Source: Flexithrix dorotheae DSM 6795
Lineage (GTDB): Bacteria; Bacteroidota; Bacteroidia; Cytophagales; Flammeovirgaceae
Direction: 5' to 3'
DNA length: 64,000 bases
NCBI RefSeq assembly: GCF_000379765.1
Contig: NZ_KB903437.1
Coordinates: 62,001-126,000, forward strand
Shown here: positions 1 to 64,000 of the stretch, in pieces
Layout of the letters: each line of letters begins with the position of its first letter
How positions within the stretch are numbered: position 1 is the stretch's first letter
Notes under the pieces: generated by a model
What the model was told of the DNA's origin: nothing
Seen by the model: the letters and a program-made list of their open reading frames with translations, nothing else
Databases searched by the model: none
Made by a program: the position numbers and the translations under genes

Positions 1-1127
1 GTTTCATTTAAAGCGATATGTTTTAAAAATGGACTGCTTTTTATTTGGGAGGCTCCTACAAACATTAAAACAATTGCCCCGACAGTTCCACCAAATGTAG
101 CTAGTAATGCACTTTTCAAATCTCCTGTTGGTACATAATAAAAATCAAACCAGTCATTATCCACCATAACCAAGGCCAAAGAACCCACTGTAAGTATAAT
201 TCCCGAAATACCTGCCACACCAAAACCTGGAATAACAAAAATTTCAGCCGCTATTAATAACACACCTACCCCAAATGCAATAATTTCCCAATTGGCCGCA
301 AGTCCGTTAAGATAATATGGAGTGAAATAAAGTACTGCTGCCATAATAGAGGCTATAATAGGAAATCCCACTCCGGGAGTTTGTAATTCAAAGTATAACC
401 CACCAATAATGATCAGAATTAATAAACTGCTAATGGCAGGGTTTAAAAAGAATGCGATTATTTCCTCTGTTCCACTTGGTTTGTATTTTATTATTTCAGC
501 ATTTTCTATATTATTAATTTCCAAAACGTCCTCAACAGATTCTGCCATTCCTTCACAAAAACCATTTTTGATAGCTTCTGAAGCAGTAAAAGTAATTACC
601 TGCCCGGCTTCTGATACGCCTTCTACCTCTAAATTTTCATCCACCATGGCTTCTGCAATTTTAGGATTTCTACCATTTGCTTCCGCAGTGGATCGCATGA
701 TCGATCTAAAATAAGATTGATATTTATCTGGAGCTTTAGCACCATCTACCCCATTTACTACGGTTGCTGCTCCAATATTTGCTCCTTTTTCCATATAAAT
801 ACTGTCGCAGGCAATGGAAATTAAGGCTCCTGCCGAGGCGGCATTTTTATTAATGAACACGTAAACTGGCTTTTCGTACTCCAGAATCATGGAACGAATA
901 TCATCTGCGTCATTTACGGCCCCTCCATAAGTATCCATATCGATAATGATGTAATCCACATTCTGATTATCGGCTTCTTCCAAAGCCAATTGTACATGGC
1001 GATTCATCCTGGGATCAATCTCTGCCCTGATTTCAAATACTAAAACTTTTGGAGTATTTTGTCCAAGTAAATTAATAGGTATTTGAATAAGGCTAAATAG
1101 CAACAGTATTAATTTAAATTTATTCAT
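1..1127 (-). CDS. NfeD-family membrane-bound ClpP-class serine protease (3' end off the window)
   Basis: Minus-strand reading from ATG at 1127-1125 stays open to the window edge, giving about 375 residues without a stop. It begins with a signal peptide (about 23 residues) and then a ClpP-like fold. The stretch NKNAASAGALISIACDS (about residue 96 onward) carries the serine expected in the ASAGALI motif of 1510-N-type NfeD proteases. The second half has several hydrophobic helices, as in long NfeD proteins, before the C-terminal OB-fold that would lie outside the window. Family members cleave hydrophobic segments of stomatin-like partners and influence membrane quality control. Transcribed divergently from the next gene. 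The family call is firm; the partner gene is not visible here. Confidence 0.85.
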   Translation of the reverse strand, partial: MNKFKLILLLFSLIQIPINLLGQNTPKVLVFEIRAEIDPRMNRHVQLALEEADNQNVDYIIIDMDTYGGAVNDADDIRSMILEYEKPVYVFINKNAASAGALISIACDSIYMEKGANIGAATVVNGVDGAKAPDKYQSYFRSIMRSTAEANGRNPKIAEAMVDENLEVEGVSEAGQVITFTASEAIKNGFCEGMAESVEDVLEINNIENAEIIKYKPSGTEEIIAFFLNPAISSLLILIIIGGLYFELQTPGVGFPIIASIMAAVLYFTPYYLNGLAANWEIIAFGVGVLLIAAEIFVIPGFGVAGISGIILTVGSLALVMVDNDWFDFYYVPTGDLKSALLATFGGTVGAIVLMFVGASQIKSSPFLKHIALNE

Positions 1128-1210
1128 ATCGATAATATTTAGCACCTTTGAAGAATTTGGATTGTTAACCTATATAAGTATAAGTTTTAACCAAAAACTT
1201 ACAATTTTGG

Positions 1211-2053
1211 TTGTTTACAGTTCTATATACTAATATAAGCACAAAATTAACTAAAAAGTTGACCACAGGATTAAGGAAAATTTTTGAATACGAATCGGAA
1301 GGGCAAATCTGGAAGATTATTCCAGACACTAAGGATTATAAAATTATTCTGGAGATAAGAGATGGAGATAACAGGGAAGTTAATTTCTCTGCATTAAACT
1401 ATGAAAACGGGGAAATTATCTGGGAAGGTTTACAGTTTGAAGAGGAATGGCTGACCAGTATTTATGGAGCTGATAGCGGAAATGCTTATTTTTTTGAATT
1501 TGAGGATGCTGAAATTCCTCAGCCCAAAGGCATTATTGCAGTGACAATTAATGATAAAGAAATTCTTTGGTATCATGAAAACTACCGACTGGAAAAAATC
1601 CGGCAAAAAGAAATTCTAGTTTCTGAGGATAAAGATGGGGAAAAGCAATTTTATTATCTGAATGCAAAAGATGGGATAATAAATACAGAGAGAAGTGAGG
1701 AAATTGTATCTACTGAAGATGAAGAAATTCTTAGCCCGTTCAAATATGAAGAAGGAACAGAACACTTTGAAACCATAAAAAAGTTTCTTGTTGAGACCCA
1801 AATTACTGAACCTTTTGGAATAATTGATTATCTTGAGATAAATGGACGGATTATTTTAGGTTTTTACAAAAAAGATAAAAATGGAATAATTAGTAACTTA
1901 CTTATATTAAATTTGGAAGGAGAAATATTGTTTAAAACAATTTTGGAGAAGGATTTAAAAGGAATTGGAGAAAATCTCTTTTCTGTTTTGAATCATAAAT
2001 ATTTAATTTTTTTAGAGGGTAAAACGAAAGTTTGGGGACTGGATATTTCCTGA
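1211..2053 (+). CDS. DUF4905-type conserved protein
   Basis: 280 residues with no signal peptide and no membrane segment, so probably cytoplasmic. The motif order (GQIWKIIPD, REVNFSALN, then PKGIIAV and EILWYHE) fits DUF4905, a beta-rich family of unknown function that I know mainly from Cytophagales. The only candidate start is TTG at 1211: there is an in-frame stop at 1181 and no ATG or GTG lies between. An internal start is possible because the first 20 residues look poorly conserved. Divergent from the NfeD-type gene, with an 83-base gap that must hold both promoters. No function is known. Confidence 0.75.
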   Translation: MFTVLYTNISTKLTKKLTTGLRKIFEYESEGQIWKIIPDTKDYKIILEIRDGDNREVNFSALNYENGEIIWEGLQFEEEWLTSIYGADSGNAYFFEFEDAEIPQPKGIIAVTINDKEILWYHENYRLEKIRQKEILVSEDKDGEKQFYYLNAKDGIINTERSEEIVSTEDEEILSPFKYEEGTEHFETIKKFLVETQITEPFGIIDYLEINGRIILGFYKKDKNGIISNLLILNLEGEILFKTILEKDLKGIGENLFSVLNHKYLIFLEGKTKVWGLDIS

Positions 2054-2110
2054 TTATACTAAGTTACTTTTCGTACTGCTCGATAATTTAAGAAATAAGC
2101 TGATTCTATT

Positions 2111-2140
2111 CCTCCCCCTCTTTAGGAGGCTAGGGGGAGG
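2111..2140. repeat. REP-like GC-rich palindrome
   Basis: In otherwise AT-rich spacer a short palindrome has outer arms CCTCCCCCT and AGGGGGAGG around a loop that can itself pair (CTCTTTAGGAG). It resembles the larger C-rich/G-rich hairpin at 60642-60707, which starts and ends with the same CCTCCCC/GGGGAGG blocks. It lies 58 bases past the stop of the DUF4905 gene, so it may serve as a transcript end, but no T-run follows it. Confidence 0.55.
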
Positions 2141-2289
2141 ATGAAGGAATATATTTCCTTTCCTGCTTATTGATGTCCGGTAGTATGGTTAGTGGTTTAT
2201 TAGTGATAAATACCTTCTCACTGTTTATTAGTTGAAGCAAATAAAATATTGATGTTTGTCAAGCACTTTGTTTAAGGAAAAATAATTTT

Positions 2290-3597
2290 ATGAAGACTTT
2301 TTTAATTTTTTTAAGCTTACTAACAATCTCATTTTTCAGTATAGGGAATATATTAACTTCTCCTGCTGATTCTATTGGGGTAAAGAAAATTAATAACCAG
2401 GATTATATCCTTTATTTGGTGGAACAAGGGGAAACTTATACTACCATTGCAGCTAAATACGGACTTTCCGAATCTGAGATAAAAAAGGCTAACCCCGGTA
2501 TTCCTAATCCAAATGTTAATCAGGTAGTTTTAGTGCCAATTATTATAAAAAGGCTTTATACTGTGCAGAAAGGGGATTATATCTACAAAGTAGCCAGGGA
2601 TTTTAAAATGGATGTAAAAAGACTCAAAGAGCTTAATACCCTGGAGTCTGATGTCTTAAAAGAAGGTCAGCAATTGATAGTTGAAGTGCCATTACATGCT
2701 TTACAGCCTCAAAATAATAAACCAAATCAGCCAGTAGCTGCAGGGACAACAGGAACTGTAATTGCTGAAAATCAGTATAACCAACCTGCTTCAGAAGCTA
2801 CGATTGATTATACACAACCTGCAAGTGAAAATGCTACAAATCCTTCAAACCCCGACTATAACCAGGTGGCAGGTGAAAATCCCGCTGTTACCAACAATAA
2901 CTACAATCAGCCTGCTGGTACTCTTCCCGCTGCCGGAGTAGTTGCCATAGATTCTACCTTGGGCGAAAACCCCGCTTCCTCTACTTCTGCTGGTTGGGTA
3001 ACAAAAGAACCAAAAGTTCACAAAGTAGCACAGGGAGAATATATTTTTGCCCTTGCCAGGCAAGCCAGTGTAAGTGTTGATAGTATTAAAATATGGAATA
3101 CTATTGAATCTGAAGAAAATATTCATCCCGGACAGGATTTAATTGTAGGTTATAACTATTATGATGCTAATGGAAAAATTGTAAATACCTCCGGAGCTAA
3201 TATTCCAGATGTAAAAGGAAATACAATGGGTAGTACAGCTGGAGTTGGAGTTTCTGCCAATGCAGCAAATCCTGCTCAGATGGCAGGTCTAACCCCGGAT
3301 GTTAATCTAGAGTTACCAACCTATAAAAAAGAAACCGGATATGGTAAAATGATAAAGGATAATACCGGTCAGGCACCCCAGCAAAATGTAGCCTTACATA
3401 AATCCGCTCCTTATGGTACTTATATTAAGGTTGTAAATCCTGGAAATGGAAAATCTGTTGCGGTAAAAATTATTGGACAAATTCCACAGGAGATGGCTGC
3501 CGACTCCAATTTATTGATCTTAATATCTCCAACAGCCTGTAATAAAATTGGGGTAATCAATGATGCATTCCCCATTCAACTGGAATACAATCAGTAA
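2290..3597 (+). CDS. secreted LysM-repeat protein with C-terminal DPBB-like domain
   Basis: 435 residues. A signal peptide (about 1-23) precedes LysM domains at about 42-84, 89-134 and 243-289, recognisable by the V-Q-x-G-(E/D)-Y start and the closing GQ-x-L-I-V. Between LysM 2 and 3 lies a low-complexity linker rich in Asn, Pro, Gln and Ala with repeated YNQPA. The last 70 residues (APYGTYIKVVNPGNGKSVAV onward) resemble the double-psi beta-barrel of RlpA-type proteins. LysM binds peptidoglycan, so the product is inferred to act in the periplasm on or at the cell wall. The catalytic state of the barrel cannot be judged by eye. Monocistronic, followed by a terminator. Confidence 0.8.
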   Translation: MKTFLIFLSLLTISFFSIGNILTSPADSIGVKKINNQDYILYLVEQGETYTTIAAKYGLSESEIKKANPGIPNPNVNQVVLVPIIIKRLYTVQKGDYIYKVARDFKMDVKRLKELNTLESDVLKEGQQLIVEVPLHALQPQNNKPNQPVAAGTTGTVIAENQYNQPASEATIDYTQPASENATNPSNPDYNQVAGENPAVTNNNYNQPAGTLPAAGVVAIDSTLGENPASSTSAGWVTKEPKVHKVAQGEYIFALARQASVSVDSIKIWNTIESEENIHPGQDLIVGYNYYDANGKIVNTSGANIPDVKGNTMGSTAGVGVSANAANPAQMAGLTPDVNLELPTYKKETGYGKMIKDNTGQAPQQNVALHKSAPYGTYIKVVNPGNGKSVAVKIIGQIPQEMAADSNLLILISPTACNKIGVINDAFPIQLEYNQ

Positions 3598-3627
3598 ATA
3601 GTTTATTTGGCAAGCTAATACTTTCCT

Positions 3628-3673
3628 AAGCTGAGACGAAGAAAATTTGAAATCTTTGTCTCAGCTTTTTTAA
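3628..3673 (+). terminator. Rho-independent terminator after the LysM gene
   Basis: A 15-bp stem, AAGCTGAGACGAAGA (3628-3642) with TCTTTGTCTCAGCTT (3653-3667), has one G-T type mismatch, a 10-base loop and a following T-run. It lies 31 bases past the stop codon. Confidence 0.85.
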
Positions 3674-3972
3674 TGCAGTTTCAAAAAAATAAAAATATCC
3701 CTAAATTATAGTATTGTTTTACCGCCACTCCTTTATTTAAATTACATTATAAAAGCCTGATAAATTCGGATGGATTCCTAAAGAACAGGACAAGTATATT
3801 CCTTAATATTAGGGTTTTAGAAATACTCGTTATAATTTTATCCTCATTACTTTTTTGATCATTTTCACTATTCAATCACAAAGTATTACCGAAGATTCAT
3901 CTGAACATTTTCGGGGCTTTCTTTTGTGAAAAAATATTGTTAAATTAAAGAAAAGGAGTTCACCCCTTTTTA

Positions 3973-4133
3973 GAGCATGTTTAAATTTTATCTATTTCGC
4001 TGCAAACGTCCATTTATGGAACCTCACTTCAAAATAGAACTTCTAAATAGCGCTGCTATTAAAAAGTTTTCTTATTTCGTGAGAACCCAAAACTGAACGT
4101 TTTCGCCTGAAAACCTAAATTTCAAACAAGCTC
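3973..4133. repeat. 161-bp imperfect palindrome (MITE/REP-like element)
   Basis: The two halves are reverse complements with scattered mismatches. Outer ends are GAGCATGTTTAAATTT and AAATTTCAAACAAGCTC; inner blocks AAACGTCCATTTATGG and CCAAAACTGAACGTTT match each other; the centre is AATAGC-GCT-GCTATT at 4046-4060. No ORF of note lies in it. It fills most of the spacer before the pentapeptide-repeat gene, whose GTG start lies 26 bases further on. This architecture is typical of non-autonomous palindromic elements, but no second copy was noticed in the window. Confidence 0.7.
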
Positions 4134-4159
4134 ATGTATGGAAACTAACTCAATTAACA

Positions 4160-4948
4160 GTGAAAAGAAGAAGAAAAGGAAGGCATTTATCAAGTTTCGA
4201 TAAATTCTTTCAAAGATTTATAGCCCGTCTATTAAAGTCAATTCAAACTCCGGTGGGAATCACCGTAGTAGTTGGCCTGTTTTTAATTTTAATTATTGCC
4301 ATTCTTGATTTTAAATACCTTGAAACTGATGATGGTCGTGATGTCTTAATTGAAGCGCACGGTTTAATATTTGACGTGTTTGTATTTGGGGTGTTGCTGG
4401 CCTATCTCAATAAGTTTTTGGAAAAAAGGCAAAAAGTTGAAAGGTATAAAGAGGAAATAGATGATTTTAGAGGATGGGATGAAAAAGAAGCCAAATACCG
4501 CATTGTAGGTCTCATAAAAAGATTAAATAAAATTGGGAATAGCAGGGTTAACCTGTCCAACTGTTTTCTTGCCCATGCCGATCTTCACGGAGTAAACCTC
4601 AATAAAGCCAACCTAAAAAATGCGGATTTACAGGATGCAGACCTGAGTAATGCCGACTTTACCGGAGCTGACTTCGGAGGGGCTAACCTGAAAGGAGCCA
4701 ATCTTACCAATTCTGTATTGAGAGGAGTAAACCTAGCAAATGCTGACCTGAGTGAATCTAATCTGACCAATGCAAGTTTATGGCGTGCCAACCTGATGAA
4801 TGCAGACTTACATGGCGCTGAGCTTTACAAAACTAATCTCATGGAAACCGATCTTACAAATGTGAATTTTGAAGGAGTAGATGTTAGTAAAGCCAATATG
4901 GACAGGGCAAAAGTGGATAGTGAAAATACACCTATTAAATTGAAGTAA
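4160..4948 (+). CDS. membrane-anchored pentapeptide-repeat protein
   Basis: 262 residues. Basic N-terminus (KRRRKGRH), then two hydrophobic segments at about 35-52 and 68-88, a charged linker, and from about residue 128 to 258 a run of A(D/N)Lxx pentapeptides that should fold as a right-handed quadrilateral beta-helix. The repeat tail would sit in the cytoplasm if both segments span the membrane. Such proteins are common in Bacteroidota and usually have no assigned role; Qnr-like gyrase protection is known only for particular soluble members and is not implied here. Start taken as GTG 4160, because the ATG at 4134 hits a stop after four codons. Monocistronic. Confidence 0.8.
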   Translation: MKRRRKGRHLSSFDKFFQRFIARLLKSIQTPVGITVVVGLFLILIIAILDFKYLETDDGRDVLIEAHGLIFDVFVFGVLLAYLNKFLEKRQKVERYKEEIDDFRGWDEKEAKYRIVGLIKRLNKIGNSRVNLSNCFLAHADLHGVNLNKANLKNADLQDADLSNADFTGADFGGANLKGANLTNSVLRGVNLANADLSESNLTNASLWRANLMNADLHGAELYKTNLMETDLTNVNFEGVDVSKANMDRAKVDSENTPIKLK

Positions 4949-5016
4949 CTTAACCGGTTCACTCCAAATAATTTCCTATTCACTCCATCATTTTTTATGT
5001 AAATAAATAAGGAAAG

Positions 5017-5024
5017 TAGATTTG
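5017..5024 (+). promoter_or_regulatory. candidate Bacteroidota -7 promoter element
   Basis: TAGATTTG is a perfect match to the Bacteroidota -7 consensus TAnnTTTG and lies 23 bases before the ATG of the small secreted protein at 5048. The -33 element is not clear. Confidence 0.45.
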
Positions 5025-5047
5025 ACTATAATTTTAAACTAATAGTC

Positions 5048-5404
5048 ATGAAAAACTTTTTACTTTCCTTTCTTTTCCTTACAGTTTCTCTTTTGACCTT
5101 CAGTAATGTGGCCATGGCCAAAGAGGATTCTCACAATAAAAAATCATCAGAGGTTCAATCAATTACCATTTACCCAAATCCCACTCAAGGACAGTTTAAG
5201 GTTCAAATTGAAAATGCCAACCATCAAAAAGTAAGTATTACAATTTATAATACTTTGGGGAAAACTATCTTGACGGAAAATTACCTGAATACTCCTGCCA
5301 ACTTTAGCAGAGCATTTAATTTTGAAGATGAAAAATCAGGCTTGTATTTCGTATCAGTTCAGGTTGGAGAAAAGACCCTTACAAAAAAGGTAGTTGTGGA
5401 ATAA
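5048..5404 (+). CDS. small secreted protein consisting of a T9SS type A (Por) sorting domain
   Basis: 118 residues: signal peptide (about 1-24, ending AMA), a short charged linker, then one C-terminal domain of about 80 residues. That domain starts at SITIYPNPTQGQF, continues with a VSITIYNTLGK block and ends SGLYFVSVQVGEKTLTKKVVVE. These are the three sequence blocks of the type A sorting domain used by the type IX secretion system. There is no room for a cargo domain, which is unusual because this domain normally ends a much larger exported protein. It may be a remnant of such a protein or a mini-protein in its own right. Intact frame and a good promoter element favour expression. Confidence 0.8.
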   Translation: MKNFLLSFLFLTVSLLTFSNVAMAKEDSHNKKSSEVQSITIYPNPTQGQFKVQIENANHQKVSITIYNTLGKTILTENYLNTPANFSRAFNFEDEKSGLYFVSVQVGEKTLTKKVVVE

Positions 5405-6400
5405 AGATAAATAGCCCCTTTAAGCAGGAAATTATATCATTGGATATTTGATGGGTAAAGACATTTCTTAACATGCTCACAAGCACATCTGTACTATGTT
5501 TTAAAAATTAAAAAGTCCTCCCTTTTCTCCTATTTATCATTACTCCTAAAGTAAAAACAGTTTAAAATTATTCTCCTCATTCTAAATTAATTCATGTCTC
5601 CTTTCTGGTTTTAAATCATTATAACCATAGTAATTACTACAGAACAGGAATTACAGTTCTCTCCAAAAAGGGCTTCAGGTAACTTACAGAAGGGTTTTCC
5701 AAAATTATAACAATAAAACAGGTAGTTGCCAGTAAGCAAATAGTTCGTTTGTAGTAAGGAACGTGTCTGCTTCTAGTAAGCAAACGGACCATTTGCTTAC
5801 TAGGATTGTCCATATTTCCTTATAAGGAAACGGGTCGTTTCCTTACTAGAATTGCCGTCAATTCCTGGTAAGGAAATTCCAATATTAATAGGAAGGCCAT
5901 CAGATGTTATACTTAAAAAGATACTTAGCTATATGGAGCATTGATAAGAATAGAATATGAAACCTGGCAATTGAATTTTTATTAACCTCCTCATTCAATC
6001 GGTATTCCCATAAAAATTTTTATTCTATAGATAAGGTCTAAACTGGTAAGAGGAATTTGAACAGCGAATTAGGTAAAAAATCATCATTAAAAATTTGTTC
6101 ACTCCCTCCTTTTCCAAACTTTAGATGACTTTTAAACGGAATATACTTTAAATTATTTGAGTGAATAAAACCTAAATTAAAGCCCCTATCTAAAGATCTG
6201 AATACAATTGGCAGAACACCTGTGAAAATTTCAAAAATAAATTTGAGCATTGAGTCAATAAATAAAAAACCTCTCCGTTTTTCACACAGAATTTTTTAAT
6301 GAAACCAGCATGATGCTGAACTCAGTGTAAAGTGCGATACTATTAGGACAGTGGCACTTATTTTTTAAACAATTGAGAAATTTTTTTGACTATTTCATCA
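5405..6400. other. gene-poor spacer upstream of the polysaccharide locus
   Basis: About 1 kb with no convincing gene. It holds the tandem array at 5730-5880. A 70-codon minus-strand frame at 6038-6250 has no recognisable family and is not called. Near the right edge AAGTGC and GCACTT (about 6330-6360) can pair and are followed by a T-run, which may be a weak terminator or leader structure. The spacer marks the left boundary of the polysaccharide region. Confidence 0.6.
5730..5880. repeat. 22-24 bp tandem hairpin array (46-bp higher-order period)
   Basis: Six and a half degenerate units follow each other, starting near 5731, 5753, 5775, 5799, 5822, 5845 and 5868, most beginning AGTAAGcAA or AgTAAGgAA. 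Two units fold into clean hairpins. The one at 5775-5801 has arms AGTAAGCAAA and TTTGCTTACT; the one at 5822-5848 has AAGGAAAC and GTTTCCTT. The stems differ by a matched C-G to G-C swap. The 46-bp spacing (5774, 5820, 5866) is the clearest period. Units are not separated by unique spacers, so this is not CRISPR. Confidence 0.75.
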
Positions 6401-6622
6401 ATGAAAGATTCCCAAATAATAATTGATTCGAGGAAGTCTTCTTTAAGCCTTAATCTGAAAGAATTATTTTCCTATAAGGATTTGTTTTTGATCCTTGCCT
6501 ATAGGGATTACAGAGTTCGATATGCGCAGACTTTTTTAGGATTTACCTGGGCATTTATTCAGCCATTCGCTACTTTATTAATTTTTACATTTTATTACTT
6601 TCTAAAAAGATTTGACCTGTAG
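6401..6622 (+). pseudogene. 5' remnant of a Wzm-type polysaccharide ABC-exporter permease
   Basis: The first 68 or so residues match the N-terminus of ABC-2 polysaccharide exporter permeases: LKELFSYKDLFLILAYRDYRVRYAQT-FLGFTWAFIQPFATLLIF, the cytosolic interface helix and first membrane helix. A full permease has about 260-290 residues and six helices; here the frame ends after FYYFLKRFDL. The ATG at 6401 is preferred to the TTG at 6386. The last 28 bases overlap the end of the convergent flippase gene, so the break lies at about 6600. The missing part and the cognate ATPase (Wzt) are absent from the window. Best read as the scar of a locus replacement. Confidence 0.75.
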
Positions 6623-8046
6623 GTTAAAAACAATCTCTTTACACCAAAATAACTTTTAAGAACAAGTTTTAAAAAGAAAAACAATAACACTAAAGAGATA
6701 AATATTTTTAAACTGAGTAAAAGGGGGTAATTAAACGGTAAAAAATTGAGGTAGGAAAGCACTGTGGTAAATAGTACAATTATGAAGATATTAAAATAAT
6801 TAATATCAAACTTCATAAAATTTATACTTATTATACCACTAATAACAGTCATAATAAAATATCCACTGGTTTTTGATATTACGGCTCCTTGAATACCGTA
6901 GCTTTCAGTTATAAGAAATGAAATAATAAATGTGGTAATAAATCCTCCAAGGTTAGCCAAAATCAGATAGCTAGTCTTTGATTTTGTATAATACATAGGA
7001 AGATTTAATAATTGACCAATGAAAATAATAAGATGTCCGATATTTAATAATGGAATATATTTCCAGGCTTCAACTAGACTTTTTTTACTGGATAATATTG
7101 TAAGTACTTCAAATGAAAATATGGAAATACCCATATTAATTATAGCACCAGCTAATATTATATGGATAAACAATTTATTTATTAGATATTTTTTTGATTG
7201 GTAAAATTCAAAAAACCAAGGAGAAATGGCAGATATTATAGATTCTTTTATGGCAGAAAATATGGTAGCAAAGGTAATTGCAATATAATAAATACCTGAT
7301 ACTTCTTTTCCTTCTTCCATATTTAAAAATAGAGTGCTAACTGTTTCTACTCCCATTCCTAACCAAATAAATGGAATTAAAGGAAGTACATAATTGATAA
7401 CAGGGAAGAGAATTGATTTTTTAATTGAAAATGAGGAAACTTTAAATAGCTTAAATATGGAAATTGATGAAAAGACAAATCCACAAACAATAGTACTATA
7501 TATTATGCCAATTACATCTTTTTTTAAAACAACAACAAAAAATAAGTTTAATAATATATTGGAAGAATAAAAAGCCATATCAAAAATAAAACTAGCTTTT
7601 CCTTGATGGGTAGCTTTTAGATATACCCGATATAGATCGACTAAAAAATTAAATAATATCCCAATTAACGAAAAAAATATATATGGATAAAATGGTATAT
7701 TATTAAGAATTGGTTTTAGAAAAAAAGAACCAAATAACAATAAAAATAAAACGAATACAGAATTACTAATAAAGGTAGTAAGGATTATATTACCCAAAAA
7801 TTTTTTTCTAAACTCCGATTTTTTTTGACTTTCTGGAGAATTTATAAACCTGGTGATTGCCCTGTGTAATTCAAATCCCGCCAAACTTGTCACTAATACA
7901 GTGATACTTTGGGATACAGATAATATTCCATAGTCAGCCTGATTTAAATAATAAGAGAAAATTGGAAAAAATATAATTGAGGATGCCCTTAGAAAAAGGC
8001 TAGAGAATGTATAAAAAAGACTATTTGAAAAAACTTTTGCCAGCAT
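6595..8046 (-). CDS. Wzx-like polysaccharide flippase (MOP/PST superfamily)
   Basis: 483 residues with about 12-14 hydrophobic helices evenly distributed, a basic cytosolic loop and the N-terminal pattern FSNSLFYTFSSLFLRASSII, as in oligosaccharide flippases of the polysaccharide synthase family. Members move lipid-linked sugar repeat units across the inner membrane. It is the only gene of the cluster on the minus strand and is divergent from the FkbM gene. Its last nine codons run into the Wzm remnant, so the C-terminus was probably altered by the rearrangement. Specificity for a particular glycan cannot be predicted. Confidence 0.8.
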   Translation of the reverse strand: MLAKVFSNSLFYTFSSLFLRASSIIFFPIFSYYLNQADYGILSVSQSITVLVTSLAGFELHRAITRFINSPESQKKSEFRKKFLGNIILTTFISNSVFVLFLLLFGSFFLKPILNNIPFYPYIFFSLIGILFNFLVDLYRVYLKATHQGKASFIFDMAFYSSNILLNLFFVVVLKKDVIGIIYSTIVCGFVFSSISIFKLFKVSSFSIKKSILFPVINYVLPLIPFIWLGMGVETVSTLFLNMEEGKEVSGIYYIAITFATIFSAIKESIISAISPWFFEFYQSKKYLINKLFIHIILAGAIINMGISIFSFEVLTILSSKKSLVEAWKYIPLLNIGHLIIFIGQLLNLPMYYTKSKTSYLILANLGGFITTFIISFLITESYGIQGAVISKTSGYFIMTVISGIISINFMKFDINYFNIFIIVLFTTVLSYLNFLPFNYPLLLSLKIFISLVLLFFFLKLVLKSYFGVKRLFLTYRSNLFRK

Positions 8047-8151
8047 ATTTTTAAATATTCCGCAAATGTATAGCTATTATGTAGAAATGATGAAAAAGTT
8101 ATTCAAACTCTAAATTTTACCATGAAATTATTAATGTAAAGACTAAACATC

Positions 8152-8892
8152 GTGAAAAAATTTTTGAAAAATACTATTAAATCTTATTTACGAAAAAAGG
8201 GTAAAATAATTAAACCTTATAATGAAACAGAGGAAAAAGTACAGTTGGTACAGTATAACTGGCTAAAAAATCTAAATATTAAAACGATTATTGATGTTGG
8301 AGCGAGTAATGGCGGTTTTGCAATTAAAGCTAGGGGTTGGTTTCGTGATGCATCCATTTATAGTTTTGAACCTATTCCAAATTCTTATCAAAAACTATTG
8401 CAAAATTTTGATGGAGACAAAAAGTTTAACGCCTTCAATTATGGGTTATCAAACTTAGAAGGTGAATCAAGTTTTTTTATTTGTGATAATAATACAGGTT
8501 CAAGCTCACTATTGGAAATGGATAACCTTCATAAAAAAGCTTATCCCCATACATCAGAAAATACAAAAATCACTATAAAAACCTCCACATTAGATAAATG
8601 GTCAACAACACAAGAATACTTAGAGAATGATATTCTTTTAAAAATGGATGTACAAGGAGCAGAACTTTTTGTACTTCAAGGAGCACATGAATTCCTAAGC
8701 AAAGTAAAAATTCTTATAACAGAAGTAAGTTTCAATAGCCTTTATAAGAATAGCGTATCATTTGAATCTTTATATGATTTTTTAAAAAAATATGGATTTT
8801 TATTAAGAGGATTAGAAAATATTTCTCAAAGTACTATAGATGGTACTTTTCTTCAAGCAGATGCATTTTTTATCAAAGAATTGGATGAATAA
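8152..8892 (+). CDS. FkbM-family SAM-dependent methyltransferase
   Basis: 246 residues. The SAM-binding motif I is IKTIIDVGASNGGFAIKA (about 43-60), followed by the acidic end of strand 2 (YSFEPIPNSY), an NNTGSSSLLE segment and LLKMDVQGAELFVLQGA, the hallmark block of the FkbM family. Family members O-methylate sugars and polyketides; in this context the acceptor is probably a sugar of the surface glycan. The start is GTG 8152 and the end overlaps the next gene by 8 bases, implying coupled translation. First gene of the plus-strand polysaccharide operon. Confidence 0.85.
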   Translation: MKKFLKNTIKSYLRKKGKIIKPYNETEEKVQLVQYNWLKNLNIKTIIDVGASNGGFAIKARGWFRDASIYSFEPIPNSYQKLLQNFDGDKKFNAFNYGLSNLEGESSFFICDNNTGSSSLLEMDNLHKKAYPHTSENTKITIKTSTLDKWSTTQEYLENDILLKMDVQGAELFVLQGAHEFLSKVKILITEVSFNSLYKNSVSFESLYDFLKKYGFLLRGLENISQSTIDGTFLQADAFFIKELDE

Positions 8893-10045
8893 AGTATTGC
8901 TTAAAATATTAGATTCATTTTATATAGGTATTTTATGGTTAATAATCACGGCTATAAAAACATCTATTTTTATTCTGAAAAAAAAGAAAAAAAATAGAAT
9001 TGCTGCTTTGCCATATTTACCTAAAAACTACCCTGGAGGAAATATTCGAATTGGCAATTGGAAAAAACACTTTAATAATAGAAATCAAGAATTTGATGTA
9101 TTTTGGGCCTCTGAAAAAGATCAATTTGAAAAATGGATAACTCCCGGCCTAAACATAAAAAACTATTTTTTTCATTTTCTTGTATTGTTTAAAAGAACTA
9201 AAACATTTCTAAAAATTAGAAATTATGAAATTATTTGGCTTCAAAGGAATTTTATCCCTTTTTATCCTTTAAAGGATCCCTTATTTGAAAAATTGATAAA
9301 AAAACTAGGCAAAGTTTTAATTGTAGATTATTACGATGCCGATTATCTTCATAATAAATCCCTTGTTAATGAAACAGCTTTAATTGCAGATAAAATAACT
9401 GTTTCTTCTCCTTTTCTTTTCGAATATTTTAAAAAAATTAATCCTTACACATTTTTATTGCCTCTTACCATAGAACCAAATAAATATTATCAAAAAGACG
9501 GAAATCAAAAAAATAAAGAATTGGTTATTGGGTGGATGGGAAACCCAGGAAATGCCCTCGAACTTATTAAAATTAAAGAGGCTTTGATTGCTTTAGAAAA
9601 AAGGTATTCAAAGAAAATATCATTTGAATTTTTGTGTAGAGGAGAGATTTCCCTTCCTTTAAAACAGCTAAAATTAAAAAAATGGACAGAAAAGGACTTC
9701 AACTACTATGACTGGCTTTCATCTGTTGATATAGGAATTGTTCCCTATACCTCCAATACGGAGAGATTAAGAGCAAAGTCTCCTATGAAAACTCTTGAAT
9801 TTTTATGCAGTTCCATTCCTGTAGTTATTTCACCTTGTGAATCTTACCCTGAATTAATTCACAATGATAATTGCTTAATTGCAAGAGATTATGAAGAATG
9901 GATAAATTATATTTCAATGTTAATAGAAAATCCAAACGAAAGAAAACGTATTGGAAAATCAGGAAAATTTTATTTTAACAATCATCACACTTATACTAAA
10001 AACATAAACTTATTACAAAAAATTCTTTCATTAAACTCAATTTAA
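8885..10045 (+). CDS. GT4-like glycosyltransferase
   Basis: 387 residues from the ATG at 8885, which lies inside the stop region of the FkbM gene (ATGAATAA overlap). An N-terminal hydrophobic segment (about 10-25) could tether it to the membrane. The C-terminal half shows the GT-B second domain: VIGWMGNPGN, then VDIGIVPYT followed by KSPMKTLEFLCSSIPVVIS, the region that contacts the nucleotide sugar. Donor and acceptor are unknown. A longer reading from 8840 is possible but would overlap the FkbM gene by over 50 bases. Confidence 0.8.
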   Translation: MNKVLLKILDSFYIGILWLIITAIKTSIFILKKKKKNRIAALPYLPKNYPGGNIRIGNWKKHFNNRNQEFDVFWASEKDQFEKWITPGLNIKNYFFHFLVLFKRTKTFLKIRNYEIIWLQRNFIPFYPLKDPLFEKLIKKLGKVLIVDYYDADYLHNKSLVNETALIADKITVSSPFLFEYFKKINPYTFLLPLTIEPNKYYQKDGNQKNKELVIGWMGNPGNALELIKIKEALIALEKRYSKKISFEFLCRGEISLPLKQLKLKKWTEKDFNYYDWLSSVDIGIVPYTSNTERLRAKSPMKTLEFLCSSIPVVISPCESYPELIHNDNCLIARDYEEWINYISMLIENPNERKRIGKSGKFYFNNHHTYTKNINLLQKILSLNSI

Positions 10046-10072
10046 GACTTAACAATAAATTTTAACAAGATT

Positions 10073-11914
10073 ATGTCATACATTTTAGGTATTCATATTG
10101 GGCACGATGCAACGGCTGCATTAATTAATTATAAAGGAGAAATAGTAGGTGCAATTGCTGAAGAAAGGCTTACAAGAGTAAAGTATATTACAGGATTTCC
10201 ATATATGGCTATTGAACAAGTATTAAAAAATGCGAACATTAATAAGAATGAAATTTCCAAAATAGCTACTACGGTCGAGGCCCTTTTTCATCCTATATAT
10301 ACTTTTGTTGAAGAATATTATATGTCGAAGGATTTAGAATTTAAAAAGGAAAGAGATCTTTTTAACGACTTATCAGTAGAAAGTAAATTTAGTCAGGTAA
10401 AATCCTTAATAATAAAGAATCTTACTGGAAATGGTAAACAAAATAATTCCAATAATTATTTAGAAGAATCAAAAAATTATACTAAAAAGGTTATTAGAGA
10501 AAAGATAAATGAACTTGGTTTCGAAAATACCGAGCTTTCAATTATTGATCACCATACCTGCCACGCTGCAAGCGCATTTTATACAAGTGGAAAAAAAGAT
10601 GCTTTGACCATAACCATAGATGGAGCAGGAGATGGTCTTTGTGCTACAGCTTCCATAATCGAGGATGGAAAATTAAAAAGAATTTCCTCAGCCAGTGCAG
10701 CTTGCTCTCCAGGACGATTTTATTCTGAAATTACCAGATTTTTGGGTTTTAAAAGGAATAGGCATGAAGGAAAAATAACCGGATTGGCTGCATTTGGAAA
10801 CCCTGAGAAATATTATAACGATTTAAAACAATTTTTGTCCTTTAATCCAGAAAAAGAATCTTTTGAATTTAAAGAGGACAACATAGAAAAGAACAAATAT
10901 CTGAGCAAAATAAATACTCTTATTCGAATAATAAACAATGAAAATTTTGGAGTTCCACATATTGACAGTATGCGGAGGTTTTTAGAAAAGAACTTCCATC
11001 CAAAGGAACATATGAAAGACTTAGCTGCAGCTGTTCAAAAGATTTCTGAAGATATTGCGGTTGAATATGTTAAGCATTTTTTAAAAAAATATCCAAATAA
11101 AAATGTTGTTCTTGCTGGAGGATTATTTGCCAATGTGCGAATAAATCAAGTAATTTCTGAAATAGAAGGTGTAGAATTTGTCTTTATTCATCAAAATATG
11201 GGTGATGGTGGATGCTCTGTAGGAGCTGCTTTATACTGCTTATACGATTTAAATGAAAAAGCATATGATTCCTATAGTCCAAATAATGTTTACTTTGGCA
11301 ATAGTTATAATGATAATGAAATTGAATCTGCCTTAAAAAACAGCAATTTAAACTATAGAAAATCAGATAATATTGAAGCTGAAATTGCAAAATATATCCA
11401 TTCTGGTAAAGTAATAGGAAGATTTAACGGAGGAATGGAATATGGTCCCAGAGCCTTAGGAAATAGAAGTTTATTAGGAAGCCCAACAGATAAATCTATC
11501 AATGACTGGCTAAACAAAAAACTTAACAGAACTGAATTTATGCCTTTTGCTCCCTCTGTGTTAGAAGAGGAAGCTCCAAATCTATTTGAAAATTATTCTA
11601 AGGGAGTAGCTTCTAAAGCTTCTAATTTTATGACTATTACTTATGATGTAAAAGAAAATTGGAAGGATAAAATGCAAGCAACTACTCATATTGATGGTAC
11701 TGCTAGGCCTCAGGTAGTAAGAAAAGAGGATAACCCGTCATTTCATAAAATTATTGAGGAATATCATAAATTAAGTGGAATCCCTGGAGTCATTAATACT
11801 AGCTTCAATATGCATGAAGAACCAATTGTAGCTTCCCCTCAAGATGCAATTAAAGCACTTAAACAAAAAGCATTCGATTATCTAGCAATAGGAAACTTTA
11901 TTTGCGAAGTGTGA
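10073..11914 (+). CDS. NodU/CmcH-family O-carbamoyltransferase
   Basis: 613 residues, the usual length. The N-terminal Kae1-like domain begins YILGIHIGHDATAALI and has IIDHHTCHAASAFYTSG (about 158-174) with the metal-binding histidines, followed by TITIDGAGDG. The C-terminal YrdC-like domain carries MEYGPRALGNRSLLG and FMPFAPSV. The enzyme makes carbamoyl-adenylate from carbamoyl phosphate and ATP and passes the carbamoyl group to a hydroxyl; NodU does this on Nod factors, others on antibiotics. Between glycosyltransferases in a glycan operon, the acceptor is inferred to be a sugar hydroxyl of the surface polysaccharide. Spaced 27 bases from its upstream neighbour. Confidence 0.9.
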   Translation: MSYILGIHIGHDATAALINYKGEIVGAIAEERLTRVKYITGFPYMAIEQVLKNANINKNEISKIATTVEALFHPIYTFVEEYYMSKDLEFKKERDLFNDLSVESKFSQVKSLIIKNLTGNGKQNNSNNYLEESKNYTKKVIREKINELGFENTELSIIDHHTCHAASAFYTSGKKDALTITIDGAGDGLCATASIIEDGKLKRISSASAACSPGRFYSEITRFLGFKRNRHEGKITGLAAFGNPEKYYNDLKQFLSFNPEKESFEFKEDNIEKNKYLSKINTLIRIINNENFGVPHIDSMRRFLEKNFHPKEHMKDLAAAVQKISEDIAVEYVKHFLKKYPNKNVVLAGGLFANVRINQVISEIEGVEFVFIHQNMGDGGCSVGAALYCLYDLNEKAYDSYSPNNVYFGNSYNDNEIESALKNSNLNYRKSDNIEAEIAKYIHSGKVIGRFNGGMEYGPRALGNRSLLGSPTDKSINDWLNKKLNRTEFMPFAPSVLEEEAPNLFENYSKGVASKASNFMTITYDVKENWKDKMQATTHIDGTARPQVVRKEDNPSFHKIIEEYHKLSGIPGVINTSFNMHEEPIVASPQDAIKALKQKAFDYLAIGNFICEV

Positions 11915-11969
11915 TCAGAAATAAATTTTGAATTAACTTCTATGCAAAGAATTCAGTAAATTATTTCTA

Positions 11970-13145
11970 ATGAAGAAAAAAAAAATTGCCATCCTATTGG
12001 ATGGCCCCATAAAAAATGATGGAAGGGTTCGAAGAATTATTGAATCACTTTCTTTAATTCATAATGTAGACTTGTATTATATTGATGGTCAAGAGAATGA
12101 TAAAGAGTTATTTAATAAAAATGTAAATCTATTTTCAAATTCAATCTATGGAAATTGGATAACTCAAAACTTTAAGTTTCAGAATAAATTTAAGGAAATA
12201 GAAAATAGCATATTGAAGAATATTTCCACCTATGATATTATCTATTGTAATGATTATCCACTTTTAGCACTTGGGGTTAAATTAAAAAAGGTAAATAAAA
12301 GAATTAAACTTATTTATGACTCTCATGAGATATATATTGAAACAATTAATCAGTTTTTTCCTACTAAAGGCTTAAAGGCAATCTACGGGAAATTATTTAT
12401 TGAAATAAATAAAATTTACCATTCCCTTCAAGAAAAAAGGCTAGTTAAAAATATTGATGAATTTATTACAGTATGTGATAGCTTTAAGTTTTACTTTGAA
12501 AAAAAATATGATTTAAGAAAAATCAAGGTAATAAAAAACTTTCCAAGGTTAGCTTCAAACCTTTTCGATAGAAATAATTTGCTAAGAGAGGTTTTAAAAT
12601 TACCTAACACAAGTTTGATCTTATTGTACCAAGGTGTCTTAAATAAAGGAAGAGGATTAGAAAAAATGATCCAGGCCTGTTCTTTATTAAATCAAAATGA
12701 ACATTTTGTTATTTTAGGTGATGGACCAATTAAAAATGATCTCGAACAGTTAAAAAAGGACCTCAATGTTTCAAATGTCCATTTTTTAGAAAAAGTACCT
12801 TTTGAAAAGTTATTGAGGTATACAGCCTCAGCCGACATTGGAATCCTTTTTATTCAACCAATTAATAAATCAAAAGAATTAACTCTTCCTAATAAAGTGT
12901 TTGAATATATGGCTGGAAGTCTATTTATCTTTTCCAATTCTTTACCTGAAAGTTCGAATTTAATTAAGGAAGTTAATTGTGGATTAATATTAAAAAATGA
13001 TGATCCAAAAAATATTGCTGAAGAAATAACAAAAATTTCAAACAATAAGAAATTATTAGCAAATGGATCTAATGGTAAGGAAGCATTTATAAGAAATTTA
13101 AATTGGGAGAAACAAGAAGAGACTTTACTTGAGGTTTTTAAATGA
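11970..13145 (+). CDS. GT4-family glycosyltransferase
   Basis: 391 residues, cytoplasmic and membrane-associated. It starts KKKKIAILLDGPIKNDGRVRR, typical of the GT-B N-domain (the D-x-R-V-R turn). It then has LIYDSHEIYIE, LLYQGVLNKGRGLEKMI and, near the C-terminus, ADIGILFIQPINKSKELTLPNKVFEYMAG with the acidic residue used to bind the sugar nucleotide. These are features of glycosyltransferase family 4. The stop overlaps the next ATG by four bases (ATGA), so the two transferases are probably co-translated. Substrates are unknown. Confidence 0.85.
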   Translation: MKKKKIAILLDGPIKNDGRVRRIIESLSLIHNVDLYYIDGQENDKELFNKNVNLFSNSIYGNWITQNFKFQNKFKEIENSILKNISTYDIIYCNDYPLLALGVKLKKVNKRIKLIYDSHEIYIETINQFFPTKGLKAIYGKLFIEINKIYHSLQEKRLVKNIDEFITVCDSFKFYFEKKYDLRKIKVIKNFPRLASNLFDRNNLLREVLKLPNTSLILLYQGVLNKGRGLEKMIQACSLLNQNEHFVILGDGPIKNDLEQLKKDLNVSNVHFLEKVPFEKLLRYTASADIGILFIQPINKSKELTLPNKVFEYMAGSLFIFSNSLPESSNLIKEVNCGLILKNDDPKNIAEEITKISNNKKLLANGSNGKEAFIRNLNWEKQEETLLEVFK

Positions 13146-14479
13146 AAAGAGTTTTAATTCTGGCATATGATTTCCCACCCTATGTCTCTGTGGGAGGTTT
13201 GAGACCCTATGCATGGTATAGATATTTAAAAGAGTATGGAATTTATCCTATAGTTGTGACAAGACAATGGGGAAATAAATATGGTAACCACCTTGATTAC
13301 ATTGCTCCTGGTGATTCTTCTGAGGTTATTGAAGAAAACTCTGAATATGGAACAATTTTAAAAACTCCCTACAAACCTAATTTGGGTAATCGAATAATGC
13401 TAAAATATGGGGAATCAAAGTTCAAGCTTCTCCGAAAATTAATTTCTGCATTTTTTGAATTTAGTCAGTGGATTTGGATGATTGGACCTAAAGTGCAATT
13501 ATATTTTGCTGCAAAAAAATATCTAAATTCAAATAATGTAGAAGCAATAATAGCAACAGGAGATCCATTTATTCTATTTAGGTATGCTTCAATTTTAAGT
13601 AAGAAATATAAAATTCCCTGGATAGCCGATTATAGGGATCCATGGATACAGGATAAAAGTAGGAAGAAAAATTTTTTATTACATAATTGGGAAGCTTTCT
13701 GGGAAAAAAAATGCACAACAAATTTAAATTCTATTATTACAGTTTCCTCCTTTGTGGAGAAACAAATCAGTAGTTTATTAAAAGAAAAAAAATTCCATAT
13801 ACTCCCTAATGGATTTGATCCTGATAATATTGAAAATATTAGGAATATTTCTCAAGAAACTGATATCCTGAATATTGGATTTGTAGGAACCATTTACGAT
13901 TGGCACCCCCTTGAAAGTTTTTTAATGGTTTGTAATGATTTCAGTAAAAACGAAAAGGCTAGAATAAATATCAATTTTTATGGAGTATCAAATGAGGAAA
14001 AAATAAATAACATTCTTGAAGCTAAATATCCCTACTTAAAAACGCTAGTTTCAATTTCTCCAAGATTGCCAAATCAATTACTCAAAGAAAAACTTGCTTC
14101 AAATAGTATTTTAATTCTGTTCAATGATTATTCTATCCTTGGTACGAAAATATTTGATTATTTGGCCTTAAAAAGGCTTATACTCCTTTGTTATGAAAAT
14201 GACCCAAAAGCAATGGAGTTAAAAAAGAAATATTTTCTAATAAAAGAATTTAACTCAGAAAGTAAACATTTACAAAAGGATGTTATTGATTCTACAAATT
14301 CTGGAATAATCATAAATGATGAATCTCATTTATACGAATACTTGAAAAATTTATATATGGAATTTCAAGAAAATGGATTTATTTCGTGTAATTCTGTAGG
14401 TATCGAAAAATTTTCCAGAAAATTCCAAGTAAAAGAGTTATCAGCTATTATTAACAATATTTCATCAAACAAATATTAA
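13142..14479 (+). CDS. GT4-like glycosyltransferase
   Basis: 445 residues. The N-terminal RVLILAYDFPPYVSVGGLRP block is the glycine-rich acceptor-side loop found in WbuB/WcaI-like GT4 enzymes. It is followed by WIADYRDPW (about 161-169) and, in the second domain, IGFVGTIYDWHPLESFL and an SILILFNDYSILGTKIFDYLAL block. The start overlaps the preceding gene by an ATGA junction. Probably adds one sugar of the repeat unit; donor and linkage cannot be read from the sequence. Base composition is strongly AT, like the rest of the locus. Confidence 0.8.
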   Translation: MKRVLILAYDFPPYVSVGGLRPYAWYRYLKEYGIYPIVVTRQWGNKYGNHLDYIAPGDSSEVIEENSEYGTILKTPYKPNLGNRIMLKYGESKFKLLRKLISAFFEFSQWIWMIGPKVQLYFAAKKYLNSNNVEAIIATGDPFILFRYASILSKKYKIPWIADYRDPWIQDKSRKKNFLLHNWEAFWEKKCTTNLNSIITVSSFVEKQISSLLKEKKFHILPNGFDPDNIENIRNISQETDILNIGFVGTIYDWHPLESFLMVCNDFSKNEKARININFYGVSNEEKINNILEAKYPYLKTLVSISPRLPNQLLKEKLASNSILILFNDYSILGTKIFDYLALKRLILLCYENDPKAMELKKKYFLIKEFNSESKHLQKDVIDSTNSGIIINDESHLYEYLKNLYMEFQENGFISCNSVGIEKFSRKFQVKELSAIINNISSNKY

Positions 14480-14505
14480 AAAAAAAAGGATTATTTTAAA
14501 TAATT

Positions 14506-15126
14506 ATGGGAGATAAAATAATTATTATTGATTATGGCATGGGTAACTTAAACTCTGTTAAGAAAAAGTTTGACAGGCTTAAAGTGAATGTTATCATTAC
14601 ATCTGACCCCCACGAAATTGAGTCTGCCAATAAAATAGTTTTACCTGGTGTGGGGCACTTTAAGAAAGCTATGGAGAACTTAAATAACCTAAATCTAATT
14701 CCTGCATTGAATAAGTTTACCTTAATTGATAAAAAACCAATATTAGGAATTTGTTTGGGAATGCAACTTATGGCAAATAATAGTGAAGAAGGTAATTGTG
14801 AAGGATTAGGATGGATAGATGCCAATGTGGTCAACTTTAGCATAAGCAATAAATTAAGATATAAAGTACCCCACATGGGATGGAATCAAGTACATATTAA
14901 TAAAGAAAGCCTTTTGATGAAGGAAATTGGTAGCCAATCAGAGTTTTATTTTGTTCATTCCTACCATTTTATTGCAAATCAAAAAAGTGATATTTTGAAT
15001 GAAACAGACTTTGAATATAAGTTTACTTCTGCTGTTGAAAAAGACAATATTTATGGAGTACAATATCATCCAGAAAAAAGCCATGAGACAGGTGAACAAC
15101 TATTAAAAAACTTCATTAACCTTTAA
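14506..15126 (+). CDS. HisH-like glutamine amidotransferase of sugar amidation (WbuY-type)
   Basis: 206 residues, a class I glutaminase. It has IIDYGMGNLNSVKKK at the start, the nucleophile cysteine in GICLGMQLM and the His-Glu pair in YGVQYHPEKSHETG, so the triad is complete. In histidine synthesis HisH feeds ammonia to HisF. Here the pair sits beside a WbpG-type amidotransferase and no other his gene, the arrangement known from O-antigen loci that make acetamidino sugars. The inferred job is supplying ammonia from glutamine to the HisF-like partner 7 bases downstream. Confidence 0.85.
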   Translation: MGDKIIIIDYGMGNLNSVKKKFDRLKVNVIITSDPHEIESANKIVLPGVGHFKKAMENLNNLNLIPALNKFTLIDKKPILGICLGMQLMANNSEEGNCEGLGWIDANVVNFSISNKLRYKVPHMGWNQVHINKESLLMKEIGSQSEFYFVHSYHFIANQKSDILNETDFEYKFTSAVEKDNIYGVQYHPEKSHETGEQLLKNFINL

Positions 15127-15133
15127 TTAAAAG

Positions 15134-15892
15134 ATGTTTAGACCAAGGGTAATTCCAGTACTTTTACTTAAAAATAAGGGTTTGGTAAAATCTAAAAAAT
15201 TTAAAGATTTTAGATATATAGGTGATCCGATTAATGCTGTTAGAATTTTTAATGACTTTAAAGCAGATGAATTAGTATTTCTAGATATTTTGGCAACGAA
15301 GGAAAACCGATTAGTTTCATTAGATTTTGTAAAAAAGGTTGGAGAAGAAGCAAATATGCCCTTTGCAGTTGGTGGTGGTATTAAAACTATTGAGGATATT
15401 CAGAAAATTATAAGTGCCGGAGCTGAAAAAGTAATAATTAATTCTTTTGCTGCAGAAAACCCTGATTTTATCCAGCAAGCGGCTGATACATTTGGTTCTT
15501 CTACAATTGTTGTTTGCATTGATATAAAAAAGAAATTTCTAGGTGGGTTAAAAACCTTTACTAGGAATGGAAAAAAAAGCACTAAGTTTTCTCCTGTAGA
15601 ATTTGCTCAATTAATGGAATCCAAAGGAGTAGGTGAAATAATAGTTCAGTCCATTGAAAATGATGGTGCAATGGCTGGATACGATATATCATTAATTAAA
15701 TCAATTTCTGAAGCAGTTACAGTACCTATTGTAGCACTTGGAGGAGCAGGCAATTTAAAACATCTCCAGGAAGGATACAAAGAAGGATTTGCAAATGGTC
15801 TAGGCGCTGGTAGTATGTTTGTTTACCACGGTAAAAAAAAGGGAGTTTTAATTAATTATCCAGAAAAATCAGAGGTTAAGTTTGAATTATAG
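15134..15892 (+). CDS. HisF-like partner of sugar amidation (WbuZ-type)
   Basis: 252 residues, a complete TIM barrel of the HisA/HisF type with FAVGGGIKTIEDI and VPIVALGGAGN phosphate-binding loops. Where true HisF reads IIPCLDVKDG, with the essential first-strand aspartate, this protein reads VIPVLLLKNKG, so that residue is leucine. The second aspartate is kept (VVCIDIKKK), and the SIDRDGT loop is SIENDGA. Loss of the first aspartate argues against imidazole-glycerol-phosphate synthesis. It fits the WbuZ subfamily, which is thought to channel ammonia to a WbpG-type enzyme. Transcribed with the HisH-like and WbpG-like genes. Confidence 0.85.
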   Translation: MFRPRVIPVLLLKNKGLVKSKKFKDFRYIGDPINAVRIFNDFKADELVFLDILATKENRLVSLDFVKKVGEEANMPFAVGGGIKTIEDIQKIISAGAEKVIINSFAAENPDFIQQAADTFGSSTIVVCIDIKKKFLGGLKTFTRNGKKSTKFSPVEFAQLMESKGVGEIIVQSIENDGAMAGYDISLIKSISEAVTVPIVALGGAGNLKHLQEGYKEGFANGLGAGSMFVYHGKKKGVLINYPEKSEVKFEL

Positions 15893-15967
15893 AAGCAATA
15901 ATTGAACATATCCAAAGTTCTTTTTTTGAAAGAGAATTTTTTAATCTACTGCATACTATTTTTTTAA

Positions 15968-17098
15968 ATGAATAAATTGAATTACCAACGTTGCACCAGG
16001 TGTGTAATGGACACTACAGATCCCGATATTTATTTTGACGAAAAAGGACATTGTAATCATTGTAATGATTATTATGACAGAATTTCCAAATTAATTTACC
16101 AAGGAGAGGAAAGTGACAAACAACTTATTCAACTGGTAAATACTTTGAAAGAGTCTGGAAAGAATAAGGAATACGATTGTGTATTAGGGATTAGTGGAGG
16201 GGTTGATAGTTGCTACACAGCATATTTACTGAAGCAACATGGTTTAAGAGTTTTAACTATCCACCTGGATAACGGATGGGATTCAGATACATCAGTAAAA
16301 AATGTAAAGAATGTAGTAACCAAATTAGGATTTGATTATCAAAGCTATGTTATTGATTGGGAAGAATTTAAAGATTTACAAATCGCATTTTTAAAAGCCT
16401 CAATAGTTGATGCAGAAATACCTACCGATATGGCAATCCCTGCTATTATTCACCAGGCTGCTGCAGAAAATAATGTGAAGTATGTAATCAGTGGGGGAAA
16501 TTATGCAACTGAAGGGATTTTACCAAAAAGCTGGGGATACTACGCCAAAGACATGCGATTATTTAAATCAATTTGTAAAAAATTCGGTGTTAAAAAACTA
16601 AAATCATATCCTACTTTTGGTTATAAAACGGAGATGTACTATAAGTTTATAAAGGGGATAAAAACGCTTTATCCTCTTAACTATGTAGATTTCAATAAAG
16701 CAGCTGCTATGAAGGTTTTGGAGAATGAATTAGATTGGAAATATTACGGGGGAAAACATTATGAATCAAAGTTTACTGGTTTTCTTCAATCCTATATATT
16801 GCCGGAAAAATTTAACCTTGATTACAGAAAAGCTACCTTCTCCACACAAATTTGTGCAGGTGAAATTACCAGAGATTATGCATTAACTGAGTTAGAAAAA
16901 AGTTCCTTCAATCCAATTAAAATCCAAGAAGAAAAGGAATATTTATGTAAAAAACTTGACCTTTCCTTATCAGATTTTGATAAAATAATGGAACTTCCTC
17001 CAAAAACTTATAAAGATTACCCGAACGATAATGACAAAATTGAATTTATCTATAATTCTTATAGAAAGCTTGTTGCCTCCAAATTATTAAAAAGATAG
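15968..17098 (+). CDS. N-acetyl sugar amidotransferase, WbpG/PseA-like
   Basis: 376 residues. An N-terminal zinc-ribbon-like segment (YQRCTRCVMDT then HCNHCNDY) is followed by the PP-loop ATP pyrophosphatase motif CVLGISGGVDSCYTA (about 57-71), then ISGGNYATEGILPKSWGYY. This is the architecture of WbpG, PseA and WbuX, which activate an acetamido oxygen with ATP and replace it with ammonia to give an acetamidino group on nonulosonic or uronic sugars. With the HisH/HisF-like pair upstream the module looks complete. The target sugar is not made by any gene in this window. Last gene of the polysaccharide operon. Confidence 0.88.
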   Translation: MNKLNYQRCTRCVMDTTDPDIYFDEKGHCNHCNDYYDRISKLIYQGEESDKQLIQLVNTLKESGKNKEYDCVLGISGGVDSCYTAYLLKQHGLRVLTIHLDNGWDSDTSVKNVKNVVTKLGFDYQSYVIDWEEFKDLQIAFLKASIVDAEIPTDMAIPAIIHQAAAENNVKYVISGGNYATEGILPKSWGYYAKDMRLFKSICKKFGVKKLKSYPTFGYKTEMYYKFIKGIKTLYPLNYVDFNKAAAMKVLENELDWKYYGGKHYESKFTGFLQSYILPEKFNLDYRKATFSTQICAGEITRDYALTELEKSSFNPIKIQEEKEYLCKKLDLSLSDFDKIMELPPKTYKDYPNDNDKIEFIYNSYRKLVASKLLKR

Positions 17099-17138
17099 TT
17101 GGTATTTAATAAATGGATTTTTCATTTCTTATGTTTGT

Positions 17139-17179
17139 AAAATATTTCACGTATTACTATAGATTAGGTGAAATATTTT
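17139..17179 (+). terminator. candidate terminator of the polysaccharide operon
   Basis: Perfect 12-bp arms AAAATATTTCAC (17139-17150) and GTGAAATATTTT (17168-17179) lie 40 bases past the amidotransferase stop. The stem is AT-rich and the T-run is short, so it could instead be an operator for the lipoprotein gene at 17213. Confidence 0.5.
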
Positions 17180-17212
17180 ACAGGAAATATAAATTGAAAT
17201 AAGTATAACCCC

Positions 17213-18610
17213 TTGAAACCAACCAAACCATTTTTTTACCTAATCACCTTTATCTCAATCTGCTTTTACTTTTCTTCTTGTGAACTTCAGGAGGAGGTGG
17301 TTACTGATGATCCTTCGGTTGAACTTGCTTTTTCTACTGATACTGTCTTTTTTGATACTGTTTTTACTACACTGGGTAGTATTACGAAAAGGTTTAAGGT
17401 TTATAATCCTTCTGAAAATGCGGTGAATCTTTCCAGTATTAAATTGGGAAGTGGCTCTGAGTCTGCTTATTCTGTGGTGATTAATGGTTTTCAGGGGAAT
17501 CAATTGAATAATATTCAGCTACTGGGAAAGGATAGTTTATTGATTTTAGTGGAAGTTTTAATTGATCCTCAGGAAGAGGATTTGCCTTTTATTGTTCAGG
17601 ATTCTCTGGTTTTTGAAACAAATGGAAATGTACAGGATGTAAAGCTTGTTTCCTGGGGACAGGATGCTGTTTTTTTTAGAGGTGGCTTACAGGCGGTTGA
17701 TTGTAATGCTACCTGGACTAAGGATAAACCTTATGTTGTTTTTGACTCTCTTCTGATTAGAGAAAATTGCCGGCTCACGATTAATCCAGGAACCAGAATA
17801 CATTTTGGTACAAATGCTTCTCTTTTTGTTGGTGGAAATATGGAGGTGAATGGCACTGTTGAAGAACCTGTTGTTTTTACAAGTGTTCGGTCGGATGAAG
17901 GTTATGAAGATGTTCCAGGACAATGGCAGGGAATAACTTTTTTGGCTACCAGCCAGAATAATGTTTTCAACTGGTCAATTATCAGAAATGGAAATGTAGG
18001 TATTTATTTGGGTATCCCAGATGATAATGCTGATCCGGATATTGTCATTTCCAATTCTATTATTGAAAATATGGCAGCTTATGGCATTTTAAGTTTTACC
18101 TCCGATTTGGTCATGACAAATTCCCTAATTCATTCTTGTATATTAAGTACTATCAATTTATCCGCTGGGGGAAATTATGAGCTTTACCACAATACTTTTG
18201 CTGCAGTTTCTCCGGAGTTTTTCCGTGATAATCCTTCTTTTTTAGTTAAAAATTATGAGGTTCTGAGTGATGAATCCATTATTGCTGACGATTTATCGCT
18301 TACTATGGCTAATAATATTATTTGGGGAAAATTAGAGGAGGAATTATTTTTTGATTTTATTTCGGAAAGAAAATTTGAAATTTCTGCTTCTAATAATTTA
18401 TTAAAAACTCAAATTGCTGAATTCGATCCTAATAATATTCTTAATGAAGATCCTCAGTTTTTAAATCCTCAGGAAAATTTATTTATGTTGGATACACTTG
18501 GTGAAAGTCCGGCAATTGACCAGGGTATTGAATTGGGAATTGAAACTGATTTGGCTGGAAATGATCGAGATGACCAACCTGATATTGGTGCTTATGAGTT
18601 TATTAAATAA
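17213..18610 (+). CDS. outer-membrane lipoprotein with right-handed beta-helix repeats
   Basis: 465 residues. A lipoprotein signal ends at about residue 23 (CFYFSSC lipobox). Residues 37-150 resemble a Bacteroidota beta-sandwich (DTVFFDTVFTTLGSITKRFKVYNPS). From about 165 to 400 short beta-strand repeats with Asn-rich turns (INPGTRIHFG, FLATSQNNVF, IRNGNVGIYLG) indicate a parallel beta-helix. The end, DQGIELGIETDLAGNDRDDQPDIGAYEF, is the usual closing motif of such proteins. Start is TTG at 17213; no ATG is available before the signal. Function unknown, perhaps polysaccharide binding. It has its own spacer and is probably not part of the glycan operon. Confidence 0.75.
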   Translation: MKPTKPFFYLITFISICFYFSSCELQEEVVTDDPSVELAFSTDTVFFDTVFTTLGSITKRFKVYNPSENAVNLSSIKLGSGSESAYSVVINGFQGNQLNNIQLLGKDSLLILVEVLIDPQEEDLPFIVQDSLVFETNGNVQDVKLVSWGQDAVFFRGGLQAVDCNATWTKDKPYVVFDSLLIRENCRLTINPGTRIHFGTNASLFVGGNMEVNGTVEEPVVFTSVRSDEGYEDVPGQWQGITFLATSQNNVFNWSIIRNGNVGIYLGIPDDNADPDIVISNSIIENMAAYGILSFTSDLVMTNSLIHSCILSTINLSAGGNYELYHNTFAAVSPEFFRDNPSFLVKNYEVLSDESIIADDLSLTMANNIIWGKLEEELFFDFISERKFEISASNNLLKTQIAEFDPNNILNEDPQFLNPQENLFMLDTLGESPAIDQGIELGIETDLAGNDRDDQPDIGAYEFIK

Positions 18611-19120
18611 GTGACCTTTTGCTTGCAAAAATTAAATTATAATCCGGCTAATAATCAGATTTTTTATCAATTCCAAAAGCCTTATTACTAAATGATAAAC
18701 TATGCAAGAAGATTAAACTTCCGTCCCTTTTTCCAATCGATGAAAAAGGGACGGCTGCGGCCGACCGTAAAAAAATCTCTGCCTTCAAAAAGGTTTTCCG
18801 AGAAAGTAAAGTGGATACCTGATATACTTTCCCACCAAGGACTAGCAAAAACCAATTCCTATCTGACATCCTTTCCCACACTAATTTTGAAGGCATTTTT
18901 GCTTATTAATACTTTTATAATTTCATCCTGCTAATTTTTTTAATTGATAGCCTATTCCATTTTACCAAGAAAGTCAATTAATTATTGGAATAATCTTATT
19001 TTCACTTCGCTTCAAAATCTTTTCTAATCCAATTTTTCCATAAATAGGGATTATACATTAGATTCGAATTTTCTTTTTTATTTATTGACCGCTCAGGAAG
19101 GATTTTGAAGTAGTTTATTT
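18611..19120. other. non-coding spacer holding structured-element copy 1
   Basis: 510 bases between the beta-helix lipoprotein and the SNF2 gene. Small frames on both strands are explained by the structured repeat (18721-18894) and are not called. Further right, CTTCAAAATC (19010-19019) and GATTTTGAAG (19101-19110) form a perfect 10-bp inverted repeat just before the SNF2 start. Confidence 0.6.
18721..18894. repeat. dispersed structured element, copy 1
   Basis: Two hairpin-forming modules. The first, 18721-18754, pairs CCGTCCCTTTTTC with GAAAAAGGGACGG around a CAATCGAT loop. The second is bounded by GCCTTCAAAA (18781-18790) and TTTTGAAGGC (18885-18894) and contains AGGTTTTCCGAG, AAGTAAAGT and CTTTCCCACACTAA. 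The same order recurs at 53248-53402 with a different but still fully paired first stem. Frames through it differ between copies, so it is not a coding gene. Could be a transcribed RNA or a non-autonomous mobile element. Confidence 0.75.
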
Positions 19121-22042
19121 ATGGTAGTTTCACCCGATAGCCCTTTTCAGATTGTTTATTCATTATTTCAACACCAATATTTAGGATATTTATTTGAATC
19201 GTTTGTAGTTGAGTTAAGTGAGAATGGAAAACTTACCTTAAAACATCAAAATATTTCACATCTTAATGCCCACGAGTTTGCTTCAGGACTTGACGATACT
19301 GATTACAAGCTTATAGAATTAATGGATTCAATTCAGCAGGAAGCCATTATCAAGAAATTTTATAAAAAGAAGGCTTTACCTGCCAAGTTTTTTGAAGATG
19401 TTTATTTATCCAAGAGAAAAGATGAAGGTTTAATTCGGTATATAGATCAATATATTGAAAGCAGAAGGGGAAAAATATTGGATCTTTTGGCAGGAAAAGA
19501 ACTTTATGAGATGGCCAACGATGGTAACCCTACTCATCATAAAATTGAAGTACAGCACGAAAAAGCTACCGTTCTCTTTCATTTTAGAAGAAATGAGGAT
19601 AATACTCATTATTTCCCCACAATTAAATATAAAGGTGAAAAGGTTGACTTTCAATACAAAAATGGCATATTAATTTGTAATGAACCTGCCTGGTTAATGC
19701 TGGAAGGGAAATTATTTACCTTTGAAAAAAACATTGACGGTAATAAATTAAAACCCTTTCTTAATAAGAAATTTATTGCAATTCCCAGAAGTATGGAGGA
19801 TACTTACTATAAAAAGTTTGTCACTCCACTTATTGAATCTTTCGATGTTTATGCTAAAGGTTTCGATATAAAATCTGTTTATGAAAAACCTTTTCCAAAT
19901 ATTTCTCTTTCAGAAATGGCTGGAAGCTCCGGTGTTTTATTTGGGAATAATGGTGATACTATAGTTGAAGATCAGGAGGAAAAAATAATTTTTACCCTGG
20001 GTTTTAATTATGACAAGTTTAAGTTCACAGCCAATAAAACCAATGGTGTTTCTGTGAAACTTGAAAAAAAGGGTGATAATTTTACTTTTTACAGGGTTAA
20101 TAGAAATATAGAATTTGAGAAAAGTATTAACCAAAAACTTGAGGGGCTTGGGTTGACAATGAAAAATGGAAAAGCAGTAATGGAAAAATCAAAGGCTTTT
20201 TCTTTCATTTCCGATCACTTAAAAGAATTAGAATCTGCTGGAATAAATGTAAAACAACCTAATCCAAACGGGAAAAAATACTTTTTGGGACAATCCAGAA
20301 TTACTCTGGAAATTAATGAAAACAAAGATTGGTTTGATATTAATGCCATTGTAAAATTTGGAGAGTACGAAATTCCTTTTCTAAAATTGAGAAAATTAAT
20401 TATCTCGAATAAAAAGGAGTTTGTATTGCCCAATGGGGAAGTAGCAGTTATCCCGGATACCTGGTTTACCCAATATTCAGATCTCTTTAATTTTATTGAT
20501 GAAGATGAACAAAACCACACTTTAAAAAAGCACCATGTAGCTATGGTTCAGGAACTTAAGGCAGGAAGTCTTGCCAAAGTTTCTATGAGTAGAAAACTCG
20601 AACAACTCAGAGATTTTAGTAAAATAGAATCCTCAGATTTATCATCAAATTTTACAGGTGAACTTCGGCCTTACCAAAAAGCCGGATATGACTGGCTTCA
20701 ATTTCTTGGAGAATACAAATTCGGAGGATGCCTGGCTGATGATATGGGTTTGGGAAAAACTGTACAGACCTTAGCCATGCTTCAAAAAGAGAAGGACCAA
20801 AACAATGGCGGGACTTCTCTCCTGATTATGCCTACTTCCCTTTTATACAATTGGGAAATGGAGGCTAAAAAATTCACTCCAAACCTGAAGGTTTTTAGTT
20901 ACACTGGTTCTTCCAGAAATAAAGACCTGGAACAATTCAGTAATTACGATCTCATTTTAACTTCTTATGGTATTGTAAGAATTGATGTGGACATTCTGGA
21001 AAATTTTTATTTCAATTATATCATTTTGGATGAATCTCAGGTAATAAAAAATCCTACTTCAATAATTGCTAAAAGTGTCAATCAACTCAAATCAAACAAA
21101 AGGCTTATTCTAACCGGTACTCCAATTGAAAATACTACGATGGATCTTTGGTCACAGATGAATTTTGTAAACCCTGGATTGTTGGGAAATCAAAAGTATT
21201 TTAAAAAGGAATATCAATTACCCATTGAAAAAAGGCAGGATGAATTAAAAAGTAAAAAACTTCATGCTCTGATTAAACCTTTTATAATGAGAAGACATAA
21301 ATCTCAGGTAGCGAAAGATTTACCGGAAAAAATAGAAAAAATCCAATATTCTTCTATGACGAAAGCCCAGGAAGAAGAGTATGAAGAAACAAAATCAATT
21401 TATAGAAATAAAATATTGGATCAAATTGAAACAAGTGGTGTTTCAAAATCTCAAATGTTGCTCCTTCAGGGATTAACAATGTTAAGGCAACTGGCTAACC
21501 ATCCAAAGATGGTTAATCCTGATTCTAAAAGTGATTCAGGAAAACTTGAAGATGTTATTCATATGTTGAATACAGCTATAGAAGAAGGACATAAAATCCT
21601 TATTTTCAGTCAGTTTGTAAAACATCTTAATATTTTAAAAGACTATCTGATTGAAAAAAAATTATGCTATGCCTATCTTGACGGTTCAACAAAAAACAGA
21701 CAAGAACAAGTAGATAAATTTCAAAACAATCCCGACCTAAAATTATTTCTAATTTCCCTGAAAGCTGGAGGCCTGGGACTTAATTTAACCGCAGCAGATT
21801 ACGTTTTTATTCTCGATCCCTGGTGGAATCCTGCAATTGAGGCACAGGCTATTGACAGAGCACACAGAATAGGTCAGGAAAACAAGGTGGTAATTTATAA
21901 ATTCATCACAAAAAATTCTGTAGAGGAAAAAATTATAGCGCTTCAAAACAGCAAACTAAGGCTCGCTAATGAATTAATTAAAACAGAGGAAAGCTTTATT
22001 AAAAATCTTTCAAAAAATGATATTGAGGCATTGCTGTCCTAA
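19121..22042 (+). CDS. SNF2-family DNA-dependent ATPase/helicase
   Basis: 973 residues. The N-terminal 500 residues are the variable domain seen in bacterial SNF2 proteins. The ATPase core starts at about 515 (ELRPYQKAGYDWLQFL) with Walker A DDMGLGKTVQT, motif Ia LLIMPTSLLYNWEMEA, motif II DESQ in place of DEAH, motif III LTGTPIEN, and in the second RecA-like domain ILIFSQFVKHL, GGLGLNLTAADYV and QAIDRAHRIGQ. Such enzymes translocate along double-stranded DNA and remodel bound proteins such as RNA polymerase. Start is ATG 19121. Convergent with recA across a shared terminator. Confidence 0.92.
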   Translation: MVVSPDSPFQIVYSLFQHQYLGYLFESFVVELSENGKLTLKHQNISHLNAHEFASGLDDTDYKLIELMDSIQQEAIIKKFYKKKALPAKFFEDVYLSKRKDEGLIRYIDQYIESRRGKILDLLAGKELYEMANDGNPTHHKIEVQHEKATVLFHFRRNEDNTHYFPTIKYKGEKVDFQYKNGILICNEPAWLMLEGKLFTFEKNIDGNKLKPFLNKKFIAIPRSMEDTYYKKFVTPLIESFDVYAKGFDIKSVYEKPFPNISLSEMAGSSGVLFGNNGDTIVEDQEEKIIFTLGFNYDKFKFTANKTNGVSVKLEKKGDNFTFYRVNRNIEFEKSINQKLEGLGLTMKNGKAVMEKSKAFSFISDHLKELESAGINVKQPNPNGKKYFLGQSRITLEINENKDWFDINAIVKFGEYEIPFLKLRKLIISNKKEFVLPNGEVAVIPDTWFTQYSDLFNFIDEDEQNHTLKKHHVAMVQELKAGSLAKVSMSRKLEQLRDFSKIESSDLSSNFTGELRPYQKAGYDWLQFLGEYKFGGCLADDMGLGKTVQTLAMLQKEKDQNNGGTSLLIMPTSLLYNWEMEAKKFTPNLKVFSYTGSSRNKDLEQFSNYDLILTSYGIVRIDVDILENFYFNYIILDESQVIKNPTSIIAKSVNQLKSNKRLILTGTPIENTTMDLWSQMNFVNPGLLGNQKYFKKEYQLPIEKRQDELKSKKLHALIKPFIMRRHKSQVAKDLPEKIEKIQYSSMTKAQEEEYEETKSIYRNKILDQIETSGVSKSQMLLLQGLTMLRQLANHPKMVNPDSKSDSGKLEDVIHMLNTAIEEGHKILIFSQFVKHLNILKDYLIEKKLCYAYLDGSTKNRQEQVDKFQNNPDLKLFLISLKAGGLGLNLTAADYVFILDPWWNPAIEAQAIDRAHRIGQENKVVIYKFITKNSVEEKIIALQNSKLRLANELIKTEESFIKNLSKNDIEALLS

Positions 22043-22080
22043 AAAAAGGCCTTTTTGAAATTTCAAAAAGGCCTTTTTTA
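22041..22080. terminator. bidirectional terminator between SNF2 gene and recA
   Basis: A perfect palindrome has A-run, AAAGGCCTTTTTGAAA, then its complement TTTCAAAAAGGCCTTT and a T-run. It begins at the SNF2 stop codon and ends 20 bases before the recA stop, so it can end transcripts from both strands. Confidence 0.9.
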
Positions 22081-22099
22081 AAAGAGTTATCAACAAACT

Positions 22100-23137
22100 T
22101 TAATCTTGTGCTACAGGCTCTTCTTCAATGGTTTCACCATTTATTTTCGCTTTTATTTTCATTTCCAGTTCATCCATTAATTCTGGATTATCCCGGATTA
22201 ATTCTTTCACTGATTCTCTACCCTGCCCAAGCTTGGTACCTTTATATGAAAACCATGATCCTGCTTTTTTAATAATATCAAAATCAACTCCCATATCCAA
22301 AACTTCTCCAGCTTTTGAAATTCCTTCCCCATAAAGGATATCAAATTCCACTACTTTAAAAGGAGGTGCAACCTTATTTTTTTGAACTTTCACTCTGGTT
22401 CTGTTACCAGTAATTTTATCTGCAGATTCTTTTATTGCACCAATCCTTCTGATATCTAAACGAACCGAGCAATAATATTTAAGCGCATTACCACCAGTAG
22501 TAGTTTCAGGGTTTCCAAACATAACCCCAATTTTTTCCCTTAGTTGGTTGATAAAAATACAGCAGCAATTGGTTTTACTAATTGTACCAGTCAGTTTCCT
22601 TAATGCCTGAGACATCAACCTGGCTTGTAATCCCATTTTGCTTTCACCCATTTCCCCTTCCAATTCAGCTTTTGGTACTAATGCCGCTACAGAATCTATT
22701 ACAATTATGTCAATAGCTCCAGATCGCACTAAATGTTCGGTAACTTCAAGTGCCTGTTCACCATGATCTGGCTGAGAAATAAGCAAATTGTCTAAGTCAA
22801 TTCCCAGTTTTTCGGCATAAATTTTATCAAAAGCATGCTCTGCATCAATAAATGCAGCTATCCCACCTGACTTTTGTGCCTGGGCAATTGTATGTAAAGC
22901 CAGTGTTGTTTTTCCAGAAGATTCCGGACCATAAATTTCAATTATTCTGCCTCTTGGTAAACCTCCTACTCCTAGTGCCAAGTCCAATCCTAATGATCCA
23001 GTAGAAATACTTGGAACATCAATTACACTATCATCATTTAATTTCATCACAATTCCCTTACCGTGATCTTTCTCAAGTTTGGATAATGTAAGTTGTAAGG
23101 ATTTTAATTTCTCTGATTGGTCATTATTTGCAGCCAT
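22100..23137 (-). CDS. recA: RecA recombinase
   Basis: 345 residues, normal length. Walker A GPESSGKT at about 70-77, the conserved [14 protein letters not shown] and [20 protein letters not shown] (L2/DNA-binding loop) blocks, and a short acidic tail rich in Glu. RecA polymerises on single-stranded DNA, promotes strand exchange and stimulates LexA-type autocleavage. The start is ATG 23137. Upstream lies a 19-bp perfect dyad (23241-23259) next to a promoter-like CATCTTTG (minus strand, 23224-23231), suggesting damage-responsive control. Monocistronic. Confidence 0.98.
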
Positions 23138-23240
23138 TATTCTATTTTTTTTGTTATTACAATATAATTATTCTTAATTATTAAAAAAATTGATTGATAT
23201 AGAATTTTCAAAAATTCCTTAATCAAAGATGTATGATAAA

Positions 23241-23259
23241 ACCGTAAGGGATTTACGGT
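23241..23259. promoter_or_regulatory. candidate recA operator (perfect dyad)
   Basis: ACCGTAA-GGGAT-TTACGGT, 7-bp perfect arms with a 5-base spacer. Its near edge is 104 bases upstream of the recA ATG, and it lies just upstream of a 7-of-8 match to the Bacteroidota -7 element on the minus strand. Position suits a repressor such as LexA, but the site is also upstream of the divergent permease gene at 23506. Confidence 0.45.
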
Positions 23260-23505
23260 GTAAAAAATATATGCTAATATAATTAATTGATTATTTTTTT
23301 AACAAAATAAAGACAATATTTTTTACATTTTTTATTTTTTTGATTTATTTATTAACAAAAAGTGGTTAAAAAAGAAAAAAACCTCTATGGTGATCGGGTT
23401 CGGTAATTTGCAAATCAATTAAAAAATCGCTCAATAAAAACCGGTTCAGTTCGTATGATATAAAGCAAAATTGTAAAGTCTTAAACTTAAAAGAATACTA
23501 GAATT

Positions 23506-24564
23506 ATGTTAAAATTTGTGGCTAAGCGCTTTGGCTACGGTTTTTTAGTTATACTGGGAGTAGTGCATGTAGTATTCTTTTTATTTCATGCACTTCCTGG
23601 CGATCCCGTTGCATTACTTGCTGGTCAAAGAGCTGATCCTGAAACCAGAGCAAACATTAGAAAGGAATTGGGATTAGACCAGCCACTCAATCAACAATTA
23701 GTGCACTACCTCAATGACCTCTCTCCTATTTCTATTCATAAAGATAATTCTTATGTAAAAGATAAATACAATTTTGTATCCTTTTTTAGTATAGGGGGAA
23801 ATTATATCCTAGCCTTAAAAACTCCTTATTTAAGACGATCTTTTCAATCAAATAAAAGAGTAGACATTTTAATCCTGGAAAATCTGGAAGGGACAATCTG
23901 GCTTGCAATTGCAGCCATGTTATTTGCTACCTTTTTCGGTATTCTATTTGGTTTAATCGCAGCACTTAGACAAAATTCTTTTTTGGATCATTTTTTTGTC
24001 ACTTCTTCAGTAATGGGGATTTCTGCACCCTCATTTGTTTCAGCCATTCTGATCTCCATGTTATTTGGTTACTACCTCTCTGACTACACAGGTCTTAATC
24101 TTACAGGATCTCTTTGGGTAAATGATCCCTTATATGGACGGCAATTGCATTTAAAAAACATTATTTTACCAGCTATTACTTTGGGTATTAGACCTTTAGC
24201 TATTATTACCCAATTAACAAGAAGTTCAATGCTAGAAATCCTCCAACAAGATTATATTAGAACAGCTAAGGCTAAAGGACTTAACAGGTTTGTTATCATA
24301 GGAAAACATGCCTTAAAAAATGCCCTGAACCCAGTTATCACTGCAGTTTCAGGTTGGTTAGCATCTCTTATGGCAGGAGCTTTTTTTATTGAATACATAT
24401 TTAATTGGAAAGGATTAGGTCTAAAGACTTTAAAAGCTGTAGAATTATTAGACTTTCCTGTAGTAATGGGATCTACCCTCGTAGTGGCAGGAATTTTTGT
24501 GGTTATCAACATATTTGTTGATATTCTTTATGCGGCAATTGATCCCAGGGTTAGGCTAGGATAA
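23506..24564 (+). CDS. OppB/DppB-type ABC transporter permease
   Basis: 352 residues. The N-terminus (FVAKRFGYGFLVILGVVHVVFFLF, then LPGDPVALLAGQRADPE) and the EAA loop region (LTRSSMLEILQQDYIRTAKAKGLNRFVIIGKHALKNALNPVI, read as two adjacent blocks) are diagnostic of the inner-membrane permease of peptide/nickel importers. It is longer than E. coli OppB because of about 45 extra residues between the first helix and the core (about 72-120). No OppC, ATPase or binding protein adjoins it; a peptide-binding lipoprotein lies 14 kb away at 38568. Followed by its own terminator, so transcribed alone. Confidence 0.88.
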   Translation: MLKFVAKRFGYGFLVILGVVHVVFFLFHALPGDPVALLAGQRADPETRANIRKELGLDQPLNQQLVHYLNDLSPISIHKDNSYVKDKYNFVSFFSIGGNYILALKTPYLRRSFQSNKRVDILILENLEGTIWLAIAAMLFATFFGILFGLIAALRQNSFLDHFFVTSSVMGISAPSFVSAILISMLFGYYLSDYTGLNLTGSLWVNDPLYGRQLHLKNIILPAITLGIRPLAIITQLTRSSMLEILQQDYIRTAKAKGLNRFVIIGKHALKNALNPVITAVSGWLASLMAGAFFIEYIFNWKGLGLKTLKAVELLDFPVVMGSTLVVAGIFVVINIFVDILYAAIDPRVRLG

Positions 24565-24574
24565 TTTTCCAACC

Positions 24575-24612
24575 AAAAAAAGTCAGCAATTAGACACAAA
24601 TTGCTGACTTTT
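24575..24612. terminator. bidirectional terminator between permease gene and metG
   Basis: Stem AAAAGTCAGCAATT (24578-24591) pairs with AATTGCTGACTTTT (24599-24612), with an A-run on the left and a T-run on the right. It serves the convergent permease and metG genes. Confidence 0.85.
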
Positions 24613-24638
24613 CAAGAATTTTGTTCAAATAGAAAAAC

Positions 24639-26711
24639 TTATCTGACTACACCTCCATTTGTAACTTTTTTCCTTGGTGCAATAAATGACAAGCTTCCAT
24701 CTCTATCTTCAGCCATTAATATCATTCCTTCAGAATTAATACCTTTTATTTTTCTTGGTTCCAAATTCGCCAATACACAAACCTGAAGTCCTATTATCTC
24801 TTCTGGCTTAAAGAACTCCGCTATTCCACTTACAATTGTTCTCTTATCCACACCTGTATCCACCTGTAGTTTCAAAAGTTTTTTTGTCTTAGGCACTTTC
24901 TCTGCATGTAAAATGGTCCCAACTCTAATATCCATTTGGGTAAAATCATCAAAAGTAGTCGGCTCTTTTACAGGTTCTGCCGGAACGTTAGAAGCTACCT
25001 TAGCCTTTTCAAGCTTTTTTATCTGGTATTCAATTTGACTATCTTCAATTTTACTGAATAATAACTCAGGAATTCCTAATTTATCATAAGGATACAGCAG
25101 ATCCACTCGGCCAGCCTTATTCCACTTGGGATTTCTAAGTCCAACCATATACTGAATTTTTTTGGCAGTTTTTGGCAGGAAAGGAGTTAAAAGAACACCC
25201 AAATTTGCTGTCAATTGAAGGGCTATATTCAATATAGTTTTGACAATTTCAGGATCTTCCTTTATTAACTTCCACGGTTCTGTATCAGCAAGGTATTTAT
25301 TTCCTATTCTCGCCAAATTCATTACTTCAAACTGAGCCTCCTTAAACCTGTAATTTTCAATCAGTTTCTCAACTTTTTCAGGAACCTCTGCAATTTTATT
25401 TATGATTTCTTTGTCATATTCAGCAAGCTCTCCTCTTACAGGTACATCTCCGTTAAAATATTTATTCGTTAAAACAATAGCCCTATTAACGAAATTTCCC
25501 AGAATAGCGACTAATTCATTATTAACTTTCGCCTGGTAATCTTTCCAGGTAAATTCACTGTCCTTATTTTCGGGAGCATTTGAATTTAAAACATATCTCA
25601 GTTCATCCTGCTTTCCTGGAAAATCGTTTAAATATTCATGTACCCAGACAGCCCAATTTCTTGAAGTGGATAATTTATTTCCTTCTAAATTTAAAAATTC
25701 ATTGGCTGGTATATTGTTGGGTAATAAAAAACCATCTCCATAAGATTTTAGAATAATTGGAAATATTATACAGTGAAATACGATATTATCCTTTCCTATA
25801 AAATGGACTAGTTTAGTGTCTTCATTTTTCCAATAATCTTCCCAGTTTTTACCTGCTTCTTTTGCCCACTCCTTTGTGGCTGAAATATAGCCAATCGGAG
25901 CATCCAGCCAAACGTATAAAACTTTACCATCAGCTCCTTCTAAAGGAACTTTTACTCCCCATTCCAAGTCTCTGGTCATTGGTCGTGGTTGTAGGCCTCC
26001 ATCAATCCATGATTTACACTGGCCAAGAACATGTTTTTTCCACTCTTTAGGATTATGGTGATATTTACCATCCAATTCACCTTTTGTAATCCAATCATTC
26101 ACCCACTCTTCATGATCATTTAATGGTAAATACCAGTGCTTTGTTTTTTTAAGAATTGGAGCACTTCCAGTTATAGTGGACTTAGGATTTATTAAATCCG
26201 TTGGTACAAGAGAAGACCCACATTTTTCACACTGATCCCCATAAGCACTTTCATTTCCACATTTTGGACATTCGCCAACAATGTATCTGTCTGCCAAAAA
26301 TTGATTGGCTTCCTGATCATAATATTGTTCAGACTCATCGATTGTAAATTTTTTCTTTTCGTTGAGCACCTTGAAAAAATCCTGAGCGGTTTCATGATGT
26401 ATAGGAGCAGAGGTTCTGTGGTAAATGGAAAAGTCAATCCCAAATTCCTCAAAAGTTTCTTTATTAATTTTGTGGAATTTATCAATAACCTGTTTGGGCG
26501 TTACCCCTTCCTTTTGTGCTTTTATTGTAATTGCAGCACCATGTTCATCACTACCACATATAAATGCAACATCCCTACCTGACTCCCTTAAAAATCTTAC
26601 ATAGATATCTGCAGGTAAATAAGCACCAGCAATATGGCCTATATGTAAAGGACCATTTGCATAAGGCAATGCAGCTGTTACAGTGTATTTTTTATATTTC
26701 TTCTCTTCCAT
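24639..26711 (-). CDS. metG: methionyl-tRNA synthetase with C-terminal tRNA-binding domain
   Basis: 690 residues from ATG at 26711; an in-frame TTG at 26735 is less likely. Class Ia features: the HIGH motif in [12 protein letters not shown], a zinc knuckle with two CxxC pairs ([20 protein letters not shown]), and KLSTSRNW as the KMSKS equivalent, the form usual in Bacteroidota. The last 110 residues ([20 protein letters not shown] onward) are the EMAP-II/Trbp111-like tRNA-binding OB fold. It charges tRNA-Met with methionine in the cytoplasm. Single gene, convergent with the permease gene. Confidence 0.97.
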
Positions 26712-27138
26712 TTTATCTTTTACTTGCAAAATCAATATTCTGGATAAAAAAGCTTTTCTCTTCTAATTCAATCAATTTTTCCTTCAGCTTACCCATAATA
26801 ATACTGCAAATGTACAAATTCTAAATTCCCTGACATTTAAAGTTGATACTTTTTCCTGGGTGCAGGCCTCCTTTTTTCAGTTTTACTTAAAATAAGACAA
26901 ATCTTTCCTTTAAGATCAATAAACATACGTTAAAATAGTTTTTTTTTAATAATTAATTGGATAATTTTTATTTACTTATAATCTCGAGAATTTTCCCAAA
27001 ATGAAACATTACTACATAATTAAGATAAGATTAATTCATTGAAAAAAATTAAATAACTCAATATCAGCAAGTTAAAAAAAAATATACTATTGGAAACCTT
27101 TTTGACTCAATGTAAGAAAACAATAAAAAAGGAAAAAA
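26712..27138. other. non-coding spacer upstream of metG
   Basis: About 430 AT-rich bases between metG and a small plus-strand ORF. It must hold the metG promoter and that of the small ORF, but neither can be placed with confidence. No RNA gene or T-box-like structure was recognised. Confidence 0.5.
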
Positions 27139-27267
27139 ATGAAAGCTTTAGAAATACAAAATTCAAATGAGTCTATTTCGGAAATGGAAAATAAACTTAA
27201 GGAGCTAAAGAGTAACCTGGAAAAGTTGAAAGAAAGGGCAAAAAGAATATCAGGAAAGACATATTAA
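27139..27267 (+). CDS. 42-residue coiled-coil small protein
   Basis: ATG at 27139 is preceded by the purine tract AAAAAAGGAAAAAA, a plausible ribosome-binding site. The product runs MKALEIQNSNESISEMEN, then KLKELKSNLEKLKERAKR and a short tail. Residues 13-37 have a heptad pattern of Ile, Met and Leu with alternating Lys and Glu, so a single amphipathic helix or coiled coil is expected. No family is recognised. It stands alone in an 880-base spacer. The ordered heptads and the ribosome site favour a real gene, but chance cannot be excluded at this length. Confidence 0.5.
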   Translation: MKALEIQNSNESISEMENKLKELKSNLEKLKERAKRISGKTY

Positions 27268-27464
27268 TCTGACAGACTGAAAATAATTCTACAATTTACT
27301 TTACTAGTTTTTTACTTAAGCTTTTTTCATATTTTACCCAAGAGAAATTAGGGAGAATTTTGAATATGACTTGGATTAACAAAAAGCCTTAAAATGGAAA
27401 ACTAATATAAATTCAGTATGAATTGTTGAATTGTCAAATTCGTGAATATTTTCACCAAGGTTTA

Positions 27465-29285
27465 TCAATTGAGATTATCACCCCTCAATTTTCGGAATCT
27501 TTTTCTTGCCTCCACATTATAAATGCTTCCGGGGTAATCGGTTAATTGCTTTCTATAATATTCCATTGCTAAATCCTGGTTTTTCAGGTTTTCCTCATAA
27601 ATTTTTCCAATCGTAAAATTGGCATCATCGGCAAGAATATCATTTTTATTATGTTTTAAAATCAGCTCCAAGTTTTCAATTGCTTCATCAAACCTTCCTA
27701 GTTTGATGAGAATTTCTGCTTTTTCCCACCAGATTTCATCAGTTAGGGAATGATTTTCAAAATTTTTAAGCATAAGATCATATTCAACTAAAGCTTTTTC
27801 AAACTGGCTCTGAAAAACCAATAATTCTATCTCTGCAAATTTTGTCATTGCGAGGGAAGATGTATCTAAATCCAAATTATCCTGAATTAAAAGAGATAAA
27901 TCCATTGCATCATTTGCGATTTCCCTGGAAGTAGCGAGTTTTAGTACATCCAAATGTGCTTTTGCTAGTTCAAACTCACCTTTGTAAAAAGATAATTTTG
28001 CATTTTTAAGTTTAGCAATATGTCCAAGGTTTTTATCTTTTTCGGCCTTTTCCACCTGAGAATACAATAAAGAAGCTTCCCACGGTTCATTTTTTAAAAG
28101 ATAAATATCACCCAAATCCAACTTTGCCTGAGAAATGAGTGAGGGATTCATGCCGGTGGTTCGAATTAAATGTTCCAGAATTTGAATAGCTGAATCCTTA
28201 TTATTCAGGTAAAATGCTTCTAAAAGCGCCAGGCTTCTAACCGCATCTGCTGTATTTTTTCTAATCCCCAACTCTCTTATAATATCTTCATAATCCTTCA
28301 CTAAAGATTTAATTTCATTTAAATCCACAGGGTAGGTATTCTTCACCAATTCCTCTTTTGAATTTATCAACAATCTACGGGAAATAGAATAAACTGGTTT
28401 GTCATTGTATTTATCAACTAAAAACTGGAAGATTCTAATAGCATCTTTATATGAATCATTATTTAAAGCAAGCCTCCCAATTTCCAAAATTTTAAACCCT
28501 TCCAATTTTTGTCTTTTGTCAATGGCCCTAGCCTGAATGAAAGCCTTGTAAAACTCATTTTTTTGCAGAAAATACCAAATCAGGATTTCATTATAGACAG
28601 TTTTATCCGGATTTTTCTGAACATAACTTACCAACACATTTTCCAGTTTTTCAAAATCATCCTCATCTGTAATCCTATCTTGCAACATTCCCTGAACATA
28701 ATCTACTTGATTTTCATCTAAACTTAACAGATCCATATATTGAGCAACCATTAATTCCTTTTTGCCCCATACAAAATATAAATCTGCCAATTCTCCTGTA
28801 AAATCATTCTTATCATTTTTTTGTCCTAAGATGTAAGCTTTCTCTGCGAACTCAAATTGCTCTGCATTAATAAAATAAACCGCAGCATATCTTAACAAAT
28901 CATTTTCCTTTTTTATCCTATTAAGATATGAATCAAAATGCTCTACGGCCTTATTATTATCACCTGAAGAAATCAGAAATGTACCATAATCCACATTATA
29001 CTCTGCATTGTCAGGATATAACTTTAAAATTCTTTTCAGGTATTTTTCAAGCGATTTCTGTTCTCCTGATTTCAATAATGCATCAAAATAATTTTTATGA
29101 ATCTTTTCTATATTCTCATCTTTTCTGGCAAGTTTTTCATATAACTCAATAGCCTTTTCCATTTCATTATTCGAATAATATTCATCCGCAAGAGAAATAG
29201 TATTATCCTGGGCAAATAGAATAGTGCTCGAAAAAAATATTACCAGAAATAATAAGTTTTTGTAAAAAGACTCGTTAAAAACCAT
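27465..29285 (-). CDS. secreted/periplasmic tetratricopeptide-repeat protein
   Basis: 606 residues from ATG at 29285, chosen because it puts a signal peptide (FNESFYKNLLFLVIFFSS to LFAQ) at the N-terminus; the frame extends back to 29372. Helical pairs of the TPR type fill the chain: the first begins SLADEYYSNNEMEKAIELYEKL, and clear ones near the end include FDEAIENLELILKHNKNDILADD and LAMEYYRKQLTDYPGS. TPRs mediate protein contacts; a similar C-terminus occurs in YbgF/BamD-like proteins, but no closer assignment is possible. Its upstream side borders the DnaA-box-rich region. Confidence 0.75.
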   Translation of the reverse strand: MVFNESFYKNLLFLVIFFSSTILFAQDNTISLADEYYSNNEMEKAIELYEKLARKDENIEKIHKNYFDALLKSGEQKSLEKYLKRILKLYPDNAEYNVDYGTFLISSGDNNKAVEHFDSYLNRIKKENDLLRYAAVYFINAEQFEFAEKAYILGQKNDKNDFTGELADLYFVWGKKELMVAQYMDLLSLDENQVDYVQGMLQDRITDEDDFEKLENVLVSYVQKNPDKTVYNEILIWYFLQKNEFYKAFIQARAIDKRQKLEGFKILEIGRLALNNDSYKDAIRIFQFLVDKYNDKPVYSISRRLLINSKEELVKNTYPVDLNEIKSLVKDYEDIIRELGIRKNTADAVRSLALLEAFYLNNKDSAIQILEHLIRTTGMNPSLISQAKLDLGDIYLLKNEPWEASLLYSQVEKAEKDKNLGHIAKLKNAKLSFYKGEFELAKAHLDVLKLATSREIANDAMDLSLLIQDNLDLDTSSLAMTKFAEIELLVFQSQFEKALVEYDLMLKNFENHSLTDEIWWEKAEILIKLGRFDEAIENLELILKHNKNDILADDANFTIGKIYEENLKNQDLAMEYYRKQLTDYPGSIYNVEARKRFRKLRGDNLN

Positions 29286-29380
29286 AATGTAAGATTTTAG
29301 ATGATTTATGTAACTTAACAACATTCTAATTAATAAATGATAGACTTTTTTAAAACCTTTTTTTTCTATCATTATTATAG

Positions 29381-29656
29381 TGTGAATATGTGAATATGTT
29401 GAGTTGTTGATGATTACTCTAAGTTATTCACAATTTATTTTTTTGTAACTAGCTGTTTTTAAATATTTTAAATAGTTTATTCACACTGAAATATCAAATT
29501 GTGAATAAGTTTTCTTTCAATACCAACGTTCATAACCTGTTAACTTAAAATTAAAAAACTGTGAGTTGTTCACAATTTTGAAATATTTCCTTACAAATGT
29601 GAGTTAATGTTGAAAAATGTGAATAAGTCAGGTCTTATTTTCATGACTTATTCACA
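29381..29656. other. candidate chromosomal replication origin (DnaA-box cluster)
   Basis: Five perfect matches to TTATTCACA (fits the DnaA consensus TTATNCACA): 29424-29432 and 29477-29485 (plus), 29500-29508 and 29618-29626 (minus), 29648-29656 (plus). One-mismatch sites lie at 29381, 29389, 29566 and 29683. The DNA between 29432 and 29480 is very AT-rich, as expected of an unwinding element. mnmG (gidA), often near oriC, and a parS site are 2-4 kb away. Caveat: the last two boxes also form the arms of a hairpin with a T-run on the minus strand and may be the terminator of the gene at 29664. Confidence 0.55.
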
Positions 29657-29663
29657 TTTGAAA

Positions 29664-31781
29664 TTATTCTTCCAAGTTTTCCTGTGAATATGTTGGTAAC
29701 TGTTCTTCTGTATCAATAGTCTCGTCTAAAATTTCCCAGTTGGGTTTTATATTGATAGTACCTTCTTCTCTAAAATAAACATCCTCGTGGGGAATTCGTT
29801 CTTTGAAACTTCCTTTTTCCCAAATTCCATTGTTATTATTATCAACAAGAATTCTTAATATTTTCTCTCCTGGTTCTACAAATTCAAATTTAAAATTCCT
29901 GGCATTATATAGTTCTTGTTCTAATTGGTAATCTTTTGACAAGATTTGGATGAAAAAACTTTCTTTGTCGGTAATTACATTTCCACCCAATACACCATAG
30001 TCTTCTTCCTTTTTAACTTTATAGTTAATAACTATTTTATCTAGGGTATCATTTTCTACTGAGATGAATACAGTTGAATCAATAAATATGCTTTGTCTTG
30101 AGTTGACGATAAATGAATCTATTGTAAAAAAAGTATTATTATGATTACTACTAATGTGATTGGGCAATGGTAAAGTATCAGTTACTTGGGCATCATAGTA
30201 GACCGTGTCTATGTTATAATTTGTAGTATCATAAGTTAGAATTTCGTAAGACGAAGTATCATTAATTAATTCAAGATATTTTATGCCTTTAATATAATTA
30301 ATGGATTTTGGGCTGTCAAATAATTTAGTTTTGTATTTAAAATATTGATTATCAATTACATATGAATCATTAAATCTAATTTCAATACTATCTATTATCC
30401 CTTGAGTGATACCAATATATTCTTGCTCCACATCAATTTTTTTCGGAATTAGGTATGTACTATCAAGGGGAAATTGTATTGTATCTGCCTCTACAAGTAA
30501 ATAGGAAGAATCTAATTCGAATAATGTTGTATCTCTTAATTCCAATAAGGCTATTTGATCAATTTTTGATTTTATTGGAGGTTTGTTGAGTTTTATTTCA
30601 ATGTTCACGTACTCATCTTTTTTCATTTTTGTGCCATTTGCCGGAGAAATTGAAATTGAAAAGGGTTGAGGATCTGATTTACGTCTATTGGCAAATTTTA
30701 TTTTCATGGTATCAGTGACCTCGTTTTCCAATAAATCAATGGCCGTAACAATTAATGAAATAGAATCATCCTCCACTACTGTATTTGTAATAGTTTCGGT
30801 TGGCTGAGTATCATTATTATTTTTTTTACCTTTTTTCTTTTTCTCTTTGGGCTGTCTAGAAGGTTTTGAATTAGAGGTTATACTTTCTATTTCAGGTGCA
30901 GTGTACTGATATAATCTAATTAGGTTATTGTCTATTCCGTGGTAAATAGAATCAGTTTCACCATCAAGAAACTGTAATTTGTAATCTTTGAGTGGTTTAC
31001 TATATTCTATTTCCACATATTGTGCTTTGGAATTAGCTCTTTTGAATTCTAAATCAATATTGTCATACTCTGCTACCTTTATATTCAGTTCGGTAATATT
31101 AGAGTCTAGCACTATATTTTCTGCGAGGAAACCAATTTTTTCTTCGGGTTTTGTATAAGAATAGTTATTATCCTCTTCGGATAGCGCGTAAATTACATAT
31201 TCTCCTACTTTTATATTTTCCAACTCGTAGAATCCAAATTCATCAGTTTTGGTAAGATAATAGGGATCTTGTACATTTAAAGTATCTTCTAATCTGAATA
31301 ACATTACCGCTCCATCTTCTACCGGGTTTCCTGTCATTAATTCTCTGATGTTTCCACTTATGCTCAAAGAATCAATAAAATCCCCGGTACTAAAGGCTAC
31401 TTTTGAATTTGTGGCAATATTTTTTTCTGTTGCATCAACAACTGCATCCCTTAGGTTTATGGTATAGGTTGTATTTTCTTCGAATGGTTCTTCAAATTCA
31501 ATAATTACCCTGTTTTTTTTCACCTTGGATGAAAATTTATTGTCTGAATAGGGAGTGACTAATAATTGTTTGAAGATATTGTCCAACTGAATTGGTTCAT
31601 TGTATTCAAACTGAATAACTTTTCCTTTATAGTTTAAGCTACTATTTAAAGGAACCGTATTTAATAATTCTGGAGGGTCCTGATCTCTTGGGCCACCTGG
31701 AGGAGACTGAACACTTGCACATTTTTGTAAAATAAAAGCCAAAGAAATTAGGCTGCACACTTTAATTAAAGTCTTTATCAT
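29664..31781 (-). CDS. Big_5-type Ig-like domain lipoprotein
   Basis: 705 residues. Signal peptide with lipobox LQKC (Cys at about 21), then ASVQSPPGGPRDQDPPEL, the stereotyped start of a Bacteroidota lipoprotein family with an SbsA-like Ig domain (about 38-130: PLNSSLNYKGKVIQFEYNEP). A SdrD/CNA-B-like segment follows at about 140-230, then a Lys-rich linker (KEKKKKGKKNN), more beta-rich domains, and a C-terminal block with IQILSKDYQLEQELY and DNNNNGIWEKGSF. Probably on the outer membrane; function unknown. Downstream of, and codirectional with, mnmG but separated by a terminator. Confidence 0.78.
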   Translation of the reverse strand: MIKTLIKVCSLISLAFILQKCASVQSPPGGPRDQDPPELLNTVPLNSSLNYKGKVIQFEYNEPIQLDNIFKQLLVTPYSDNKFSSKVKKNRVIIEFEEPFEENTTYTINLRDAVVDATEKNIATNSKVAFSTGDFIDSLSISGNIRELMTGNPVEDGAVMLFRLEDTLNVQDPYYLTKTDEFGFYELENIKVGEYVIYALSEEDNNYSYTKPEEKIGFLAENIVLDSNITELNIKVAEYDNIDLEFKRANSKAQYVEIEYSKPLKDYKLQFLDGETDSIYHGIDNNLIRLYQYTAPEIESITSNSKPSRQPKEKKKKGKKNNNDTQPTETITNTVVEDDSISLIVTAIDLLENEVTDTMKIKFANRRKSDPQPFSISISPANGTKMKKDEYVNIEIKLNKPPIKSKIDQIALLELRDTTLFELDSSYLLVEADTIQFPLDSTYLIPKKIDVEQEYIGITQGIIDSIEIRFNDSYVIDNQYFKYKTKLFDSPKSINYIKGIKYLELINDTSSYEILTYDTTNYNIDTVYYDAQVTDTLPLPNHISSNHNNTFFTIDSFIVNSRQSIFIDSTVFISVENDTLDKIVINYKVKKEEDYGVLGGNVITDKESFFIQILSKDYQLEQELYNARNFKFEFVEPGEKILRILVDNNNNGIWEKGSFKERIPHEDVYFREEGTINIKPNWEILDETIDTEEQLPTYSQENLEE

Positions 31782-31881
31782 TTGGTAGTAAAAAAATCTT
31801 TTAAAAATTTAAAGAAGGTTGAATCAGTTTACAGATGAAATCTAAACTAAAAATAGGAGAAAATGTATTTTGAATAGATAT

Positions 31882-31915
31882 TAAAAACTCTAGATACAAA
31901 AATGATATCTAGAGT
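31882..31915 (-). terminator. terminator of the mnmG transcript
   Basis: ACTCTAGATA (31887-31896) pairs with TATCTAGAGT (31906-31915); reading the minus strand, a T-run follows the stem. It lies about 70 bases past the mnmG stop. Confidence 0.75.
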
Positions 31916-31982
31916 CTGTTTTATTTTTATTACAACAATCCAAGTTGAGTAGATTAAGCATGAAATATTTTAGTTCCCAAAC

Positions 31983-33848
31983 TTATTTTTCAAGATAAAC
32001 CATCAATATTGAGATATCAGCTGGGCTAACTCCACTAATTCTGGAAGCTTGACCAATAGTTTTTGGTTTTATTTTATTCAATTTTTCTCTAGCCTCATTG
32101 GACATGGCTTTTATGTCATTATAGTTGAGCTTCTCATTAATATTTAAGTTTTCAAGGTTATTAAGTTTCAAGGCGATTTTTTGTTCTTTTTCAATATAAT
32201 TTTCATACTTTAAAAGAATTTCCACCTGTTCGCTCACAGATTTATCAAACTTACTTAATTGCTTACCTATTTTATCTGAAACTGGTTTAATATGGTCGAT
32301 ACCAATATTCGGCCTTTTTAAAAGCTGCGCTATTTTAACTTTTTGTGAGATTTCAGAAGAATTTTGAGCAGCTAATTGCTTATTGGCTTCTTCTGGACTT
32401 ACACTTTGTTTTTTTACAAAATTGAGCAGTTCTCCTATGCTTTCTTTTTTGGCTAGCATTTGATTGTAACTTTTCTCATTTGCAAGTCCCATTTTGTATC
32501 CTAATTCTGTTAACCGAATATCAGCATTATCTTGTCTCAATAAAATTCTATATTCGGCCCTTGAAGTGAACATTCGGTAGGGCTCTTCAGTACCTTTATT
32601 GATGAGATCATCAATAAGCACACCTATATAAGCTTCAGATCTTTTGAGTATAAAATCACTTTTTTCAAAAACTTTATTAAATGCATTAATACCAGCCATT
32701 AGTCCCTGGCATGCAGCTTCCTCGTATCCGGTTGTTCCATTTATTTGCCCAGCAAAAAACAGGTTTTCAATTAATTTTGTTTCAAGAGTTAATTTTAATT
32801 GTGTTGGTGGAAAGTAGTCATATTCAATGGCATATCCCGGCCTGAACATTTTAGCATTCTCAAAACCCGGTATTTTTTTTAATGCTTCATATTGAACACT
32901 ATCAGGAAGTGAAGTTGAAAATCCATTAACATAAATTTCAATGGTATCCCAACCTTCTGGCTCAACAAATATTTGATGTCTGTTTCTTTCTGCAAATCTG
33001 TTTATTTTGTCTTCAATGGAAGGACAATATCGGGGTCCCAGGCCCTGAATTCTTCCATTAAACATTGGAGATTTATCAAACCCTTTTTTTAATGTATCAT
33101 GTACATCATCATTTGTATAGGTAATGAAACAACTTCTTTGCTTTTGAAGTGGTTTAGTTTCTTCTGAATAGGAAAACTTTTCAGGATTCTCATCTCCAGC
33201 TTGTTCGTCCATTGCTTCATAATTAATGCTTCGGCCATCTACCCTGGGAGGAGTACCTGTTTTCATTCGCCCAGATTCGAAACCTAATTCAATTAATTGT
33301 TCGGTAAGTCCCTTTGCTGATTTCTCCCCTGCCCTTCCTCCGCCAAAGTTTTTTTCTCCGATATGGATCAACCCATTCAGAAATGTGCCATTGGTGAGTA
33401 CTACTGATTTTGAATAAAATTCTATTCCAATACCAGTTTTTACCCCAGTTACCTTTTTATCTTTCACTATCAGGTTGGTAACCATGTCCTGCCAAAAGTC
33501 TACATTAGGATTATTTTCCAAAACAAGCCTCCATTCTTCTGCAAATCTCATTCTGTCGTTTTGGGATCTTGGGCTCCACATTGCAGGCCCTTTTGATCTG
33601 TTTAGCATCCGGAATTGGATCATTGATTTATCTGTAACAATTCCGCTCATTCCTCCAAGTGCATCGATTTCTCTTACAATCTGCCCTTTTGCTACACCAC
33701 CCATTGCAGGATTACAACTCATCTGACCAATTTTGTTCATATCCATTGTAATGAGCAAAACTTTGGCTCCCATCTTTCCTGCTGCATATGCTGCTTCACA
33801 GCCAGCATGGCCTCCTCCTACCACAATCACATCATAACTTGTGTACAT
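31983..33848 (-). CDS. mnmG: tRNA uridine-5-carboxymethylaminomethyl modification enzyme MnmG
   Basis: 621 residues, standard length. N-terminal FAD-binding [14 protein letters not shown] (about 8-20), [20 protein letters not shown] and [12 protein letters not shown] blocks, the [12 protein letters not shown] motif, and a C-terminal MnmE/tRNA-contacting helical domain ending [12 protein letters not shown]. With MnmE it installs the cmnm5 group at U34 of several tRNAs, using FAD and methylene-tetrahydrofolate. Formerly gidA, named for its nearness to oriC in E. coli. A perfect parS palindrome lies 23 bases upstream of the ATG. Confidence 0.97.
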
Positions 33849-33871
33849 ATTTAGATTTATATTTTAAGTAT

Positions 33872-33887
33872 TGTTCCACGTGGAACA
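33872..33887. promoter_or_regulatory. parS centromere site
   Basis: TGTTCCACGTGGAACA is a perfect 16-bp palindrome and differs at one base from the Bacillus site TGTTCCACGTGAAACA. ParB binds such sites to organise and segregate the origin region. It sits 24 bases upstream of mnmG, as parS sites usually do near oriC. Confidence 0.9.
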
Positions 33888-34262
33888 TTTTATATTCAGA
33901 TTTGAAAAGCAAATTTAAATATATTATTCCAATATCTTAGCTAAACTAATTGCCTGTTAAGCAGTTTAATAACTTTTAACATGGATAATTGTATTTTGAT
34001 TTCCTTAATAGAAAAATCGAAAGATAAATTATGTGAAAAAATCAATGAAAGTGGAATTTACCAAAATATTTGACTGGCAAAGAAAAGAATATATCAGGTT
34101 TAAATAAGGTATAAAACTTTAAGAATAGCAATAGCATAAATTGATTTCAATGCTACTATTTATTCATAGCTCCATTGGTAGAAATCAATTTTAATGTTCA
34201 ATCAAAAAATAAAAAAGGGTTATTCAAAAAATAATTAAATGATAAAATATACGAGATATGGT
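33888..34262. other. non-coding spacer between parS and ybeY
   Basis: About 375 AT-rich bases without a gene. AAATTGATTTC (34138-34148) and GAAATCAATTT (34191-34201) are perfect 11-bp inverted arms with a 42-base loop. This might be the end structure of the ybeY operon or a small RNA; nothing else was recognised. Confidence 0.45.
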
Positions 34263-34687
34263 TTAAAAGGTGAATTTGGATAACCATAAATCTTCTTGAT
34301 TTTTCATTTCCTTTTCTTCGGAGGGAGATTTGTCTTTAAACCCAATCAAATGGAGAACTCCATGGATTAATACTCTATTTAGTTCATGGCTAAATGAAAC
34401 ATTGAATTTCTTAGAGTTTTCTTTTACCCTTTCAATACTAATAAAAATATCAGCTGTTATTTTTTTATCGGATTCAGAATTGTCGAAGGTTATAATATCA
34501 GTATAAGTATCATGGTGGAGAAACTCCATGTTTAATTTATACAAATATTCATCTGAGCAAAAAATATAATTTATTTCCTCAATTTGGAATCCAGCACTTA
34601 ACGGACAAGAAGCTATCCATTTGGAAATGTTTTTTGAGTTTTCTAATTCAAAGTCTACGTCCTCACAAAAAAAAATATATTATTCAT
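34263..34687 (-). CDS. ybeY: endoribonuclease YbeY, with apparent frameshift at a T9 tract
   Basis: The last 93 codons give a clear YbeY: YTDIITFDNSE, DIFISIERVKEN and the metal motif IHGVLHLIGFKDKS. Homology continues upstream in the same frame (CEDVDFELENS, GFQIEEINYIFCSDEYLYKLN) until a stop just before a homopolymer of nine T (34667-34675). The natural ATG at 34687 is one base out of frame; a tenth T would give an uninterrupted 141-residue protein starting MNNIFFFCEDVDF. YbeY is a near-universal single-strand RNase in 16S rRNA maturation and ribosome quality control. Either slippage corrects the frame or the base count is wrong. Follows the RsbW-like gene by 6 bases. Confidence 0.75.
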
Positions 34688-34693
34688 GAAAAA

Positions 34694-35101
34694 TTAAGTG
34701 TTTACATAGAAAATCATTTTGATCTCCTTTCCATTGGAATTGAACTTTACTTCATCAGCTAAATGCCTGATGAGAAAAATACCCCTTCCTCCAGGGTTAT
34801 CTAAATTTTCGGGGGCTGTTGGATCAGGTAGTTGTTTATGATTAAAACCCTTCCCTTCGTCCTTTATTACAAAGCTGATATTAGAATCATCTACCGAAAG
34901 AGATAAATGAACATTCTTGTTTTTATCATTTTTGTTTCCATGGACAATGGCATTGTTGACTGATTCTGTTACGGCAATCATTATATTGCCATATATATCG
35001 TCATTAAACTTAAACGTTTCCTTCGCATTATCAATGAAACTCTCAACAATCCTTATGTTATCAATCATAGAAGGGATTTTGAGCTTTAATGACTTATTCA
35101 T
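34694..35101 (-). CDS. RsbW-like ATP-binding protein (anti-sigma/serine kinase fold)
   Basis: 135 residues, a single HATPase_c_2 domain. The N box is IAVTESVNNAIVHGNKND (about 43-60), G1 is VIKDEGKGFN and G2 is NPGGRGIFLIRHLADEV. RsbW and SpoIIAB use this fold to bind a sigma factor and phosphorylate an STAS antagonist. No sigma factor, STAS protein or PP2C phosphatase is in the window, so the partner is unknown. The same gene order with ybeY downstream and a DUF4175 gene upstream suggests one transcript. Confidence 0.85.
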   Translation of the reverse strand: MNKSLKLKIPSMIDNIRIVESFIDNAKETFKFNDDIYGNIMIAVTESVNNAIVHGNKNDKNKNVHLSLSVDDSNISFVIKDEGKGFNHKQLPDPTAPENLDNPGGRGIFLIRHLADEVKFNSNGKEIKMIFYVNT

Positions 35102-35120
35102 CTTCTTAATCTTTAACTAC

Positions 35121-38100
35121 TTAATTTTTTATTTTCTTAAAATATTCGTTTACCTGCTTCTTATAATACTGGTTAAGAGATGTCGGTATTGTTTTTAATA
35201 ACTCTATTTGCATTTCCTTCATCTTTAAATAATCTGAAAAGTCTGAAGGAGGATTTTTATCCTTTTGTTCAGCTGTTTTGGCCTCTCTCTTATTATCTAA
35301 TTCCCTTTCTTTCTCAGCTTTTTCCGATTCCAGTAATCTGGTTAATATTTCTGCTTGTCTTTCCAGAAGTTCATTAGTAACCTTTTTGTTTACCAAATCC
35401 TCCTCTGTTTTTTCCATTTTTTCAAGGAGTTCTTTATAACCCCCATCACCATCTTTTCCTCCTTCTTTCCCATCACTTCCTTCAGTCCCTTCTCCTTCTT
35501 TCTCTCCCTGTTTACCCTCCTGCTTCCCTCCTTCCTTTCCAGGCTGACCTTTACCCATCCCTTGTTTCATCGCATTTCGGATCATTTCCTGTTCTGCTGC
35601 TAACTTTGCTAATTCTTCAGAAAGTTGCTTGCCCGATTTACCGCTTTTTTTAAGGTTCTCAATCCTTTGATTTAACTGTTTTTGTAAATCGCTTAATTTC
35701 GGGCTTCCCCCCTGTTTTTCCGACATCTGCTGCCCACTCATACTCTGGCTCATTTGCTGTTGCATTTGTTTCAGAATATCATTCAGCAAAAGAGCTAAAT
35801 TATTTATTGAAGTCATAGTAAATTGCTGTTTACTTGCAGCAATTTCAGGAGTTCTTTTCTTTATAGCATCTAAACTTTCATTCATATACCGATTCATTTC
35901 GGTCACTTCCCTGGTTACGAATGATTCAATTTGGAATACCCTTTTCGAAAGAGCCACTAAACTATCCTCAATAATTTTAGCATCATCTTTAATTTTTAGT
36001 TGTTCCTGTCCAAGTTTAATAAATTTTGGATCAATTCTTTTTATTTTTTGAAATTCTAACATTAAATCTTCCTGATTGAAGGATAATGTAATGAGATTTT
36101 CCAAAATTTTTCTCAGATCGTCATAATTTTCATTCAATTGCTGCATTTGCATTGATTGTTGCATTTGCTGCATTTGCTGGGCCATTTTTTGCATTTTCTC
36201 AGAATTTTTTTGCTGAGAATCAGAGGCCTTTTTCTTTTTGTTTTGTTCTAAATTTTCCTGAATATTTTTTTGTTCCTGCTCAATTGATTGTTCCTGCTTC
36301 TCAAAATTTTCAAGATTTTTTTGATTTTCTAAACTTTCATTGATTTCATTTAGTTCATCAAGTTCTTTTTTTACATCATCAAACTTTTCGTTGAGTTCTT
36401 CCTGTTCTTTTTGGATCTCGTCCAAATCAGATTTTTTTGAATCTTCCGTTTCTTCTGCCAGTTTCTCCTGTTCTTTTGCCAACTCTTCTAATTCTTTAAT
36501 AATTTCCTCAGCCTTCGAATCAAATTTAAGTTTTTTAAATAATTCAAGTGCTCTTTCCAGTTCTTTTTCTAAAGATTCTTCTTTAACTTCAATATCCTTT
36601 AACAGGTCTTGTAGGTCCTGATTAATATAATTTTGTTCAAGTAACTCATTTAATTGATCGTACAACTTCTTAGTTTCCTCATCTAGTAGTTCATCCATTA
36701 GTTTTTGGAGTTGCTCGGCCTTTTGAGCAAGTTCTTCATTTCTAGGATTAAACTTTTCATTTTTCTGATTAAGCTGCTGATTTAATTCCTGTAGTTTTTG
36801 AACTTCCTTTTTTATTTGCTCATTTTTCTCTACAAGTTTTTCTATATTTTTTTTATCCTGCCATTCGAGTTTCTTTTTCCCCTTTAATTTATTTTGCAGG
36901 TCCTTTAAATCTTTTTTTAAATCCTTTGATTGTTCTAATGCATTTTCAATTTGATTTTCAGTAGATTCTGAATCCTTAGAAATGGCCTCCTTAAATTCCT
37001 TCTTAGATGGAAATTTGAAGGAATAAAGAGAACTTTTGGTTCTTTTTCTTCCATTTACACCATCATTATCCCAAACTTCCACATAATATTCAAGTTGATT
37101 CCCCTGGTTAATATTTAAGTCTTTTAGATCCAGTTTATAAAAAAAACTTTGGTTAATTACTACAGGATTAAAATTGATGCTTATTGATTTATATTGAGTA
37201 TCGTTATTTGTTCGGGTCAGATTATTATCTTTTATTTTATACTTTAAATTTAAAGCTGTAATTCCATAATCATCACCAATATTTCCACCTAGCAACAGAA
37301 AATCAAACATTACTGTATCTTCCAATGGCCGCATATTAATGGTTGGAAATTCATCTGGAATTACATTAAGATAAAATTCGATTACATCTTTGTTTTTACT
37401 GTACTTATTTTCTAATAAAACCTGGTAAGTCTCTGATTCTGAGATAGTTTTATTAAATTTAAACGAATTATCGGTTTGAAATCCGGCTTCAAGGAAACCT
37501 TCTTCTTTTTGAAATTTCAGGTTTAATTTATTGGTTTCCAGGGTTTTAAATTGCCACTCTACTTCTGTCCCTTCTGGAATAATAAGGTTACCGGTATTGT
37601 CAATTCTTTCTCCTTTCTTTTTGATGTAATCAGGATAATTTAAATAAACACTAAAGTCTCTTAAGCTCGGCCGGGTAAATACCTGTAAATGGTAATCAGA
37701 AGACTTAAACCCCGAAGCTTCAAAATGGAAATTAACTTCTTTTTGAATTTTTTTAAAAAGCAATGAAAAAGAGCCATCTTCCTCTTTAATCATTTTAAGT
37801 TTCCTGCCATCATCCGTAATTAATTGAACCGCCTCTGGGATGGCACTACCCTCTATATTCAGTTGAAGGTTAAAGTTTTCGTTTTTGAAAGTTGATAGTT
37901 CCTCATTAACTACATTAAAGTTAAAGGGAGCTTTTAATTCAAATTTTTGATTGTAATTAATAATTCTTGGGGTGCTTTCCAGGAAAAACTTTGGTTCAAA
38001 AATCAGGGTAAATAAGATTACAACAATTGGGATGGCAAGTAGCTTAAAATACTTCCTATTGTTGGACAGGTCTACTGCTTTGCTAAATTCATAATTCTGA

Positions 38101-38489
38101 ATGGAATTTTTCCTTTGAGCTAAACTTGCCTGGATGAGATCAGTATTTCCCTTATTTTGCTCAAGTTGCAATGCATTAAGTAATTTGTCTTTAATCTGAG
38201 GAAAATAATTACCTATTTGAATTGCAGCTTCAGAATCAGTAATCTGTTTATTTTTATTAATTAATTTATATAATGGAATGAAAATCCAAAAATAAAATGA
38301 AGTAAACACAACAAGGATAAAAATATAGAAGAGAATGGCCCTAGGAATAGAACCGAAATTCCCTAAAAACTCCAGGATGTTTACAAAGTAGAAACAAGAA
38401 AGAAAAATTGTAAAAGCAGAAATACTACCTTTTAAGATTAAATTAAGGTAGTATTTCTTTTTATATTGATTGAGATTTTCATTAAGCAT
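35121..38489 (-). CDS. DUF4175-family membrane protein with long coiled coil
   Basis: 1122 residues. Two membrane helices near the start (about 18-35 and 48-72) and a third at about 150-167 are followed by a periplasmic beta-rich part (about 170-490). A very long Glu/Lys/Gln-rich coiled coil comes next (about 510-830), including a MQQMQQSMQMQQ stretch, then a Gly/Lys/Glu low-complexity segment (KQEGKQGEKEGEG) and a second coiled coil. DUF4175 proteins are widespread in Bacteroidota and remain uncharacterised. Codirectional with the RsbW-like and ybeY genes with a gap of 19 bases, so probably one operon. Confidence 0.85.
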   Translation of the reverse strand: MLNENLNQYKKKYYLNLILKGSISAFTIFLSCFYFVNILEFLGNFGSIPRAILFYIFILVVFTSFYFWIFIPLYKLINKNKQITDSEAAIQIGNYFPQIKDKLLNALQLEQNKGNTDLIQASLAQRKNSIQNYEFSKAVDLSNNRKYFKLLAIPIVVILFTLIFEPKFFLESTPRIINYNQKFELKAPFNFNVVNEELSTFKNENFNLQLNIEGSAIPEAVQLITDDGRKLKMIKEEDGSFSLLFKKIQKEVNFHFEASGFKSSDYHLQVFTRPSLRDFSVYLNYPDYIKKKGERIDNTGNLIIPEGTEVEWQFKTLETNKLNLKFQKEEGFLEAGFQTDNSFKFNKTISESETYQVLLENKYSKNKDVIEFYLNVIPDEFPTINMRPLEDTVMFDFLLLGGNIGDDYGITALNLKYKIKDNNLTRTNNDTQYKSISINFNPVVINQSFFYKLDLKDLNINQGNQLEYYVEVWDNDGVNGRKRTKSSLYSFKFPSKKEFKEAISKDSESTENQIENALEQSKDLKKDLKDLQNKLKGKKKLEWQDKKNIEKLVEKNEQIKKEVQKLQELNQQLNQKNEKFNPRNEELAQKAEQLQKLMDELLDEETKKLYDQLNELLEQNYINQDLQDLLKDIEVKEESLEKELERALELFKKLKFDSKAEEIIKELEELAKEQEKLAEETEDSKKSDLDEIQKEQEELNEKFDDVKKELDELNEINESLENQKNLENFEKQEQSIEQEQKNIQENLEQNKKKKASDSQQKNSEKMQKMAQQMQQMQQSMQMQQLNENYDDLRKILENLITLSFNQEDLMLEFQKIKRIDPKFIKLGQEQLKIKDDAKIIEDSLVALSKRVFQIESFVTREVTEMNRYMNESLDAIKKRTPEIAASKQQFTMTSINNLALLLNDILKQMQQQMSQSMSGQQMSEKQGGSPKLSDLQKQLNQRIENLKKSGKSGKQLSEELAKLAAEQEMIRNAMKQGMGKGQPGKEGGKQEGKQGEKEGEGTEGSDGKEGGKDGDGGYKELLEKMEKTEEDLVNKKVTNELLERQAEILTRLLESEKAEKERELDNKREAKTAEQKDKNPPSDFSDYLKMKEMQIELLKTIPTSLNQYYKKQVNEYFKKIKN

Positions 38490-38567
38490 AGTCTAAAAAA
38501 TATTTTCCCACTAACCTGTAACAACTAAAATACTATTTTAAGTTTAGATTAGGAATAATAATTTATC

Positions 38568-40346
38568 TCAATTGATATTATTTGCTGCCAGGTCTTTTTC
38601 TGTATTCTTTGGAGTTAAATAAACATCTGTAAAATCTCTAAACTGCATGGGGTTATTTGGGAAGTTTTTAACGTAAGATTGCACAAGTCTGTAACCTTCA
38701 TCATACCAAAGAATTAAAACAGGAGCATCCCTTAACATAATTTCCTCTGCTTTCCTGAAATTTGCCAGTGCCTCCTCTTCAGAAAGTGAATTAATGGCCT
38801 TTTCATAATAAGTATCAAACTGCTCATTTTTATATCTGATAAAATTAGGATAAGAGTTGGCATTGGGTTCAGTAGGAAGGTTTGCCCCATAAAACATCCA
38901 AAGAAAGTTTTCCGGACTTGGGTAATCAGCCACCCAGGCTAATCTTAGAAAATCGAAATTACCTGACATACTTTTTTCAGTGATTTGTGCCAGAGGAGCA
39001 ATATTAATTTCAATATCAATATTTAAGTGATCTTTTAATTGCTTTTGCAATTCAACAGCAACGTTAGTGTATCTTTCACCTTCTGTATTTAGATCAAGTG
39101 TCAGTATTGGAAAGTTTTTTCCATTAGGATATCCAGCCTTTTTTAAATAATATTTGGCTGAATCTAAATTTAGATCGTAACCATTGAACTTAGAAATATC
39201 ATAATTATTAAAAGAAGGTGGTGTAAATCCAAATTCCCCTATTCCATAGCCTTCTCCATTTAATATATAATCTAGAATTTTTTCCCTATCTACCGCAAAA
39301 TTGAAAGCTTTTCGGATATTTAAATTGCCAAAAACTTCACTTTGATTATTAAAGGCCAGGAATTGCGTAGAAATTTCAGGTTCTCTTTGTAGCTCGTATT
39401 GACTGAATCCTGTATTATCATCTGAAATGGTTTCATCCAAAATCTCGATAATGTGGTCAGTGGGAAGTCTGTACATCATATCAAGATTTCCTTTTTTGAA
39501 TTCTAACAACTCCATTTTTTTATCCTTAATAAATTGGATACTAATAGCCTCCATATATGGAAGTTGATTTCCTGAATCATCTTTTTTATAATAATTCTTA
39601 TTCTTTTTCAAAAGAATGGAAATATCCTCATCAATTAAATCTATTTGGAATGGACCTGTACCTACACATTTTGTCCTCATTTCAATGCCATATTTTTCAT
39701 AAGCCTCTTTAGGATAAATAAATGCACCTGGTCTAGCAAGATTATAAAGAAAAATAGAATTAGGCTTTATTAGTTCAATTTTAAAGCTGTATTTGTCAAT
39801 TATTTTAATACCTTCAATATCAAAGTTTGGAGTTGCTCCTCCTTTAGTAGCAGCATAGTATTCACTTGCTCCTTTTACAATTCCATCAAATAAATTGAAA
39901 CTTTGATTCTTTCTATCCTCAGTACAAAGTTTTGTAAAACAATACCTTATATCTTCTGAAGTCAATTCTCGTCCTTTATTATTTTCAAAGCATTCATCAT
40001 CATGAAAAAATATCCCTTTTCTTAACTTAAATGTATACTCAGTTTTTTCGGGATTTACTTCGTAAGAGTCAATCAGACAGGTTTTTACATCCGTAATATC
40101 TTCTGGATTGAATTTAAAAAGTCCCTCATAAATTTGGGATGCCACACGGTAGGAATAAACATCGATAATACTTAGGGGAAATAGATTTTTTATATACTCA
40201 GACTCATTTAATCTAAATACACCACCATAATATTTATCACCTTTTGTTTTTGTTAGATTATAAATATTATTCTCAGGTGCATTATTAGTTTGACAAGAAT
40301 ATATCCCTATTGAAAGTATTGACAAAATAAATAGAATTTGTTTCAT
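38568..40346 (-). CDS. peptide/nickel-type ABC transporter substrate-binding lipoprotein
   Basis: 592 residues from ATG at 40346; a TTG start four codons earlier is less likely. Signal peptide with lipobox GIYSC (Cys at about 18). SBP_bac_5 features: YRVASQIYEGLFKFNPED, YEVNPEKTEYTFKLRKGIFFHD, NLNIRKAFNFAVDREKIL and a C-terminal WVADYPSPENFLWMFYG block. Binds oligopeptides or similar ligands outside the inner membrane and hands them to an OppBC-type permease. No permease or ATPase adjoins it; the only OppB-like gene is 14 kb away. Confidence 0.88.
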   Translation of the reverse strand: MKQILFILSILSIGIYSCQTNNAPENNIYNLTKTKGDKYYGGVFRLNESEYIKNLFPLSIIDVYSYRVASQIYEGLFKFNPEDITDVKTCLIDSYEVNPEKTEYTFKLRKGIFFHDDECFENNKGRELTSEDIRYCFTKLCTEDRKNQSFNLFDGIVKGASEYYAATKGGATPNFDIEGIKIIDKYSFKIELIKPNSIFLYNLARPGAFIYPKEAYEKYGIEMRTKCVGTGPFQIDLIDEDISILLKKNKNYYKKDDSGNQLPYMEAISIQFIKDKKMELLEFKKGNLDMMYRLPTDHIIEILDETISDDNTGFSQYELQREPEISTQFLAFNNQSEVFGNLNIRKAFNFAVDREKILDYILNGEGYGIGEFGFTPPSFNNYDISKFNGYDLNLDSAKYYLKKAGYPNGKNFPILTLDLNTEGERYTNVAVELQKQLKDHLNIDIEINIAPLAQITEKSMSGNFDFLRLAWVADYPSPENFLWMFYGANLPTEPNANSYPNFIRYKNEQFDTYYEKAINSLSEEEALANFRKAEEIMLRDAPVLILWYDEGYRLVQSYVKNFPNNPMQFRDFTDVYLTPKNTEKDLAANNIN

Positions 40347-40483
40347 TACTTTTTCCAAATAGTTAATGTTTTACAGTATTATTAAAAGAATGCCTGTTTC
40401 AGGTCATTATTAATAACTAACATCTGGTGGTAATATTTGGAAATGAACTTATAAAATCTATTAAGGAGGAATATTTTTGAAAT

Positions 40484-40532
40484 TAAAAAAATGAAATCTC
40501 CCTTTTTTAGATTTTAAAATCAAGGGAGATTT
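40484..40532 (-). terminator. terminator after the exodeoxyribonuclease III gene
   Basis: AAATCTCCCTT (40494-40504) pairs with AAGGGAGATTT (40522-40532), and on the minus strand a T-run follows. It lies 76 bases past the xth stop. Confidence 0.75.
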
Positions 40533-40607
40533 AGATAATATTGATAAATCAGGTTTTTCTTTCAAGAAAGAAATATTTAAAATATCTGTTCAAGGTGTTG
40601 GGTTGTT

Positions 40608-41372
40608 CTAAAATTCGATTTCCAAACTTAGAGGGCAGTGATCTGAGTGAATGACTTCAGCTAAAATTTTGCTATCTTTTAAATTTGTTACTACCGGTTC
40701 ACTTACCATAAAGTAATCAATTCTCCAGCCCAGATTTCTTTTTCTTGCTCTAGCTCTATAACTCCACCAGGTATAATTATGAGGAGATTCATCAAAATGT
40801 CTGAATGCATCCACAAAACCGGAATTAATAAATTTGCTAACCCAAGCCCTTTCTTCTGGAAGAAAACCTGAAGATTTTTTATTACTCACAGGGTTGTGTA
40901 TATCAATTTCCTTATGACAAATATTGAAATCTCCACAAATTATGAGTTTATGCCTCTCCTTCTTTAAGTTCTCAATAAAGCTAAAAAAATCATCAAGCCA
41001 TTCATATTTAAAGTTTTGTCTTACATCCCCAGTTGTCCCGGATGGCATATATGTATTAATTAGGGTAATATCACCAAAGTCCAACCTTAGCAATCTTCCC
41101 TCGATATCATATTTTTCCATATCCATACCATAAACCACATTTGTAGGCTCAACCTTAGTTAAGATAGCTACTCCGCTGTAACCCTTTTTCTCTGCTGGGA
41201 ACCAATAGATGTGGTAACCGAGATCCTCAAAAATTGATTTATCAATTTGGTCCAGGTGAGCTTTCATTTCCTGAAAACAAATAACATCAGGAGCTTCTTC
41301 TTCCATCCATTCTAAAAGCCCTTTTTTAAGGGCGGCTCTAATCCCATTTATATTATAGCTGATTATTTTCAT
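40608..41372 (-). CDS. xth: exodeoxyribonuclease III
   Basis: 254 residues, the usual length. Endonuclease/exonuclease/phosphatase fold: ISYNINGIRAALKKG at the start, CFQEMKAH with the metal-binding glutamate, INTYMPSGT, ICGDFNICHKEIDIHNP and a closing WRIDYFMVSEP and SDHCPLSLEIEF with the catalytic Asp-His. It cuts DNA at abasic sites and degrades 3' ends in base-excision repair. The start codon overlaps the stop of the preceding gene by four bases, so the two are translationally coupled. Confidence 0.93.
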   Translation of the reverse strand: MKIISYNINGIRAALKKGLLEWMEEEAPDVICFQEMKAHLDQIDKSIFEDLGYHIYWFPAEKKGYSGVAILTKVEPTNVVYGMDMEKYDIEGRLLRLDFGDITLINTYMPSGTTGDVRQNFKYEWLDDFFSFIENLKKERHKLIICGDFNICHKEIDIHNPVSNKKSSGFLPEERAWVSKFINSGFVDAFRHFDESPHNYTWWSYRARARKRNLGWRIDYFMVSEPVVTNLKDSKILAEVIHSDHCPLSLEIEF

Positions 41373-41728
41373 AGTTTTATTTCCGTTTTGAAATATTCAA
41401 TTATATGCATTTTAAGTAGCTTTTCCTGGGATAGTAAATCGAAAAAAGGTAATTTTTTTTGGAGAACCCAATGTGGCCAGCCATCTTTATCCACACCATC
41501 TAATGTATAGTATCCACTTAAACTGAGGACCTTACAAATGGCAATATGAATTAAATTTTGTTTTTCCTCTTTTGAAAAGTTATCTGGGCCTTTACCTAAT
41601 TCCTGTACTCCAATTAAAAACAAAACTGAATTTAAATCCGGATTGGTGGATTTTCCAAAGGCAAGTTTTATTTTCCTGACTAAAATTTCCCACTCTGTTT
41701 CCAGATCTGGTATTTGCTTCAAGATCAT
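41369..41728 (-). CDS. conserved hypothetical protein coupled to exodeoxyribonuclease III
   Basis: 119 residues, no signal peptide, no membrane segment. The sequence is helical with NSVLFLIGVQELGKGP and DKDGWPHWVLQKKLPFFDLL as distinctive blocks. No family is recognised with certainty; I believe similar short proteins occur in other Cytophagales. The four-base ATGA overlap with xth suggests a shared transcript, though this does not prove a repair role. The start at 41728 is an ATG. Confidence 0.65.
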   Translation of the reverse strand: MILKQIPDLETEWEILVRKIKLAFGKSTNPDLNSVLFLIGVQELGKGPDNFSKEEKQNLIHIAICKVLSLSGYYTLDGVDKDGWPHWVLQKKLPFFDLLSQEKLLKMHIIEYFKTEIKL

Positions 41729-41859
41729 AATAATAAATATTTATTTAAAGGATTTATAGAAGAAAGAAATAAGTAGCTGAATTAAATTCCAAATAAAATC
41801 CTGAATTTCGATAATGATATTTAAATCCGTAGGTTAACAGATAAACAAATATATTCAAA

Positions 41860-42537
41860 ATGTTTTCTGATTTCTTAAATCTCATATTTCCTTCTTACTG
41901 CCTGGCTTGTCATAAGGCCCTTGTTAAAAATGAAGATTTTATTTGTACTTACTGCAGGTTTGAACTACCGAAAACTGAATATCATCTAATTAATGACAAT
42001 CAACTATCGAAAAAATTTTATGGTAAGGTAAACATAGAAAATAGTTGGGCCTATCTTAAATATGCCAAGGAAGGAAAAGTCCAGAAAATAATACATGAAT
42101 TGAAATATCAGGGAAAAAGTGAAATAGGTGAAATTTTAGGAAAGTGGTATGGATTTGAAATAAAATCAAGTAAAAGGAAATATGATTTTGATTTGATCAT
42201 TCCCATTCCCTTGCATGTAAAAAAATTAAAGAAGCGAGGATATAATCAAACCGATGGTTTTGCAAAAGGCTTATCAGAATCACTGATTGTACCATGGGAT
42301 AGGAGTTCATTTATTAGAAATATACCAAACAGAACTCAAACCAAAAAAGATAAATATGAAAGATGGCTAAACGTTAAGGATATTTTCCTGGTAAAAAATC
42401 CCTCAAAGATAAAGAATAAGCACATTTTATTAGTGGATGACGTGATTACTACGGGTTCAACTATTGAAGCAGGTGCATATAAACTTTTGGAAGCAGGATG
42501 TAGAAAAGTGAGTGTAGCTGCGATTGCTACAGCTTAA
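41860..42537 (+). CDS. ComF-family phosphoribosyltransferase-like protein
   Basis: 225 residues. N-terminal zinc-finger cysteines (CLACHKAL and CTYCRFELP), a middle segment YQGKSEIGEILGKWYG, then DLIIPIPLHVKKLKKRGYNQ and the PRPP-binding loop HILLVDDVITTGSTIEAGA (about 187-205). ComF proteins share the type I phosphoribosyltransferase fold and are needed for DNA uptake in naturally competent bacteria; GntX is the enterobacterial name. The exact activity is not known. Divergent from the hypothetical gene at 41369. Confidence 0.9.
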   Translation: MFSDFLNLIFPSYCLACHKALVKNEDFICTYCRFELPKTEYHLINDNQLSKKFYGKVNIENSWAYLKYAKEGKVQKIIHELKYQGKSEIGEILGKWYGFEIKSSKRKYDFDLIIPIPLHVKKLKKRGYNQTDGFAKGLSESLIVPWDRSSFIRNIPNRTQTKKDKYERWLNVKDIFLVKNPSKIKNKHILLVDDVITTGSTIEAGAYKLLEAGCRKVSVAAIATA

Positions 42538-42663
42538 ATTTAAAGATTAAGGTTTGATAACATTCTGAAATTGAAATGATTTTGTCCGGATATCGTTAGG
42601 GAATTAAGCCAACAAATAGCAATTAAGCTTAAATATCCAATCAACCAGAAAAAATAAATTGCT

Positions 42664-43191
42664 ATGAATAAAATAAAGAAAGTTATCACATTATTTGTTC
42701 TGATAGGATGTAGTCATTTTATGTATGGACAAACAGCTAGTACTGAAACAACAAATGACCCTTTGTCAAAACCAGAAATTTGGTCAAAACTGGAAGAGAA
42801 CCCATATTCTGATGACCTTTGGTCAAAGTATTTTGGGATGGATTTATTCACCCTTTCAAAGGAAGACTACATTAATTATAATACCTGGAAAGCAAAGCTT
42901 GTAGCGGTGAAAAATGCTAAAAATGAAGAGAGAGAACTGGAATTGATGAAGAAAAGAGAAGAGTATATTGCTAAAAGGTACAATAGAAAACTAAATGAAT
43001 CCGATTTTGAGGAATTATCTCAAAATGTACATAAGAATTTTGATATAATTGAGCAGTATTTTTCAGAGCAATATGAATTGTATGGTGAAAAATACAAAAC
43101 TTATGAGGAAACACACCCAGATAAAAAATACAATAAAATGAAGTGGGTGGAAGAAAATGAGGAAGCCTTAATAAATTTCCAATTGAATTAA
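42664..43191 (+). CDS. secreted hypothetical protein
   Basis: 175 residues. The signal peptide (about 1-22, ending HFMYG) is followed by a charged, mostly helical chain with many Glu and Lys residues (KNAKNEERELELMKKREEY), suggesting a coiled-coil periplasmic protein. No domain is recognised. It has its own spacer and a terminator downstream, so it is a single-gene unit. Confidence 0.6.
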   Translation: MNKIKKVITLFVLIGCSHFMYGQTASTETTNDPLSKPEIWSKLEENPYSDDLWSKYFGMDLFTLSKEDYINYNTWKAKLVAVKNAKNEERELELMKKREEYIAKRYNRKLNESDFEELSQNVHKNFDIIEQYFSEQYELYGEKYKTYEETHPDKKYNKMKWVEENEEALINFQLN

Positions 43192-43212
43192 TTTAATAAA
43201 AAGCTTTCGCTT

Positions 43213-43248
43213 TTAAAGGAGTTTCTGGTTACAGGGACTCCTTTTTTG
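43213..43248 (+). terminator. Rho-independent terminator
   Basis: AAAGGAGT (43215-43222) pairs with ACTCCTTT (43237-43244), followed by a T-run, 23 bases past the stop of the secreted hypothetical gene. Confidence 0.8.
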
Positions 43249-43370
43249 TTTGAATCTGTTCAATTCGAAAATTACCTATCTCCGATAATTAAATTTTTTT
43301 GTAATAATTAAAAAGCTTTGAATACAAACAGGATTGTGTTATCCAAATTATTCACTCCAAAAAGTGTTCA

Positions 43371-44849
43371 ATGATAAGCCAATTTATTTTTCATAAATGG
43401 AAGGAAACTAAAAGGTCAACCTTTTGGCAGAAAAACCTGACTATTAATATTATCCTGGGATTTTTTATTTTTTACTTCCTGCTCAATTTCCTTGTTCTAG
43501 GTATTTTTATAGATAAGGTGCTGGAGAAAATGTTCCCGGATCAAAATCCGGTTGATGTGTTCAACGGGTTTATTCTCTATTATGCAATGGTGGATCTTTT
43601 CATGCGATTTCAATTGCAGGAGTTACCGGTGATGACCATTCAACCTTATCTGCATTTGCCCATCAAAAGATCAAAAATAATTAATTATCTGTTGGGAAAA
43701 TCTATTTTCAATCTGCTCAATTTTTTCCCCTGGCTCATTTTTGTGCCTTTTTGCATAAAAGTTTTAATTCCCCAATATGGTGAATTTTACGCTTTAGTCT
43801 GGCTTTTTACTTTGATTTTTCTGGGATTTGCCAATAATTATCTGATCATTTATATAAAGCGGCAAATGACTAAAAAACTGAGCTATGTAGTTTTTCTGAT
43901 TTTGGGAATTGCCACAGTCACTTTGCTGGATTATTTTGAAATCATTTCTCTTTCTGAGGTTTCAACAATTATGTTCAATTATGCTTTAACCAGCCCAATT
44001 CCTCTATTGATAGTATTGGCATTATTGAGTTTATTTTATTATCTGAATTATCAGTTTATACTCGATCATACCTATCTGGATGAAATAGGAACAAAGAAAA
44101 ATAAGGAGGTTGGTAATATAGCAGGGCAGCAATATTTTGACAGATTTGGGGAAATTGGGCAATTTATTCTGTTGGATATTAAACTGATTCTCAGAAATAA
44201 AAGACCAAGAACTATTGCCTGGATGACTGTATTTTTCTTGTTTTATGGACTGATATTTTATCCACAGGATATCTATATCGAAGGATATTACATGTTGCTT
44301 TTTGTAGGAACTTTCATTACCGGAATGTTTATTTTCAATTATGGTCAGTTCATATTGGGTTGGGAAAGCAATTATTTTGATGGTATCCTGACTAACAACA
44401 TTGATCCTAATAAATATTTTCAGGCGAAGTTCTGGTTGTTGATTCCCGTGTCTTGTCTGTCCTTTATTTTTAGTTTGCCCTATGTGTTTTTTGGATGGAA
44501 AGTAATTGCCATTAATCTGGCGATGTTTTTATTCAATATTGGGATAAATGTATTTGTAGTATTATACTTTTCCACTTACAACAATAAAGCAATAGAACTT
44601 TCCAAAGGCGGAGCGATGAACTGGCAAGGTGTGGGAATTACCCAGTTTATTTTAATCATTCCCTGCCTGATTTTACCCATGATTTTATTTCTGCCATTTG
44701 ATTTGATGGATATTCCTTACTACGGTTTGGCTGTAATAGGCATTATTGGTTTAATAAGTAGCTTTTTTTACAAATTCTGGATAGGTATCATAGCCAAAAG
44801 GTTTGTGGCTGAAAAATATAAAATAGCCTCTGGTTTTCGCCAGAAATAA
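43371..44849 (+). CDS. DUF5687 ABC-transporter permease
   Basis: 492 residues with about 12 hydrophobic helices and an N-terminal ISQFIFHKWKETKRSTFW, which is typical of DUF5687, a Bacteroidota family of ABC-2-like export permeases. The ATPase gene 43 bases downstream completes a two-gene exporter. Substrate unknown; no accessory membrane-fusion protein is nearby. Start ATG 43371. Confidence 0.82.
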   Translation: MISQFIFHKWKETKRSTFWQKNLTINIILGFFIFYFLLNFLVLGIFIDKVLEKMFPDQNPVDVFNGFILYYAMVDLFMRFQLQELPVMTIQPYLHLPIKRSKIINYLLGKSIFNLLNFFPWLIFVPFCIKVLIPQYGEFYALVWLFTLIFLGFANNYLIIYIKRQMTKKLSYVVFLILGIATVTLLDYFEIISLSEVSTIMFNYALTSPIPLLIVLALLSLFYYLNYQFILDHTYLDEIGTKKNKEVGNIAGQQYFDRFGEIGQFILLDIKLILRNKRPRTIAWMTVFFLFYGLIFYPQDIYIEGYYMLLFVGTFITGMFIFNYGQFILGWESNYFDGILTNNIDPNKYFQAKFWLLIPVSCLSFIFSLPYVFFGWKVIAINLAMFLFNIGINVFVVLYFSTYNNKAIELSKGGAMNWQGVGITQFILIIPCLILPMILFLPFDLMDIPYYGLAVIGIIGLISSFFYKFWIGIIAKRFVAEKYKIASGFRQK

Positions 44850-44892
44850 ATTTCCAAGATAAAATAATCTCAATTCAATAAAACTGATCAAC

Positions 44893-45588
44893 ATGATTTC
44901 GGTAAAAGATTTATCAAAAAAATATAATGGCATTTTGGCTGTAAATATACCTTCATTGGAAATTCAGCAAGGAGAAAGTTTTGGACTTGTAGGAAATAAT
45001 GGGGCTGGAAAAACCACCTTTTTCCGAATGATTCTGGACCTGATCAGACCTTCTTCGGGGGAAATTTTAATTAAAGAGGAAGTAGTGAAAGGCAATAACA
45101 ACTGGAAAAAGTTTACCGGTTCCTATTTGGATGAAGGTTTTCTGATTGATTTTTTGTCACCAGACGAATATTTTGAATTTATAGGAAATCTCCATAAGCT
45201 CAATAAAGCAGAAGTAGAAGAACGCCTCAGTAAATTCGAAGATTTATTCAATGGGGAAATCAGAGGATCGAATAAGTTTATCCGGGATTTATCGAAAGGA
45301 AACCAGAAAAAAGTGGGCATAGCGGCAGCCATGTTAATTCAACCGGAAATTTTAATTCTGGATGAGCCATTTGCCAATCTGGACCCTACTACCCAAATCA
45401 GGTTGAAAAATCAGATGAAAAGTTTTAAGGAAGAAAATAATTGTACGCTTTTAGTTTCCAGCCACGATCTCAATCATGTTACGGAAGTATGCGAACGCAT
45501 AGTCGTGTTGGAAAAAGGCAATGTAATTCAGGATAAAATAAGAAGCGAAACCACTCTGAAAGAACTAGAGGAGTATTTTGCGGTGTAG
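44893..45588 (+). CDS. ABC transporter ATP-binding protein
   Basis: 231 residues. Walker A LVGNNGAGKTTFF (about 33-45), Q-loop region GSYLDEG, signature LSKGNQKKVGIAAAML (in place of LSGGQ), Walker B ILILDEPFANLDP and the switch histidine in VSSHDLNH. Belongs to the CcmA/NatA-like export group. With the DUF5687 permease upstream it should drive ATP-dependent export through the inner membrane. Confidence 0.93.
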   Translation: MISVKDLSKKYNGILAVNIPSLEIQQGESFGLVGNNGAGKTTFFRMILDLIRPSSGEILIKEEVVKGNNNWKKFTGSYLDEGFLIDFLSPDEYFEFIGNLHKLNKAEVEERLSKFEDLFNGEIRGSNKFIRDLSKGNQKKVGIAAAMLIQPEILILDEPFANLDPTTQIRLKNQMKSFKEENNCTLLVSSHDLNHVTEVCERIVVLEKGNVIQDKIRSETTLKELEEYFAV

Positions 45589-45621
45589 GTTTGAGATAAC
45601 TTAGAAAAATGATTCAAAAGA

Positions 45622-46341
45622 ATGGATTGGAAAGGTCGCTTATCTTTTTGCTCAGTTTGTATAAATGGAGAAAAAGATTTTGAAAAAGGTCATGTCTGTT
45701 CCATTGGAATGAATATGAACTTTAATGAGGAATGCCCCGAATTTAATCTTGATCAAAAAAAAAGGGATGAAAAAACCAGGAAGATTAAGGAAAAAATTGA
45801 AGGGGTTTATAATTTAGTTCGCTTTGCTGACACACTAGAAGAAAAACCGAAGAGATTATCTTATTTAGTATCAAATGAAGATAGAAACAAAAAACAAAAG
45901 ATAGATTTTTCTGGAGTAAAGTTTGAAGAATCAAAACTAAATAAAACTGGAAATTTTATAGTCGGAGTAATAGTGTTAGGCATTTCATTTTCCATGAGTT
46001 TTCAATGGGTTCAAGAAAGTAATTTTGGTTTTCTCGAAGCTATTCCATTTGTGATTTTCAATTTATTTTTACTTTTTGCTGCTATATTTCTCCTAAAAAA
46101 ATCATTTAACAAGAATGTTATCTTTGAAATGAATAAATATGGGGTTTGTATAAATGGTGAGCAAATTAAATGGAATCGAATAGTATATGTTTATATAGCT
46201 GAATATGAAAATTATACTGAGTTTAAATTTAATTTAAATTTGGGTGAGAAGGTTTCTTTAAGTCTTAATGATTTAGTAATCACCCCAGAACGATTAGGCT
46301 TTCTAATCTATTCCTATCTAAAAGAATTCAAGAAAAATTGA
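45622..46341 (+). CDS. hypothetical membrane protein with N-terminal cysteines
   Basis: 239 residues. Four cysteines in the first 40 residues (SFCSVCINGE, HVCSIG, EECPEF) look like a small metal-binding knuckle. Then comes a charged linker, two membrane helices (about 112-131 and 141-160) and a C-terminal cytoplasmic beta-rich domain with NKYGVCINGEQIKWNRIVYVYI, reminiscent of PH-like membrane-protein domains. No known family is assigned. It follows the ABC ATPase by 34 bases and may belong to the same transcript. Confidence 0.6.
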   Translation: MDWKGRLSFCSVCINGEKDFEKGHVCSIGMNMNFNEECPEFNLDQKKRDEKTRKIKEKIEGVYNLVRFADTLEEKPKRLSYLVSNEDRNKKQKIDFSGVKFEESKLNKTGNFIVGVIVLGISFSMSFQWVQESNFGFLEAIPFVIFNLFLLFAAIFLLKKSFNKNVIFEMNKYGVCINGEQIKWNRIVYVYIAEYENYTEFKFNLNLGEKVSLSLNDLVITPERLGFLIYSYLKEFKKN

Positions 46342-46387
46342 AAACATCTCTAAATCAACTCTTTAAACCCCACCCAGAAAACTACTA

Positions 46388-47200
46388 ATGAGAAAAGGTT
46401 TTATCATTTATATTACTGCTTTTCTGCTAATTTCATGTAGACAGAAAAAAACAGAATTAATTCTAATTGGCACTGTTCACTCTCCAGTGGAAAACTTCAA
46501 TTCTGATAGCTTATACAACATACTTTTGAGCATTAAGCCCGATCTGATTCTTTATGAAGTGGATTCCTCATTTTTTACTCCTGAATTCAAATTCAAAAAG
46601 GAAATGAGTAGTAATGAGTATTTGGCAACCACCAAATACATAGAGAAATTTAAGATTCCAATCCGTCCTTATGATTTTACCGGAAGAAATGAATATCGAA
46701 AAAATATTGGCTCAAGACCGACTGATAGCAAAGCTTTGGGTCTATTGGATAGTTTATATTGGTCAAACAGTTTAAATCAGGAATCAAAAAATACTTATAA
46801 AGAATACCTTGTGGTGGACAGTTGTTTAAATGCTTTGGCCTATTTGGGACCAGTAAATTTCAACCAACTTTCCACTGATAGTTTAGCCCAACTTAGGCAA
46901 TCTTTCCAGTATGATAAACTAATGAAAGTGATGAATACCACCCCGGTTTTCTCAGAAAAATATGCCATTAAACCTGATGGAGATAGTATTAGCTATAATG
47001 ATGGTTTTTCGAAAGCAGCTGAGTTTTGGCATATGAGAAATCAGGCAATGGGAAAACACATTCGGCAATTTATTAGCCTAAATCCCGGAAAAAGAATAGT
47101 AGTATTAAATGGATTTTTCCACAGGTATTATTTAAGATCGGAATTAGTCCCCTATCAGGAAGAACTATCATTTGTAATTAGGGATTTTTACGATTACTAA
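46388..47200 (+). CDS. TraB/TIKI-fold-like lipoprotein (DUF5694-like)
   Basis: 270 residues. Lipoprotein signal with LLISC (Cys at about 17). The mature part starts ELILIGTVHSP, the G-x-x-H start of the TIKI/TraB/ChaN superfamily. It later has LILYEVDSS, RNQAMGKHIRQFI and a closing IVVLNGFFHRYYL with another histidine, as expected for the two-repeat metal site. Some superfamily members are metalloproteases, others erythromycin esterases or haem-binding proteins. The exact activity is not predictable. Probably anchored to a periplasmic membrane face. Confidence 0.6.
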   Translation: MRKGFIIYITAFLLISCRQKKTELILIGTVHSPVENFNSDSLYNILLSIKPDLILYEVDSSFFTPEFKFKKEMSSNEYLATTKYIEKFKIPIRPYDFTGRNEYRKNIGSRPTDSKALGLLDSLYWSNSLNQESKNTYKEYLVVDSCLNALAYLGPVNFNQLSTDSLAQLRQSFQYDKLMKVMNTTPVFSEKYAIKPDGDSISYNDGFSKAAEFWHMRNQAMGKHIRQFISLNPGKRIVVLNGFFHRYYLRSELVPYQEELSFVIRDFYDY

Positions 47201-47223
47201 AACTTTCCACTAAAACCCATCCA

Positions 47224-47940
47224 ATGATGAGTAAAGCAAAAATCCTTTCAGCCTATGAAGAAATGGCAGAAAGCTACAATAATTTGATCGATCATAAACC
47301 GCATAACGCCTATTATGATCGTCCGAATACATTAAGTTTATTGCCTGATGTGAAGGACAAGTCCGTATTGGATGCGGCTTGTGGTCCCGGGAAATATGCA
47401 GAAATACTCTTGGCACAAGGAGCAAAAGTTACAGGTTTTGATCTTAGTACAAAAATGATTGCCCTGGCACAACAGCGAAATAAAAACCAAGGAGATTTTT
47501 TTGTGCATGATTTGGCAAAACCTTTTGAAAATTTGAAGGATGCTTCCTTTAATATAGTCCTTTGTGCTTTGGCTATGCATTATTTGCAGGACTGGACTTC
47601 TACGATCAAAGAATTTTACAGGGTTTTGAAGCCTTATGGAGTTTTAGTAATTTCCATTGAGCATCCTTTTTTTGAGTATAACTACTTTAATTCTACCCAA
47701 TATTTTGAAGTAGAACCGGTGAAATGTACCTGGAATGGCTTTGGAAAACCTGTGGAAGTGAACAGCTACCGAAGATCATTAGGGGATTGTATTTCCCCTT
47801 TAACCCAAAATGGTTTTTATATTGATGAATTGTTAGAACCCAAACCTGTTTCTGAATTTGAAAAACTGGACCCCAAACATTTCAGAGAACTCAATGAGTT
47901 TCCAGCTTTTATGTGTATTCGGGCAGTGAGGAAGGGTTAA
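47224..47940 (+). CDS. class I SAM-dependent methyltransferase
   Basis: 238 residues. Methyltransf_11 features: SVLDAACGPGKYAEILL (motif I, about 43-59), GFDLSTKMIALAQQ (motif II), NIVLCALAMHYLQDW (motif IV region) and EFYRVLKPYGVLVISIEHPFF. No substrate-binding domain is recognised, so the acceptor may be a small molecule. Start at the first of two adjacent ATG codons, 47224 or 47227. Eleven bases separate it from the next gene. Confidence 0.85.
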   Translation: MMSKAKILSAYEEMAESYNNLIDHKPHNAYYDRPNTLSLLPDVKDKSVLDAACGPGKYAEILLAQGAKVTGFDLSTKMIALAQQRNKNQGDFFVHDLAKPFENLKDASFNIVLCALAMHYLQDWTSTIKEFYRVLKPYGVLVISIEHPFFEYNYFNSTQYFEVEPVKCTWNGFGKPVEVNSYRRSLGDCISPLTQNGFYIDELLEPKPVSEFEKLDPKHFRELNEFPAFMCIRAVRKG

Positions 47941-47950
47941 TCAATAATAA

Positions 47951-49219
47951 ATGAGGATGATTTTTAAATTATTGAATTCTGCTCCACTTCTTATTATTAT
48001 TTACTTTTTATTGGGAATGAATATTAGATTATATTATTCTCCAGCTATAAAAGAAGGAATTAATACTGATTTATTTGAGCAGCTTCAATATTTAAGATCC
48101 CGAAGGGAACATGGTGCAGCAAAAGAAATGCAGCAATTATTTCCAGAAGGACTTTTGTTTTTCGAATGTTTATATGGTTTGGCCTGGGCTGATTTTATAT
48201 CACATATGGACCGTAATTCAGAAATTTCAAAACAAGGAAAAGTTGAAATTGAGAAATGTTTGAAGAATATTAATTCTCCTTCCTCAATGGAAATCTTCCA
48301 GGAAGATTTGAAATTGAAAAATGGTGCATTTTTTTCCGGTTGGAGTAATTATTTATTAGGGAGAAAACTGGAAATTTCAGAAGAATCGGAAAGATCAATT
48401 GCAGAAATAAATAAATTCAAAACAAATTGTATTAAAATTTCTGAGTCCTTAAAAAACTCTGAAACACCATATCTGGAAAGTTATACACATAATTGTTGGC
48501 CGGCAGATGTAATTATCTGTGTAGCCTCTTTGGCCTTACACGACAGGGTTTTTGAGAAAAAGTACGACAGATTAATTGAAAATTGGATTGAAAAAGTAAA
48601 AAATAGACTTGATATTCATGGATTAATACCCCATTCTGTAAATTATAAAAGTGGAATACCACTGGAAAATGCAAGAGGAGAATCCCAAAGTTTAATTTTA
48701 TCTTTTTTGCCAGAAATAGATTCTGCCTTTTCCAAACTTCAGTATTTAAGGTTTAAAGGATTATTTGTGGAGAAAAGATTGGGATTAAATGCAATTAGGG
48801 AATATCCAAAGGGTATTGAAGGGCAAGGAGATATAGATTCTGGGCCGGTTATTTGGGGAATTGGGACGGCAGCCACAATTGTTGCACAAAGAGCTGCGCA
48901 AAATAACGGGGATTTTACATTAGCAAATCAAATTCAAAATGGAATAGAAGCATTTGGATTTCCAAAGGTTAATGGGGAGGGAAAATTTTACTTAAATGGA
49001 TATTTAGATATGGGTGATGTTTTTATCGCTTGGACTCGTTCTACAGAAATAAAGCAAAATAGTAAATCAAATTCATGGTGGCAGTTTTCCTTCCATTTTT
49101 GGTCCTTATTAATTATTTTACCTTTGTTTTACTTTCTATTTCAAATATGGAAAAATCCAAAAAAAAGAATTGGCAAACCTAATAATTTCCAACGATCTAA
49201 TTTTCGGGATTCTGTTTAG
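47951..49219 (+). CDS. membrane protein with predicted alpha/alpha-barrel domain
   Basis: 422 residues. A hydrophobic helix near each end (about 9-25 and 380-398) encloses a large soluble domain. That domain has YLESYTHNCWPADVIICVASLALHD, LIPHSVNYKSGIPLENARGESQSLIL and GQGDIDSGPVIWGIGTAATIVA. Pattern and length resemble linalool dehydratase/isomerase-like and other (alpha/alpha)6 barrels, but catalytic residues cannot be confirmed by eye. The function is unknown. Directly after the methyltransferase gene, with which it probably shares a transcript. Confidence 0.5.
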   Translation: MRMIFKLLNSAPLLIIIYFLLGMNIRLYYSPAIKEGINTDLFEQLQYLRSRREHGAAKEMQQLFPEGLLFFECLYGLAWADFISHMDRNSEISKQGKVEIEKCLKNINSPSSMEIFQEDLKLKNGAFFSGWSNYLLGRKLEISEESERSIAEINKFKTNCIKISESLKNSETPYLESYTHNCWPADVIICVASLALHDRVFEKKYDRLIENWIEKVKNRLDIHGLIPHSVNYKSGIPLENARGESQSLILSFLPEIDSAFSKLQYLRFKGLFVEKRLGLNAIREYPKGIEGQGDIDSGPVIWGIGTAATIVAQRAAQNNGDFTLANQIQNGIEAFGFPKVNGEGKFYLNGYLDMGDVFIAWTRSTEIKQNSKSNSWWQFSFHFWSLLIILPLFYFLFQIWKNPKKRIGKPNNFQRSNFRDSV

Positions 49220-49286
49220 AAAAAAATGTTAATTGACCCACTCTCAGCATTATTTTTTGAGTTTGGTTATATAAATACTTTAAGCT

Positions 49287-49886
49287 ATGAAAAAAATTAT
49301 CACATTATTATTTGTGATCGCAGTAACTCAATTTCCTATCTCCTGTGACCAATGTGGAAATGAAGAACCATTAGAAGGAAAAATATCGGATTTAAGGAAT
49401 TCTATTGGAACTTTTGAAAATGGTAAATTTTTAAATGAGGAAAGTAATAATTTTGAAATTGCCGCTATTCAAATTCAAATCAGCGAAATGGAAATTTCCC
49501 AAAATATAATCATTCATGAAAATTTCAAAAATTCATTTCTAAATCAGGTTTATGCTTGTGATCCTCCCTTACCAGAACCAACTCAAAAGATAAATGAAAT
49601 TGGGATTACTGCTTCCCAATCCATTTTTTCTGGGGGAATTGAATATAAAGCCGGAAGTAGTCTAAATGAATTATTCAAAGTATCCAACCATGGTAATTCT
49701 ACAATAAATGAATTTATAGCGGATCAAAATGAAGACCATTGGTTATTTGGGTATACAGGAAGTGAAATGGTTTTGAGCTTAAAGGAAAAACCAGATAATT
49801 CAATTAATCAAAAACTGAAGATAAAATTTGAATTTTCCGGTTTGGAAACCATTGAAGTTGAAACAGAAGAATTCAGGGTAAATTAA
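49287..49886 (+). CDS. hypothetical lipoprotein
   Basis: 199 residues. The signal peptide ends in PISC with Cys at about 20, followed by DQCGNEEP, so lipidation is likely. The rest is beta-rich with an alternating hydrophobic pattern (ITASQSIFSGGIEYKAGSS, LKIKFEFSGLETIEVETEEF). Two further cysteines occur in the mature part. No family is recognised. Last gene of the plus-strand block; the peptidase gene converges on it. Confidence 0.55.
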   Translation: MKKIITLLFVIAVTQFPISCDQCGNEEPLEGKISDLRNSIGTFENGKFLNEESNNFEIAAIQIQISEMEISQNIIIHENFKNSFLNQVYACDPPLPEPTQKINEIGITASQSIFSGGIEYKAGSSLNELFKVSNHGNSTINEFIADQNEDHWLFGYTGSEMVLSLKEKPDNSINQKLKIKFEFSGLETIEVETEEFRVN

Positions 49887-49992
49887 TGGGTTTTTCATCT
49901 CTTTTTATTGATAAAAAAAGGAACGATTATGTAATAATTACTTCTCAGGCTATAAAAAATAAAAAAATTGTTTATTAAAAAAACTTAATATT

Positions 49993-51516
49993 TCACTTCA
50001 AAACCTCCTGATAATAATCCAACACATCTTTTTGTAATTTTTCCAATGAAGGCTGGTGAATGTACATCATATGGCCGGCCTCATAGTAAGTCATTCTGAT
50101 ATTATTTTTTAAAGATTCGTTCAGAAACATATGATTTACGGTATAGTCAGTAGCAAAATAGGGTGTAGCCAAATCGTAATAACCATTGCAAATTAATACC
50201 TGTAAATCATGGTTGTGATGCATGGCCTGTCTCAAAGTTTCAGATACATTCAGGTATTCATTCTGCACATTGTCGTAATTCCAGGGTCTCACTCTTCCAG
50301 TAAGAATTTCATAAGGAAGTTCGGATTCAAATTTCAGGTTGTTTTTCAAGTGATGGTAGATAGCCATTGTATAAGGTCCGTATATGGTGGCATTATAACT
50401 TGGATCAAAATCAAAAGTTTCACCTGAATCGTCATAGTCCAGCCCTTCCATTCTCCCATCCAAACGACCGATGGTAATGCCTTCATCTCTTCTCAATTCT
50501 TTACAGAATCTCAGGATATTGATTCTCAAATTAGTCTGAAGAATATAGGTTTTACTTAAACCGGTATATTCTGCAAGCTTTTGGGCAATTTGGTTTTTCT
50601 CTTCTGAACGCAGCCTGTCCCCTTTCATGAGCGCAGTAGAATATTCATTAAGGGCAAATGTTTCTACTTCATTTAGAAGTAATTTCAAATCCGCATATTT
50701 ACTATCCAATTGTTTGTGGTACCAGGCTAAAGCTGAATATGTAGGTAAAAATAAGGGATAAGGTAAATCATTTCCCCGATTGAAACGGGCAGTTTGGAAA
50801 TTGGTAATGGCTGAAATAAGTACCAAACCATTCAGATACATGCCATATTGGTTTTGCAAATGCCCGGATAAACCTGCGGCTCTTGTAGTACCATAGCTTT
50901 CTCCAGCCAAAAATTTAGGAGAGCTCCATCTCCCAAATTTGGTAGTATATAAATGGATAAAAGCACCCACAGATTCGATATCTTCCTTATACCCTAAAAA
51001 TTCTGTTTTGTCTACCCCTTCAGCAGGTCGGCTGTAGCCGGTTTCCACCGGATCAATAAAAACCAAATCGGTTTCTCCTAACCATGAATAAGGATTATCC
51101 TCTATTTTATAAGGAGGTTTTAAAGCTTCTCCTTTTTCAGTCATAAGTATTCTTTTGGGACCAAGGCCGCCCATGTGCAGCCAGACTGAAGCAGAACCAG
51201 GACCTCCATTAAAAGTAAATGTTACCGGGCGTTTGGAAAGGTCAACAGGCTTTTGTGCATCATCTAAAGTATAAGCTGTAAAAAATATTTTGGCTTTGGA
51301 TTCACCAACTTCATTTCTCAATATTAAATGGCCACATGTAGCAGTGTAATTAATAGTTTTCCCATCTAAAAGTTTCAACTGGTGTTTGGTGATAGAAAGC
51401 TTTGGGTCCTCTTCTTTAATCAGTTTTTTATCATCTTTTTTTTGGGAAAAAACAGGACCAAAACTAATTGCTGAGTAGATTAAAAGAAAAGCAGAAAAAT
51501 TAGCAAAGTGTTTCAT
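49993..51516 (-). CDS. secreted S10-family serine carboxypeptidase
   Basis: 507 residues from ATG at 51516, chosen because it places the signal peptide (KHFANFSAFLLIYSAISFG to FSQ) at the N-terminus; the frame extends to 51588. S10 hallmarks: FTFNGGPGSASVWLHMGGLGPK (oxyanion-hole region, quoted in part), FIDPVETGYSR, the nucleophile in LAGESYGTTRAAGL, the Asp in LICNGYYDLATPYFA and the His in YYEAGHMMYIH. It removes C-terminal residues from peptides, presumably in the periplasm. Starts 22 bases after the MFS gene stop. Confidence 0.88.
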   Translation of the reverse strand: MKHFANFSAFLLIYSAISFGPVFSQKKDDKKLIKEEDPKLSITKHQLKLLDGKTINYTATCGHLILRNEVGESKAKIFFTAYTLDDAQKPVDLSKRPVTFTFNGGPGSASVWLHMGGLGPKRILMTEKGEALKPPYKIEDNPYSWLGETDLVFIDPVETGYSRPAEGVDKTEFLGYKEDIESVGAFIHLYTTKFGRWSSPKFLAGESYGTTRAAGLSGHLQNQYGMYLNGLVLISAITNFQTARFNRGNDLPYPLFLPTYSALAWYHKQLDSKYADLKLLLNEVETFALNEYSTALMKGDRLRSEEKNQIAQKLAEYTGLSKTYILQTNLRINILRFCKELRRDEGITIGRLDGRMEGLDYDDSGETFDFDPSYNATIYGPYTMAIYHHLKNNLKFESELPYEILTGRVRPWNYDNVQNEYLNVSETLRQAMHHNHDLQVLICNGYYDLATPYFATDYTVNHMFLNESLKNNIRMTYYEAGHMMYIHQPSLEKLQKDVLDYYQEVLK

Positions 51517-51538
51517 AATTGTGTGTTGAAAAAATTTA

Positions 51539-52882
51539 TCAAGGTGTGGTTTTAAGCAATTGTCTTTTCCCTTTAGGCAGTTTGGCAAGCATTAAAAAGA
51601 TGAACCCAGCGAAGAAGAACATAATCATGGCAATCATGCTGTTCCTCATACTTCCAGTAATTTGCTCGATAATCCCGTAGGAGAAAGTGCCAATTACAAT
51701 GGCTAGTTTTTCGGTAATATCATAAAAGCTAAAAAAGGAAGCGGTGTCTTTCGAATCTTTGGGAATCATTTTGGAATAAGTAGATCGGGACAATGCCTGA
51801 ATCCCCCCCATCACAAAACCTAAAACAGCAGCTAGTCCGTAAAATTGAGATTCTTTTTGTAATAAATATCCTCCAACACAAATGAGCATCCATATAAAAA
51901 CTGCAGTGCCAATGGCAAATTTATTTCCCCGATGATCGGAAATTTTGGCAAAAGAATACGCGCCCAAAACAGCCACAATTTGGAGTATAAGTACAACTGC
52001 AATCAGCTTTTCCCCTTCCATTCCAATTTCCTTTTCTCCAAATAATGGTGCAAGTAACATTACCGTTTGGACACCCATACTGTAAAAGAAAAATGAGGTG
52101 AGAAACTTTTGAGTATTCGGATTATCAGCAAGTGCAGCAATCACTTTCTTAATTTCTGAAAAACCTTTGGTGAGGATTTTGGAAGTGATTTTATTGCCTG
52201 TGGGGCGATCCTGTAGATAATGGAGTGCAATATGGGAAAAACCAAACCACCACAATCCGACCTGAAGGAAGGAAAGCCGGGTAGCAAAACCCTGTTCCAG
52301 CCCAAAGTTTTCATGAAATATGATGATCACCAAACTGGCCACCAATAAAATCACACTTCCAATATATCCCAAGGCAAAACCTTTGGCACTTACACCATCC
52401 ATTTTATCCTGAGTAACAATTTCCGGTAAAAAGGCATTGTAAAAAACCAGCGCACCCGCATAGCCCACACTGGCGGTAATGGCACACAGAATGCCATATT
52501 CAATATTTGCCCCTGTAAAAAAGAACAGCCCAATGCAGCCCAACGATCCCAGATAAGAGAAAAATCGCATAAACCTGGTTTTCATTCCACTATAATCCGC
52601 AATACCGGATAAAATTGGCGAAAGGAAAACAATGATTAAAAAGGAAAAGGAAATGGCATAAGAATACAATACGGAGTTGACAATTTTGAACCCGAAAAAA
52701 TCTACCACATCTCCGTTAAAAGCATCAGATGTTGCTGCACTGTAAAAAACCGGGAAAATAGCTGCGGTAATCGTAAGGTTATAAACAGAATTTGCCCAGT
52801 CGTAAGAACACCATGCATTGATGATTTTGGGATCATTTTTTTTCATGGCTCCCACTTCCTTTGTTTGATCAGATATTTCCAA
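51539..52882 (-). CDS. MFS transporter, Atg22/UMF1 family
   Basis: 447 residues with about 12 membrane helices. The start IINAWCSYDWANSVYNLTIT is the signature of the UMF1 (unknown major facilitator) or Atg22-like group. Conserved blocks SPILSGIADYSGMKTRFMRFF and GFVMGGIQALSRSTYSKMIP follow. Substrate unknown; yeast Atg22 exports vacuolar amino acids. A second in-frame ATG at 52846 (KKNDPKIINAW) could be the true start. Codirectional with the S10 gene; both may act on peptide products, which is inference only. Confidence 0.85.
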   Translation of the reverse strand: MEISDQTKEVGAMKKNDPKIINAWCSYDWANSVYNLTITAAIFPVFYSAATSDAFNGDVVDFFGFKIVNSVLYSYAISFSFLIIVFLSPILSGIADYSGMKTRFMRFFSYLGSLGCIGLFFFTGANIEYGILCAITASVGYAGALVFYNAFLPEIVTQDKMDGVSAKGFALGYIGSVILLVASLVIIIFHENFGLEQGFATRLSFLQVGLWWFGFSHIALHYLQDRPTGNKITSKILTKGFSEIKKVIAALADNPNTQKFLTSFFFYSMGVQTVMLLAPLFGEKEIGMEGEKLIAVVLILQIVAVLGAYSFAKISDHRGNKFAIGTAVFIWMLICVGGYLLQKESQFYGLAAVLGFVMGGIQALSRSTYSKMIPKDSKDTASFFSFYDITEKLAIVIGTFSYGIIEQITGSMRNSMIAMIMFFFAGFIFLMLAKLPKGKRQLLKTTP

Positions 52883-53055
52883 GTTTTTATGATTTACACC
52901 TAAATGCTTTTTGAAAACATTCCCGGCATTATTGAATACAAAATTTTTAGAACCTGAAAATAGATGCTTTAATTTTGAAAAACAAAAAGGAGTAATGGAG
53001 AATGTTTTTATCGAAAAAGATTTTATAGAATAAATCCAAATTCCTTCTGGTCTTA

Positions 53056-53081
53056 GCAGGGTTTTTCTGTGAAAACCCTGC
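53056..53081. repeat. GCAGGGTTTT hairpin
   Basis: Perfect 10-bp arms GCAGGGTTTT (53056-53065) and AAAACCCTGC (53072-53081) with a 6-base loop. The same stem motif recurs at 53613-53636. Confidence 0.6.
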
Positions 53082-53139
53082 AGGTTGAATTAACTCTTGA
53101 AGAGTTTATAGGGTAGAATATTAAAAATTTATAAAAGTT

Positions 53140-53167
53140 GCAAAAACTTATCTTTAGAAGTTTTTGC
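53140..53167. repeat. GCAAAAACTT hairpin
   Basis: Perfect 10-bp arms GCAAAAACTT (53140-53149) and AAGTTTTTGC (53158-53167) with an 8-base loop; may be a transcript end, but which gene it serves is unclear. Confidence 0.5.
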
Positions 53168-53247
53168 AGCTTATTTGATTTTCTTACTGACCTTCCAAAC
53201 AAAACTTCAATACTAAATTATAAGCAAGGCATGATGAGTTGGCTTTT

Positions 53248-53402
53248 GTCTATTTTTCCAGTCGATGAAAAATAGACGAAAAAATCTTGCCTTCAAAAAG
53301 GTTTTCCGAGCAAGTAAAGTAAGGATCTGCATCCCTTTCCCTCCAAGGACTTGAAGAAATTTACCTGTATCTGGGAATCTTTCCCACACTAATTTTGAAG
53401 GC
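53248..53402. repeat. dispersed structured element, copy 2
   Basis: Same order as at 18721-18894. A first hairpin GTCTATTTTTC / GAAAAATAGAC encloses CAGTCGAT (53248-53277). It is followed by a module bounded by GCCTTCAAAA (53289-53298) and TTTTGAAGGC (53393-53402), with AGGTTTTCCGAG, AAGTAAAGT and CTTTCCCACACTAA inside. The first stem differs from copy 1 at two adjacent base pairs yet still pairs fully. Confidence 0.75.
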
Positions 53403-53605
53403 GGTCTCGCTTACATACAGCATTATCATAAAATGAGTTTATAGTAATTGAAAAGCCAAAAATATTTCATCCTTTATTGAAGTAGTTTGGTGTGGAAACC
53501 ATACGTTTTATTAATTTTCAATATTCGGGATTAAAAACTCATCAAGAGTTGTCTACAAAATAATTCGTAATAATGTCAATTGTTCCTACAGCATTTGAAG
53601 GGTTT

Positions 53606-53636
53606 CAAAAACGCAGGGTTCAAACAAAAACCCTGC
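53606..53636 (-). terminator. probable terminator of the nuoKLMN transcript
   Basis: GCAGGGTT (53613-53620) pairs with AACCCTGC (53629-53636); on the minus strand a T-rich stretch follows. It lies about 50 bases past the nuoN stop. Confidence 0.65.
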
Positions 53637-53685
53637 TGGGACAGAATGCTGGATTTATCTTTAAAGAAAAAAGAAGCACTGGTGC

Positions 53686-55167
53686 TTAAAAAAGCAAAGT
53701 ATTTAAAAACCCGGTCAATACATCTGGTTTGAAAAAGAAGAAAATCAACGGTAAAGTTAAAACTACAAGCAATGCAGTCTGGACGGGTTGAATGGAAAAT
53801 TGCTGATTTTCATTTGGCCTGAAAAACATGAAAAAGGGAATTTTCAAATAATAGAAAAGCGCAATTAAAGTATTAAACAAACCAAAAATAAACAGGGTCA
53901 GCATAAAACCTTCCCCACTATTTTGATATGCTTCCCATAAGGCTGAGAAAATAAAAAGTTTTGCTGTAAACCCTGCGGTAATGGGTAAACCGGTGAGGGC
54001 AATCATGATGGTTACCACTAAAATTCCAATTACTGGAAAACTTAGACCTGTCCCTTTCATTTTTTCAATCGAATCATTTCCTGAAGTTTCTTCAAAAAAC
54101 TGGATGAAAACAAAAGCCGCAAAATTCATAAATACATAAATGCCCAGGTAAAAGTATAAACCAGAATAGCCTGAAGCTGAAAGTGGGATAATTGCCAGCA
54201 GTAAAAAACCTGAATGGGCAATAGAAGAATAAGCCAGCATTCTTTTCGCACTTTTCTGCCATATAGCGGAAAAATTTCCAATCAAAATACTCAGGCCGGC
54301 TACGAACCCTAAAAGATAAATTATTCCTTTTTCCTCCTGCACAAAATTTTCAAATCCCTGGATGAAAGTTAAAAGCACTGCAATTCCTGCAGCTTTTGGG
54401 GCTACCGAAAAGAATGCGACCAAAGGAGTTGGTGCAGCTTCATAAACATCGGGTGTCCAGATGTGGAACGGAGCTGCGGAAATTTTGAAAAATAATCCGC
54501 CAAGTGTCATCCCCAATGCAATGATTACCGGAATAGTTGGGATATGTGCTAAGCCGGAGGCTATTTCAGAAAATACTAAAGATCCGGAAAAACCATAAAG
54601 CAATGACATTCCGTAGAGCATTACCCCGGAAGAAATTGCCCCAAAAAGTAAATATTTTATTCCTCCTTCTGCACCTTTTTTATCGAATTTGAAAACAGTG
54701 AGTACATAAGAAGTAATGGAAACCAACTCTATGGAAAGGTAAACCATAAGTAAATTATTCGCCATTGCCATAAGGTTGAGGCCAAGAATAATGGCGATGA
54801 ACAAGCTATAAAACTCTCCATAATTTTTGAAATCTTCCTGCTTATTGTTTCCAGAAAGCATCATCATCAGGATAACCACCATTCCTGAAAAGTTGAATAA
54901 ATACTTGAAAAACAGAGAACTTTTGTGGATGGCCAGCAAACCAAGCATGAATGGAGCTTCATTCCCGGTTCCCGTTTTTTGAATGAAGAGGAAATTAATG
55001 GCTAATCCGATAAGGGCAACCACACCTAAAACCAATTTCTTTTTGCTGGTGAGGAAAAGTTCAATAATGATCAGCGCAATAAACAGCACCGCAAGCCATC
55101 CTTCTGCATAAAGAGAAGAAATACTTTCAAGAATATGGTTTAGTTTATCGCTCAGGCTCAAATTCAT
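53686..55167 (-). CDS. nuoN: NADH-quinone oxidoreductase subunit N
   Basis: 493 residues with about 14 membrane helices. Proton_antipo_M core: YLSIELVSITSYVLTVFKFDKKGAEGG, KISAAPFHIWTPDVYEAAPTPLVAFF and KRMLAYSSIAHSGFLLL, with the lysine and glutamate residues used in proton pumping. One of the three antiporter-like subunits in the membrane arm of complex I. Last of four codirectional genes, 3 bases after nuoM. Confidence 0.95.
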   Translation of the reverse strand: MNLSLSDKLNHILESISSLYAEGWLAVLFIALIIIELFLTSKKKLVLGVVALIGLAINFLFIQKTGTGNEAPFMLGLLAIHKSSLFFKYLFNFSGMVVILMMMLSGNNKQEDFKNYGEFYSLFIAIILGLNLMAMANNLLMVYLSIELVSITSYVLTVFKFDKKGAEGGIKYLLFGAISSGVMLYGMSLLYGFSGSLVFSEIASGLAHIPTIPVIIALGMTLGGLFFKISAAPFHIWTPDVYEAAPTPLVAFFSVAPKAAGIAVLLTFIQGFENFVQEEKGIIYLLGFVAGLSILIGNFSAIWQKSAKRMLAYSSIAHSGFLLLAIIPLSASGYSGLYFYLGIYVFMNFAAFVFIQFFEETSGNDSIEKMKGTGLSFPVIGILVVTIMIALTGLPITAGFTAKLFIFSALWEAYQNSGEGFMLTLFIFGLFNTLIALFYYLKIPFFMFFRPNENQQFSIQPVQTALLVVLTLPLIFFFFKPDVLTGFLNTLLF

Positions 55168-55170
55168 TCC

Positions 55171-56928
55171 TTACTTATTGATGGCTTGTAAAATTATTTC
55201 CAGGTTTTCCTTTCCGGTAGCTTCTACAAAATTCACAAAATAATTCACAGAAGGGGAAATTACATCCAGTAGCAGATGCGGAAAAAGTCCCAGAATTATG
55301 GTCATAATAGCTAATGGCACAAACATGATAAGTTCTCTGGAGGAAAGATCAGTTAACTGATCAACTGCCAGATCTTTTTGAGCCCAGAAATTTCCCAGAT
55401 ACATTCTTTGCAAAGTCCATAAATAATAAGCCGCACCCAAAATTAATCCCAATGTAGAAACTATAGCCATCCAGATGGGTATAAGTCCATTGGCACTCTC
55501 AGATTTGAAAGCGCCAAGGAATACAAATAATTCTGCAACAAATCCTGAAAAACCAGGTAATCCCAAAGAAGCAAAAAAGGCAACCATTACCATAGCGGAA
55601 TAAACTGGCATTTTGGAAATCAAACCTTTGTAATTTTCTATTTCCAGATTGTGAGTTCTGTAATAAACTACTCCGGCTACCAAAAACAGCATAGCAGAAA
55701 TAATACCGTGGCTGAACATTTGGTAGATTGCTCCATTAATGCCCTCAGTGGTTAAGGAAGCAATACCCAGCATCACAAATCCCATGTGTGAAACTGAAGA
55801 ATAGGCAATCAGTTTTTTCAAGTTATGCGTGCCCAAGGCTACGAATGCGCCATAAACAATGGCAATTACCCCAAATAAACCAATCCACCAGGAGAAATAA
55901 ATCGCCCCTTCCGGGAAAATACTGTAGGGAATTCTCAATATGCCATACCCTCCTATTTTCAACAATATTCCGGCTAGCACTACTGAAATTGCAGTAGGGG
56001 CCTGAACGTGTGCATCGGGTAACCAGGTGTGTACCGGAACAGCGGGTAGCTTAATGGCAAATCCAATGAATAATAGCAGGAAGGCAATCAGCCGGGCATT
56101 TTCTCCGAAAAAGGAAGTAATTTCTCCTTTGAAAAAAATGCTGCCCGGAATATAATTTTCCGCATCCATCATGGCAATGAGACTAAAAGTTCTCACCAGG
56201 TTTTCAGGTTTGATCTGATCTACTTTTAGCATTTCCTGAACCTGCTCCACATTTTCAGTAGTGACATTTTCAACACTTTCCGTTAACCCTATTTTTACAG
56301 CAGTTGCAGCCGGGTCTATCACCGAAGTGTATAACCCAATCATTACAATCAGGATAAAGATAGATCCCAGCAAAGTATAAATAAAAAACTTAATAGAAGC
56401 ATATTCTCTTCTTGGTCCTCCCCAAATGCCTATCAGAAAGTACATGGGTAAAAGCATGAATTCGAAGAAAAGATAGAAAAGGAAAAAATCCAGTGCCATA
56501 AAACATCCCATAATGGTAGCACTTAGCACATTGAATAAAGCAAAGAACCCTTTTCTTTTATGACTAATTTCGAATGAGGAAATTGCCCCAATTACCATTA
56601 CAATGGCAGTAAGTAATACCATTGTACTGTTGAGTCCATCTAAACCCAGGAAATACTGAATTGAAATAGTACCCAGGGTTCCCAGATCAAGGTGGAGCCA
56701 TTGGTGATTTTCCACCAGCTGAAAATTACCCTGATTATTTATTCCTACAGGAGCACCAGCCGACCAGTCCAGTTTCAGCATGACCAAAATGGACAAAATG
56801 AGTTGAACAACTGTAGTGCCCAGTGTAATCCATTTTAAACTTCCATTAAGTGACTTTGGAAGTAAAAGGATAACAATTGCTGCTATCAGCGGGACAAATA
56901 TGAGTAATGAAAGTAAAGATTCACTCAT
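55171..56928 (-). CDS. nuoM: NADH-quinone oxidoreductase subunit M
   Basis: 585 residues, longer than the E. coli protein (about 509). The excess lies in a loop of about 70 residues near 195-265, including an ESVENVTTENVEQVQEMLKV stretch. Core motifs are FYLFFEFMLLPMYFLIGIWGG, KLPAVPVHTWLPDAHVQAPT and KKLIAYSSVSHMGFVMLGI. Proton-pumping antiporter-like subunit of complex I. Its start overlaps the nuoL end by 8 bases, indicating translational coupling. Confidence 0.95.
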   Translation of the reverse strand: MSESLLSLLIFVPLIAAIVILLLPKSLNGSLKWITLGTTVVQLILSILVMLKLDWSAGAPVGINNQGNFQLVENHQWLHLDLGTLGTISIQYFLGLDGLNSTMVLLTAIVMVIGAISSFEISHKRKGFFALFNVLSATIMGCFMALDFFLFYLFFEFMLLPMYFLIGIWGGPRREYASIKFFIYTLLGSIFILIVMIGLYTSVIDPAATAVKIGLTESVENVTTENVEQVQEMLKVDQIKPENLVRTFSLIAMMDAENYIPGSIFFKGEITSFFGENARLIAFLLLFIGFAIKLPAVPVHTWLPDAHVQAPTAISVVLAGILLKIGGYGILRIPYSIFPEGAIYFSWWIGLFGVIAIVYGAFVALGTHNLKKLIAYSSVSHMGFVMLGIASLTTEGINGAIYQMFSHGIISAMLFLVAGVVYYRTHNLEIENYKGLISKMPVYSAMVMVAFFASLGLPGFSGFVAELFVFLGAFKSESANGLIPIWMAIVSTLGLILGAAYYLWTLQRMYLGNFWAQKDLAVDQLTDLSSRELIMFVPLAIMTIILGLFPHLLLDVISPSVNYFVNFVEATGKENLEIILQAINK

Positions 56929-58960
56929 TAATTAAGTAGATCAATAAACAAATAAAACCAAATAAAGTCCAGGCAAAATAGGACTGGACTTTTCCTCCCT
57001 GAAAAGATCGGGTTAAGTTTCCGGTTTTTCCGGAAACCATTACCATAAAATTTACAAAGCCATCTACAATATATTTATCTACCCAGGCTATGATGTGGGC
57101 AAAAATCACATTGAATAAAGCAAGTTTATTTACAATTCCATCGATAATAGAAAGATCGAAAGTTTTCAGTTTTTCAGCAATCAGAATGCTGTTTTTCACC
57201 AATACCCTTTCATAGAAACTATCCATATACCAGAAGTTCAGGGATAATTTATAAGCAAAAGAAGATTTGGGAAACAGCGATTGTTTTAAGTTGTAAAGCA
57301 CTCTATTTCCATACACCAGCCAGGCAAGTCCAAGGCCGGAAATGGCTAGTGAAGCAGAAATTACTTCTACCAATAATTTTTGACTATGGTCAATGACTAA
57401 GTTTCCTTTAAAGGTAGCCAGCAACCATCCATTTTCCCCATCAAACGGATTAAGAGAAAATACAAACCCTATGGATAAAAAACCTAAAATCACTAAGGGT
57501 AATTTCATTTCCCAGGAAATATCCTGAATATAATTTCCGGCATCTTTTATTTTATCTTCCAAATTGAATTCACCAAAGAATACCATGATCAATTGCCTTC
57601 CAACATAAAAGGCGGTGAATAAAGCAGATAAAAATCCGAAAAGCGGAATCAGGTAGGCTGCCCCACCATATTCACTGGCAAAACTATAAGCCCCAACCAG
57701 AATCGCATCCTTTGAAAGAAATCCTGAAAATAAAGGCAAGCCTGCTAATGCCATAGCTGAAAATAAATAAGCGATAAAAACCACAGGTATCTTTTTACGC
57801 AAACCACCCATATTCCTCATATCCTGTGGATCGAAATGTGCTTTGGTGTCGTGCTCCACCTGATGCATCACATGGATTATCGCTCCAGCGGATAAAAACA
57901 AACAGGCTTTAAAAAAAGCATGAGTAACTAAATGAAATAAAGATGCCCCAACAGTGCCTACTCCAATGCCCATCACCATATATCCCAGTTGGGAAATGGT
58001 GGAAAAAGCCAGTACTGCTTTAATATCATTTTGGGAAAGCGCTGCATAGGCAGCCATAAATGCAGTGATTGTCCCTATAGCGGCAATCACAATTTGTACT
58101 TCTGGTGTAAAAATGAAAGCAATTCTTGCCAGCATATAAACACCGGCAGCTACCATAGTAGCTGCGTGAATTAAAGCTGAAACCGGAGTGGGTCCTTCCA
58201 TAGCATCAGGCAACCATACGGACAAAGGAAACTGAGCAGACTTTCCAATTGCTCCGCAAAACAATCCCATCCCGGCAAGGCTGATGAGTAAGTACTGGCT
58301 GGCAAAGTCAACAGCATATACCCCGGAAAAATGTTTAGAAGCGATTATACCTAAATCGGTATTTTGAAATAAAGCAAATAATGACAAAATCCCTACTAAA
58401 AAACCTGCATCCCCTATTCTATTCACTAAAAACGCTTTTTTACTTGCTTTTAAGGCAGCAGGCTTTTCCTGCCAGAAGCCAATTAATAGATAAGAAGATA
58501 CCCCAACTAATTCCCAGAAAATATAGATGAATATGATGTTGTTGGTAAGGATTATTCCCAACATGGAAAAAGTAAAGAGACCGAGGTAGGCAAAATACCT
58601 TGGAAAATTTTTATCCCCTTTCATATACACCAGGGAGAATAAATGCACCAAACCAGAGACCAGAGTAACTACCACCAACATAATTGCAGCCAGTTTATCA
58701 ATATTGATTCCGATAACAAAGGCGTTTGTCTGATGGGAAAACCATTCGAAGTGGGTAAGTGTACTGCCCTGATTCAGCCAAACCTGATAAAAAACATAAA
58801 GGGAAAGCAATGCGGAAAAAGCCAATACAGCTGTAGCCAAAATACCAGATTTTTTTTCCAGTTTCTTCCCAAAAAAAATCAGGAGTAAAAATGAAAAAAG
58901 TGGCATTAGGGTAATTCCCGTTGCGATTATAGCAATATCGTTTGTTTGAGCTCCTTCCAA
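56921..58960 (-). CDS. nuoL: NADH-quinone oxidoreductase subunit L
   Basis: 679 residues with about 16 membrane helices and a C-terminal amphipathic segment, as in NuoL. Motifs: YIFWELVGVSSYLLIGFWQEKPAA, KSAQFPLSVWLPDAMEGPTP and KAVLAFSTISQLGYMVMGIG, then a VTHAFFKACLFLSAGAIIH block. The distal proton-pumping subunit of complex I. Starts 18 bases after the nuoK stop. Confidence 0.95.
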   Translation of the reverse strand: MEGAQTNDIAIIATGITLMPLFSFLLLIFFGKKLEKKSGILATAVLAFSALLSLYVFYQVWLNQGSTLTHFEWFSHQTNAFVIGINIDKLAAIMLVVVTLVSGLVHLFSLVYMKGDKNFPRYFAYLGLFTFSMLGIILTNNIIFIYIFWELVGVSSYLLIGFWQEKPAALKASKKAFLVNRIGDAGFLVGILSLFALFQNTDLGIIASKHFSGVYAVDFASQYLLISLAGMGLFCGAIGKSAQFPLSVWLPDAMEGPTPVSALIHAATMVAAGVYMLARIAFIFTPEVQIVIAAIGTITAFMAAYAALSQNDIKAVLAFSTISQLGYMVMGIGVGTVGASLFHLVTHAFFKACLFLSAGAIIHVMHQVEHDTKAHFDPQDMRNMGGLRKKIPVVFIAYLFSAMALAGLPLFSGFLSKDAILVGAYSFASEYGGAAYLIPLFGFLSALFTAFYVGRQLIMVFFGEFNLEDKIKDAGNYIQDISWEMKLPLVILGFLSIGFVFSLNPFDGENGWLLATFKGNLVIDHSQKLLVEVISASLAISGLGLAWLVYGNRVLYNLKQSLFPKSSFAYKLSLNFWYMDSFYERVLVKNSILIAEKLKTFDLSIIDGIVNKLALFNVIFAHIIAWVDKYIVDGFVNFMVMVSGKTGNLTRSFQGGKVQSYFAWTLFGFICLLIYLINE

Positions 58961-58978
58961 GTCAGGGTTTAAGTAAAT

Positions 58979-59284
58979 TTATCCTTTTAGTTCCTTAATA
59001 TCATCCAGATCAGCTGATTGGAAAAAATGGTAAACCTTTAAAATAATGGCGAGCCCCACAGCCGCTTCGGCTGCAGCAATTACAATGACAAATAACGAAA
59101 ACATTTGTCCCTGAATTAATTGGGCATCGTATTGTGAAAAGGCTACAAGGTTAAGATTGGCGGCATTAAGCATTAATTCTATACCCATAAGGACAACAAT
59201 TGCATTTTTTTTAACCAAAACAACCGTTAATCCAATGCAAAATAATGCGCCACTTATGTATAAAAAATGCTCAATGGGAATCAT
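58979..59284 (-). CDS. nuoK: NADH-quinone oxidoreductase subunit K
   Basis: 101 residues from ATG at 59284; a TTG start at 59296 is less likely. Three membrane helices and the conserved VVLMGIELMLNAANLNLVAF with the membrane-embedded glutamate, then AAAEAAVGLAIIL with the second. Links the quinone module to the antiporter-like subunits. No nuoJ or other nuo gene precedes it: the next gene upstream at 59527 is unrelated, so the complex I genes are split in this genome. Confidence 0.93.
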   Translation of the reverse strand: MIPIEHFLYISGALFCIGLTVVLVKKNAIVVLMGIELMLNAANLNLVAFSQYDAQLIQGQMFSLFVIVIAAAEAAVGLAIILKVYHFFQSADLDDIKELKG

Positions 59285-59526
59285 GTTTCCAGCCAAATTT
59301 ATTTTCGTTTTTCAGTATTTTCCTGAAAAATTGCACAAATATAGCTGTTTAAATGATATTTCGCAGGTAAGTAACTGAATTCCATTCTGGATAAAACTAA
59401 TTAGATATACAATGGCTCATTATCAAACATTTAAGTCAATTTTTAACCTATAATTGTTTTGCCCAAAACCCGGATCAAAATAATTTGAAGAGGATATCAT
59501 TCAGGTACTTTTACAATCAAGTGAGA

Positions 59527-60549
59527 TTATTTGATAAACAACAGGCTTAGGCTTGTCTCCAGAATTTCTCCCATGTTTTTACATTTCAAAAATGTATTAA
59601 ATTTATAATGATTGGCAAGATCGTTTTTAAGTATATTTATGTTATCCGAAGTGGATAATGTATCTGCTTTCATGGCTCTGAGCAAACTACTTATCTTGTG
59701 TTCAGAAGTTTTGAGTCTGTTCCCCATCATGGATCTTTCTTCCTTTTGGTATTGAATCACCGTCTCAGGAATCATGGCCTCAATTCCCATTTTGATAATG
59801 GGATTATTTTGCTTGAAATATTGGGGTAAATAAATAGACTTTCTGCCTTCATAGGATTGTTGGTCAAAATCAATAGCCCTCAATTTGAAGTCGGTTTCTT
59901 CAAAATCAGGGGTTACTACTACTACATAATTACTGGAATGCATATCCCCCAATAGCCGAACAAAACACCTTTCATTAAATTTGACAAACTCCTTCCCCAT
60001 CCTGATTTTATTAATTTTCGGATCGTCAAGATATTCCTTAATAAACTGATCTCCTGGTAAGCCAGAAATGTGCTCTTCAATTAGAGTTTGTTCGTGCACC
60101 AGATAACTGATTCTGTTTGGGGAAAGGATATCTTCCAGTTCCAATCCATACACCCTGGAAGCATCCGCCTGCTTAATGTAGAAATAATCGAAATTGTCAT
60201 TTAATTTATTGACTACCCTCACCCTGAATGGTTGAGTGTTTCCGTAAGTGCAAATATCAACACGCTCTATGTATAAATGCTTCATTACAGAAGTATCTCC
60301 ACTTGCTTTTAGGATCGCATAGATTTTTTTTAAGTCGAGATATATTATTTCCCGATCAGAGTGGGAATAAATAACTGTTTTCCAGAGTGTATCTTCTCCC
60401 AGGTGGTCATAAAGGGGAATGGCACTTTCAAATCTGGTTAAATCTTTATAATGGATGGGAATTTCCAAATACCTGTTGTAGCGTAAAAGGAACTGAGTAA
60501 GCCCAGCAGAAATTTTATAAGTTATTTTCTTTTTTTTGATAATAGCCAT
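59527..60549 (-). CDS. hypothetical protein with kinase-like catalytic-loop motif
   Basis: 340 residues from ATG at 60549; the frame extends to 60576. No signal peptide or membrane helix. LLGDMHSSNYVVVV (about 199-212) resembles the G-D-x-H-x-x-N catalytic loop of phosphotransferase/kinase folds. It is followed about 25 residues later by LRAIDFDQQSYEGRK, resembling the metal-binding Asp segment. A YFYIKQAD strand upstream could carry the ATP-contacting lysine. No family name is recognised, so a divergent small-molecule or protein kinase is only a suggestion. The gene stands alone between nuoK and a divergent nucleoid-protein gene. Confidence 0.5.
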   Translation of the reverse strand: MAIIKKKKITYKISAGLTQFLLRYNRYLEIPIHYKDLTRFESAIPLYDHLGEDTLWKTVIYSHSDREIIYLDLKKIYAILKASGDTSVMKHLYIERVDICTYGNTQPFRVRVVNKLNDNFDYFYIKQADASRVYGLELEDILSPNRISYLVHEQTLIEEHISGLPGDQFIKEYLDDPKINKIRMGKEFVKFNERCFVRLLGDMHSSNYVVVVTPDFEETDFKLRAIDFDQQSYEGRKSIYLPQYFKQNNPIIKMGIEAMIPETVIQYQKEERSMMGNRLKTSEHKISSLLRAMKADTLSTSDNINILKNDLANHYKFNTFLKCKNMGEILETSLSLLFIK

Positions 60550-61004
60550 AACCTGATATTTGCTACAATTAGGCAAGCCTGATTCGCTTCCATACTATTA
60601 TTACATTTTCGGAAATTGAGTAAATCTATAGCTTTTAATTTCCTCCCCCTTTCCCCCTCCAAAGGGGGAAAATAGACTTTTCCCTTCTGGAGGGGATACA
60701 GGGGAGGTTTTTGGGTTACTATTATAATCTGTCCAAGATCAATTCTTGACAGAAAAGCGTAGAAATGTCAATTTTGCCCTTTAGTATGATTCGCCTCTTT
60801 GAAACCTTTAATTTATTTGATAAAATTAAATATTATATTTCAATAAGTACCACTACTTTCTAAAATGAGTATTTTCATCTTATAATCAAATGGTTATGGT
60901 ATTAATTAGATATATTTATTTCCGATTGATTACAAAGGAAAGGATATATTCCGGATAGATATTTAGAAAATTTGGCAATTCACCCGCTAACCAATTTTTT
61001 ATTA
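60550..61004. other. divergent spacer with a C-rich/G-rich hairpin
   Basis: About 450 bases between the kinase-like gene and the nucleoid-protein gene. Besides the hairpin repeat at 60642-60707 nothing is recognised; both promoters should lie here. Confidence 0.55.
60642..60707. repeat. REP-like C-rich/G-rich hairpin
   Basis: A 66-base imperfect hairpin. The left arm has CCTCCCCCTTTCCCCCTCC and AAAGGGGGAAAA, the right arm TTTTCCCTTCTGG, AGGGGATACAGGGGAGG. Each arm also folds on itself. The same CCTCCCC start and GGGGAGG end occur in the short palindrome at 2111-2140, pointing to a dispersed family. Confidence 0.65.
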
Positions 61005-62060
61005 ATGATAGATTTTAAGAATACTGAAATTGAACAACTGGCCGTACATTATGTAGGAAATCCTGCACAAGACCAACCTTTGAAACTATCAAATGAACCC
61101 TTGAGGTTTTCTGATGATATGGTTTACAATCTGTTGATCAATTATTTTTTTAAACCTTTCAAATCAGAAGAAGTTTACCAGTTTCATCATGATGATGACA
61201 TTAGCCTGAATGAAGTTTTTGCTTCCTGTTATGCGATTTTTTCCAACCAGGAAAAGTTCTTTGAGCAATCCAGAATAATTGCGGATATTTTATATAGAAG
61301 TACTGATCATCCGCAGGTAAAAAGTGGAGAGATGTTTATAGCTTATTTTTCAGGTACACAACTGGAAGGGGAAGAAATTGATGCCATCGGAATATTTAAA
61401 GCTGAAAATAAAGACACCATCCTCAAGGTTTTCCCGGAAGAAAATGGATTTGGAATAGATCACGAAGAGGGAATTAATATAAATAAGCTGGATAAGGGTT
61501 GTATAGTCTTTAACTTGGAAGCTGAAACCGGGTATAAAGTAGCTATCGTGGATAATTTGAAAACAAATGGGGAAGCCATATATTGGAAAAAAGATTTCCT
61601 GGGACTTCTGCACAAAGAAAACAATTTTACCCATACTCAAAGTTATCTGCAGTTGTGTAAAGGATTTTTTGAAGAAGTTTATAATGAGGAAAATGGTGTG
61701 GACAAGTCAGCACAAATTATGAAGATAAACCAATCAAAAAATTACTTTAAAGATGCCAATACATTTAAAGAAGAGGTTTTTGAACAGGAAGTGATGCAGG
61801 AACAGGAAATTATTGAAGCATTTAAAGATTATAAGGAGTCGTATCAGGAAACTGAAGAATTTAAATTACCCGACAAAGATCAATTTCAAATTTCCAAACA
61901 GGCAGTTAAGTCCCAGCAAAAATTTTTCAAAAGTATTTTAAAACTTGATAAAAATTTCCATGTATATATTCATGGCGGAAGGGATTTAATAGAAAGAGGT
62001 TTTGATGACCACAAGAAAATGAAATATTATAAAATCTATTTTAATGAATTGTTACCATAA
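61005..62060 (+). CDS. NdpA/YejK-type nucleoid-associated protein
   Basis: 351 residues from ATG at 61005; a TTG 33 bases upstream is less likely. The layout fits the 37-kDa nucleoid-associated protein family: IDFKNTEIEQLAVHYVGN at the start, GEMFIAYFSGTQLEGEEIDAIGIFK (quoted as a block) and DKGCIVFNLEAETGYKVAIVD in the middle, VYIHGGRDLIERGFD near the end. E. coli YejK is bound to the nucleoid; its biochemical role is unclear. No partner gene is adjacent. The assignment rests on overall layout, so moderate confidence. Confidence 0.75.
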   Translation: MIDFKNTEIEQLAVHYVGNPAQDQPLKLSNEPLRFSDDMVYNLLINYFFKPFKSEEVYQFHHDDDISLNEVFASCYAIFSNQEKFFEQSRIIADILYRSTDHPQVKSGEMFIAYFSGTQLEGEEIDAIGIFKAENKDTILKVFPEENGFGIDHEEGININKLDKGCIVFNLEAETGYKVAIVDNLKTNGEAIYWKKDFLGLLHKENNFTHTQSYLQLCKGFFEEVYNEENGVDKSAQIMKINQSKNYFKDANTFKEEVFEQEVMQEQEIIEAFKDYKESYQETEEFKLPDKDQFQISKQAVKSQQKFFKSILKLDKNFHVYIHGGRDLIERGFDDHKKMKYYKIYFNELLP

Positions 62061-62077
62061 TTAAAAGTTAGGAATTA

Positions 62078-63382
62078 TTACTGGTTACACAATGCCGCAA
62101 GAGGCTTTTTAGCCTGAGAAAAACCCAGCGAAAGAGACTTTTTCAAATCCTCACAACTCAGATTCTGATTTTTTAAGGAGTGGTAAGTTAATCCTCTGTT
62201 ATAATAATAAGTAGCATTTCCCGGGTCATAGCCAATAGCCGAACTAAAATCAGTTAGTGCATTATTAAAGTCCTTCAGTTTATAATAGGTTCCTCCCCTG
62301 CTGGCATAAACTTTGGCCCAGGAAGGATCAAGCCGGAGAGCTTTGGTAAAATCCGCTACTGCTTTATTATATTTTTCTAATTTTTGGTGAGCCAATCCCC
62401 TATTGTAATAAGCTTCAATATTTGTATTATCCAGGCTAATGGCTTTGGTAAAATCTTCTAAAGCTCCCAGATAATCTTCATTTTCATATTTGGCATACCC
62501 ACGATTGATATACGCTGAAGGAAAAGCTGTTTCACTATCAATGGCATTGTCCAGCATTTTGATAGCGTTTGAATTATTTTTTCCTATAAGTGCCATATTA
62601 TATAAAGCCAGGCTGTTTTCCGGATCAATTTCCAGGGCTTTGTAAAAATCCTGAATTGCCAAATTTTCTTTATTAAACTTTTGATAGGCAATTCCACGGT
62701 TAACATAAAAATCAGAATTTCCGGGATCAAGCTCCAGGGCCCTGGAAAAATCTTCAATTGCTCCGTCCCTGTAATTTATTTTCATTTTGGCCTGCCCGAG
62801 ATAATTAAATATTTGAGCATCCTGAGTACCTAAAGTCATAATGGAACTAAAACCATTGGCAGAATCACCTCCGAAGTCCCCGCTTTTAAAATAAACTGCA
62901 TTTGTTTCATTATCGGGAGTATGAAGAAGCATCTCAAAATCTTCAATTGCAAGCGGGTAATTCTCTAATTGGAAATGAGAAATAGCCCTTCCAAATAAGG
63001 CCTCTTTGGTATAGCCATTCCAACCAAACGGCATATTTTTTAAAACCACATTGTAATCTTTCACTGCGCTGACATAATCCTCCAAACCTTCAAAGCAGGA
63101 CGCTCTCATATAATATAGGTTTTTGTTGTTGGCATTTTTCTCTAATGCCATATTGATGAGGGGAAGAGCGGATAAAAATTCCCCTTTATCTATAAATTTT
63201 TCAGCATTTCTGGTAAGCTTCTCTACCTGTTTCTGATTGGAAATTTTGGTGAGTGGATAATAGTTTTCCTGGGTGTTGGTGCTATTATTTTGAGCTATTG
63301 CCGAAAAAAATAATGAACCAAAAAAGAATAGAAGTGTTAATAACTTAACGTTGTAACAAAAGGATTTATAACAAGAATTCAT
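62078..63382 (-). CDS. secreted tetratricopeptide-repeat protein
   Basis: 434 residues. Signal peptide (about 1-30, ending SAIAQ), then about ten TPR units. The clearest are AIEDFSRALELDPGNSDFYVN, AIQDFYKALEIDPENSLALY, ALEDFTKAISLDNTNIEAYYN and AVADFTKALRLDPSWAKVYA, each with the W-x-G-Y-A-F-A-P-type pattern. The last, NLSCEDLKKSLSLGFSQAKKPL, resembles a Sel1-like cap. Such proteins bind partners in the periplasm; no partner is suggested by the neighbours. Convergent with the nucleoid-protein gene across a short gap. Confidence 0.8.
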   Translation of the reverse strand: MNSCYKSFCYNVKLLTLLFFFGSLFFSAIAQNNSTNTQENYYPLTKISNQKQVEKLTRNAEKFIDKGEFLSALPLINMALEKNANNKNLYYMRASCFEGLEDYVSAVKDYNVVLKNMPFGWNGYTKEALFGRAISHFQLENYPLAIEDFEMLLHTPDNETNAVYFKSGDFGGDSANGFSSIMTLGTQDAQIFNYLGQAKMKINYRDGAIEDFSRALELDPGNSDFYVNRGIAYQKFNKENLAIQDFYKALEIDPENSLALYNMALIGKNNSNAIKMLDNAIDSETAFPSAYINRGYAKYENEDYLGALEDFTKAISLDNTNIEAYYNRGLAHQKLEKYNKAVADFTKALRLDPSWAKVYASRGGTYYKLKDFNNALTDFSSAIGYDPGNATYYYNRGLTYHSLKNQNLSCEDLKKSLSLGFSQAKKPLAALCNQ

Positions 63383-63574
63383 TGTAACTAAATTGATTAA
63401 TTAACAAGGAAGTTTGTAGCGTTTGGTAGATTTAGATTAGAGTGGTTTAACCAAATTTAACTTTTGTAAATTTACTATCCTAAAATATTGGTATTTTTTG
63501 TGTTATTGTATATTTTAGAAACAAAATTTTGGGAAACAAACTCAAACTTCACCTAATACTTAAATTACTAAAAA

Positions 63575-63769
63575 ATGGAATCATTAATTATTTGGGCTGT
63601 TATATTTATCTTAGGATTTTTATTTACCACCCTACTTTATATTTTCTTTACAAAAAGGGCTATTCCTAATCCTGAAGAAATGGAAGGGTTTATCAATGCC
63701 ACCAGGGGAAAATTTCAATCACCTGAAGAAGCTTTTTATGTAATGAAATCGGATGAAAGAGTAGCATAA
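63575..63769 (+). CDS. small single-pass membrane protein
   Basis: 64 residues: ESLIIWAVIFILGFLFTTLL, an N-terminal membrane helix (about 3-25), then a positively charged turn (FFTKRA) and a short soluble tail NPEEMEGFINATRGKF. Orientation by the positive-inside rule puts the tail in the cytoplasm. No family recognised. The ordered helix-then-charged-tail design and a plain ATG support a real gene. Confidence 0.55.
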   Translation: MESLIIWAVIFILGFLFTTLLYIFFTKRAIPNPEEMEGFINATRGKFQSPEEAFYVMKSDERVA

Positions 63770-63931
63770 CTCCATATAGTTTTTAGAGAAGTTTGCTAAG
63801 TTTCATTTCTTGTTTAATTTCGTTGGTTTTAAATTGCAATAAGTATTCTTATTTCACTTTGAAGAAATAAAAATACATCCTAACGTTCATAGGGTAACTT
63901 TTAGAATTCAGGATTTTTTTACCTGTTTAGA

Positions 63932-64000
63932 ATGATAAAGCCAACAAGACTTATTTCAATTCTTATTTATGTAGGTGCAATGTCTGGTTTGATAATGTTA
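63932..64000 (+). CDS. truncated gene start, probable membrane protein (3' end off the window)
   Basis: ATG at 63932 opens a frame to the window end, reading MIKPTRLISILIYVGAMSGL. After a basic N-terminus the sequence is hydrophobic, fitting a signal or membrane helix. Only 23 codons are visible, so no family can be assigned. Confidence 0.4.
   Translation, partial: MIKPTRLISILIYVGAMSGLIML

Follow-up and report, generated by a model that had tools for sequence, protein, structure and literature searches.

The window, the 64,000-nucleotide stretch of Flexithrix dorotheae DSM 6795 DNA analysed here, carries two copies of a dispersed element, which raises the question of whether a folded form is under selection and, if so, which strand folds and into what shape. 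The original prediction placed the copies at 18721-18894 (copy 1) and 53248-53402 (copy 2), with a common module order, loop, AGGTTTTCCGAG, CTTTCCCACACTAA and GCCTTCAAAA/TTTTGAAGGC frame. We found all of these in both copies, which form the longest repeat pair of the window (135 nt, 75%). Stem 1 (H1) has the arms GTCCCTTTTTC/GAAAAAGGGAC in one copy and GTCTATTTTTC/GAAAAATAGAC in the other, so that both arms have changed, again as predicted. H1 of copy 1 consists of 11 bp and is lengthened to 13 bp by CC/GG. The parts of both copies are listed in Table 1. Copy 1 is flanked by two + strand genes (a beta-helix protein and an SNF2-type helicase), making its minus strand antisense, and copy 2 by two minus-strand genes, making its minus strand sense.

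Table 1. Positions of the element and its parts in the window
Feature	Positions	Strand	Details
H1 hairpin, copy 1	18723..18752	-	arms 18723-18733 and 18742-18752, loop 18734-18741
Loop triplet GAT (+ strand), copy 1	18739..18741	-	one side of the pseudoknot
Optional small palindrome, copy 1	18753..18769	-	GGCTGCGGCCGACCGTA, within the linker spacer
A-tract linker (minus-strand U-tract), copy 1	18769..18774	-	proposed third strand of a triple helix
Linker triplet ATC (+ strand), copy 1	18775..18777	-	second side of the pseudoknot
P2 domain, copy 1	18781..18894	-	outer stem 18781-18790 / 18885-18894, conserved interior motifs
TA-target MITE carrying copy 2	53108..53533		approximate limits, by comparing L010, L011, L012 and L014; TIRs TAGGGTAGAATATT / AATATTCGGGATTA
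H1 hairpin, copy 2	53248..53277	-	arms 53248-53258 and 53267-53277, loop 53259-53266
Loop triplet GAT (+ strand), copy 2	53264..53266	-	one side of the pseudoknot
A-tract linker and linker triplet, copy 2	53279..53286	-	A-tract 53279-53283, triplet ATC 53284-53286
P2 domain, copy 2	53289..53402	-	outer stem 53289-53298 / 53393-53402

The small palindrome is an extra of copy 1, absent from copy 2 and found in some copies only. Across copies, the same position between H1 and the A-tract holds three unrelated palindromic inserts of 17-19 nt each: the first kind is that of copy 1 and also occurs in L003, L004, L013, L018, L029, L031 and L092, the second is found in L028 and L044, and the third in L017 and L066.

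Copy number and distribution of the element

A BLAST search of the 9.5-Mb F. dorotheae genome returned 36 local matches, of which about 20 cover nearly the whole element, and a query lacking H1 returned 22. Twenty-three full copies align, most of them 160-164 nt long apart from small inserts. We counted 20 exact matches to the hairpin-plus-linker pattern in this genome and 8 in the one same-genus genome. Sixteen further genomes of the family contained no match, nor did the other 394 Bacteroidota genomes drawn (reversed-pattern controls, 0), and the distribution of the element is therefore patchy. Its carriers are Flammeovirgaceae, Fulvivirga, Cyclobacteriaceae, Saprospiraceae, Sunxiuqinia, Niabella and Pseudomonas turukhanskensis, the last with 18 copies. 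Related copies in Pseudomonas number up to 34 per genome, and a looser pattern matches 40 of 159 Pseudomonas genomes (control, 0). Several matches (among them L062, L082 and L091) proved to be coding sequence that matched by chance and were set aside. No copy was found in the viral contigs searched, and the plasmids searched gave a single partial match. In the Pseudomonas genomes G461 and G804, several copies lie as inverted pairs with a few hundred bases between them.

Covariation of both stems

Comparison of the copies revealed that both H1 and the outer stem of P2 covary (14 pairs; 0 of 500 shuffles). For 38 distinct H1 sequences, pairing on the minus strand holds in 98.1% of cells, compared with 81.2% in shuffles and 52-62% in slid controls, and two-sided changes number 77 versus 22 in shuffles. 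The consensus-fold alignment contains two-sided changes in 12 of its 19 pairs. The P2 arms are wholly different in Fulvivirga and Cyclobacteriaceae with complementarity kept, and across genera the arm pairs GCCTTCAAAA/TTTTGAAGGC, GGCTTCTACA/TGTAGAAGCC, TGGCTCTG/CAGAGCCA, CTTTCCAC/GTGGAAAG and GTCAAAAAA/TTTTTTGAC are complementary though unrelated in sequence. The covariation first noted between two copies thus reaches about 20 copies in F. dorotheae and other phyla, and no ORF is conserved across copies, the recurring ORFs being only the repeats themselves. These results demonstrate both stems at the level of sequence comparison and support the original prediction of selection on a folded form, whether an RNA or a hairpin-processed mobile element. 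In line with its statement that no known family was recognised, the Rfam 15 covariance models gave no match in the window at the gathering score, and eight loci searched at a permissive threshold gave sub-threshold matches only. A literature search by sequence string returned a sole match, an unrelated miRNA paper.

Complementary arms might also persist in a passive palindromic repeat, kept complementary by DNA-level repair or template switching and spread as MITE cargo, with no selection on RNA. Four copies, including copy 2, do lie inside a TA-target MITE, and one copy at a shared site (L025) is decaying. However, copying from one arm to the other cannot account for a loop complementary to a linker that lies beyond the hairpin, or for a linker tract whose length follows that of the stem, and a passive repeat predicts no strand asymmetry of mismatches. 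All three features are described below, and we regard this explanation as very improbable compared with selection on the fold.

Pairing between the H1 loop and the linker

The original prediction missed a second pairing, between the H1 loop and the linker beyond the hairpin. In the Pseudomonas copies found by the looser pattern, the loop and the triplet that follows the A-tract change in step. The loop/linker triplets found are GAT/ATC, GCC/GGC, GCG/CGC, GCT/AGC, GAC/GTC and GAA/TTC, six complementary combinations in Pseudomonas and Bacteroidota, several of them within one genome (reversed-pattern control, 0). Pair 3-23 of the pseudoknot is seen as CG or AU, and pair 4-22 as UA, CG, GC or AU. 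The third loop-linker pair is missing in 7 of the 38 distinct sequences, and two pairs are all that fit in a short subtype whose loop is GTCGTGGC and whose linker is CCG. The combination GCC/CGC (2 of 3 bp) is common in many Pseudomonas copies and was scored as unpaired in the H1 covariation count. The loop-linker base pairing expected of a triple-helix pseudoknot RNA was thereby found and, judged from these coordinated changes, the H1 loop pairs with the A-tract linker to form a pseudoknot.

Coupling of the linker tract to the stem

The linker A-tract has the same length as the T:A-tract of the stem in 90 of 104 distinct cases, all drawn from patterns that require T and A tracts; the length pairs are (4,4) in 9, (5,5) in 59 and (6,6) in 22 cases, with 14 off the diagonal. 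We repeated the test with queries excluding H1, which yielded 45 H1s with tract lengths of 3 to 7. Of these, 27 are exactly equal [(3,3) 2, (4,4) 8, (5,5) 15, (7,7) 2] and 18 differ, most of them by one, the register of some being ambiguous; the Spearman correlation is 0.73, its p-value being inflated by the relatedness of the copies by descent. In four Pseudomonas copies (L240, L247, L249 and L262), one T:A pair of the stem is replaced by C:G and one A of the linker by C or G. The length coupling is evident from this comparison, and a third strand running along the stem would explain both the coupling and the joint change in composition. The 5 basal bp and the one-nucleotide spacer are invariant in most copies, as would be expected of a linker that crosses the deep groove. 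In telomerase-type triple helices, A-U pairs are lined by a U third strand that runs parallel to their A strand. The minus-strand U-tract of the element would face A-U pairs in the same U.A-U layout, from which we infer that a triple helix probably forms.

Identity of the folded strand

We counted the internal mismatches of H1 on the + strand by arm context, leaving out contexts that were the same palindromes read in reverse complement: 13 contexts have A.C or C.A and one has G.T. Since A.C mismatches on the + strand are G.U pairs on the minus strand, the folded strand would be the complement. The strand asymmetry is about 7 to 1 (p=0.07) when restricted to clearly separate lineages. In addition, H1 pairs at 98.1% on the minus strand versus 93.9% on the + strand, and the consensus fold has an energy of -20.2 versus -13.9 kcal/mol.

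The same structure could instead form on the + strand, with the A-rich linker in the minor groove of H1. Such minor-groove linkers occur in class I preQ1 riboswitches and viral frameshift pseudoknots. The topology is symmetric, A-rich pseudoknot loops are common, and single-sequence folding z-scores show no difference between the strands, all of which would suit the + strand; against it stand the frequent A.C and rare G.T mismatches, the consensus energy, and a stem tract that is nearly always T:A over A, whereas minor-groove contacts need no such tract. We therefore consider + strand folding a distinctly unlikely reading and regard the minus strand as the one that most probably folds. The fold of the original prediction stands, but most probably on the strand opposite to the one that was read.

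G.T is favoured over A.C in single-stranded DNA too, and the mismatch asymmetry therefore names the strand rather than identifying it as RNA. Among Bacteroidota copies with both neighbours (called as plain ORFs) in the same orientation, 19 have a sense and 6 an antisense minus strand (p=0.015); copy 1 is one of the antisense cases, which counts against the proposed minus-strand RNA.

Spread of the element and neighbouring genes

Terminal inverted repeats and a target duplication do not surround every copy: only L010, L011 (copy 2), L012 and L014 have TIRs and a TA target. These four lie in a MITE roughly 430 nt long, whose TIRs are TAGGGTAGAATATT. The MITE-borne L014 breaks up another palindromic repeat. 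At two sites orthologous between the same-genus genome and F. dorotheae (L066/L028 and L092/L025), the F. dorotheae copy is truncated or decaying, and the decay of L025 speaks against selection at the host level there. We found no gene that recurs next to the element. The best explanation is that the element is non-autonomous and is dispersed by borrowed or other machinery, partly as cargo of the TA-target MITE.

A Saprospiraceae MAG (L039:1-1183) holds six copies arrayed in tandem (about 183 nt), adjoining a gene (1159-2652, minus) whose product joins a tyrosine recombinase to an ATPase-like domain. A tyrosine-recombinase gene was found at this locus and no other, and an integron attC or cassette array was rejected. 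In Pseudomonas G461, a DDE-type IS, whose 392-aa transposase resembles the IS481 group, is inserted in several element copies at a constant point just after GGCTTGCT or CGCTTGCT (left junctions L166, L169, L175 and L176; right junctions L238, L242, L244, L250 and L254), and this IS appears to target the repeat.

The three Y1 (RAYT-like) transposase genes of the F. dorotheae genome (L097, L098 and L099) lie amid other short repeats, for example GGCTAAAGTTGCAAACTTTAGCC, GGATTTGTAATCC and ACACGCGACACGCGTG. The link to a REP-type transposase raised by the original prediction was not borne out: none of these genes has an element within 1.5 kb, and mobilisation by RAYT was rejected.

These observations bear on a reading in which the minus strand folds as single-stranded DNA, for example on the lagging strand, and an HUH-type enzyme recognises the fold, the loop triplet guiding cleavage in the linker as in the guide/cleavage-site pairing of IS200/IS605. 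A patchy dispersal across two phyla, strand-specific folding and a short pairing between a hairpin and a nearby tetranucleotide would all fit. But the Y1 genes have no adjoining copy and no neighbour gene recurs; the guide would sit in the loop rather than at the hairpin foot and would need no U-tract matched to an A-U tract; and the codirectional bias with genes (19 to 6) points to transcription. We consider the single-stranded DNA reading unlikely, as the strand asymmetry and gene orientation favour an RNA on the opposite strand.

Proposed structure and function

Taken as a whole, the evidence is best explained if the element encodes a minus-strand structured RNA of about 160 nt with a triple-helix pseudoknot, which we consider likely. 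From its 5' end, the RNA would comprise the P2 domain, closed by a 9-10 bp stem, then a short AG-NN-U(n) linker, and then H1, built of 5 basal pairs followed by n A-U pairs and one closing pair. An H-type pseudoknot would arise from pairing of the linker triplet with the H1 loop, while the U-tract would line the A-U half of H1 as a third strand, probably in U.A-U triples, and the single spacer nucleotide would span the 5 basal pairs. The H1 pseudoknot would close the minus-strand element at its 3' end and would often lie downstream of a gene with the same direction, and we infer that the element is transcribed.

A tentative function is that of an element in the 3' part of transcripts, where the compact 3'-terminal pseudoknot might block 3'-to-5' exonucleases or bind a protein. 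Protection of transcript 3' ends is our first guess by analogy, because the hTR triplex hinders 3' processing enzymes (PMC6303318). The results point to a previously undescribed pseudoknot carried by a mobile repeat. More speculatively, they could represent an undescribed class of mobile repeat whose unit is an RNA triple-helix pseudoknot, present across phyla with an interchangeable P2 and spreading or persisting through RNA, for example by 3'-end protection of transcripts or RNA-templated copying.

Comparison with known systems

R178 of Pseudomonas fluorescens is an intergenic repeat of about 101 bp with 9-28 copies per genome and an internal 11-bp inverted repeat, according to the parts of Silby et al. 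(2009, PMC2718517) considered here. The 11-bp repeat resembles H1 (11 bp) and the copy number is like that of the element in Pseudomonas (up to 34); the Pseudomonas copies are probably R178, matched by the size, copy number and internal repeat in that description, not by sequence. Those parts of the paper describe no pseudoknot, triple helix or Bacteroidota relatives for R178. REPs are 20-40 bp long with a GTAG or CGTC tag (PMC3733652). Like REP/RAYT systems, the element is dispersed, intergenic, palindromic and rare between divergent genes; it differs in measuring 161-163 nt with a pseudoknot, in having no conserved tag at the hairpin foot, and in having no linked Y1 transposase in F. dorotheae.

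Telomerase RNA contains an H-type pseudoknot in which a U-tract faces an A-U stem, an arrangement that the element would share. The triple helices of telomerase RNA and ENE/MALAT1 belong to single-copy eukaryotic RNAs without sequence relation to the element, whereas the element is a bacterial repeat with a 3-bp loop-linker pairing. The class I preQ1 riboswitch likewise has a hairpin whose A-rich tail pairs back to the loop; it differs in its 5-bp stem, + strand topology and location upstream of genes, and the element has no Rfam match. Most known triple-helix pseudoknots come from eukaryotic, viral and riboswitch RNAs, and a function is known for only a minority of bacterial intergenic repeats. 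Here, sequence evolution by itself suggests a detailed tertiary structure on a named strand and ties together sequences of Bacteroidota and Pseudomonas. A dispersed bacterial triple-helix pseudoknot would be available in many natural copies, with which a role of such structures in protecting mRNA 3' ends or in serving a mobile element could be examined.
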